Shown here: positions 1-40,177 of the stretch, in pieces
Position numbering within the stretch: the stretch's first letter is position 1
How the letters are laid out: each line of letters opens with the position of its first letter
NCBI GenBank assembly: GCA_025454155.1
Contig: JALOOZ010000008.1
Span: 1 to 40,177 of the forward strand
Direction of reading: 5' to 3'
From: Thermodesulfobacteriota bacterium
GTDB taxonomy: Bacteria > Desulfobacterota > Desulfomonilia > UBA1062
DNA length: 40,177 bases
Notes under the pieces: model-generated
Database searches by the model: none
The model's input: only the letters and a program-made list of their open reading frames with translations
Told to the model about the DNA's origin: nothing
Translations under genes and position numbers: made by a program

Positions 1-66
1 GAGACGGTCTACAACAACCCGGACGTCATCGAGGCATACCTCGGCAAGGACGAGGAGGGAGCATAG
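1..66 (+). CDS. livG: Branched-chain amino acid ABC transporter ATPase LivG, C-terminal end (partial)
   Basis: Only the last 21 codons are in the window. Frame 1 reads to a TAG at 64-66 and ends with VIEAYLGKDEEG. A 'VIEAYLG' tail is characteristic of LivG/LivF-type ATPases of hydrophobic amino acid ABC importers. The next gene is livF, one base downstream, which is the usual livG-livF order. Too short for the ORF track. It would be one of the two cytoplasmic ATPases that power import through LivH/LivM. The identification rests on the tail and the neighbour only. Confidence 0.8.
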   Translation, partial: ETVYNNPDVIEAYLGKDEEGA

Positions 67-67
67 G

Positions 68-805
68 ATGGCAGCCCTGCTCAGCATCGAGGATCTCCGC
101 ATCAGCTACGGGGCCCGGGAGGTCCTCAAGGGAATCAGCCTCAGCCTGGACGAGGGCGAGATCGTCACCGTGCTCGGCGCCAACGGTGCCGGCAAGTCCA
201 CCCTGCTCCAGGCCGTCTGCGGGCTCGTCCCCATCACAGCCGGAACCGTCACCTACGCGGGAGGGGTGCTGAACAAAGTCCCGGCCCATGAGATCGTGAT
301 CAAAGGCATCTCGCTCTCCCCGGAGGGCCGCCGGGTATTCCCCACGCATACCGTGGAGGAGAACCTCCACCTCGGGGCATTCACCCGCAGAAAACACAAG
401 GAAGAGATCGCCAAGGCGAAGGAACGCGTCCACTCCCTGTTCCCCATCCTCAGGGAGCGGAGCCGCCAGCTTGCGGGGACACTGTCCGGGGGCGAGCAGC
501 AGATGCTGGCGATTGGACGGGCACTCATGAGCAACCCCCGGATCCTGCTCCTGGACGAACCGTCTCTGGGCCTTGCCCCCATCCTGGTCAAGCAGATCTT
601 CGACATCATCCGCGAGATCAACCACCAGGGTGTCTCCATCCTGCTCGTGGAGCAGAACGCCCACAAGGCGCTGAATGTCGCCGGCCGCGGCTACGTGCTG
701 GAAAACGGACTGATCGCAGCTCAGGGGCCGGCCGATGTACTCAGGTCAGACGAAAAGATACAGGAGGCCTACCTGGGTGGGGCGGCGCTGAAGCGGAAGA
801 AGTAA
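68..805 (+). CDS. livF: Branched-chain amino acid ABC transporter ATP-binding protein LivF
   Basis: 245 residues, normal LivF length. Walker A is GANGAGKST (about residues 37-45), the ABC signature is LSGGEQQMLAIGRALM (about 139-154), and Walker B is ILLLDEPSLGLAP followed by the switch region ILLVEQN. The SLGLAP stretch and VEQNAHKAL after it are typical of the LivF subfamily. It is a cytoplasmic ATPase that works with LivG on the LivHM permease to import leucine, isoleucine, valine or related solutes. The ATG follows the livG stop by one base, with AGGAGGGA inside the livG tail as ribosome binding site, so the two are translationally coupled. The substrate cannot be read from the ATPase; some Liv systems carry aromatic or amide compounds. 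Confidence 0.95.
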   Translation: MAALLSIEDLRISYGAREVLKGISLSLDEGEIVTVLGANGAGKSTLLQAVCGLVPITAGTVTYAGGVLNKVPAHEIVIKGISLSPEGRRVFPTHTVEENLHLGAFTRRKHKEEIAKAKERVHSLFPILRERSRQLAGTLSGGEQQMLAIGRALMSNPRILLLDEPSLGLAPILVKQIFDIIREINHQGVSILLVEQNAHKALNVAGRGYVLENGLIAAQGPADVLRSDEKIQEAYLGGAALKRKK

Positions 806-828
806 AGACGGAAAAGAAAGGATCCCCC

Positions 829-852
829 TTTCACCCTCAGAACAGGGTGAAA
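829..852. terminator. Hairpin between convergent livF and rnr, possible bidirectional terminator
   Basis: TTTCACCCT and AGGGTGAAA form a perfect 9-bp inverted repeat around a 6-base loop. It lies in the 31-bp gap between the two convergent genes and runs over the rnr stop codon. There is no strong T-run on the plus side; the minus side continues into a region rich in T after several bases. Its position and symmetry suggest a shared transcription stop, but this is inferred from structure only. Confidence 0.5.
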
Positions 853-2771
853 TCCAGCTGCCCGTTCGTCCTGTCCGCCCTGACGAGCTTCACCCGCACG
901 GTCTGCCCGATGGCCAGCCTTGGTGACCGTGCCCTCCTTGTCCTTCGTGCCGGCCGGCCCGGGATCGAATCAATCCGGACCAGCCCGTCCACGGGGGGGT
1001 CCAGGACCTCGACGAACATGCCATACGGCTGCACGCTCGTGATGACGGCATCGAACTCCTCACCCAGGCGGGAGACCATGTAGGCTGCGGTCTTGAGCTT
1101 AATGGCCTCCATCATGGCATTGTCCGTGAACTCCTCCCGGTCGGAGACTTCCGTTCCCAGTCTCTTCAGGGACTTCAGGTCCCGATCTCTGTCTTTCCCC
1201 GAGCATCCTCCTGAATCCAGCACCTGCTTGACGAGCCGATGGATCATCAGGTCCGGGTACCTCCTGATGGGCGAGGTGAAGTGGAGATAGCCCGTAAATG
1301 CCAATCCGAAGTGACCGAGATCCTCGGCCGAATACCGGGCCCTCTGCAGGGATCTGAGAATGTGCATGTTGACGAAACTCTCCAGCGGTCTTCCACGGGA
1401 GGCATCGGCTATTCCCTGGAGCGTTTCGTGGACCTTCTCCCCGGACGAAGCCGCCCTCTTGAGCATACCGAGCAGTGAGGAGGAGTACCCGATCTCGGCC
1501 AGGGTCTCCATGAGTTCCATCAGATCCTGCTGCCTGGGGGGCTCGTGCACGCGAAAGAGCACGGGCATCCCGTGCCTCAGGAGATATGCGCACACGGTCC
1601 GGTTGGCCAGGAGCATGGCCTCCTCGATGAGGCGCTCGGCAGCGCCGTGCCTGGTCCTGCCGATGGCCTGGACGGCGCCTGAACCGGAAGTCTCGATCTT
1701 CACCTTCTCAATGTCGAAGTCGAGGCTGCCCTGTTTCCTTCTGCGGTCATGGAGATGCTGAGAGATCCTGTAAAGCTCCTTCAAACGCCAGGCAATTTCC
1801 GGGTCAGCATCTCTCGATCCCTCCGTGCCTTCGAGGAACGGCCCCACCTCCTCGTAGGTGAGCCTGGCCCTTGACCGTATCATGGCCTCGCAGACCCGGT
1901 ACGAGATGACCCTTCCCCTGGGTCCCAGGACGATCTCGACGGCCACGGCGAGCCTTTCCTCGTCAGGCTTCAGGCTCATGGCTCCGTTGCTGAGGACCTC
2001 GGGCAGCATGGGGATACAGACCTCGGGAAAATAGACGCTGAAGGACCTGGCCCTGGCCTCACGGTCGAGGGCCGTGCCCCGCCTCACCGCATGAGCCACA
2101 TCCGCGATGGCCACGGTCAGGAGCAGGGTGCCGTCCGAGAGCTTTTCGATACCCACGGCATCGTCGAAATCCCTCGCATCGATGCCGTCGATGGTGAAGA
2201 GAACGCGGTCCCGCAGGTCCCTGCGGCGGCCGGACTCGAAGGCCATGTCGATGCGTGCCGCCCGGTCAGCCTCACGCTCCACCTCTTCGGGGAAGCGCCA
2301 CGCCAGACCATATTTCGCTGAAAGATACCTGAGGTCATCCCCCACGGTGTCGGGGATGTCCAGGGACCTCTCTACCCTCGCCGTCACGGTGCTCACTTTC
2401 TGGGCCGCCCTGGGCGGGATGATGACCGCGCTCACCATGTCGCCGCTTCGTGCCTCCCCCTGCTCCCCCAGGGGGACGATGAGGGTATAGGGCATGGCCT
2501 GAAGCGGCTCCAGGATGCCGAATTTCCCCTGCCTGACATACCTCCCCGTCACGGTGAGACGTGCTCGCTCGACAATGGCGACGACCTTTCCCCGCAGGCC
2601 CCTCCGGTCATGCCAGAGGCTCACCTCCACGAGATCGCCGGGAAGAGCGCTGTTCAGGGCTTCGTGCGGCACGAAGACGCCCTCATCCCGGCCCCTTGCA
2701 TCCACAAAGGCATATCCCTTGGGATTCCATGATAGTCTGCCGATGGCCCTGTTCTTCATCTTGCCCCTCAT
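837..2771 (-). CDS. rnr: Ribonuclease R (RNB-family 3'-5' exoribonuclease)
   Basis: About 644 residues from the chosen start. An N-terminal cold-shock-like region begins near IGRLSWNPKGYAFVDARG (residues 10-60). The RNB catalytic domain follows, with the metal-binding motif DGIDARDFDDAV and the family block HFTSPIRRYPDLMIHRLV. A C-terminal S1 domain (EEFDAVITSVQPYGMFVEV) ends the protein. RNase R degrades structured RNA processively in the cytoplasm and takes part in rRNA and tmRNA quality control. The ORF track extends to 2999, but the first 76 residues are arginine- and proline-rich antisense-like sequence overlapping the divergent kinase gene. ATG at 2771 or at 2759 (MKNRAIG, preceded by GAGGGG) is more credible. 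It is somewhat shorter than the E. coli enzyme, as is common outside enterics. Confidence 0.92.
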   Translation of the reverse strand: MRGKMKNRAIGRLSWNPKGYAFVDARGRDEGVFVPHEALNSALPGDLVEVSLWHDRRGLRGKVVAIVERARLTVTGRYVRQGKFGILEPLQAMPYTLIVPLGEQGEARSGDMVSAVIIPPRAAQKVSTVTARVERSLDIPDTVGDDLRYLSAKYGLAWRFPEEVEREADRAARIDMAFESGRRRDLRDRVLFTIDGIDARDFDDAVGIEKLSDGTLLLTVAIADVAHAVRRGTALDREARARSFSVYFPEVCIPMLPEVLSNGAMSLKPDEERLAVAVEIVLGPRGRVISYRVCEAMIRSRARLTYEEVGPFLEGTEGSRDADPEIAWRLKELYRISQHLHDRRRKQGSLDFDIEKVKIETSGSGAVQAIGRTRHGAAERLIEEAMLLANRTVCAYLLRHGMPVLFRVHEPPRQQDLMELMETLAEIGYSSSLLGMLKRAASSGEKVHETLQGIADASRGRPLESFVNMHILRSLQRARYSAEDLGHFGLAFTGYLHFTSPIRRYPDLMIHRLVKQVLDSGGCSGKDRDRDLKSLKRLGTEVSDREEFTDNAMMEAIKLKTAAYMVSRLGEEFDAVITSVQPYGMFVEVLDPPVDGLVRIDSIPGRPARRTRRARSPRLAIGQTVRVKLVRADRTNGQLDFTLF

Positions 2772-2833
2772 GGTTGAAAACCCTACCACTGCCAAGCCAA
2801 AACATGCAATGATAGAGCCTGAAGGCAGACGCC

Positions 2834-3472
2834 ATGCAGGACCAGACAAGCCATGAAATCCCTCTGAAAAAGAAGCGCATCTACGGCCCGGACGTGGTTC
2901 TCGTCTCCCGTGATGGGCTCGCCCTCGTGGAAAAGACCTACCGGGAGCGGCCTCTGCCTGTCCGGCTGATCGGGCGCCTGCTCGTGAAATGGGAGACATA
3001 CATCTATGCGAAGCTGCAGGGCATCCCCGGCATTCCCTCGGTCGTACCGGCCTGCGATCCCTTCACCATCACCACCACCTACATGGGAGGGCACAACCTC
3101 AAGACCAGGGTGAGAATCCCGGACAAGACCTATTTCGAGCACCTGGAACAGCTCCTCCTTGCCGTGCATGAACGCGGGGTGATCCATCTGGATATGCGAA
3201 ACCGACGGAACTACGGGATGGATGGATCTGGAGAGCCCTATCTCGTGGACTTTGCCTCGAGCCTCTACCTGCCCTGGAAGGGTCCCCTGTGGCGCCTTCT
3301 CTGCAGCATCGACCGCATGGGCTACCTGAAGGTCAAGGAAAAGCTCCACCCGGACCTCCTTACCCGCAAGGACAGGGTCAGCTCCTCTCTGGGCAGGACC
3401 CTGAGCCGCCTGTGGCTTCCGCCGCGGATCTTACGGTTTTTCAGAGACTTCCTTGCCCGGCTTGCCCGCTGA
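2834..3472 (+). CDS. Small RIO/lipopolysaccharide-kinase-like protein
   Basis: 212 residues with the core of a protein-kinase-like fold. There is a candidate ATP lysine in LVEKTYRERP (K34), a helix-C-like glutamate in WETYIYAKL (E54), a catalytic loop HLDMRNRRNYGMD (D120, N126) and a DFA in place of DFG (LVDFASS, D139). The Mg-binding aspartate and asparagine are present, so activity is plausible. The loop resembles bacterial RIO-like and Kdo/WaaP-like kinases. The substrate is unknown and could be a protein or a lipid-linked sugar. No membrane segment is obvious. It is divergent from rnr with a gap of about 60 bp, and its last 42 bases overlap the convergent lapA-type gene. The call is at fold level only. 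Confidence 0.7.
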   Translation: MQDQTSHEIPLKKKRIYGPDVVLVSRDGLALVEKTYRERPLPVRLIGRLLVKWETYIYAKLQGIPGIPSVVPACDPFTITTTYMGGHNLKTRVRIPDKTYFEHLEQLLLAVHERGVIHLDMRNRRNYGMDGSGEPYLVDFASSLYLPWKGPLWRLLCSIDRMGYLKVKEKLHPDLLTRKDRVSSSLGRTLSRLWLPPRILRFFRDFLARLAR

Positions 3473-3745
3473 ACCGGAAGTCCGGGCCAGGGCCTTCTCG
3501 AGCTCCCGGACCTCTGACCTCATGGCCCTCATCCTGAGAAAGCGGGAGGCCTGGGAGGGAATCTCCAGGACGATGATGGGCGCCATCCCAGCAACGAAGA
3601 AGGCCGCCATGAGTATCCACAACTGCAGCGGCATCATGAGCCGGTAGCCTAGGATGGTCAGGGTGAATTCCTGGGTGTTGTTCACGCAGAAGGTGATGAG
3701 TGCGGCCAGGAAGACAATCATCAGGACGATGTTGAGATACCTCAT
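3431..3745 (-). CDS. LapA-domain (DUF1049) membrane protein
   Basis: 104 residues with two hydrophobic segments (about 3-21 and 40-63), the conserved NNTQEFTLTILGY stretch between them, and a basic cytoplasmic tail with a short predicted coiled helix (RMRAMRSEVRELEKAL). This is the layout of LapA/DUF1049 proteins, which in E. coli act with LapB at the inner membrane in lipopolysaccharide assembly control. No lapB is next to it, so that role is not shown here. The stop codon lies inside the end of the convergent kinase gene. A second LapA-like peptide is at 26670-26882. Confidence 0.8.
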   Translation of the reverse strand: MRYLNIVLMIVFLAALITFCVNNTQEFTLTILGYRLMMPLQLWILMAAFFVAGMAPIIVLEIPSQASRFLRMRAMRSEVRELEKALARTSGSAGKPGKEVSEKP

Positions 3746-3843
3746 GGTGTCTTCTATACCCTGAAACCGCCTTCGAGATCAAACGTTCCAGGCGAGTGTC
3801 TCTCCTGCCCGGGATCATTTCAGTCTTCATGCATAGATTGCTG

Positions 3844-3872
3844 TTGAAATTTATCAAGACCCCATATATATT
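3844..3872 (+). promoter_or_regulatory. Sigma70-type promoter for the DUF1015 gene
   Basis: TTGAAA (3844-3849), a 17-base spacer and TATATT (3867-3872) match the housekeeping consensus at 5 of 6 positions in each box. The predicted transcript would start near 3879, about 43 bases before the ATG at 3922, which has AGGAG 6 bases upstream. The site lies between the diverging lapA-type gene and the DUF1015 gene. Confidence 0.6.
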
Positions 3873-3921
3873 CCGCTTTCTGTATGTCTCTTTGACATCC
3901 AGTCCATGATAGGAGCAGTGA

Positions 3922-5205
3922 ATGCCAAAGATCCGTTCCTTTCGGGGTATAAGATACAGCCCTGAACGCGTTGATCTCGCAAGCGCCATCTGTCCCCCGT
4001 ATGATGTCATCTCGTCCCAGCAGGTGGAGGATTTCTATACCAGGAGCATCTACAATGCGGTGCGGCTCGTCCTCGGCAAACAGTTTCCCAAGGACAACAA
4101 GGACAACAACCGGTATACCAGGGCCAGGGTCCTGTTCAGGCAATGGTTGAAGGAAGAAGCCCTCATCCAGGATGATAAGCCCTCACTCTATTACCATGAG
4201 CACTCCTATGTCCTCGGTGACAAGACATCCACGAGAAAGGGATTCATCGCTTCCGTGCGCCTCGATGATGATGACAAGAAAAACATCAGGCCCCACGAGC
4301 AGACCGTGAAGAGCCCCAAGCTCGACCGACTCCGTCTCATGAGCGAGGTGAGGACGAACTTCAGCTCGGTGTTCGGGCTGTATTCCGACACCAAGAAGGT
4401 TATGGAAAACCAGGTCAGGGCGAAGCTCGGTTCCCCTGACATCGAGTTTTCCACCCGGGACGAGACACACAAGCTCTGGGTCATCGATGAAACGGCCCTC
4501 ATCGACAAGATCGCCAAGATGATGCATAACAAGAAGATCATCATCGCCGACGGCCAGCACCGCTACGAGACCGCGAAAATCTATCGTGACCGCATGAGGG
4601 CTGCCACGGGGAAAAACGATGGGACCCAGAATTTCGACTACATCCAGATGTACCTCATCAATACGGAAGAGGGCATAAAGATCCTCCCCACGCACCGCAT
4701 CATCATCGACAGCATGGGTGTGGGGCTCGTTGACCTGGAATACCGGCTCAAGGAGATCTTCAACATGGTCCCCTTCGACAACCGGAAGGCCTTCATTGCG
4801 GCGTTAAACAAGGGAGGGAAAGGTACGCTGGGCCTCTATGTGAAGGGCATACCCAGGTTCTACCTGCTCCAGCTTTCCCAGGACCCCGAGATCGACAAGT
4901 ACCTGCCCATGGGAACTCACCCCCTGCTCCGGCGGAACGATGTGACTATTCTCCATGAATGCATCATAGACCCTATCCTGGGTATCGGGACCAACATGGA
5001 GAACAAGAGGATCATGTTCATGAGCAGGGCAGAGGAGGCCCTCGACATGGTTGCCAAGGAACAGGCGGACATCGCCTTCCTCCTCAATCCTCCCTCCATG
5101 GAGGATGTCATGGAAATAGCCGAAGTCGGCCTGAGGATGCCGCACAATTCCACCTACTTCTACCCCAAGGTCCCCACAGGACTGGTATTCCATTCTCTCG
5201 AATAG
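3922..5205 (+). CDS. DUF1015 family protein
   Basis: 427 residues, the usual length for the family. It opens with the family-typical IRSFRGIRYSPE and CPPYDVIS, and carries the conserved ADGQHRYETA near the middle (about residue 211). The G-x-H-R box resembles the nucleotide-handling box of ParB/sulfiredoxin-fold enzymes, to which free serine kinases belong; that link is a family-level suggestion, not shown here. No signal peptide or membrane segment, so it is probably cytoplasmic. AGGAG at 3911-3915 fixes the start. It stands alone under its own promoter; serine-pathway genes, which accompany this family in some genomes, are not adjacent. The molecular function is unknown. Confidence 0.88.
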   Translation: MPKIRSFRGIRYSPERVDLASAICPPYDVISSQQVEDFYTRSIYNAVRLVLGKQFPKDNKDNNRYTRARVLFRQWLKEEALIQDDKPSLYYHEHSYVLGDKTSTRKGFIASVRLDDDDKKNIRPHEQTVKSPKLDRLRLMSEVRTNFSSVFGLYSDTKKVMENQVRAKLGSPDIEFSTRDETHKLWVIDETALIDKIAKMMHNKKIIIADGQHRYETAKIYRDRMRAATGKNDGTQNFDYIQMYLINTEEGIKILPTHRIIIDSMGVGLVDLEYRLKEIFNMVPFDNRKAFIAALNKGGKGTLGLYVKGIPRFYLLQLSQDPEIDKYLPMGTHPLLRRNDVTILHECIIDPILGIGTNMENKRIMFMSRAEEALDMVAKEQADIAFLLNPPSMEDVMEIAEVGLRMPHNSTYFYPKVPTGLVFHSLE

Positions 5206-5304
5206 CCCGGTGGAAGCGTCCACGATGAAACTGAAGTCCATCATGCTCATCGGCATCATCCATACCATTGCTCAAAACTCGTTTCTCGGTATATTACAGA
5301 AGGC

Positions 5305-5326
5305 TCCGGCAAGATTCACTGCCGGA
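5305..5326 (+). promoter_or_regulatory. Inverted repeat upstream of the tolC-like gene
   Basis: TCCGGCA, an 8-base loop and TGCCGGA form a perfect 7-bp hairpin 32 bases before the GTG of the TolC-like gene. No T-run follows. It could be a weak stop for the DUF1015 transcript, an operator, or a leader structure. Confidence 0.3.
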
Positions 5327-5358
5327 ATACTGGAGGAATTCATCGGGAGGGTACCACT

Positions 5359-6645
5359 GTGAAGAGAATGTTCTTTTTGACCATCGTATTCGCACTGATT
5401 TCCGGGGTGCTTCGGGTCCAGCCATCCGGCGCCATGACCCTTGAAGAGTCCCTGAAGATGGCCGTGGAGAGGAATCCGCGGGTGAAAGCGCAGAATCAGG
5501 AGGTGTTCATCAAGGAGATGGATAAGAAATCCCAGTTTTCCCGTATGCTCCCCAGTGCCGACCTTTCCTACGGGTATGCCCGGCTCAACGAGTCTCCTTC
5601 CATGGCCTTTCCCGCACCCATCGGCACGGTCCCCCTGGGAACCAAGGACAATTACGAGTTGAGCGTTGAAGCCATACAGGTCCTGTTCGCCGGAGGAGCC
5701 CTGTACAACAGCTACCTGATAGCAAAAAACGACCAGTTCGCTGCCGAGATCGACCGCGAGCAGACCATCAGGAACCTCAAACTCCTGGTCATCGATGCAT
5801 ACTACGGGGTGATCAAGACGAGACAGCTCAGGGAGGTGGCAAAGACCAGCGTGACGTCAGTCAAATCCCTCATGGATGTATCCAATGCCTTCTTCAACCA
5901 GGGCATGATACCCAAGAACAACCTCCTGGAAGCCCAGGTGCGTTACTCAGAGACCGAACAGAACCTCATCTCAGCCGAAAACGCGGTCATGATAGCCGAG
6001 TCCAACCTCAACCTGCTCCTGGTCCGGGACCTTTCAGAGGAGATAAGCATCGACTCGGAAATCCCCCTTGTCACCATGGACATCCCCTTTGATCAGTCGC
6101 TCCAGACCGCTTTCGAGAACAGGCAGGAGATCAAGACGACAAAACTCCAGCTCGACAACGCCGAGAAAGGGATCACCATTGCTCGCTCCGCATTCATGCC
6201 GCGCGTTGCGGCAACCTACACCTATTCCAGGGCAGGCGAAGACCCGGATGTCGAGGACGACTCCTGGGAGGCCGGCATCGGCCTGAACTGGAACATCTTC
6301 CAGGGGGGGGGCAGCTACTGGAATTATAACAAGGCCCAGTACACCAGCACCAAGGTCGGCTATCTCCTGGAAAGCCTGAAAAACGTGGTCACCCTCGAGG
6401 TCAAGAACTCGTACCTGAATGTCCTGGAGGCACAGGCACGGCTGCAGGTGGCTGAAAAGACCATCGCCCAGGCCCAGGAAAACTTCCGGATCGAGAAGGA
6501 CCGGTACAACCTCCAGGTATCAACCTCCACCGATGTGCTCAGGGCCGAGGCCCTGCTGAGCCAGGCACAGAGCAACCTGATCTCCGCCCGGGCAGACCAG
6601 GCCAGGGCCATGGCTGCCTTGCGCGCATCCATGGGGACCCTCTAG
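5359..6645 (+). CDS. TolC-like outer membrane efflux protein
   Basis: 428 residues with a GTG start and GGGAGG 8 bases upstream. Residues 1-25 form a signal peptide (hydrophobic core FFLTIVFALISGVL, cleavage near PSGA-M). The mature protein has the two repeats of the OEP family: MTLEESLKMAVERNPRVKAQ opens the first, and a related stretch (SLQTAFENRQEIKTTKLQLD) opens the second near residue 245. Long alpha-helical hairpins alternate with beta segments such as GIGLNWNIFQGG. It should trimerise as an outer-membrane channel with a periplasmic tunnel and export small molecules or proteins with an inner-membrane pump. No pump or adaptor gene is next to it, so the partner and substrate are unknown. 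A C-terminal 'A-x-A-x-L-x-A-S-x-G-T-L' end is typical. Confidence 0.9.
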   Translation: MKRMFFLTIVFALISGVLRVQPSGAMTLEESLKMAVERNPRVKAQNQEVFIKEMDKKSQFSRMLPSADLSYGYARLNESPSMAFPAPIGTVPLGTKDNYELSVEAIQVLFAGGALYNSYLIAKNDQFAAEIDREQTIRNLKLLVIDAYYGVIKTRQLREVAKTSVTSVKSLMDVSNAFFNQGMIPKNNLLEAQVRYSETEQNLISAENAVMIAESNLNLLLVRDLSEEISIDSEIPLVTMDIPFDQSLQTAFENRQEIKTTKLQLDNAEKGITIARSAFMPRVAATYTYSRAGEDPDVEDDSWEAGIGLNWNIFQGGGSYWNYNKAQYTSTKVGYLLESLKNVVTLEVKNSYLNVLEAQARLQVAEKTIAQAQENFRIEKDRYNLQVSTSTDVLRAEALLSQAQSNLISARADQARAMAALRASMGTL

Positions 6646-6676
6646 GCCCCGCTTCGGGTATCGCGTCTCTACGGGG

Positions 6677-6710
6677 GGCCGGGTCGGATCTCCCTCCGCA
6701 GAGCCCGGCC
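6677..6710 (+). terminator. Possible terminator after the tolC-like gene
   Basis: GGCCGGG (6677-6683) pairs with CCCGGCC (6704-6710), and an inner CGGA/TCCG extends the structure. It lies 31 bases after the stop. Only a weak TT follows, so it may pause rather than end transcription. Confidence 0.4.
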
Positions 6711-6747
6711 TTGATAGGCCGCCTTCATATGTGCTAACCACACCCGC

Positions 6748-8373
6748 ATGACGAAAAAGCTGACCCTCAAGAGCGAGATCTCGAGGGTGCTCGCATGCAC
6801 ACTTTCGGAACGGGCCCGGGGCATCATCGACTCCCCCTACACCAGACAGATCCTCGAGCAGCTCCCGCCGCAGGACGCCTATATAGTCATCAAGGAATCC
6901 TGGGGTATGGACAGCCAGATCCTGCTCCAGTACATTCCTCCAGAGACGGTTTGCCGGTTCATCGACCTGGACTGCTGGGAACAGGACTCCTTATCTGTGG
7001 ATTCCGTCATGGACTGGCTCATGGAGATCTACAACGCCTCCCTTGAATCCCTGATACAGGCCCTCGACAGCCTTGATCAGGAGATCATCGTGCTTCTCTT
7101 CCAGAACTATATCGAGGTGGTGCATGTCAGGCCAACGGACGAGCACATTCCAGACCTCATCGACGGGGGGTTCGAGAGCCTCGATAGCAACTTCTTCTAC
7201 CGCATGGTCAACGAGGATGATCGATCCCACTTCATCAAGGAGATGTTGAGCATCCTGTTCACCCATGAGAAGGATCTCTACTCTTCAATCCTTGAATCGG
7301 TTATGTACGAGCTGAAGAGCTCCATGGAGGAGGCGGCCTATGAGCGGAGATCGCTGCGCCTCATGGAAATGGGGTTCCCGTCCCCTGACGAGGCCATCGA
7401 TGTCTACCGGCATATTCGACCGGAAAAACTCCTGAACCAGGGGATCATCAGGGACAAGACCCCCGTCATCACCAGACATCTCCATATGCTGCCCGCCGTT
7501 TATCTGGAGCAGTTCTCCCAGGGCGCGTCTCTCCTGGTTGCAACCCTGCGCAAGACGACTGAAGAGACACGGGAACGATTCATTTACGAGATGATCTACC
7601 TGGCCAACAAGCTTGTCATGGCAGACTACAGGCCGCTCAATGACAGCGAGGGCGTCAGGCTCAGCATGGAAAAGGCGGGCTCGTTGGCGACCCTCGGCCT
7701 GAGCGTGGCCATCCGGGAGAAAGGTCTGCCCGCCCAGGATGTCCTGAACTCCATCAATGCCGAAACCCTCTTCTCGCTGGGATACAACATGGTTTACGTG
7801 CAGCAGCGAAGGCTCAGGCTGCTGCTGAACGACATAGAGAGGACCATGATCCCGGAACATATGCGTGAACTGGCGGATGGCCTCCTGCAGAAAAGGCCTC
7901 TGTACAGATCCAGGGAGTTTTCAGGCATCGAGGAACTCGACGAGATTACCCTGTTCATGGACCGGCTGGAGGCCATGGCCGGTATCATGGCACATCTGAA
8001 CTGGGAGGACCGGATCCCAGACCTGGCCAACACCAATACGGGGGCGGGCCTCGACATGGAGAACATCATCCTCACCTCCCTGGCCGTCAATACCGTCAGC
8101 AAGGAGACAGGGTTCCGTCCCATCAGCAGGGATGAGCTCATGGGCTTTCTCTCCAAGGCGACCAGGCTCGAAGGTGGCATGAGGCTGGTTTACCCTGCCT
8201 TCAGGGAGCAACTCCCATCACACCTGAAGGCGCTGGACACCTCTCTCGGCCGGGAGCTGGCTGAGGATATTGCCGGGGCACTCACCGCCAGGATCGAAGA
8301 GGAGGCCGGCGGCATCAAGGTCCTCTCGTCCCTGGAACCACGGTTCATCACCTGCCTGATCGTGAGGCTCTGA
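6748..8373 (+). CDS. DUF6178-like uncharacterised protein
   Basis: 541 residues, acidic and helical, without signal peptide or membrane span. The beginning (KSEISRVLACTLSERARGII) and the block QLPPQDAYIVIKESWGMD look like the DUF6178 family, which I know mainly from Deltaproteobacteria and related anaerobes. I cannot confirm this without a profile search. No catalytic motif is evident. The middle has repeated helices with LDSLDQEIIVLLFQNYIEVV, and methionine-rich stretches such as MDRLEAMAGIMAHL occur later. The ATG has only a weak upstream ribosome binding site. It sits alone between a tolC-like gene and a small cytochrome. Function unknown; the helical repeats suggest a protein-binding role. 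Confidence 0.65.
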   Translation: MTKKLTLKSEISRVLACTLSERARGIIDSPYTRQILEQLPPQDAYIVIKESWGMDSQILLQYIPPETVCRFIDLDCWEQDSLSVDSVMDWLMEIYNASLESLIQALDSLDQEIIVLLFQNYIEVVHVRPTDEHIPDLIDGGFESLDSNFFYRMVNEDDRSHFIKEMLSILFTHEKDLYSSILESVMYELKSSMEEAAYERRSLRLMEMGFPSPDEAIDVYRHIRPEKLLNQGIIRDKTPVITRHLHMLPAVYLEQFSQGASLLVATLRKTTEETRERFIYEMIYLANKLVMADYRPLNDSEGVRLSMEKAGSLATLGLSVAIREKGLPAQDVLNSINAETLFSLGYNMVYVQQRRLRLLLNDIERTMIPEHMRELADGLLQKRPLYRSREFSGIEELDEITLFMDRLEAMAGIMAHLNWEDRIPDLANTNTGAGLDMENIILTSLAVNTVSKETGFRPISRDELMGFLSKATRLEGGMRLVYPAFREQLPSHLKALDTSLGRELAEDIAGALTARIEEEAGGIKVLSSLEPRFITCLIVRL

Positions 8374-8466
8374 GACGGCAGTTCGTGAAGGGACAGCTCC
8401 TCATGGTATTGCTTTCCCATGACTGGGCCCTACTATGAAAAAATACCCCTGTTGCGAGGTTTGTGT

Positions 8467-8775
8467 ATGAAAAAAGCCTTCGGCATTCTTATTGGCCTCC
8501 TGGTGATCACCAGTCTCATTGTCCTTGTCTCGGCCCCCTGTTCTTCTGCCGGGTCCGAGCAGAAAGATCCCGCTGACATCGTCATGAAGGCTTGCTCGGC
8601 CTGCCATGACACGGGAAAGGTCTGCAAATACCTGGGCAAGAAAGACAAAGAGGCCTGGCTCAAGGTCGTGAACGGCATGGTCAGGAAGGGCGCGGCTGTG
8701 GACCAGGCCGACATCCCCCTTGTCGCCGATTACCTTGCAGGTCTGGAGCCCGGGTCAAAGCCTGTCTGCAAATAG
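8467..8775 (+). CDS. Small secreted monohaem cytochrome c
   Basis: 102 residues from the ATG at 8467, preceded by GCGAGG. The ORF-track start at 8419 adds 16 residues in front of a complete signal peptide and is unlikely. KKAFGILIGLLVITSLIVLV is the signal core, with probable cleavage near SSAG. One haem-binding CSACH follows at about residue 45, and a methionine in VNGMVRKG is a candidate sixth ligand. It ends with DIPLVADYLAGL, the usual C-terminal helix of small class I cytochromes. It should be a periplasmic electron carrier. There is no partner oxidoreductase nearby, so its redox chain is unknown. A lysine-rich surface (KYLGKKDKEAWLK) could dock on an acidic partner. Confidence 0.85.
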   Translation: MKKAFGILIGLLVITSLIVLVSAPCSSAGSEQKDPADIVMKACSACHDTGKVCKYLGKKDKEAWLKVVNGMVRKGAAVDQADIPLVADYLAGLEPGSKPVCK

Positions 8776-8797
8776 AGTGCACGGTACCCTCTGGATT

Positions 8798-8828
8798 CTG
8801 GCGGCCGAGCAGAGACTCGGGCCGCCAG
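8798..8828 (+). terminator. Strong hairpin after the cytochrome gene
   Basis: CTGGCGGCC pairs perfectly with GGCCGCCAG, and GAG/CTC inside extends the stem with one bulged base. It starts 22 bases after the cytochrome stop. The expected T-run is absent directly after the stem (TCTGAGTCCC), so rho-independent termination is likely but not certain. Confidence 0.5.
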
Positions 8829-8976
8829 TCTGAGTCCCGTGTATTTCTTTCCCTGCTTCCCGCAGGATTGACAAGGCTCCTCCATATACGGTAGGTGAGC
8901 CCCTGCCAGGGTCCTCGGACCTGCCATGCAGGAACCCGGGCCTTGTAAATCCTTTGATTTGAGGGAGGATCTCCAT

Positions 8977-10986
8977 ATGACGGCCACCAGCAAGAGATCA
9001 GAGAGGGACCGGTGGGGACGGTTCTTCAGACAGTGGCAGAGGGATTTCAAGCTCTGGCTCTTCTGCATGACCTTCTTCCTGGCCTTCAGGATCGTCTTCA
9101 TCCTCATCTTCAGGGATCAGATAAGCGAGGGAACCACCCCTGCTTCCGTCGCTTCAGCGATCCTGAACGGCATGCGCTTTGACAGTGTCATTTCCACCTT
9201 CTTTGTCTTGATCCCCTTCCTGTTCAGCGCAGCCAGCTACTTCAAGGATTTCGAACAGATGGCCCAAAAGGTCAGAATCGTGACCGGGAGCGTCTTTCTG
9301 GTCCTGTCATCCTTCCTGTGCATCGTCACTCTTGAATATTTCAAGGAATTCGGCGACCAGTTCAACCACTTCCTCTTCGGTCTCATCTATGATGATCTCC
9401 GGGCAACAATGCTGACCATCATCAAGTCATACCATGTCCTGAAAAACGCCCTTGTCTTTTTCCTTGTCCTGGTGATGGGATCTTTCCTGATTCGGAGGCT
9501 TCTCAGAAATCCTGTGCTCTCCCGGGAGACGACCGCCCGCTTCTCTTCCTCAGGCTCTACCCGGATAGCCGTCACCCTTGTGATCATAACCCTGACCGTC
9601 TTCGGCGCGAGAGGGTCCATCGGGGCAATGCCGGTAAGGGAACGTCATGCAGGCATCACTGTCGATGAATTCCTGAACAAGACCGTTCTCAACCCGTATA
9701 CTTCTCTGCGGTACGCAATTGCCCAGCAGATCAAGCTCTCAAAAACGGAAGGCATCAGGACATACATCCCGGACCAGGATTTGATCAGTGCCTCTCAGGA
9801 CGTCTTTGCCGTTGAAGATCGGTACACCGACCTCGACAGGTATCTGCTCCGACATGCCCGGGGGCCCAAAGGGATTCCGCCCCGCCACATCTTCTACATC
9901 GTGGCAGAGAGTTACAGTGCCTGGCCCATGTGGGACAGGTATGCACCCCTTCACATCGCTGACGGCCTGAAGGGACTTGCCCGGGACGGGATATCCATCA
10001 CGCCCTTCATCGCTGCATCCCAGGGAACCATGGCAAGCCTGAACACCATCGTGACAGGGCTGCCCGATGCGGATATCCAGACCAATTACCGCCCGAGCTC
10101 CAGGAATCCCTACCCCACTACCATCTCCCGTATTTTCAGGGAGCTGGGTTATCGCACCAGACTCTTCTACGGCGGTTACCCGAGCTGGCAGAGGGTCGGT
10201 GACTTCTGCAGGGATCAGGGATTCGAAGAGATCTACGGGGGGGGGCACATGGGAAAATGGGCCTCCTCAAATGAATGGGGCGTGGATGACGAGCACATCT
10301 TTTCCTTTGTCACCAAGACGGCCTCGGATGATCGCCCGAGCTTCAATCTCATCCTCACCACGAGCTTTCACCCGCCCTATACCGTGGATATCCTGTCCAA
10401 GGGGTTCCCTGAAAGCGAGATCCCTGCATCCATACTGGGTACCCGCATCGAGAAGGACGACCTCACCTTCCTGGGCCATTTCTGGTATGCCGACAGATGC
10501 ATAGAGCGGTTCGCACGCGGGATAACGAAGGGGCTGCCACAGAGCCTCGTGGTCGTGACCGCCGATCACCCGGGCCGGAGGTGGATATCGAACAATCCTG
10601 ACCCCCTGGAAAAGTATCTCGTGCCGTGCGTCCTTTACGGGCCGGAGGTGCTCACGGGCATACACCCGCCACGCTCCATGGCTGGAAGCCATCTTGATAT
10701 CAATCCCACCCTTGTGGAACTCGCTGCCCCAAAGGGCTTCCCTTATCATGCGATGGGCAAAGACCTCCTGGCTCCAGGGGCCAGGCCCATCGCTGTGGGA
10801 AAGAATCTGGTTCTGGCCCCGCTTTTCCTCATGGATTTCCACAAGGCCCCCCGGATCGCTGTTTTACCCGGGGCCAGTCCGTCCCTATCAGGCCAGACCA
10901 TCAAGGACTTGAAACGACTCCATGATGCCATGCACGGCATTGCCTGGTGGCGCATCATGAAAGGCCCTTCTTTCAGCCATCAGTGA
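8977..10986 (+). CDS. LTA-synthase-like membrane sulfatase / phosphoglycerol transferase
   Basis: 669 residues from ATG 8977, which has GAGGGAGG 8 bases upstream; the track start at 8926 lies before this site. Five hydrophobic spans occupy the first 220 residues or so. A sulfatase-fold ectodomain follows (HIFYIVAESYSAWP onward). ASQGTMASLNTIVTGLP contains the likely nucleophile Thr (about T351), and LFYGGYPSWQRVG and VVTADHPGR are LtaS/OpgB-type metal-site blocks. The family moves phosphoglycerol or phosphoethanolamine from phospholipids onto cell-surface polymers. A Gram-negative host suggests periplasmic glucan, lipid A or O-antigen decoration rather than lipoteichoic acid. Acceptor and donor are unknown. 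A PilZ gene lies downstream, but a promoter-like site between them argues for separate control. Confidence 0.85.
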   Translation: MTATSKRSERDRWGRFFRQWQRDFKLWLFCMTFFLAFRIVFILIFRDQISEGTTPASVASAILNGMRFDSVISTFFVLIPFLFSAASYFKDFEQMAQKVRIVTGSVFLVLSSFLCIVTLEYFKEFGDQFNHFLFGLIYDDLRATMLTIIKSYHVLKNALVFFLVLVMGSFLIRRLLRNPVLSRETTARFSSSGSTRIAVTLVIITLTVFGARGSIGAMPVRERHAGITVDEFLNKTVLNPYTSLRYAIAQQIKLSKTEGIRTYIPDQDLISASQDVFAVEDRYTDLDRYLLRHARGPKGIPPRHIFYIVAESYSAWPMWDRYAPLHIADGLKGLARDGISITPFIAASQGTMASLNTIVTGLPDADIQTNYRPSSRNPYPTTISRIFRELGYRTRLFYGGYPSWQRVGDFCRDQGFEEIYGGGHMGKWASSNEWGVDDEHIFSFVTKTASDDRPSFNLILTTSFHPPYTVDILSKGFPESEIPASILGTRIEKDDLTFLGHFWYADRCIERFARGITKGLPQSLVVVTADHPGRRWISNNPDPLEKYLVPCVLYGPEVLTGIHPPRSMAGSHLDINPTLVELAAPKGFPYHAMGKDLLAPGARPIAVGKNLVLAPLFLMDFHKAPRIAVLPGASPSLSGQTIKDLKRLHDAMHGIAWWRIMKGPSFSHQ

Positions 10987-11030
10987 GCCGGGGCTCTTCC
11001 TTCCGCCCGTGTCCCCGGGGTAAAATCTCA

Positions 11031-11058
11031 TTGACAAACGCGAGGAGAAGCCTATCAT
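11031..11058 (+). promoter_or_regulatory. Promoter-like site upstream of pilZ
   Basis: TTGACA (11031-11036), a 16-base spacer and TATCAT (11053-11058). The boxes are 6/6 and 5/6 matches to sigma70. The -10 box overlaps the ATG at 11057 of a short frame, so a transcript from here would start near 11065 and lack that start codon. It would still carry the GTG at 11098 and the pilZ ATG at 11202. Confidence 0.4.
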
Positions 11059-11205
11059 GGACGACAGCGAATTCTCAGCTTTCTCTCCGTTGGAATAGTG
11101 CTCATTTTCGTCACCGTTGTCATGCACTCCATTTCATCCATGGAGGGAAAGGTTTTTACCCATGGCTATGTCTCAGCACCACTCGAGCAGGAGGACAGGC
11201 TATGA
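11057..11205 (+). pseudogene. Frame-disrupted small membrane protein upstream of pilZ
   Basis: An ATG at 11057 has a strong GAGGAGA 8 bases upstream but stops after 13 codons (MDDSEFSAFSPLE, TAG at 11096-11098). The frame one base back is open from 11035 to a TGA at 11203-11205. It encodes a clear membrane helix and tail: VGIVLIFVTVVMHSISS, then EGKVFTHGYVSAPLEQEDRL. That TGA overlaps the pilZ ATG as ATGA, the arrangement used throughout this genome. Three explanations fit: a one-gene indel or sequencing error, reinitiation at GTG 11098 (which overlaps the TAG), or a -1 frameshift. Joined, it would be a membrane-anchored peptide of about 49 residues. I do not recognise a family. Confidence 0.4.
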
Positions 11206-11510
11206 AAAACCGCAGGAGAGGGAGGAGGGTTCATCTCCCGGCCAGGATGGACGCCACCATCACCTACAGCGATGCCCTCAGAACCGTCCCGGGCGGCCTC
11301 ATAGGAGACATAAGCACAAACGGCATGTTCATGCTCACCGAGTCAGTGCTCGACACGAATGCCTACGTGACCCTGCGGCTCAATGCGGAGCATTACATCG
11401 GCAAGCCAGTATATATCCAGGGGCTGGTGGTGCGAAGCGACGACCGCGGCATGGCGATTCAGTTCACCTATGCCAACAATGAGGACATCTCCTCGCTCCT
11501 GAGCTTCTGA
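11202..11510 (+). CDS. PilZ domain protein (probable c-di-GMP receptor)
   Basis: 102 residues from ATG 11202, which has AGGAGG 8 bases upstream; the track frame from 10947 includes 85 codons of non-coding-looking sequence. The two c-di-GMP-binding motifs of PilZ domains are present: an RxxxR-type basic stretch near the start (RRRGRRVHLPARM) and DISTNGMFML fitting D/N-x-S-x-x-G. The rest is the six-stranded barrel ending in GMAIQFTYAN. It should bind c-di-GMP in the cytoplasm and act on an unknown partner. ATGA overlap with the preceding membrane mini-ORF suggests that a membrane peptide and the PilZ domain are made together. No cyclase or phosphodiesterase is in the window. Confidence 0.88.
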   Translation: MKNRRRGRRVHLPARMDATITYSDALRTVPGGLIGDISTNGMFMLTESVLDTNAYVTLRLNAEHYIGKPVYIQGLVVRSDDRGMAIQFTYANNEDISSLLSF

Positions 11511-11516
11511 TCCCTG

Positions 11517-11849
11517 TCAGAGATACCTTTCCGGGGGCCTGCGCTCGGGGATGTAGACAGGGGTGATCTTGCCTTCGTTCCAGTCTCGGGAAACATAGAG
11601 GTTGCAGTAGCAGCTTCCGAATTCCCCCACATCCGGGGCGCGATAGACGCACGGGCATACGATATCCCGGTCTTTTTCCCTGTCCCCCGAAGAAAGCCTG
11701 CACGGGCAGCACATGTAGCCGTACCGTTTCTTGTTCACCAGCAGGGCCTCCAGGAGTTCGAAGACTCGATCCCTGTCCCTGTTGAAGAAATACCCCTTGG
11801 CTTCCTGGACAGGAAGGAGCATCTCGTAGAGCTTCTCCGCTTCGGTCAT
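11517..11849 (-). CDS. Ferredoxin:thioredoxin reductase catalytic-subunit-like protein
   Basis: 110 residues carrying the six-cysteine signature of FTR catalytic chains: YMCCPCR, DIVCPC and SCYCNLYVS. These bind a 4Fe-4S cluster next to a redox-active disulfide. The spacing (CPC-x14-CPC-x12-CYC) differs from the plant and cyanobacterial CPC-x16-CPC-x8-CHC as I remember it and fits the shorter anaerobe and archaeal forms. The enzyme passes electrons from ferredoxin to a thioredoxin or glutaredoxin-like partner in the cytoplasm. The partner is probably the glutaredoxin encoded just upstream, whose TGA overlaps this ATG by 4 bases. There is no variable (alpha) subunit gene, as is usual for non-photosynthetic versions. 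Confidence 0.88.
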   Translation of the reverse strand: MTEAEKLYEMLLPVQEAKGYFFNRDRDRVFELLEALLVNKKRYGYMCCPCRLSSGDREKDRDIVCPCVYRAPDVGEFGSCYCNLYVSRDWNEGKITPVYIPERRPPERYL

Positions 11850-12100
11850 TTGCCCAGGGCCTCCTTGATCTCGCGGTCCTGGAAGCCTATGATGACCTTG
11901 TCTCCGTCGATGATGATGGTGGGAAAGGTCAGCCTGGGGTTGTACCTCTTCACCTCGTCAATGACCATGGCCTTTTCCTCCCCCTCAAGCAGGTCCACCT
12001 CCTTGACGTCAAAGGCGACATCGAGATCGCTGAGAAACTTCTTGGCGGCCTTGCAGTGGCTGCAGGTGCTGAGGGCGAATATCGTAATGGTTTTGTTCAT
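11846..12100 (-). CDS. Glutaredoxin-like thiol-disulfide protein
   Basis: 84 residues with a thioredoxin fold. ITIFALSTCSHCKAAKKFL holds the active site CSHC (Cys13 and Cys16), LTFPTIIIDGDKVIIGF holds the cis-proline strand, and a C-terminal helix (REIKEAL) follows. It is NrdH/glutaredoxin-sized and probably cytoplasmic. The gene is first of a two-gene unit with the FTR catalytic subunit and overlaps it by ATGA, so it is the natural electron acceptor of that enzyme. Its own targets are unknown. Confidence 0.9.
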   Translation of the reverse strand: MNKTITIFALSTCSHCKAAKKFLSDLDVAFDVKEVDLLEGEEKAMVIDEVKRYNPRLTFPTIIIDGDKVIIGFQDREIKEALGK

Positions 12101-12168
12101 GGTGTGCTTTCCTCCCTTTTCCTAAGCATAATGACTTTCGCGAACCATTTCAATCCTATCTGCTCCAG

Positions 12169-12197
12169 TTGACAACATGGAGATTTCAGGACAGAAT
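12169..12197 (+). promoter_or_regulatory. Sigma70-type promoter for the DUF2892 gene
   Basis: A perfect TTGACA (12169-12174), a 17-base spacer and CAGAAT (12192-12197, 4/6). Predicted start of transcription is about 20 bases before the ATG at 12226. The track ORF from 12169 begins with the TTG of this -35 box. Confidence 0.5.
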
Positions 12198-12225
12198 GGG
12201 ATCGAGTTCAACGCGGAGGTCAACC

Positions 12226-12432
12226 ATGGAATCCCTGGAGCAGAATGTCGGCACCATTGATAGGGCCGTACGTGCCATAGTCGCGCTGATCGTGCTCTTT
12301 GTCCTGGTCAAGATGGCCGCCTTGGCCCTTCTTGCGGGAGGCATGCTGCTCTCCAGTGCGACCTCGGGTGTGTGCCCTCTGTACTCGGAACTGGGCATCT
12401 GTACCGTCAAGGAAGAGCAGAAGAAAGCCTAG
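12226..12432 (+). CDS. DUF2892 (YgaP-type) small membrane protein
   Basis: 68 residues from ATG 12226, preceded by GGAGG 7 bases upstream. EQNVGTIDRAVRAIVALIVL is the family-typical start, with the conserved N-x-G-x-x-D-R. Two hydrophobic segments follow, then GVCPLYSELGICT with the conserved cysteine pair. In other bacteria such domains stand alone or follow rhodanese domains at the inner membrane. No rhodanese is present here. The two cysteines could be redox-active. The gene sits between a divergent glutaredoxin/FTR pair and the convergent pgsA. Confidence 0.85.
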   Translation: MESLEQNVGTIDRAVRAIVALIVLFVLVKMAALALLAGGMLLSSATSGVCPLYSELGICTVKEEQKKA

Positions 12433-12470
12433 ACCATCCTGTCGGAACAGGGCCGCCGAATGCTCGAGGC

Positions 12471-13019
12471 TCAGCCGGCAGCCCTTGCATACCGAATGAA
12501 ATAGTCCACCCCTGACCAGAGGGTAAAAAACAGAGCGATCCACAGGAAGAACTCCCCAGCCAGCTGGAACTGCAGGCGGTCCAGAACAGGGAGGGGAATG
12601 GTGTGGTGGACGATCAGGGGGATCAGTGCAACGCACTGGAATGCCGTCTTGTATTTGCCAATCCAGTCTGCCGCAATGATGATGTTCTTCTCTGCGGCAA
12701 TACTCCGCAGACCGGTCACTGCCAATTCCCGGGCCACGATCACGGCGACCATCCAGGCCGGGGCCCTGTCCAGGGGGATGAGCATGATGAGGACTGTGAC
12801 CGTCAGGAACTTGTCCGCCAGTGGATCCAGCAGCTTGCCAAGATCTGATTCGATGTGCAGTTTCCTTGCGAAATAACCATCAAGATAGTCCGTGACCATG
12901 GCGGCCGAGAAGATCACCGCAGCTATGACGGACTGGATCAGATCGTCACGAAAGAGCAGAAGGGCAATGACCGGGACCATGAAGATCCGCGAGACGGTCA
13001 GTGCATTTGAAATGTTCAT
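12471..13019 (-). CDS. pgsA: CDP-diacylglycerol-glycerol-3-phosphate 3-phosphatidyltransferase
   Basis: 182 residues, normal length. It begins NISNALTVSRIFMVPVIA and has the CDP-alcohol phosphotransferase signature D-G-x2-A-R-x8-G-x3-D-x3-D (DGYFARKLHIESDLGKLLDP then LAD). Several membrane helices surround it. It makes phosphatidylglycerol phosphate from CDP-diacylglycerol and glycerol-3-phosphate in the inner membrane, the committed step to phosphatidylglycerol and cardiolipin. The start overlaps the stop of the lytic transglycosylase gene by ATGA. It is the last gene of the long minus-strand run. Confidence 0.93.
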   Translation of the reverse strand: MNISNALTVSRIFMVPVIALLLFRDDLIQSVIAAVIFSAAMVTDYLDGYFARKLHIESDLGKLLDPLADKFLTVTVLIMLIPLDRAPAWMVAVIVARELAVTGLRSIAAEKNIIIAADWIGKYKTAFQCVALIPLIVHHTIPLPVLDRLQFQLAGEFFLWIALFFTLWSGVDYFIRYARAAG

Positions 13020-13618
13020 TCCCCTGCATATCCTCCCCCATAGATTCTCGCAAGGACATTCCTAACATAATTGGCTGTCTCTTGGTAGGGTGGAATTCCG
13101 CCGCAGGTATCAACGGCAGCCGGACCGGCATTGTATGCAGCAAGGGCCAGCGTCAGGTTGCCGTTATATTTTCTGAGCAGCCAGGAGATATATTTCGTGC
13201 CTGCCGTGATATTCTCCATGGGGTCCCAGGGGTCGCTCACACCGAGTTCCTGGGCCGTCTCAGGCATGAGCTGCATGAGGCCCATGGCGCCCTTGGAAGA
13301 CCTGGCATTGGGGTTGTAGCCCGATTCAACCTCGATGATGCCCTTGATGACAGAGGGGTTCATCCCCTGGTTCCGGGCAATGGCATAGATCAGGTTGTCA
13401 TACTGGGTCTTGGAGATCTTTCGTGCCGCATACTGCGGATACTGGGACCGCCTGCTGGTCTCCCTGGCATAGAGCTTCCAATCCGTGCCCATGGGGCAGT
13501 TGCTGAAATGCAGCGTGCCGTCAGACCCACGCCGCACATAGATGTCCGCATATGATGGAGGAGCCCAGGCGAGCGCCAGAACCACCGTACACATGGAGAT
13601 GAGGATAGCCCTGTTCAT
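13016..13618 (-). CDS. Lytic transglycosylase (SLT domain)
   Basis: About 200 residues. A signal peptide (ILISMCTVVLALAWAPPSYA) is followed by a short beta-strand region of DUF4124 appearance (DIYVRRGSDGTLHFSN) and the SLT domain from about residue 75. The catalytic glutamate is in IIEVESGYNPNA, and KGAMGLMQLMPETA and LALAAYNAGPAAV are the other family blocks. It cleaves the MurNAc-GlcNAc bond of peptidoglycan in the periplasm to give 1,6-anhydro ends. I use ATG 13618; the track start at 13624 is a TTG two codons upstream, and neither has a clear ribosome binding site. It is coupled to pgsA by ATGA. An AT-rich promoter-like stretch lies in front. Confidence 0.92.
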   Translation of the reverse strand: MNRAILISMCTVVLALAWAPPSYADIYVRRGSDGTLHFSNCPMGTDWKLYARETSRRSQYPQYAARKISKTQYDNLIYAIARNQGMNPSVIKGIIEVESGYNPNARSSKGAMGLMQLMPETAQELGVSDPWDPMENITAGTKYISWLLRKYNGNLTLALAAYNAGPAAVDTCGGIPPYQETANYVRNVLARIYGGGYAGE

Positions 13619-13651
13619 ATCCAACTATATCGTCAGGTAGAGTAATTTTTT

Positions 13652-13681
13652 TGAATATTTCAATATTGTATTTTCTGTCAA
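13652..13681 (-). promoter_or_regulatory. Promoter-like AT-rich region before slt-pgsA
   Basis: On the minus strand TTGACA (13681-13676) is followed after 18 bases by TATTCA (13657-13652). The stretch is strikingly AT-rich for this genome and holds TTGAA-TAT-TTCAA, a perfect inverted repeat, and CAATATTG, a palindrome. It lies between the kinase stop and the transglycosylase start, so slt-pgsA may have its own start site and an operator. Confidence 0.4.
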
Positions 13682-13691
13682 GCCGGAATCC

Positions 13692-15191
13692 TCAGCACTC
13701 GCTGGATGCAACGGTCTTGAGCCCCCGCTTGCGTGAAAGAAAGACCCTCATCCTCGTACCCTGGTTCACCGAGCTGTTCACGGCGATGAATCCGCCGTGC
13801 TCCTCGATGATCATGTAGACCTTCGAGAGCCCCAGGCCGGCACCTCTCGGCTTGCTGGTATAGAAGGGGTTGAAGATGTCCTTGATCTCCTCATTCGGGA
13901 TCCCCTTGCCCGTATCAATCACGTCAACGATGAGATAATGGGGGTGGAGGCTTACATTCACCGTCAAAGAACCTTTCCCTTCCATGGATTCGCAGGCGTT
14001 CACGAAGAGATGCCAGAAGGCCTCCACGAGAAAATCCTGGTCTGCATAGATCTCTTCCATCCCGGGCGAAACATTGACCTCATAGGCGACCCCTCCGAAT
14101 TTACCGGAGCCGAAGGTCTTGATGAGGGCACGCTCGATGATGTCCTCGATGTGGGCCATGGAGAAGTCGGGTCGATGGATCTTGGTGTAGTTCACATATT
14201 CCTCGATGTCCAGGATCATGGCCTCGAGCCTCTTGACATCCTCGATAATATAATCGACGTAGATCTTCTCTGCAGAATTCTGTCCAACCGATTTGCTCAG
14301 CCGTCGAGAAAAACCACCCAGGGAAGTCAGCGAATTCCTGATCTCATGGGCCACGCCTTCCACCACCTTGCCCAGCGAGGCCAGTTTCTCCGCATTGATG
14401 ACCTGCCTTCGCATCATCTCTATATCCGTGAGGTCGCGGATAACGAGCACCATGCTCCCCGTCAACTTCTCGCTCTTGAGCAGGGACGCGCTCAAGAGCC
14501 CTGAAAATATGCCCCCGTCTGCCTTGCGGAAGGTGTATTCATTCTGGTAATATCCCTCCCCCTCAGCGGATGCAGCCCTGATGTCGGCGAACAGATTCAC
14601 GTTCGGATCCGGGATCAACACGTCGACGGGTTTGTTGCGCATTTCCTCCAGGGCTCCCCACAGCTTCCTCGCCATGTGATTCATGAACTGTATGGTCCCC
14701 CGGGCATCTATGGTGATCACCGCCTCCCCCATGGTCTCGGTGATGGTGACCAGGTTGTCCTTGTAGGCATCTCCCCGGGCCTTCAACCTGATGTTTTCCT
14801 GCTGAAGCTCATGGTCCTTGATGAACTTCTTCGCGGTATGCACCAGGTACTGCATGGAGAAGGGCTTGGTGACGTAATCCTTTGCCCCGGCTTTCATGGC
14901 CTGGACAGCCGTGTCCTCGGAGCCTTCGCCTGTGATGAACACTACCAGGGCATAGGGGTCCACGGTCATGATCTCCTCGAGGACATCCACCCCGTCCATC
15001 TTGGGCATGAGATAATCCAGGAAGATGAGGTCGGGCTTTTCCTTGCAATAGAGATCGAAGGCCTCTTCGCCGTCAAAGGCCTGCAGCACCTCGAAGCCAT
15101 ACTCGATGAGCATCTCCCGAATGGCCTCATTCAGCTCGCGGTTGTCGTCCGCGATCATGATCTTCCATTTCTTAGCTGCAGGCTCTTCCAT
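13692..15191 (-). CDS. REC-PAS sensor histidine kinase
   Basis: 499 residues from ATG 15191, which has GGGTGG upstream; the track start is a GTG three codons earlier. The order is unusual in that the receiver comes first (residues about 8-125, phospho-acceptor D59 in LIFLDYLMPKMDG, K109 in VTKPF). A coiled linker, a PAS domain (about 140-260), HisKA with VVEGVAHEIRNSL (H282), and HATPase_c with DTGKGIPNEEIKDIFNPFY and GAGLGLSKV follow. No membrane segment, so it is a cytoplasmic kinase whose activity is probably set by phosphorylation of its own receiver and a PAS signal. The gene begins one base after folK ends. No response regulator is adjacent, so its target is unknown. Confidence 0.9.
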   Translation of the reverse strand: MEEPAAKKWKIMIADDNRELNEAIREMLIEYGFEVLQAFDGEEAFDLYCKEKPDLIFLDYLMPKMDGVDVLEEIMTVDPYALVVFITGEGSEDTAVQAMKAGAKDYVTKPFSMQYLVHTAKKFIKDHELQQENIRLKARGDAYKDNLVTITETMGEAVITIDARGTIQFMNHMARKLWGALEEMRNKPVDVLIPDPNVNLFADIRAASAEGEGYYQNEYTFRKADGGIFSGLLSASLLKSEKLTGSMVLVIRDLTDIEMMRRQVINAEKLASLGKVVEGVAHEIRNSLTSLGGFSRRLSKSVGQNSAEKIYVDYIIEDVKRLEAMILDIEEYVNYTKIHRPDFSMAHIEDIIERALIKTFGSGKFGGVAYEVNVSPGMEEIYADQDFLVEAFWHLFVNACESMEGKGSLTVNVSLHPHYLIVDVIDTGKGIPNEEIKDIFNPFYTSKPRGAGLGLSKVYMIIEEHGGFIAVNSSVNQGTRMRVFLSRKRGLKTVASSEC

Positions 15192-15192
15192 C

Positions 15193-15678
15193 CTATCCAC
15201 CCGGAATCATTCTTATCTCGTCATTTCTCAAGCTTTTCTTGACTTGGGCCGCCGTTCTCCCACTAGGAAGAATAAGGTCAGGCGCGATTTCTGCAAGTGG
15301 GTACATGACAAATGCCCGCTGCTCCAACCTTGGATGCGGCACTTTCAGCCGTTCATCCATGAACTCTGTCCCCTCGATGAGCAGGATGTCGATATCCATG
15401 GTCCTGGGTGCATGGGGATAGGGCCTGATCCTTCCCAGGGATCGTTCAATCTCCTGACAGCGGTCAAGAAGTTCGAATACCCCCCCTTCAAAGGTGAACT
15501 CCACGACCATGTTGAGGTAGCTGTCCTGCTTTTCATCCACCTCCTCCGGTGCCGATTCATAGAGGTGTGATGCCGTGACGACCGTCAATCCCCCGGAGCT
15601 CATGAGCTTGAGAGCCTCCCCGAGGTGTGCGGCCCGTTCGCCGAGGTTCGAGCCGAGAGCAATAAAACCCCTCATCAT
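15193..15678 (-). CDS. folK: 2-amino-4-hydroxy-6-hydroxymethyldihydropteridine diphosphokinase
   Basis: 161 residues, normal HPPK length. [15 protein letters not shown] opens the protein. [13 protein letters not shown] is the catalytic and metal-binding block with the two aspartates, and [21 protein letters not shown] the C-terminal signature. It transfers pyrophosphate from ATP to hydroxymethyl-dihydropterin in folate synthesis. The start overlaps the FAH-family stop by 4 bases. folP and folB are not in the window, so this is a stray folate gene inside a lysine/arginine operon. Confidence 0.95.
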
Positions 15679-16418
15679 GCAATGCGGTTCGTCAATGTCC
15701 CGATTCCCTCTATCTCGATACTGATCTCATCGCCCTTCACCATGGGCCCGATGCCCGATGGGGTGCCCGTTGCGATGATATCGAAGGGTTCGAGGGTCAT
15801 GATGGAAGAGATGAACGCGACGAGTTCGAAGACATTGAAGATGAGATTGCTGGTCGTGGATTCCTGTACGGTCCGGCCGTTCAGGCGGGCGGAGATGACA
15901 AGGTCGTGTGGATCCTCAATGGCGGTTTCGATCCAGGGGCCCACCGGGGCGAAGGAATCGAAGGATTTGGCCCTGGTCCATTGACCGTCCTTGATCTGCA
16001 GGTCCCTGGCGGTGACATCATTCAGACAGGTGTAGCCGAGGATGAAGCCCCGCGCATCTTCCTTCTTCACGTCCCTGCACCGGGTCCCGATGACCACGGC
16101 AAGCTCGGCCTCGTAGTCGACACGTCCGGACTGCGCCGGGAAGACGATGGTGTCGCCCGGGCCTATGACGCTGGTGGCTGGCTTCATGAAGAGAATGGGC
16201 TCCTCCGGCGGGGCAAGGCCCATCTCAACGGCATGGTCGCGGTAGTTGAGACCCACGGCAATGATCTTGCTCGGGAGTGCGGGTGCCAGCAGCCCGCGTA
16301 TCTCAATGACCCCTCCCTGTTCCGCGGTGGAGGGGTCCCATTCCCTGAATGCCTTCCCGTCCGCGGTGCAGAACCACCGCACCTGAGAGGCCGCGGTGAT
16401 GCCCCTACCGACCTTCAT
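15675..16418 (-). CDS. Fumarylacetoacetate hydrolase family protein
   Basis: 247 residues. A short N-terminal strand region is followed by the FAH fold from [16 protein letters not shown]. The metal-binding acidic residues are in [12 protein letters not shown] (E-x-E) and [11 protein letters not shown] (D), and [15 protein letters not shown] is the conserved C-terminal block. Relatives include acylpyruvases, oxaloacetate decarboxylases and 2-hydroxyhepta-2,4-diene-1,7-dioate isomerases. The exact substrate cannot be read from sequence. It overlaps the 3' end of dapB by 14 bases, so it is in the same operon. A role in clearing 2-oxo-acid by-products (oxaloacetate or acylpyruvates) near a pyruvate-consuming pathway is a possibility only. 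Confidence 0.88.
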
Positions 16419-17220
16419 CGCCTATCCCCAGGACATCCATCATGGTGTGCAGGCCGGGGGTCTTTCCCGAGAGCCATCTGGCCGCCCGCACCGCGCCCCT
16501 CGCGAAATTCTCCCGGGTGTGTGCCCTGTGTACGATCTCGATGCGCTCACCCCCGCCCGCGAACATGACCAGGTGCTCCCCCACGATGTCCCCGGCGCGG
16601 ACCGTCTGGATGCCGATCTCTCCGGCCGGTCTTGCGCCTATGATCCCGTGGCGCTCGTAGCGGGCATGGCTGTCAAGATCCACGCCGCGCCCCCTGGCCA
16701 GGGCCAGGGCCAGGGCCAGGGCCGTCCCCGAGGGTGCATCCTTCTTCATGCGGTGGTGGGCCTCCACGATCTCCGCATCGTAGCTCTCATCGAGCAGGCC
16801 CGCCATCATCTCCACGACCCTGAAGAGCACATTGACGCCGATGCTCATGTTGGGTGACATGACCATGGGGACCTTGGCGGCAAAGGAAGCAACGGCCTTT
16901 TTCTGATCCTCGGTGAACCCGGTGCTCCCGATGACCACGGACTTGCCGGTCTCGGATGCATACCGGGCAACCGGGAGCGTCACCTCGGGAAAGGTGAAGT
17001 CGATGATGCAGTCACAGGGGGCAAAGGCCTCTTCTATGGAGGCGGATACCCTCACCCCTGAAGTCTTGTGGCCCAGGAACTCACCGGCATCCCTGCCGAT
17101 TGCCGGGTGCGCCTTGGCTTCCAGGGCCCCTGCCAGATCCATGTCGGGGCTATCCATGAGGATGCGGGCAATGAGCGATCCCATCCTCCCGCCAAAACCG
17201 ACGACACCGGTTTTCATCAT
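16405..17220 (-). CDS. dapB: 4-hydroxy-tetrahydrodipicolinate reductase
   Basis: 271 residues. [17 protein letters not shown] is the dinucleotide-binding start, [12 protein letters not shown] and [10 protein letters not shown] are conserved blocks, and [16 protein letters not shown] is the DapB signature with the catalytic histidine and lysine. It reduces the product of DapA with NAD(P)H in the diaminopimelate pathway. GGAGG lies 6 bases before ATG 17220. Just after the signature the gene contains four and two-thirds copies of GGCCAG (plus-strand), giving an ALALALALA run, a potential site for in-frame length change. It is the third of lysA-dapA-dapB, 21 bases after dapA. Confidence 0.96.
16696..16723. 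repeat. GGCCAG hexanucleotide tandem repeat in dapB
   Basis: Four perfect GGCCAG units and a partial GGCC, 28 bases. On the coding strand it reads as alternating Ala-Leu codons. Unit gain or loss keeps the frame and changes the protein by two residues. Confidence 0.9.
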
Positions 17221-17241
17221 GAAAAACCTCCAAAAGCCGGA

Positions 17242-18114
17242 TCAGATGCAGCCGTAGCGCTTGAGCACTTCGGCAAGCTTCTTCCTGGTGGCATCCGCCA
17301 TGGGACACAGGGGCAGCTTGAACTCCTCCTGCACCTTACCCATCATGAAGAGCGCGGTCTTCACCGGGATGGGGTTGGTCTCGATGAACAGGGCCTGATT
17401 GATCTCCAGGAGGTCCAGGTGGATGCTCCTGGCGGTCTGTCGGTCTCCCTTTTCCCAGGCGGTGCAGAGCTCGGAGAGCCGTGCAGGAAGGATGTTGGCC
17501 GTCACCGAAATGGCCCCTGTCCCCCCGATGCACAGGATGGGGTAATTCAGGGCATCCTCGCCCGACAGAACGCAGAAATCATCCGGGGTGTCCCGCACGA
17601 TCTGTGAGCATTTCACCAGGTCGCCGCTGGCCTCCTTGATACCCACGATGGTATCGATCCTGGAGAGGTCCACCACGGTCTCCGTGGCCATGTTGACCCC
17701 GGTTCTGCCCGGCACATTATAGAGCACCTGGGGGATCTCGCATGCCGAGGCGACTGCCTTGTAGTGCAGGGAGAGCCCCTTCTGGGTGGGTCTGTTGTAG
17801 TACGGGGTGATGAGCAGTGCGGCGTCGGCGCCGGCATCCCTGGCGTGCCTGGTGAGCCTGATCGCCTCATCCGTCGAATTGGATCCGGTGCCGGCGATGA
17901 CCGGTACCCTCTTCCCCACTTCATCCACCGTGATGTCGATGACACGCTCGTGTTCCGCATGTGTCAGCGTGGCCGATTCGCCCGTGGTCCCGCAGGGCAC
18001 GACGCCCCTGACACCGCCCTCGACAACGAAATTGATCAGCTTCTTGTATGCCTTTTCATCGATCTTGCCGTCCTTGAAGGGCGTCACGATGGCGACGATC
18101 GCACCTGAGAACAT
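17242..18114 (-). CDS. dapA: 4-hydroxy-tetrahydrodipicolinate synthase
   Basis: 290 residues, normal. GAIVAIVTPFKDGKIDEKAY is the start. GVVPCGTTGESATLTHAEH carries the conserved TTGES, LYNVPGRTGVNM the conserved tyrosine, and IVGIKEASGDL the Schiff-base lysine. It condenses pyruvate with aspartate semialdehyde in the cytoplasm, the first committed step of lysine/DAP synthesis. It lies between lysA (15 bases upstream) and dapB (21 bases downstream). Lysine feedback through the dimer-interface site is common in this family but cannot be judged here. Confidence 0.96.
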   Translation of the reverse strand: MFSGAIVAIVTPFKDGKIDEKAYKKLINFVVEGGVRGVVPCGTTGESATLTHAEHERVIDITVDEVGKRVPVIAGTGSNSTDEAIRLTRHARDAGADAALLITPYYNRPTQKGLSLHYKAVASACEIPQVLYNVPGRTGVNMATETVVDLSRIDTIVGIKEASGDLVKCSQIVRDTPDDFCVLSGEDALNYPILCIGGTGAISVTANILPARLSELCTAWEKGDRQTARSIHLDLLEINQALFIETNPIPVKTALFMMGKVQEEFKLPLCPMADATRKKLAEVLKRYGCI

Positions 18115-18129
18115 CTCTTTTCCCCCTCT

Positions 18130-19389
18130 CTACATCAGACCCTCGGGGACAGCCTCTCCCGAAATGAGGTCTTCATAGGATTGCCTTTTTACTACCACAG
18201 AATAGTCGGACCCATCCACCAAAACCTCCGGCGGCTTGGGCCGGGAATTGTAGTTGGAGGCCATGGTGAACCCGTAGGCCCCCGCGCTCATGACCGCGAT
18301 GAGCTCACCCCGCGAAAGGACGGGCAGCTCCCTGTCCTTGGCCAGGAAGTCGCTCGACTCGCAGATGGGACCCACCACGTCCGCCTTCTCCAGGGGACCG
18401 TCCTTTCTCATCACGGGCATGATCTCGTGCCAGGCCTGGTAGAGTGCCGGCCGGATGAGGTCGTTCATCCCGGCATCCACCACGATGAAGGTCTTCTTCC
18501 CCGTCTCCTTGCGGTAGAGGACTTCCGTGAGCAGCACTGCCGTGTTGCCCACAATGACCCGGCCCGGCTCGAAGATGAGCTTGAGGTCGAGCCCGCGTAC
18601 CGCATCGACGATGGCGGCGCAATACTCCCTGGGGTGGGGCGGCTGCTCGGAGGAGTAGGTTATGCCGAGGCCTCCGCCGAGGTCCAGATACCTGAACCCT
18701 ATCCCCAGGCCCCTGAGGTCGGCGATAAGCACCTTGAGCCTGTCCACGGCATCGATGAAAGGGGTGATGTCGGTGAGCTGGCTTCCGATGTGGCAGTCGA
18801 TGCCCACGATCTCTATGTGCTCCATGTCCCTGGCCCTGAGGTACTGCCTCACCGAGTTCTCGATATCGATGCCGAACTTGTTCTGCTTCATGCCCGTGGA
18901 GATGTACGGGTGCGTCTGGGGATCCACGTCCGGATTGACCCGGATGGAGACGGGGGCCTTCTTCCTCAGTGCCCCTGCGCGCTCGTTGATGACCCCGAGC
19001 TCCTGTTCGCTTTCGATGTTGAACATCATGATCCCCGCACGGATGGCCATGTCGATCTCCGAGGTGGTCTTGCCCACTCCCGAGTAGACGACGCGGGACG
19101 CGGGAATGCCTGCCTTCATGGCGCGGAACAGTTCACCGCCCGATACCACATCCGCACCCAGGCCATGCCTGGCCATGAGGGTAAGGATTGCCATGCTCGA
19201 ATTGGCCTTCATGGCGAAACAGGTCTGGTGGTCGATTCCGGCGAGCGGCTCTTCAAAGGCCTGGATATGGCGCCTGAGCGTCGGCAGGCTGTAACAGTAA
19301 ACCGGAGTGCCTATCTCCCGGGCGATCCGCTCCAGGGGAACTTCTGCGCAGCAGAGCCTTCCCTGGTCGTCATAGGTAAAGTCATGCAT
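18130..19389 (-). CDS. lysA: Diaminopimelate decarboxylase
   Basis: 419 residues. CFAMKANSSMAIL has the PLP lysine. GIDCHIGSQLTDITPF and LDLGGGLGITY are barrel blocks, IFEPGRVIVGN holds the conserved EPGR, and GPICESSDFLAKDREL is the cysteine-containing decarboxylase block. The C-terminal Greek-key domain ends SYEDLISGE. It turns meso-diaminopimelate into lysine in the cytoplasm. The gene starts 39 bases after the lipoprotein gene and precedes dapA, so the end of the pathway is encoded before its start. Confidence 0.96.
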   Translation of the reverse strand: MHDFTYDDQGRLCCAEVPLERIAREIGTPVYCYSLPTLRRHIQAFEEPLAGIDHQTCFAMKANSSMAILTLMARHGLGADVVSGGELFRAMKAGIPASRVVYSGVGKTTSEIDMAIRAGIMMFNIESEQELGVINERAGALRKKAPVSIRVNPDVDPQTHPYISTGMKQNKFGIDIENSVRQYLRARDMEHIEIVGIDCHIGSQLTDITPFIDAVDRLKVLIADLRGLGIGFRYLDLGGGLGITYSSEQPPHPREYCAAIVDAVRGLDLKLIFEPGRVIVGNTAVLLTEVLYRKETGKKTFIVVDAGMNDLIRPALYQAWHEIMPVMRKDGPLEKADVVGPICESSDFLAKDRELPVLSRGELIAVMSAGAYGFTMASNYNSRPKPPEVLVDGSDYSVVVKRQSYEDLISGEAVPEGLM

Positions 19390-19428
19390 AGCTCCTGCAC
19401 TCCTCCGCGGTTGATTTCATGCCCCTGC

Positions 19429-19806
19429 CTACGGTTTCGCCACGATGCGGACAGGGGTCATCCATTTCGTATCCCCGTACTCCACGGCGATGCGGTAGAC
19501 CATGTGGTCAGACTGCGGGGCCGGGTCACGCAAGACCACCTCTCCGGGGCTCCCGGAAGTGACGGTGCCCTTCACCGAGAGGTCGTCCGTGCAGTGAGGG
19601 CAGATACCCTTGGGTTTGCCCAGCAGCATCACCGTGGCATTGTTCACGTTGCACCTGGCCCTGGCCTCCACCACGGCGCCTTCGAACCGCAGGGAGCCGA
19701 TTTCCACCGGATCGGGCAGAGCCGGCGGCAGGGGAGGAAGTTTCCTGCCACAGCCCAAGATTGCGAAGAGCAGGATGATGCCCGAAAAAACAACCCTACT
19801 TCTCAT
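19429..19806 (-). CDS. Small lipoprotein upstream of lysA (LptM/LppL-like N-terminus)
   Basis: 125 residues. A lipoprotein signal peptide (VVFSGIILLFAILGCG) has the lipobox LGC at Cys19. The mature start CGRKLPPLPPALP resembles the CGxKGPLxxP start of LptM/LppL lipoproteins, which lie next to lysA or dapF in many Proteobacteria. Unlike those very short proteins it adds a domain of about 90 residues with further cysteines (ARCNVNN, ICPHCTDD) that may hold a disulfide or a metal. The domain looks beta-rich and fibronectin-like by eye. It overlaps the end of argH by 11 bases. Likely an outer-membrane or periplasmic lipoprotein of unknown role. Confidence 0.75.
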   Translation of the reverse strand: MRSRVVFSGIILLFAILGCGRKLPPLPPALPDPVEIGSLRFEGAVVEARARCNVNNATVMLLGKPKGICPHCTDDLSVKGTVTSGSPGEVVLRDPAPQSDHMVYRIAVEYGDTKWMTPVRIVAKP

Positions 19807-21190
19807 GGGCCAGGGCCTCCAGCAGGGCTCGGGCTTCTGTCAGCGCGGTCCGCACATTCTCCCGGGCCGTCCCTCCGAAGCTCTTCCTCCGGTCGACGGA
19901 GGTGCCCGGGTCGAGGGCGGCGAAGATGTCCTGCTCGAACAAGGTCGAAAACGCCGTGAGCTCTTCCAGGCGGAGGTCCGCGAGACCCTTGCCCAGACTC
20001 ACGCACCGGGCCACGATCTCCCCCGTGACGCGGTGGGCATCCCTGAAGGGCATACCCTTCCCGGTCAGGTAGTCCGCCATGTCCGTGGCCGTGATGAACC
20101 CCTCCTTCAGGGACTTTTCCAGGACCTCTTTCCTCGGGCTCAGGCCGGCGACCAGTCCTGTCATTGACTCAAGCGATGAGGCGACCGTGTCCAGGCACTC
20201 GAGGACCGGTTTCTTGTCTTCCTGCATGTCCCTGTTGTAGGCCAGCGGCAGGCCCTTCATCATGACCAGCACCGCCATGAGCCCCCCGTATACACCGCCC
20301 GTCTTGCCCCGCACCAGCTCAGCCACATCCGGGTTCTTCTTCTGCGGCATGATGGAGCTGCCAGTGCAGCACCCGTCCGGCAGCTCCATGAAGGAGAAGG
20401 GCTGGGAGTTCCAGATGACGATCTCCTCTGCGAGCCTGCTCAGATGCATCATGATCATGCTGCAGACAAAGGCCGCCTCGCAGGCGAAATCCCGGTCGCT
20501 CACCGCATCCAGGGAGTTCCTGCTCGGGCCCGAGAAGCCGAGCTCCCTTGCCGTGGAATCCCTGTCGATGGGATGCGGTGTGCCTGCCAGCGCTGCACTG
20601 CCAAGCGGGGAGACGTTGACCCCCTCAAGGGCCTGGGTGATGCGCTGGTGGTCCCGGACCGCCATCTCGAAATATGCGAGGAGATGGTGCGCCAGCGAGA
20701 CGGGCTGGGCATGCTGGAGGTGTGTCATGCCCGGGATGATGGTGTCCACGTGATCGTGGGCCTTTACCAGCAGCGCCCCCATGAACGACCTGAGCCCCCC
20801 GGCGATCTCGACCAGGGCCTTCCTGGTGTACAGCCTGAAATCGGTGGCCACTTGGTCGTTCCGGCTCCTGGCTGTGTGGAGCTTCTTGCCCGCTTCCCCG
20901 ATCCTCCTGGTGAGCTCGGCCTCGATGTTCATGTGGACGTCTTCCAGGGCGGCGTCGAAGGCGAAGGCCCCCTTCTCGATGTCCCTTTGAATGGCCCTGA
21001 GCCCCCCGATGACGGCCTCGGCCTCCTCACCAGACAGCAACCCCTGCGCGGCAAGCATCCGTGCATGGGCGATGCTCCCGTCGATATCCTCACGGTACAT
21101 CCTGGCATCGACAGCCACGGAGGCGGTGAATTTCTCCACGGGCCCTTCCATCCCTTTCGTGAACCTGCCGGACCACAGTTTGTCGGTCAT
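19796..21190 (-). CDS. argH: Argininosuccinate lyase
   Basis: 464 residues, normal. [20 protein letters not shown] is the typical start. [17 protein letters not shown] and [17 protein letters not shown] hold active-site residues, and [20 protein letters not shown] is the fumarate-lyase signature with the catalytic serine. It splits argininosuccinate to arginine and fumarate, the last step of arginine synthesis. The ATG overlaps the argG stop by 4 bases. Confidence 0.97.
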
Positions 21191-22389
21191 TTCTTTACCT
21201 GAGCCCTCACCTTGAGCCGCAGGGCATTGAGCCTGATGAAGCCCCCGGCATCCTTCTGATCGTACACCTCGTCCTCTTCGAAGGTCGCCATCTCGGGGTT
21301 GTACAGAGATTTCTTCGATCTCCTGCCCGTAACGACACAGTTCCCCTTGTAGAGCTTGACCCGCACGTCCCCGGTCACGCCCTTCTGAGATGCGTCGATG
21401 AGCGTCTGGAGCACCTCGCGCTCGGGCGAGAACCAGTATCCGTTGTAGACGAGAGCTGCATAGCGGGGCATGAGCTCGTCGCGCAGGTGCATGACCTCAC
21501 GGTCCATGGTGATCTGCTCGATTCCCCGGTGGGCCGCCTTCAGGATGGTCCCACCCGGGGTTTCGTAGACGCCCCGGGACTTCATGCCCACGTAGCGGTT
21601 TTCCACGATGTCTATGCGGCCGATGCCGTTTTCCCCGCCCAGTTCGTTCAGCCTTGCCAGCAGCCTGGCAGGGCTCATCTTCTTGCCGTCTATGGCCACG
21701 GGGTCGCCGTCACTGAAGGAGATCACGACGGAGGTCGCCTTGTCAGGGGCCTTCTCGGGCGAGCAGGAGAGCACGAACATGTCTTCTTTCGGCTCGTTCC
21801 AGAGGTCTTCCAGGATGCCCCCCTCGAAGCTGATGTGCAGCAGGTTGCGGTCCATGCTGTAGGGTTTCTTCTTGGTCACCTGTACCGGGATGCCGTGCTT
21901 CTTCGCGTAGTCGATCATCTTCTCGCGGGAACGGAGCTTCCACTCGTCCATCTTCCAGGGGGCGATGACCTTGATCTCCGGGTACAGGGCCCAGGCTCCG
22001 AGTTCGAAGCGGACCTGGTCGTTGCCCTTGCCCGTGGCGCCGTGGGCCACGGCAAAGGCGTTCTCCTTGCGGGCGATCTCCACCATGCGCTTGGCGATGA
22101 GCGGCCGGGCCAGGGAGGTACCCAGGAGGTAGAGCCCCTCATAGGCCACGTCCGCCCGGTAGGCCGGGAATACATAGTCGCGCACGAACTCCTCCCGGAG
22201 GTCTTCGATGTAGATCTTCCTGGCGCCGGTCTTTCTGGCCTTTTCCTCCAGGCCGTCCAGTTCCTCCGCCTGTCCGACGTCCGCCGCGAAGCAGATCACC
22301 TCGTAGCCGAACTCGTCGATGAGCCACTTGAGGATGACCGAGGTATCCAGGCCGCCTGAATATGCCAGCACCACCTTCTTGTTCTTCAT
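21187..22389 (-). CDS. argG: Argininosuccinate synthase
   Basis: 400 residues. [18 protein letters not shown] is the ATP pyrophosphatase P-loop, [15 protein letters not shown] the second signature, and [20 protein letters not shown] the C-terminal block. It joins citrulline and aspartate with ATP to give argininosuccinate. Translationally coupled both upstream (argF) and downstream (argH) by ATGA overlaps, with GGAGGCG before the ATG. Confidence 0.97.
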
Positions 22390-23303
22390 GTCGCCTCCTT
22401 TCCCTGCTGCAACAGGAATTCGATGATGGCCTCCTGTATGTAGAGCCTGTTGAGCGCCTGTTCCCAGACGATGGACCGCTTTCCCTCCAGGACCCCCTCG
22501 GTGACCTCCTCTCCCCGGTGCGCCGGCAGGCAGTGCATGAAGACCGCCTCGGGGGCGGCGGCATCCATGAGGGCCTCGTCCACCCGGTAAGATGCAAAGG
22601 CCTTCCTTCGCTGTTCAGCCTCGGCCTCCTGGCCCATGCTGGCCCACACGTCCGTGTTCACGGCGACTGACTTTCTGACCGCCACGTACGGATCGTGCAC
22701 GACCTGCACCACCGTGCCGTCCTTGCGGGCGGCATCCAGGATATCGCTGTCGGGTTCAAAGCCCTCCGGGCAAGCGAGGGCGAGTTCGAACCCCAGCATG
22801 GCAGCTGCATTGATCCAGGAGTTGGCCATGTTGTTGCCATCGCCGATCCAGGCCACCTTCCTGCCTTTGAGCTCTCCGAATCTGCGCTGGAGGGTGAAGC
22901 AGTCGGACAGGACCTGGCATGGGTGCAGCAGGTCGGTCAGCGCGTTGATCACCGGGACATCGGCCCAGTGGGCCATTTCCTCGATGCGCTCATGGCCGAA
23001 GGTCCTCATGACGACGGCGTCGCAGTAGCCTGCCAGGATCCGCGCGGTGTCCTTCAGGGGCTCGCCGCGGGCGATCTGGGAACCTTCCACGCCGAGAACC
23101 ACCGGGTGCGCGCCGAGGCGGGCGATGCCCACCTCGAAGGATACCCGGGTGCGGGTGGATGCCTTCTCGAAGAGGAGGACCACGGTTCTCCCCTCCAGCG
23201 ATCGCGGGGGGCAGGCCTTCATGAACACTTCGGCCCGCTTGAAGATCGCCCTGATCTCGGCAGGGCTCAGGTCACGGATGGATAAGAAGTCCCTGTGTTT
23301 CAT
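22386..23303 (-). CDS. argF: Ornithine carbamoyltransferase
   Basis: 305 residues. [15 protein letters not shown] is the carbamoyl-phosphate site, [11 protein letters not shown] the second, and [15 protein letters not shown] has the HCLP that marks ornithine rather than aspartate specificity. It forms citrulline from ornithine and carbamoyl phosphate as a cytoplasmic trimer. It overlaps argD upstream and argG downstream by 4 bases each. Confidence 0.97.
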
Positions 23304-24475
23304 GACAACCCTTTCTCCTTCAGCATGCCGCTGATGATCTCCAGGCCTCGGTCGATCTCTTGCGTGCTGATGACGAGCGGCGGGGCGAACCTGAGGATGC
23401 GGTTCTGGATGACGTTGAGCATGATCCCCTTCCTGATCCCGTCCGCCGGTAGAAACGAGATGTCCGCATCGAACTCGGCCCCCACCATGAGCCCCCTGCC
23501 GCGTACGTCCTTGAGGGCTGGATGGACCTTCCTGAGGCCTTCGAGCCTCTGCATCAGGTAGTCTCCCCTTTCCCGGGCCTGGGCGGCGATGTCATCCCTG
23601 AGCATGACCGTGAGCGTTGCCAGCGATGCGGCCATGGCCAGCGGGTTGCCCCCGAAGGTTGATGCGTGGGATCCCGGCCCCAGCACCCTGGTGATCTCAG
23701 GCCTGGCCACCACGGCACCCACCGGGAAACCGTTGCCCAGGGCCTTGGCCAGGGTCATGATGTCGGGAGTGATTCCCTCGTGCTGGTGGCCGAAGAACCT
23801 GCCGGTCCTCGCCATGCCCGTCTGGACTTCGTCCAGCACGAGGAGGATCCCTTCCCGGCTGCAGAGGTCCCTGACCTTCCCGAAGTATCCTTCGGGCGGG
23901 ATGTTGATCCCCCCTTCACCCTGGACGGGCTCCAGCATGATGCCCCCCACCTCGTGGGTCACTGCCGCCGCGAGGGCCTCGATGTCTCCGAAGGGCACCG
24001 CCCGGAATCCTTCCGGTATGGGATCGAACCCTGCCCGGTACTTGTCCTGGGCCGTGGCGGCGAGCGTCGCCAGGGTCCTGCCGTGGAAGGAGTTCTGCGC
24101 CGTAATGATGACCGGCCCCCTGATGCCGTTCAGATTGGCGTACCTCCGCACGAGTTTGATGGCCCCCTCGTTGGCCTCGGCCCCGGAGTTGCAGAAAAAT
24201 ACCTCGGCGGGGAAAGCCTGCCCGGAGATGAGCTTCGCCACGGCCTCCTGCTGGGGGATCTCGTAGAGGTTGGAGCAGTGGAAGAGCCTGTCCGCCTGCT
24301 CCTTCAGCGCTGAAGACACCTCGGGGTGGGCATGACCGAGGTTGCACACGGCGATGCCCGAGACAAAATCCAGGTACTGCTTCCCCGTGTCGTCCCAGAG
24401 CTGGCAGCCCCGGCCCCGCACGATCCTCACGGGGTGCCTGGCATAGGTGTTCATAACGTGTTCCAAGGGCGTCAC
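23300..24475 (-). CDS. argD: Acetylornithine aminotransferase
   Basis: 391 residues from GTG 24475, which overlaps the argB stop as GTGA. TTG 24466 has AAGGAG at 8 bases and may be the true start, and ATG 24454 (MNTYARHP) is also possible. The 41 residues in front in the track ORF are antisense-like. CNSGAEANEGAIKL binds the cofactor phosphate, LVLDEVQTGMARTG carries the PLP aspartate, and TLAKALGNGFPVGAV has the Schiff-base lysine. It moves an amino group from glutamate to N-acetylglutamate semialdehyde, and often also serves the succinyl-DAP step. That dual use would suit an operon that also holds lysA and dapA-dapB. Confidence 0.95.
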   Translation of the reverse strand: MTPLEHVMNTYARHPVRIVRGRGCQLWDDTGKQYLDFVSGIAVCNLGHAHPEVSSALKEQADRLFHCSNLYEIPQQEAVAKLISGQAFPAEVFFCNSGAEANEGAIKLVRRYANLNGIRGPVIITAQNSFHGRTLATLAATAQDKYRAGFDPIPEGFRAVPFGDIEALAAAVTHEVGGIMLEPVQGEGGINIPPEGYFGKVRDLCSREGILLVLDEVQTGMARTGRFFGHQHEGITPDIMTLAKALGNGFPVGAVVARPEITRVLGPGSHASTFGGNPLAMAASLATLTVMLRDDIAAQARERGDYLMQRLEGLRKVHPALKDVRGRGLMVGAEFDADISFLPADGIRKGIMLNVIQNRILRFAPPLVISTQEIDRGLEIISGMLKEKGLS

Positions 24476-25356
24476 TCCTTGACGATCTGGGTGCCGATGC
24501 CCGAATCCGTGAAGAGCTCCAGCATGATGGAGTACGGCACCCTGCCGTCCACGATGTGGGCCTTCATGACCCCCCCGTCCATGGCCAGCATGCAGCACTC
24601 GAGCTTGGGGATCATGCCGCCCGTGACCACGCCCTTCTTGATGAGGCCCGGGATCTCGGCATATTTCAGGCTCGAGATGAGCCTGCCGTTCCTGTCGAGC
24701 ACGCCGGCCTCGTCGGTGAGGATGATGAGCTTCTCGACCTGGAGCCGGTTCGCGATGCCCGCGGCCACGGTATCGGCATTTATGTTGTAGGTGAGCCCGT
24801 CATCGCCCACGCCCGAAGGGGCGATGACCGCCACGTACCCCGCCTTTTCCACCGCGTCGATGATCTCGGGATTGATCTCCTTGACCTCGCCCACATGCCC
24901 CATATCCAGGTCATTGGTCACGGTGCCGTCGGCGTGACTGCGCCTGGAGTAGAGTTTTTTCGCCCTGATGAGGCTGCCGTCCTTGCCGGAAAGACCCACG
25001 GCCTTGCCCCCCTCCGAGTTGATGAGGTGCACGATCTCCTTGTTGATGCCGCCGGCCAGAACCATCTCCACCACGTCCATGGTCCTGGCATCCGTGACCC
25101 GCTTTCCCTCGATGAAGGTGGACGTGATGCCCATCTGGTCGAGGACCGAGCTGATCTGGGGTCCGCCGCCGTGGACAACAACCACCTGGATCCCGATGAA
25201 CTGGAACAGGATGATCTGCTGGGCGAAGAGCCTCTTGAGCTCGGGGTCCACCATGGCATGGCCGCCGTACTTCACCACGATCCTCTTGCCACGGAAGTCC
25301 CTGATGTAGGGCAGGGCTTCCACCAGGACCTTTGCCCTCTGTATGGCCTCTTTCAT
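24472..25356 (-). CDS. argB: Acetylglutamate kinase
   Basis: 294 residues from ATG 25356 (MKEAIQRAKVL); the track start at 25410 adds 18 residues before a reasonable AAAGGA site. RIVVKYGGHAMVD is the phosphate loop, VVVHGGGPQISSVL binds acetylglutamate, and YNINADTVAAGIANRLQ is the ATP-side block. It has the N-terminal helix (IQRAKVLVEALPYIRDF) found in arginine-sensitive hexameric kinases, so feedback inhibition by arginine is likely. It is first of the arg genes, with a leader of 154 bases after the selenoprotein gene that includes a GC-rich palindrome. Confidence 0.96.
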   Translation of the reverse strand: MKEAIQRAKVLVEALPYIRDFRGKRIVVKYGGHAMVDPELKRLFAQQIILFQFIGIQVVVVHGGGPQISSVLDQMGITSTFIEGKRVTDARTMDVVEMVLAGGINKEIVHLINSEGGKAVGLSGKDGSLIRAKKLYSRRSHADGTVTNDLDMGHVGEVKEINPEIIDAVEKAGYVAVIAPSGVGDDGLTYNINADTVAAGIANRLQVEKLIILTDEAGVLDRNGRLISSLKYAEIPGLIKKGVVTGGMIPKLECCMLAMDGGVMKAHIVDGRVPYSIMLELFTDSGIGTQIVKE

Positions 25357-25375
25357 CAGCGCGTGTCCTTTCTCA

Positions 25376-25389
25376 GGCCCTCGAGGGCC
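25376..25389. repeat. GC-rich palindrome in the argB leader
   Basis: GGCCCTCGAGGGCC is a perfect 14-base palindrome. It ends about 20 bases upstream of the argB ATG, just before its ribosome binding site (minus strand). It could form a short hairpin or bind a dimeric protein. Confidence 0.35.
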
Positions 25390-25510
25390 CTTCAGAATCC
25401 TCCTCACCACGGCATCCGCCCATATCGAGAAGGCTGTTTTTTACCGAAATCCTCCGGAAATTGGAAGGATAAAATGGTCCATGGCCGCGGTGCCTCCGGC
25501 AGAGGTCCGT

Positions 25511-26467
25511 CTAGGATTTCTTGAGGGCCTCCGTTGCCGCTGCCACTGCATCGGCTACGAGACCCCTGCACGATTCGGATGAACTGATGTGCTCCTGGAA
25601 ATCATCCCACCCCGAAAAGTCTTTTCCCGTTATCCGGCGGCATTCGAGGGCGGATCCCTTTTCCAGGAAACGCTGCACCACCCCCCTGCCGATGGCAAAG
25701 GTCTCGGGTCTTCCCCGATAGTCCCTTCTCAGGAGATTTGCATGCCCTGCGACGAACTCCTTGATGGTCCTGGGGTAACTCATATGCCTGATGTCCCATC
25801 CGAACACGAGGTTCACGGCCATCACCGCTCCGGCCATGGCCCCGCACACGCCTCCGCTGAGGGCGACTCCTCCGTCCAGGACGAAGGCTGTCTTCTCGAG
25901 CAGGTCATGGCCCACACCGGTGGCTTCACGGACACCCCTGAGGACCTCTGTGGCGCAGTGCAAGGCCTCCCCTCGAGCGCCCGAAGCGCTCCCCGGACAA
26001 CCAGAGAGGGGAACGGCCCTGGAGGATTGCAAATAGGAGGCAGCCTTGCCGATATGCCAGAAGCACCTGGCTATCCGCTCGCCCGGCAGGAGGTACTTAA
26101 ACCAGCTGCTGGCCTGGTAAAAATCCACGCCTGTCCTCTCCCGACAGTACTGTGTTGAAAAATTGTCATGGAACCAGTCCACATATGCACGGGCCTCCTG
26201 CATGATCGCCCTTTGGGCGTTCTCGCCCCCTGCACCGATGCTCTCGTGCCGCATGAGGGAGATGCCCAGGGCCCCGCCCGAGACGACTCCACAGGTGGAG
26301 CCCCTGGCCACCAGGCCCCCTTCCAGACCGGTGGCTGCCTTCAGATGCGTGTCATCTTGCCTGCCGGCGAAGTCCTGGACGACCTCCAGGGTTGCAAGTG
26401 CTCAATTGAGGTCGCGCAGGAGGTATGCGCTTCCTTTGATATTCCAGGGAGTGCCTGTGTGGTTCAC
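25511..26467 (-). CDS. C_GCAxxG_C_C-family protein, probable selenoprotein with Sec22 encoded by TGA
   Basis: The track ORF starts at GTG 26311, but the frame continues upstream through one TGA (26404-26402) to GTG 26467, giving 318 residues with Sec at 22. The read-through sequence (SAYLLRDLN, Sec, ALATLEVVQDF) is protein-like and has the look of the family's usual N-C-A-x-x-V-L. The protein is an internal duplication: Sec22...Cys59 (GSTCGVVSGG) in repeat one matches Cys171 (LHCATEVL)...Cys208 (GGVCGAMAG) in repeat two, both with 37 residues between. A SECIS-like hairpin follows the TGA. No signal peptide; glycine-rich segments may be membrane-embedded or buried. Probably a redox or metal protein of unknown substrate. 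It lies ahead of the arg operon. The GTG has a weak ribosome binding site. Confidence 0.8.
26374..26404 (-). promoter_or_regulatory. SECIS-like element directly after the in-frame TGA
   Basis: On the minus strand the TGA (26404-26402) is followed by 11 bases and then CCTGGA-GGTCG-TCCAGG, a perfect 6-bp stem with a 5-base loop. The GGTC in the loop matches the essential apical loop of the E. coli fdhF SECIS (as I recall it, ...GCAGGTCTGC...). The loop begins 17 bases after the TGA, within the spacing expected for bacterial SelB-binding hairpins. Confidence 0.7.
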
Positions 26468-26516
26468 TGCTGCAGCCCGCCTTTCCCGCGAAGATCAGAG
26501 CGTGTTGACGAATGAG

Positions 26517-26525
26517 ATCATACCA
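26517..26525 (-). promoter_or_regulatory. Extended -10 promoter for the selenoprotein gene
   Basis: The minus strand reads TGGTATGAT, an extended -10 (TGnTATAAT, 5/6 in the hexamer). No good -35 is seen, as expected for this class. A start near 26510 would leave a leader of about 43 bases before GTG 26467. Confidence 0.35.
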
Positions 26526-26612
26526 CAAGAAGCCCGGCAGGCATATTCGAATCCTTCTCCATGAACGGGCTGCAAGGTGTTCTGCCTGCGGATTCCGGAA
26601 GAGGATTGAATA

Positions 26613-26642
26613 TTGACACCATCTTCGGCTGCATGCGATAGT
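26613..26642 (+). promoter_or_regulatory. Promoter-like site for the LapA-like gene
   Basis: TTGACA (26613-26618), 18-base spacer, GATAGT (26637-26642, 4/6). It lies 27 bases before the ATG at 26670; GAGGT at 26658-26662 is the ribosome binding site. The track's TTG start at 26613 is this -35 box. Confidence 0.4.
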
Positions 26643-26669
26643 GCTCGATCATTGGTCGAGGTTTCGGGC

Positions 26670-26882
26670 ATGGATGTGAGCGGAATGAAGAGCAATGCGA
26701 AGGTCATCGGCATCGCCGTCGGCGTGGTATTCGGGTTCATCTTCATCCTCCAGAACTTCGAGCAGACCTCCTTCCAGTTCCTCATCTGGACCCTGTTCTC
26801 CGCACCCAAGTGGATCGTGGTGAGCGGAACGTTCGTGCTAGGACTCGCGTTCGGGTTCCTGCTGGGGAAGAAAAAGGCGTAA
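26670..26882 (+). CDS. Small LapA-like (DUF1049-type) two-helix membrane protein
   Basis: 70 residues from ATG 26670. Two hydrophobic segments (KVIGIAVGVVFGFIFILQN and WIVVSGTFVLGLAFGFLLG) flank FEQTSFQFLIWTLFSAPKW. The order helix, QNxExxxFxFLxW, helix, basic KKK end is that of LapA/DUF1049 proteins without the coiled tail. It may act at the inner membrane in envelope homeostasis, but nothing around it shows this. It is divergent from the selenoprotein gene. A larger LapA-type gene is at 3431-3745. Confidence 0.7.
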   Translation: MDVSGMKSNAKVIGIAVGVVFGFIFILQNFEQTSFQFLIWTLFSAPKWIVVSGTFVLGLAFGFLLGKKKA

Positions 26883-27127
26883 ACGAGCCCTGCGGCAGGG
26901 ACGCCTTCAGGCTTGCGGGCGATATGGAACAACGCCCTGTTGTCTTATTCATTCGCCCTTGGAATATGAAGAGAGAGCATCATGCCGTCTCCAGGAACAT
27001 GCCTCATGGATATACCCGGCTCTCGGGGATGCCCCGACGAGAATGCATGTTATTCCATTCAATTCAATACTGTGGTATGGTGTAACCGGAAATTAGTATG
27101 TATGTCTCGATGAGGGGGGTTCATTCT

Positions 27128-27253
27128 ATGGTGTATCTTCCCTATCTCCACATTTTCTTTATGGCAACAGCAGTTATTCTTGCTGTAACTGCTGCCATCA
27201 TTGCCCGCAGGAAGGGAACAGGCTGGTATGTCCTTCATCGTAGAGCAGCATAG
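27128..27253 (+). CDS. 41-residue single-helix membrane peptide
   Basis: ATG 27128 has GAGGGGGG 8 bases upstream, a strong site, and the frame ends with TAG 27251-27253, 42 bases before hup. The product YLPYLHIFFMATAVILAVTA then IIARRKGTGWYVLHRRAA has one membrane helix and a basic end. It looks like the first helix of a longer b561-like membrane protein (histidine at the start of the helix, then R-x-K-x-x-x-W-x-x-x-H-R), cut after the first helix. It could be a true short protein or the remnant of one. The 245 bases before it, back to the LapA-like gene, show no gene that I can support. Confidence 0.45.
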   Translation: MVYLPYLHIFFMATAVILAVTAAIIARRKGTGWYVLHRRAA

Positions 27254-27295
27254 CGATGAGTGGTGGTGACAGATAAAAAATTCGAGGAGGAAGTA

Positions 27296-27571
27296 ATGAC
27301 AAAAACGGATCTGGTTGAAGTGGTAGCCGGCAAGGGGAAGATCTCCAAGGCAGCAGCATTGGAAGCGGTGGATGCCCTCACTGACGTGATTGCCGGTGCC
27401 ATGAAGAAGGGTGACAAGGTCACCCTGGTAGGTTTCGGAACCTTCGTTGTGGCAAAGAGAGCTGCCAGAAATGGTGTGAATCCCCAGACCAGGCAGAAGA
27501 TAAAGATCAAGGCAAGCAAGGCCCCTCGATTCAAGGCAGGCAAGGCATTGAAGGACGCGGTCAATAAGTAG
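27296..27571 (+). CDS. HU-family DNA-binding protein
   Basis: 91 residues from ATG 27296, with GAGGAGG 5 bases upstream; the track start at 27260 is upstream of this site. TKTDLVEVVAGKGKISKAAA and VTLVGFGTFVVAKRAARNG are HU blocks, and RNGVNPQTRQKIKIKASKAP forms the DNA-embracing arm with the conserved proline. It bends and compacts DNA as a dimer. Four bases later comes the lysine-rich protein, so the two are probably made together as nucleoid proteins. Confidence 0.95.
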   Translation: MTKTDLVEVVAGKGKISKAAALEAVDALTDVIAGAMKKGDKVTLVGFGTFVVAKRAARNGVNPQTRQKIKIKASKAPRFKAGKALKDAVNK

Positions 27572-27575
27572 GACC

Positions 27576-28262
27576 ATGAAAAAGCAAACCCAGAAGAAGG
27601 CCCCTGCTGCTGCAGCGAAAAAGCAACCCAGGAAAAAAGAACCGCCTGCCCTCAAGAAGAAGCCCCCCCTGAAAAAGGCGTCTGCTGCAAAGGCTCCGAA
27701 GCAACCCAAGAAGAAGGCCCCTGCTGCTGCGGTTAAGAAGCAACCCAAGAAAAAAGAACCGCCCGCCCTCAAGAAGAAGCCTCCCCAGAAAAAGGCCCCT
27801 GCCGAAGCGGTAAAGATGCAACCCGAGAAAAAAGAACCGCCTGCCCTCAAGAAGAAGCCCCCCCTGAAGAAGGCCCCTGCCGAAGCGGTAAAGATGCAAG
27901 CCGAGAAAAGGGAGCTGGCCGTAGACGAGAAGAAGCAGCCAAAGAAAAAGGTGCTTGCTGTCGTCGTTCTCGGGTCACGATACAAGTGCTACAAGTGCGG
28001 AGCCAAGTTCTATGACCTGGGCAAACCGCAGCCCCTTTGCCCTTCATGTGGAGCCAACCAGAACGATGACGAGGCAAAGGGAACAGCCAGGAAGAAGAAA
28101 AAGCGACGGTCCTTCTCCCCTGGAAGATCATATCACGCCATAACTGCCCCCGAAGAGAAGGATGATGCCATTGAAGTCGTCAATGAAGTTGACGCCGAAT
28201 ATGCCCTGGACATAGATGACATTGTCCTGGAAGGGAATGAGGACACCGAGAAATCTGAATAG
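27576..28262 (+). CDS. Lysine/proline/alanine-rich histone-H1-like protein with FYDLN zinc ribbon
   Basis: 228 residues. Residues 1 to about 130 are a low-complexity basic tail with three to four repeats of a roughly 27-residue unit around KKEPPALKKKPP and KKAPAEAVKMQ. Then comes a zinc ribbon (YKCYKCGAKFYDLGKPQPLC then PSCGANQ), matching the FYDLN-acid family with two C-x2-C pairs. The end is strongly acidic (about 190-228). The tail resembles histone H1 and bacterial H1-like proteins and should bind DNA or RNA; the acidic end may regulate it. It sits 4 bases after hup. The repeats invite length variation. The large antisense ORF over it is a shadow of lysine codons. Confidence 0.82.
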   Translation: MKKQTQKKAPAAAAKKQPRKKEPPALKKKPPLKKASAAKAPKQPKKKAPAAAVKKQPKKKEPPALKKKPPQKKAPAEAVKMQPEKKEPPALKKKPPLKKAPAEAVKMQAEKRELAVDEKKQPKKKVLAVVVLGSRYKCYKCGAKFYDLGKPQPLCPSCGANQNDDEAKGTARKKKKRRSFSPGRSYHAITAPEEKDDAIEVVNEVDAEYALDIDDIVLEGNEDTEKSE

Positions 28263-28386
28263 GGGTTGGGATCTTCAGGCAGTACAGACCTTGGAGTCAC
28301 CGCAGGCGAGCGGCTGTATCCAGGCCCCTGCAACTTCCTGATCCAAGCCCAGGCCGGCCGTTCATCCCGTACGGTCTTCTCGACCC

Positions 28387-29601
<1,215 letters not shown>

Positions 29602-29623
29602 GTCTGTCCTTTCCCTGCTCAAG

Positions 29624-31549
29624 CTATTTCCCAAACTCCTGGTCCCGGTGGAGCTCTTCCCAGAGCACCCGCTGGTACTTCTGGAGATCGGCGGAGCTCA
29701 TGGCCGTGCCCCTGGCCTCGTACATGCTCTGGATGGCCTTGACCACGTCCTCGAAGCGGATGTCCAGGCCCAGGACCCCCACCATGTCTAGGTCGTCGTT
29801 GAGGACCGGTGCCGAGACCGTCATGATGAGCGCCCCGGTGATGCGAGAAGTCGTCACCCCGCTCACATGGAGCCTGCCGTCGGCGCTGGTCCTGATGAAC
29901 CAGTCCCGGTCCGAGCAGTCCTCGTGCTCCTTCATCTTGTGCATGAACTGGCCCTTGTACTCCGGCTGGGTGATGTTCCTGGTGATCTTGATGCCCCCCA
30001 GGTCCGTGACATAGGCGAACTGGATGAACGGGTACTCCTTGATGAACTCGGTGATGACAGGCTCCTGCCTCCGGGGGTTCATGCCCTTCACGTCCCCGTT
30101 CTCCAGGAGCTTCTCGATGAGCTGGCTGGCGTACTCCCGGGCCTCGTACTTGATGAGGTCGAAACCGGACAGGAAGAGGTGCGGGATGAACCGGGTGGCG
30201 AGCTTCTCCAGCTCCTCGTCGGAGAGCGAGGTGTTTCGGCCGTCCTCGTACTCCCTGACCACCTGCTGGTACATCCGGGCGATGCCCGGGTGCCGCTTGT
30301 CGATCCGTTCGTTCTCCTTGAGCTTGAAGTGGGTGTTGACCCAGTGGGCCAGACCCGCCTTGCCGGACTTGTCCGTGATGGCGATCTCGATGGGGCGGTT
30401 CAGGATCCTCCCGGTGTCGAAGATGTTGTAGATCTCCTCGTTCTTCACCAGGCCGTCCGCGTGGATGCCGGCCCTGGTCACGTTGAAGTTCCTGCCAACG
30501 AAGGGGTAGTTACCCGGGATATGGTATCCCAGCTCCGTGCTCACGTACTCGGACAGCTCGGTGATGGCCCGGGTGTCGATGGAGTCGTCGTCGTGACCCC
30601 GCAGCGACAGGTACTCGAAGACCATGGCCTCGACCGGCGTGTTGCCGGTGCGCTCGCCGAATCCGAAGATGGCGGCGTTCACCGCGCTGCACCCGTAGAG
30701 CCAGGCACTGGTGGCGTTGGCCACGACCTTGTGGAAGTCGTTGTGCCCGTGCCACTCGAGCAGGTGGGAGGGTACGCCGGCGTCGTCCACGAAGGCCCGC
30801 ACGAGCTTGTCAACGGCCCGGGGAAGCGCCGCGCCCGGGAACGACACCGCATAGCCCAGGGTGTCGCAGAGCCTGATCTTCACGTCGATGCCGGACTCGT
30901 CGCGGAGCCCCATGAGCTCGCGGGCAAAGGGGATGCAGAACCCGTAGATGTCCGCCCTGGTCACGTCCTCGAAGTGGCACCGCGGGGTGATGCCCTGGCT
31001 CAGGGCCTCCTTGACGATGCCCAGGTAGTCGTCCAGGGCCTTGCGGCGGGACCAGCCGAGCTTGAGGAAGATGTGGTAGTCGGACACCGAGGTGAGGATG
31101 CCGGTCTCGTCGATGCCCATGGCCCTGACGAGCTTGAGATCGTCCCTGTGGGCCCGTATCCACGAGGTCACCTTGGGAAAGTTGTACCCCTTGGCCAGGC
31201 AGGCCTCCACCGCTGCCTTGTCCTTCCTGGTGTAGAGGAAGAACTCGCTGGCCCGGATCAGGCCGGAGTCCCCGCTGATGCGGTGGAGAAAGTCGTATAT
31301 GCGCTCGATCTGCTCCACGGTGAACGGCGTCATGGACTGCTGCCCGTCCCTGAACGTGGTGTCGGTGATGAAGATGTCCTCCGCAGGCTGGATGGGGATC
31401 AGCCGCATGTCGAAGTCGATCTTCGGCACCTCGTCATAGTTGAAGAGCGCGCGGTAGTAGTTGCCCTTCTCGATCTCCTGGATCCCGGTTGCGAAGTTCT
31501 TGCCCGGTGTGTAGTAGAAAACCCTTTTCTCAGGATCCCATCTGCCCAT
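29624..31549 (-). CDS. DRE-TIM acyltransferase (candidate Re-citrate synthase) with Cache-like C-terminal domain
   Basis: 641 residues. The TIM-barrel domain (about 50-400) has the DRE-TIM hallmarks: [38 protein letters not shown] (H-x-H-N-D) and [14 protein letters not shown]. This is the family of isopropylmalate, homocitrate, citramalate and Re-citrate synthases; proteins of this type are often mislabelled. From about 510 the chain carries a Cache/PDC-like domain ([44 protein letters not shown]), usually found in extracytoplasmic sensors. There is no signal or membrane segment, so the sensor domain is cytoplasmic and may be allosteric. Placement before icd favours citrate synthesis from oxaloacetate and acetyl-CoA. 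Citramalate or another product is not excluded. One base separates it from the LysM gene. Confidence 0.75.
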
Positions 31550-31550
31550 G

Positions 31551-32345
31551 TTATTTCTTCTTCCCTTTCGGCGTGTACGCGTCCTTGGGTATCTTCTCCG
31601 GCTCCGGCGCCCCCGCCTCCCGGCGGGCCTCGACGATCTCGTCGGTGGTCATCTCGCGGGGTATCTTGAGATCCTGCCCGGCGTACAGGTCCTTGGGATC
31701 CTTGATCTGGTCGCGGTTGGCCTTGTAGATCAGGGGCCACATGAAGGAGTCGTTGTAGACCTCATGCCGTGCCGCGATGCTCGGCAGGGTGTCGCCCTTC
31801 TTCACCACGTAGATGCTCGGATAGACCTCCAGCACGGACGGCTCCGCGCTCGACCGGATCTCCTCGCGCTTGACCGCGATCTCGCTGCCGATCTCCTCGA
31901 TCATCTTCTGCTTCTCCTCGGCGGTCTTCTTCACGGTGTCCTGGTAGGCGACGTTGAACCTCACCGCAAGAGACTGCAGCTCGGAACCGTTCTGGTCGGC
32001 ATAGGCGGTCTGCATGTCGAGGTAGATGAGCAGGAGCGAAAAGGCCTCCCTCTTCGCATACTCGAAGCCCGAGATCTCCACGACCTTGGAGAGCTGCTCG
32101 GAGGCCCCCTTCATGATGGACCGCATCTCCAGCTCTGCGGACCGGAACTGCTTCAGCGCCTCTGAAAAGGCCTGGGCAGCGGCAGCATCGTCCTTGTCGT
32201 CCATGGCATCCAGCGCCTTCCTGAAGCTCTCCACTCCCTGTTTCAGGGACTCCCCGCGGGGATCGGAAACGTCCGGTGCGCTCTTCACCGTGGCGCAGCC
32301 GAACAGGAACAGTACCACAAGGCCGACTGTGAGGATCTTTTTCAT
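31551..32345 (-). CDS. LysM-domain lipoprotein
   Basis: 264 residues. A lipoprotein signal ([18 protein letters not shown]) has lipobox FGC at Cys17. A long alpha-helical region follows (about 30-165) with TPR-like heptads ([20 protein letters not shown]). One LysM domain comes next ([20 protein letters not shown], then [10 protein letters not shown]), and the tail is basic. LysM binds the GlcNAc backbone of peptidoglycan, so this probably links the outer membrane to the wall or guides a wall enzyme. It is translationally linked to aspS (ATGA overlap) and to the DRE-TIM gene (TAA-C-ATG), an odd place for an envelope protein. Confidence 0.85.
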
Positions 32346-34135
32346 TGCCTGCCCTCTATTCTCTTCAGCCCGAGCTCGGTGAGCTGGACCGGGTCCACGT
32401 CCGAGGGTGCCTCGGTCATGGTGCAGAACGCCTTCTGCGTCTTGGGGAAGGCGATGACGTCACGGATGCTCGCGGTCCCGGCCAGCAGCATGATGAGCCT
32501 GTCGAGCCCGAAGGCGATTCCTCCGTGGGGCGGTGCGCCGTACCGGAGCGCCTCCAGGAGGTACCCGAATTTGACCCTGGCCTGCTCCTCGGTCAATCCG
32601 ATCACCTTGAAGACCTTCTGCTGGATGTCCTGGGTATGGATCCTTATGCTTCCGCCTCCCACCTCGTTTCCGTTGATGACCATGTCATAGGCCTGGCTCC
32701 TGACTTTTGCCGGGTCTGTATCGAGAAGGTCCAGGTCTTCCGGCGCCGGTGCGGTGAAGGGGTGGTGGACCGAGACGAGCCTGCCCTGCTCCTCGCTCCT
32801 TTCCAGCAAAGGGAAGTCCGTCACCCACAGGGCGCTGAAGGACCCATCGGAGACCAGCTTCAGCCGCTCGGCGAGGTGCAGTCTCAGGGCCGAGAGGCTG
32901 GCATTCACCACGCCCTTCTTGTCCGCGATGAACAGGGCCACATCGCCCGCGGCCATGCCGAGCCGAAGCGCGATGCCTGCCCACTGCCCTTCCTTGAAGA
33001 ACTTCGTCAGCGTGGATTTCCACCCGTCCTCATCGAGGCGCGCCCAGAGAACTCCCTTGGCACCGTAGTCGGCAATGGCCGTCTGCAGCGAGTCAAGGTC
33101 CTTCCTGCTGAGGTTGTGCGGCGCCTTCACGGCGATGGCCTTGACCGCCCCCCCCTCCGCCACCGCCTGGGTGAACACGCGGAACTCGGAGGTGGCGGCG
33201 ATATCCGAGACATCGACGAGCTTCATGCCGAAGCGGGTGTCCGGCCTGTCGTTCCCGTACTCCGCCATGGCCGTCTCGTAGCTCATCCGCGTGAATGGCT
33301 GCGGCAGATCCACGCCGATGGTCTCCTTGAAGAGGGTCGCGATGGCCCCCTCGTTGATCGTCAGGACCTCGTCCATGGTCAGGAACGACATCTCGATGTC
33401 GATCTGGGTGAATTCGGGCTGGCGGTCGGCCCGCAGGTCCTCGTCGCGGAAGCACTTGACGATCTGGTAGTAGCGATCGAACCCCGCGACCATGAGGAGC
33501 TGCTTGAAGAGCTGGGGAGACTGGGGCAGGGCGTAGAATTTCCCCGGGAAGATCCTGCTCGGGACCAGGTAGTCGCGGGCCCCCTCGGGCGTGCTCTTGG
33601 CGAGCACCGGGGTCTCCACCTCGAGGAAGCCGTGGGCGTCATAGTAGCGCCTGATGCACTGGGCCGCCTTGTGCCTGAGGATGATGTTCCTCTGGAGGCT
33701 CGGCCTCCTCAGGTCGAGGTACCGGTACTTGAGCCGAAGCGTGTCGTTTATGTCGGCCCCGTCCTCGATGACGAAGGGCGGTGTCATGGCCTCGTTGAAG
33801 ACCTCCACATCGTGGGCGATGAGCTCCACGTCGCCGGTGGCCATGGCCGGGTTGCGCATCTCCTCGGGGCGTCTGGCCAGCGCACCGGTCACGGCGATGC
33901 AGTACTCGGGGCGCAGCGTGTGGGCCACGGCATGTGCCTTGGGCTGGTCTTCCGGGTTGCAGACCACCTGCGCAATCCCGGTCCGGTCGCGGATGTCGAT
34001 GAAGATGAGGCCGCCGAGGTCCCTCCTGCGCTGCACCCAGCCGAAGAGGGTTACGCCGGTGCCCTCAGAAACATGGTTGATCTCGCCGCAATAGTGGGTC
34101 CGCTTCAGATTGTTCATGCCGCTCGTCACGCTCAT
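32342..34135 (-). CDS. aspS: Aspartate-tRNA ligase
   Basis: 597 residues from ATG 34135, which overlaps the hisS stop as ATGA. GTG 34129, 7 bases after GGAG, is an alternative. The 252 extra residues in the track ORF are hisS read in another frame. [20 protein letters not shown] is the anticodon-binding OB fold, [20 protein letters not shown] motif 2, and [15 protein letters not shown] motif 3. The bacterial GAD insertion is present around residues 290-420. At the position after RRRD there is a leucine, as in E. coli; histidine there is linked to relaxed tRNA-Asn recognition, so this looks like a discriminating enzyme. That reading needs the tRNA complement to confirm it. Confidence 0.97.
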
Positions 34136-35397
34136 TCTCCTTTTCTGTCCGCAAGCAGTGATGTAACTTCCTCCAGGACCGCGGCCCTGTTTATCTTGAT
34201 CTGGGAGGCTGTTCTCATGTCCCGTATGGTCAGGGTGGCTGTCTTTACCTCGTCCTCGCCGAGGATGGCGCACAGCGGGTAGCCCGACCTGTCTGCCCGG
34301 CGCATCTGGGCCTTGAAGCTCCTGCCCGGGGACGCCTCTGTCCGGATGCCTGCCGACCTCAGCTCGGAGATCAGTGCAAGGGATGCCAGTTCGATGTCGG
34401 GCCTGGGCTGAGTCACCACGAAACAGCCCGTTTCCCTGTGTCTGGCTTCCCCCATGAGCATGATCATGCGCTCCATGCCGAAGGCGAAGCCGATGCCCCC
34501 CACCTGGGGTCCCCCCAGGACGCTCAGCAGGTCGTCGTACCTGCCGCCGCCGGCAACGGCGTTCTGCGAGCCAAGGCCCGCGGCCGTTATCTCGAAGGTG
34601 GTCCTGGTGTAGTAGTCGAGCCCGCGGACCAGCCTGGGGTTCTCCTCGCAGCTCACACCAAGGGCACCGAGCCCCTCCAGAACCTTGCCGTGGTGATCCC
34701 TGCAGCCGTTGCAGAGGAGTCTGTCCATGAGCGGGGCGTTCCGTACCGCCTCCCTGCAGGACTCGACCTTGCAGTCGAGCACCCGCAGCGGGTTGGTGTG
34801 CATCCTGCGCCGGCAGTCGCTGCAGAGAAGTTCCTGGCGTGATGCGAGGAAACCCTCCAGCTCGGCCTTGAAGGCGGGCCTGCACTCCTTGCATCCGAGC
34901 GAGTTCACCTCCATGAGCAGCGCCTCCCTGCCCAGGATCGACCTCGCCAGGTCGTAGGCCATGGCAAGGGTCTCGGCGTCGGCCAGGGGGCCGTCCTCAC
35001 CGAGACGCTCGGCATTGATCTGGTGGAACTGGCGGTACCTGCCCTTCTGTGGCCTTTCGTAGCGGAACATGGGCCCGATGCTGTAGAGCTTCTGCACGGG
35101 ATCCTTGCCCAGCAGGCCGTGCTCGATGACAGCGCGGAGCACGCAGGCAGTGGCCTCGGGCCTCAGGGTCACCGAGTCGCCTCCCTTGTCCGTGAAGGTG
35201 TACATCTGCTTTTCCACCACGTCGGTCTCGTCGCCGATGCCCCGCAGGAAGAGTTCGGTCCTCTCCAGCAGAGGAGGCCGGAGCTCGGCGAATCCATAGA
35301 GAGAGAAGATCCTTCTCGTGGTGTCCTCCAGGAGGCGCCACCTTCCGGACTCCTCGGGCAGGATGTCGTTCATTCCCCGTATGGCCTTGATCTCCAT
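34132..35397 (-). CDS. hisS: Histidine-tRNA ligase
   Basis: 421 residues. [19 protein letters not shown] is the standard start. [21 protein letters not shown] is motif 2, [16 protein letters not shown] a HisRS-specific block, and [17 protein letters not shown] motif 3. An anticodon-binding domain ends the protein. A zinc-ribbon-like insertion ([18 protein letters not shown], ending NGCRDHH) sits between. The ATG shares one base with the radical SAM stop (TGATG). hisS-aspS pairing is common in bacteria. Confidence 0.97.
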
Positions 35398-36275
35398 CAG
35401 AGCCCCCGGGCCCAGTCCGGCCTGAGCATCTTCGACGACATGTCAGCAAGCGCCGTGTCAATGAGACGCAGGATCCCGTCCTTTTCCCGGGGCAGGGTCC
35501 CGCTTATGGGCAGGTAGTTGGACGCGTGCTCGGAGCCGAACTTGCAGTCGGTGACGTCCAGGTCCTCCACGAACCACCGGAGCTCCTGGAGGGTCTGCTT
35601 CTTGTCGATGAGCCTGAAGCCGTCGCCCATCATCTCCTGTTCGTAGACCTTTTCGTAGGGCCCCAGCATGAGGGTGAGCGTGGCCAGGAAGTGGGGGTCG
35701 ATGGCATTGGCCACCCTGGCCGAGTCCTTGGCATGGTCGTAGCTGCCGTCCACCCCGCCCAGGCCCAGGATGATGAAGGTGGACATGCGCAGGCCCGCAT
35801 CGATGGCCTTCCGGCTCACCTCGATGATCTGTCTGGCCGTTGCTCCCTTCTTGATCTTCTTCAGGAGTCTGTCGTTGCCCGTCTCGATGCCCAGGTACAG
35901 GACGTCGAGCTTGCGTGCCTTGAACTCCTTGAGTTCGTCGACTGTCTTGCCCTTGAGGTTCGTGGGGCCGGCATAGCTGCTGATGCGCTCCAGGGCGGGA
36001 AACCGCCGGTTCATGAGGTCGAGCACTTTGATGAGGTAGTCCGAGGGCGCCGCCAGGGGATCGCCGTCGGCCAGGAAGATCTTCCTTGTATCGGGGTAGC
36101 GCCACGACATCTCCACGACGTCCCGCTCCACCTCCTCGAAGGGCCTCACCAGGAAGCTCTTGGTCTTGTACATGGCGCAGAACATGCAGCGGTTCCACGA
36201 GCAGCCGAGCGTCACCTGGAAGATGAGCGAGCGCGCCTCGGAAGGCGGCCTGAACAGGGGCATATCGTATTCCAT
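35397..36275 (-). CDS. Radical SAM protein
   Basis: 292 residues with GGAG before the ATG. The cluster motif is TLGCSWNRCMFCAMYK, a C-x4-C-x2-C spacing instead of the usual C-x3-C-x2-C; this spaced form recurs in a subfamily with GCSxNRCxFC. LDVLYLGIETGNDRLLKKIKKG is the SAM-side barrel block, and MSTFIILGLGGVDGSYDHAKD the next. No B12 or TRAM domain. It should hold a 4Fe-4S cluster and make a 5'-deoxyadenosyl radical; the substrate is unknown. As first gene of the hisS-aspS operon it could act on tRNA or amino acids, but this is only context. Confidence 0.85.
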   Translation of the reverse strand: MEYDMPLFRPPSEARSLIFQVTLGCSWNRCMFCAMYKTKSFLVRPFEEVERDVVEMSWRYPDTRKIFLADGDPLAAPSDYLIKVLDLMNRRFPALERISSYAGPTNLKGKTVDELKEFKARKLDVLYLGIETGNDRLLKKIKKGATARQIIEVSRKAIDAGLRMSTFIILGLGGVDGSYDHAKDSARVANAIDPHFLATLTLMLGPYEKVYEQEMMGDGFRLIDKKQTLQELRWFVEDLDVTDCKFGSEHASNYLPISGTLPREKDGILRLIDTALADMSSKMLRPDWARGL

Positions 36276-36480
36276 GGGTGTTCTCCTTCAGATGCCTCTC
36301 ACGGTGTATGCTCTCTTTCTGGAGGATTGTGCACGGGCTCTGCCGGAGGGCGTCCCGGTCCTCGTCCGCACCGGAATGCTGGAGGCGCACCTCAAGATGC
36401 GGCATCCTCTCCAAGGGCACTACAAAACCATATCAGGGGAAAAATATCAATGCATAATCAGGACGGACCTGACCGGGGGG

Positions 36481-36906
36481 CTATCCCTCCCGGGGGTAAT
36501 CCATGGGCTTGTAGGGCTTGATGTCGAGGATGGGCGTGCCGTCAAGCATGTCCACATGTCCCACGTGGAGCAGATTCCCTTCCACCTTGAGGAGCTTCAG
36601 CACCGACAACCCGATGCCGTTGGGCCGGTTCGGCGAGCACAGGCTGAAAACGCCCCGGAGCTCACCAACGCCCCGGCGTTTCTGCTTGAGATCGTATCCC
36701 CTGGAGCGGTGGAAGTGAAAGAGGACCACGATGTGCCCGTATTCCTCGAGATTGGTGAGCCCCTCGGCGTACGGGGAGTAGATCTCGATGGTGCCCCTGA
36801 CATGGGACTCGGTGTAGAACTTGGGCGCTGCATCCGGTTCGGTCAGTTCGCAATGCATGACACCGATGGGGGTGAAGGTGATCTCCATGGAGGAGTTGTA
36901 CATCAT
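36481..36906 (-). CDS. trmO: tRNA (t6A37) N6-methyltransferase TrmO-like protein
   Basis: 141 residues, the short form without the C-terminal extension of the E. coli protein. FTPIGVMHCELTEP is the start of the beta-barrel. LEEYGHIVVLFHFHRSRGYD and VFSLCSPNRPNGIGLSVLKL are the conserved SAM-binding and catalytic blocks. The family methylates N6-threonylcarbamoyl-adenosine 37 in threonine tRNAs. The ATG at 36906 follows the hybrid kinase stop by 20 bases; MEITFTP at 36888 is an alternative. Some short members are of unproven function. Confidence 0.85.
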   Translation of the reverse strand: MMYNSSMEITFTPIGVMHCELTEPDAAPKFYTESHVRGTIEIYSPYAEGLTNLEEYGHIVVLFHFHRSRGYDLKQKRRGVGELRGVFSLCSPNRPNGIGLSVLKLLKVEGNLLHVGHVDMLDGTPILDIKPYKPMDYPREG

Positions 36907-36926
36907 TGGTCACGGCTGGAGAAACA

Positions 36927-38969
36927 CTATTTTGCATCCAGCACCCTTCTGATGGTCTTGGCCAGGTCCTCGATCTCAAGGGGCTTCATGAAATAGTCCC
37001 GAACGCCTAGATCCCTTGCCTTGGCCTCGGTCATGTGTTCGCTGTATCCGGTACAGAGGATTATGGGGATGTCCCGGCGGATCTTCAGCAGTTCCTGGGC
37101 CAGCCTGTCTCCGGTCATGGCCGGCATGATCACGTCGCTGATCACGAGATCGAACCGGTCGTGGTGTTTCCTGAAAAGCTCGAGGGCGGCCATGCTGCTT
37201 GTCCTGGTGACCACGCGGTAGCCGAGGTACCGCAGCCCCTCTTTCACCGCCTTCACCAGGATCTGTTCATCGTCAATGAAGAGGATCCTCTCCGTTCCAT
37301 TCAGTTTCGGGCGAGTGCCTTCAGCCAGCGGCGCAGCCGCCTCCCTCTTGAATTCAACCTCCGGCAGGAAGATTTCGAAGGTGGTTCCTTCGCCCTGTAC
37401 GCTTCTGCAGGTGATCGCACCCTTGTGGCTCTTCACGATGCCGTGCACGACCGACAATCCCAGTCCCGTGCCGCGGCCCTTCTCCTTGGTGGTGAAGTAA
37501 GGATCGAAGATCCGCGCCAGAACCTCCGGGGGCATGCCGTGCCCCGAATCGCTTATGGTGAGCCTCACATAGGGACCGGGGGGCAGTCCCAGATCAAGCA
37601 CCTCGACACCTTCATTTACCAGGACCTTGTTCAGGCCCACCTCCAGAACCCCTCCCCATTCTCCCATGGCCTGGGCTGCATTGGCACAGAGGTTCATCAC
37701 CACCTGATGCATCTGGGTTGCGTCTGCCATGACCCACCCGTTCGTGGGGAGGCTCTGGCGGATTTCTATGGTCTTGGGCAGGATGGCGCGCAGCATCTTG
37801 AGCGATTCCTTGATGGTGGCATCCAGCTTGACCTGGGTATATTCGTGCGTGGTGCGCCGGCTGAAGGCGAGGATCTGTTTCACCAGGTCCCTTGCCCGGC
37901 CGCTTACCTTGAGTATCTCATCCAGGCTCTTTCGCACCTTGTCCGTGTCCGGGGCGTTCTGCATGCCCCTCTGGGCATATGCGATGATGGCGGAAAGGAT
38001 GTTGTTGAAATCGTGGGCGATACCCCCTGCCAGGGTGCCCAGCGCTTCCATCTTGTGCGATTGGATGAGCTGTGTCTCGAGCCTCCTCTTTTCCTCTTCG
38101 GCCCGCTTCCTTTCCGTGATGTCCTGTGAAACGTTGGCGAGAAACAGGGGTGCCCCGGTCCCCTGGTCCGTTATGGTGAAGGTGATGGCATGGACGTCCG
38201 TGAGCCTCCCGGTCTCGAGGTTGCGGTACTGCAGCTCGCCCTCCCAGGTGCCGCCGCTCATCAGTGCGGGCAGGAGTTCACCCTGCAGCTTCTCGTGCAG
38301 ATGATCTGGTATGACCTGCGAGATGCTCACCTGTTCGACGTCATCGGGACAGATGCCCAGCATCCTGCACCCGGTTTCGTTGAGAAAGATCATCCTCCCG
38401 TCGAGGGTGGCAAGGTTGACGAGCTCGCTGCTGTACCTGACCAGTGAAGCCAGCTTCTGGAGTTCCTCCTCCGCCTGCTTCCTCTCGGTGATGTCACGGA
38501 TGACACCGTCATAGGAGATGAGTCTGCCGCCAGGGTCGTGGTGGAGAACCGGGGTGTTGCTGACCCACCGCACGCTTCCGTCCTTGCGCAGGATGCGGTG
38601 CTCGATGGCCCCCCGGTCTTCACCCCTGAGGATCCCCGCGATATGGGCCCTGACTCTCTCCTGGTCTTCCTCCACGACCATGTTGAACCACAGGAAGGGA
38701 TCCTGGTTGAACTCCTCGGCCGTGTATCCCGTCACGGGCTCGCAGACAGGTGTGTGCAGCGTGCGGGAAGCAACGCCGTCCTCCACATAGACGGTGAAGA
38801 TATAGTCCGTGATGGCCGAGGTTATCCGCCGGTACCGCTCCTCGTTCTCCTCGAGGGCCCCCTCCATCGGCCTGCTGCGTGAGCTCGCTTCCTCCAGTTC
38901 CCTGATCAGCTGCCGAGCTTGAGCCAGCTCATCGATGAGCTGCTCCTTCGTCTTCTCTTCATCGTGCAC
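36927..38969 (-). CDS. Hybrid sensor histidine kinase (PAS-PAS-HisKA-HATPase-REC)
   Basis: 680 residues from GTG 38969, with GGGAGG 8 bases upstream. A coiled N-terminus (1-45) is followed by two PAS domains (about 45-165 and 170-290), each closed by a DITERKxAEEE linker. The dimerisation helix has TLAGGIAHDFNNILSAI (H319), and the ATPase domain has SDSGHGMPPEVLARIFDPYF and GTGLGLSVVHG. The receiver (about 560-675) has DDE near residue 566 and phospho-acceptor D612 in LVISDVIMPAMTG. No membrane helix, so it is a cytoplasmic kinase sensing an internal cue through PAS. No cognate output regulator is adjacent. It is upstream of trmO. Confidence 0.93.
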   Translation of the reverse strand: MHDEEKTKEQLIDELAQARQLIRELEEASSRSRPMEGALEENEERYRRITSAITDYIFTVYVEDGVASRTLHTPVCEPVTGYTAEEFNQDPFLWFNMVVEEDQERVRAHIAGILRGEDRGAIEHRILRKDGSVRWVSNTPVLHHDPGGRLISYDGVIRDITERKQAEEELQKLASLVRYSSELVNLATLDGRMIFLNETGCRMLGICPDDVEQVSISQVIPDHLHEKLQGELLPALMSGGTWEGELQYRNLETGRLTDVHAITFTITDQGTGAPLFLANVSQDITERKRAEEEKRRLETQLIQSHKMEALGTLAGGIAHDFNNILSAIIAYAQRGMQNAPDTDKVRKSLDEILKVSGRARDLVKQILAFSRRTTHEYTQVKLDATIKESLKMLRAILPKTIEIRQSLPTNGWVMADATQMHQVVMNLCANAAQAMGEWGGVLEVGLNKVLVNEGVEVLDLGLPPGPYVRLTISDSGHGMPPEVLARIFDPYFTTKEKGRGTGLGLSVVHGIVKSHKGAITCRSVQGEGTTFEIFLPEVEFKREAAAPLAEGTRPKLNGTERILFIDDEQILVKAVKEGLRYLGYRVVTRTSSMAALELFRKHHDRFDLVISDVIMPAMTGDRLAQELLKIRRDIPIILCTGYSEHMTEAKARDLGVRDYFMKPLEIEDLAKTIRRVLDAK

Positions 38970-39277
38970 GCTTTCTGCCTCCCGCCCTGGGCCGCATGTC
39001 CTTTTCCACGCACTTTCAACGAGGGCCTCGAGACGTCTGCCGGGACACCGGCCGAACCTGCAAGCCTACGATTTATTATAGCGGGAATCCCCGAAGAAAC
39101 CAGAGCCTGAAGTGCGTTGGATCACCAGGGGTTCATCCTTGCACGTGTCTTTCCAATACGTCACGTCCCGGCAGGATTCGGTTGTGGCCGTGTGATCGAC
39201 GATTTGCCTTTCAAATACCTCGATATTCTTGTATTTTATTTTTACATTTCCGTGAAGCGTGGAACATTACAGGCCCT
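38970..39277. other. 308-base intergenic region between divergent genes
   Basis: No supportable gene. The last 70 bases are AT-rich, unlike the rest of the window (TATTTTATTTTTACATTTCC), and may hold the start signals of the mannosyltransferase gene; TTCAAA, 16 bases and TATTTT is one weak fit. The part next to the kinase gene is GC-rich and shows no clear hairpin. Confidence 0.5.
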
Positions 39278-40177
39278 ATGAAGTACAAAATCAGTCTGGC
39301 CAAGAGAACCGAAGCAAAGCAACCGGCCCCCGTCAAAGAAAGATGGGGGTTGTGGGGGCTTCCCGGCAAACTCCCCTCCGGACTCACCGAGATCATCCTG
39401 CTCTTCCTTGTTTCACGAGGGGTTTTGACAGTCGTAGGTGTCCTGTCGATCAACCTTATCGGGAGGAGGACGGGCGGCAGGCTGGATTGGGAACATCCCT
39501 CCCAGAGCTGGCTGGATATCTGGGGACAGTGGGACACGGGGTGGTACCTCGACATTGCAAAAAACTGGTATGCAGCGGAAGCGCACTATCAGAATTTCTG
39601 CAATTACGCCTTTTTCCCCCTCTACCCGACCCTCATCAAGCTCCTCGGGGCTGTCACGGGCAATCACTTCTATGCAGGGCTGATCATTTCAAATGTGTCG
39701 CTCCTGGGAGCGGCGATCCTGCTGTACAGACTCGCAGGGCTTGATCATGACCAGGAGGTCGCTCTCCGATCAGTCAAATACATGTTCATCTGGCCGACCT
39801 CGTTCATACTGTCCGGCGTTTTATCCGAGGCCCTGTTCCTGATGCTCGTCATCTGCTGCTTCTCCTGTGCACGCAGGGGCAGCTGGCTCAAGGCCGGTAC
39901 TGCCGGATTCTTCCTGTCACTGACAAGGGTGCCCGGCGTGTATGTCGCCATCCCTCTGTTTTATGAGTATATGAAAGCAAAGGGCTTCAGGTTGAAGAGC
40001 ATCAGAATCGATATCCTCGCGCTGGCCCTTCTGCCATTGGGATTGCTGGTATTCTGCATCTATAACTATTATCTGACAGGTGATTTCCTGGCCTTTGTCC
40101 ACATTCAGCAGTCAGGCTGGGGACATGATTTCGGCAATCCCCTCAAGACCTTGGTGCAGGGAATGTTCATGAGTGCA
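39278..40177 (+). CDS. PIG-V-type membrane mannosyltransferase, N-terminal 300 codons (partial)
   Basis: Open from ATG 39278 to the window end without a stop, so it is absent from the ORF track. The visible part has a basic start, a first helix (EIILLFLVSRGVLTVVGVLS), then WGQWDTGWYLDIAKNWY and NYAFFPLYPTLIKLLG. The W-D-x-x-W-Y and F-F-P-L-Y-P blocks mark the PIG-V / GT-C mannosyltransferase family, with the aspartate as likely catalytic base. At least six further helices follow. It would move a sugar from a polyprenyl-phosphate donor onto a lipid or protein at the membrane. In bacteria the acceptor is mostly unknown. AT-rich sequence precedes it. Confidence 0.82.
   Translation, partial: MKYKISLAKRTEAKQPAPVKERWGLWGLPGKLPSGLTEIILLFLVSRGVLTVVGVLSINLIGRRTGGRLDWEHPSQSWLDIWGQWDTGWYLDIAKNWYAAEAHYQNFCNYAFFPLYPTLIKLLGAVTGNHFYAGLIISNVSLLGAAILLYRLAGLDHDQEVALRSVKYMFIWPTSFILSGVLSEALFLMLVICCFSCARRGSWLKAGTAGFFLSLTRVPGVYVAIPLFYEYMKAKGFRLKSIRIDILALALLPLGLLVFCIYNYYLTGDFLAFVHIQQSGWGHDFGNPLKTLVQGMFMSA

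Follow-up and report, generated by a model that had tools for sequence, protein, structure and literature searches.

We identified a 641-residue protein that is best read, from its sequence and genomic setting, as a Re-citrate synthase of the C. kluyveri/Syntrophus type, and found that it carries a Cache domain at its C-terminus. The protein is encoded in a 40,177-nt stretch of a Thermodesulfobacteriota genome, referred to here as a whole as the window. Taking all lines of evidence together, we consider it somewhat probable that the enzyme uses this cytoplasmic Cache domain as a carboxylate-binding allosteric sensor. The preliminary description of this DNA had given the span of the gene without its strand; the span is unchanged, and the reading frame runs on the minus strand from 31549 to 29624, while plus-strand frame 1 across the same positions is interrupted by an internal stop. 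The gene and its immediate neighbours are as follows.

29624..31549, minus strand: Re-citrate synthase-type gene, 641 aa, with ATG at 31549 and stop codon at 29624-29626
28387..29601, minus strand: NADP-isocitrate dehydrogenase gene (TIGR00183, 3.5e-200)
31551..32345, minus strand: LysM-domain protein gene, directly upstream of the Re-citrate synthase-type gene with a 1-bp gap

A gap of 22 bp separates the end of the Re-citrate synthase-type gene from the downstream NADP-isocitrate dehydrogenase (IDH) gene, and the two probably form one operon. The LysM-domain protein gene probably shares the transcription unit and is given as context only. Elsewhere in the window, we noted a putative redox protein of the C_GCAxxG_C_C family (25511-26311, minus strand) that adjoins argB and argD genes, and an HU-type DNA-binding protein followed after 4 bp by a Lys/Pro/Ala-rich, histone H1-like repeat protein (27260-28262, plus strand), the latter carrying an acidic tail and a segment, CxxC...CxxC, that resembles a zinc ribbon. 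The 641-aa protein had no match in the defence library, and its plasmid matches were distant synthases, none of which covers 80% of the query.

The assignment of the N-terminal part to the citrate-synthase-type DRE-TIM enzymes, already made in the preliminary description, agrees with an HMGL-like Pfam match and with intact catalytic motifs in the following features.

30542..31372, minus strand: catalytic DRE-TIM barrel (HMGL-like), residues 60-336 (Pfam, 2e-28)
31337..31351, minus strand: RDGQQ active-site motif, residues 67-71, invariant in 64 homologues
30737..30751, minus strand: HGHND metal-binding motif, residues 267-271, invariant in 64 homologues
30182..30529, minus strand: accessory subdomains, residues 341-456, containing the invariant H363 and Y374 and a weak HCS_D2 match at 352-405

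In the alignment of the 64 homologues, GER-GN, H363 and Y374 are as free of variation as RDGQQ and HGHND, and naturally short homologues stop near residue 456, at the end of the accessory subdomains. The nearest folds of the predicted model in the PDB (Foldseek) are homocitrate and isopropylmalate synthases; the matches listed comprise synthases and related aldolases and lyases, and are uninformative on the Cache fold.

Homocitrate and isopropylmalate synthases also head the NCBIfam models for the synthase part, which would fit an enzyme that uses a 2-oxo acid other than oxaloacetate, that is, a homocitrate, isopropylmalate or citramalate synthase. All of these scores, however, lie far under the curated cut-offs (142.9 bits against 462.9 for the NifV model), and separate LeuA and CimA genes are present elsewhere in the same genome. 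Because the neighbouring genes also belong to the TCA cycle and the Si-type citrate synthase tends to be avoided where the Re-type enzyme occurs, we favour Re-citrate synthase and regard the use of another 2-oxo acid as very improbable. Re-citrate synthase is a DRE-TIM enzyme related to homocitrate synthase and is frequently misannotated (PMC12016533). In a tree built without the characterised C. kluyveri and Syntrophus sequences, homologues from Bacillota and Desulfobacterota form one supported clade apart from LeuA and NifV. The window protein shares DRE-TIM kinship with the Re-citrate synthases of C. kluyveri and Syntrophus aciditrophicus, and short Bacillota homologues are 58-60% identical to it across the whole synthase part; these Bacillota forms are about 454-479 aa long and lack the Cache domain, whereas the window protein has 641 aa and carries one. 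Since relatives from Syntrophales/Syntrophaceae (L060, L067) have the domain, the assayed Syntrophus enzyme may carry it as well.

The link to the TCA cycle recurs in other genomes. Long forms adjoin IDH in the window's own family and in Desulfovibrio-like genomes, and the long form of a Syntrophorhabdaceae genome (L066) has a split aconitase and IDH as neighbours. Among the short Bacillota homologues, one (L113) adjoins aconitase and IDH and two (L115, L126) adjoin NADP-IDH; malate dehydrogenase is the neighbour of another short form (L033).

Of the 198 genomes of the phylum, 100 hold homologues at E<=1e-30, and these proteins are nearly always full-length. By citrate synthase content, 84 of the 198 genomes have only the Re-type, 77 only the Si-type (PF00285), 16 both and 21 neither. 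The two types exclude each other with an odds ratio of 0.05 and P=2e-19, a value to be taken as a guide only, as the 198 genomes are related and not independent. The source genome belongs to the 16 that encode both types, so the exclusion argument is weaker for this particular protein, and the Re-type enzyme is not the sole citrate synthase candidate there. The PF00285 citrate synthase of the source genome (PRK14032 group; G000:C219:2628-3764, L127) adjoins an iron-type alcohol dehydrogenase. A genome of the same genus (G069) has no match to the Re-type gene and holds the PF00285 citrate synthase only, indicating that the enzyme type varies inside the genus.

Beyond the accessory subdomains, the protein continues into the Cache/PDC-like domain that the preliminary description had recognised, with DRDWF and VLGLDIRF both present.

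29735..30172, minus strand: C-terminal Cache/PDC domain with its leading helices, residues 460-605 (Pfam, PDB profile search and AF2 model)
29897..29914, minus strand: SDRDWF, residues 546-551, the expected carboxylate-binding signature (R548, W550), aligned with PctA R126/W128 and KinD DRSFF
29627..29734, minus strand: C-terminal tail, residues 606-641, a predicted low-confidence helix (pLDDT 31-59), variable among homologues

The Pfam family MCP-like_PDC_1 (PF22673) matches residues 521-601 at 34.6 bits against a cut-off of 27, and dCache_1 matches 479-604 at 27 bits, under its cut-off of 45. The match is not due to chance, because PF22673 is found in 58 of the 64 homologues, a count equal to that of the long forms, and purifying selection acts on the domain (see below). 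In a profile search of the PDB, the nearest solved structures were sensor domains of chemoreceptors and of the sporulation kinase KinD: Tlp3 (4xmq, 4.7e-11), KinD (6.7e-10), PctA (5.4e-7) and PctC; the cytoplasmic YkuI (2bas, 5e-4) matched as well. The LeuA regulatory (dimer) domain had no Pfam match in the 641-aa protein or in the 64 homologues. Pfam, the homologues and the PDB profile search thus indicate a Cache fold rather than a LeuA fold or no sensor fold, the two outcomes that the preliminary description had set against its reading. Structure prediction, which it had proposed as a check, points the same way: the AF2 model from the 64-row alignment, used in place of a single-sequence model (pLDDT 38), has a mean pLDDT of 89 and a pTM of 0.73 from a run without inter-domain confidence, and block means across the Cache region are mostly 85-95. 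Two helices (462-482 and 492-505) precede the Cache domain. The domain itself is modelled with confidence, led by a long helix and closed by paired long strands.

LeuA carries a C-terminal regulatory domain in the corresponding position. The window protein has the same catalytic fold and accessory subdomains as LeuA, but the LeuA regulatory domain is missing and the Cache domain stands in its place. As described earlier, there is no membrane helix, the highest 19-residue hydropathy in the 641-aa protein being 1.25; the protein therefore departs from the usual extracytoplasmic placement of Cache domains between membrane helices. In the paper that defined the superfamily, 78% of Cache domains are extracellular and two families are mainly intracellular (PMC4822843). 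The YkuI_C domain is, like the window domain, a Cache at the C-terminus of a cytoplasmic protein, but it is attached to an EAL signalling protein, whereas the window domain is attached to a primary metabolic enzyme. No other PF22673 match was found elsewhere in the source genome, and thus no in-genome source of the domain.

The fusion is widespread. All 58 aligned long forms, drawn from many phyla, have the Cache domain, and long forms were found in Desulfobacterota, Nitrospirota, Spirochaetota, Lentisphaerota, Omnitrophota, Elusimicrobiota, Margulisiibacteriota and others. Within the phylum, nearly all complete matches reach residue 600 or further, with natural short forms in two genomes (G016, G034). 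Almost all matches in Nitrospirota are long or cut short, while the 19 positive genomes among 200 Bacillota have short forms only. Spirochaetota are mixed; two of their genomes (G502 and G538) each encode the enzyme twice, once fused to the Cache domain and once lacking it, and offer a natural comparison. The fused form is standard in the Desulfobacterota/Nitrospirota-type branch of Re-citrate synthase. The earlier proposal that a metabolic enzyme had acquired a sensor holds as far as the fusion goes, but not as an individual acquisition; recent acquisition in a single lineage is ruled out by the spread of the fusion. On an unrooted tree of the synthase part, two changes between long and short suffice. 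Rooting on an outgroup that is distant and unreliable places short forms within long ones, which would mean loss of the Cache domain; its gain is also possible. Of ten close pairs, nine have a dN/dS of 0.02-0.23 across the Cache domain and one is saturated, indicating that the domain is in use and not decaying.

For the ligand, we compared the pocket of the long forms with those of PctA and KinD. R548 is kept in 53 of the 58 long forms, and W550, S568 and D596 in all 58; these residues align with PctA R126, W128, D146 and D173. All 58 long forms, like KinD, have Ser where PctA has Asp146, the residue that holds the amino group of the ligand, and all 58 have Phe (F551) where PctA has Tyr129. 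The full PctA-type dCache_1AA amino-acid motif is absent from the long forms, which keep the equivalents of R126, W128 and D173 only. In PctA, R126 touches the carboxyl group of the ligand, and D173 is a key residue of the amino-acid motif (PMC10104139). KinD binds pyruvate (PMC8534201), and its dCache is placed among those that bind carboxylic acids (PMC8534201, PMC8694187). In the KinD sensor (4jgo, the second-best PDB match), DRSFF and SYSSRITG align to SDREWF and YTSKITG, and the solved form 4jgq has Ala at the Arg aligned with R548. In KinD, the sensor is a double Cache that a membrane kinase exposes outside the cell, whereas here a single cytoplasmic Cache is joined to a metabolic enzyme.

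Because the exchanges at the Asp146 and Tyr129 positions form a pattern common to pyruvate-binding KinD, a carboxylate or 2-oxo acid is our leading guess for the ligand, ahead of an amino acid. Sensing of an amino acid such as glutamate would amount to end-product feedback, as exerted by lysine on homocitrate synthase and by leucine on LeuA; it would suit the aligned and retained R126, W128 and D173 positions and the place of glutamate as the logical end product beside IDH. With Ser and Phe fixed in every long form, however, we regard it as quite unlikely. In the window's own family (L004, L005, L006), the otherwise conserved Asp564 is replaced by Gly and the pocket Tyr566 mostly by Thr or Cys, and because of these changes the ligand of this family may differ from that of the rest or may have been lost.

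In the sensor explanation that we favour, the DRE-TIM barrel would condense acetyl-CoA and oxaloacetate to citrate, which aconitase and the probably co-transcribed isocitrate dehydrogenase would carry on to 2-oxoglutarate and glutamate. The Cache domain would serve as a cytoplasmic small-molecule sensor in the place of the leucine-sensing domain of LeuA, tied to the accessory subdomains by helices. R548 and W550 would most likely bind a small carboxylate, be it pyruvate, another 2-oxo acid or a TCA acid, and binding would shift the linker helices (462-505) against the accessory subdomains, adjusting the active site and its activity. The data show the domain make-up, the intact catalytic motifs, the conserved fusion, the gene neighbourhood and the avoidance of Si-citrate synthase, while the substrate of this protein, the class of ligand and the allosteric coupling are inferred; allosteric control of this kind is a plausible proposal. 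The main rival keeps the Re-citrate synthase and gives the Cache domain a structural role in dimer or tetramer assembly or in stability, with no regulatory ligand. PAS and Cache domains are often dimerisation modules (PMC8694187), and natural short forms do without the domain. The window's own family has changes at two positions of the pocket, and identity with distant homologues is lower in the domain (34-50%) than in the barrel (63-70%). Yet the ligand-facing R548, W550, S568 and D596 are among the best conserved residues of the domain, which a scaffold alone would not need, and we consider a purely structural role somewhat unlikely.

A literature search, with the primary reports on the enzymes of C. 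kluyveri and Syntrophus outside its scope, yielded no paper describing the fusion and none that pairs a Cache domain with either Re-citrate synthase or 2-isopropylmalate synthase. Pfam detects the domain, and enzymes of this family are known; the combination seems to be undescribed. Carbon enters the oxidative branch of the TCA cycle through citrate synthase, and we know of no account of how the Re-type enzyme is regulated in sulfate reducers and syntrophs. The conserved sensor domain offers a direct handle on this regulation, through a ligand search and through comparison of the natural long and short forms. We see an even chance that, throughout a branch of Re-citrate synthase that spans some eight or more anaerobe phyla, a cytoplasmic Cache domain controls the enzyme by reading a central carboxylate. 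If so, the Cache sensor would directly provide the allosteric control of an enzyme of primary metabolism instead of serving in signalling, and the known uses of Cache domains would widen from signalling receptors to the control of metabolic enzymes.
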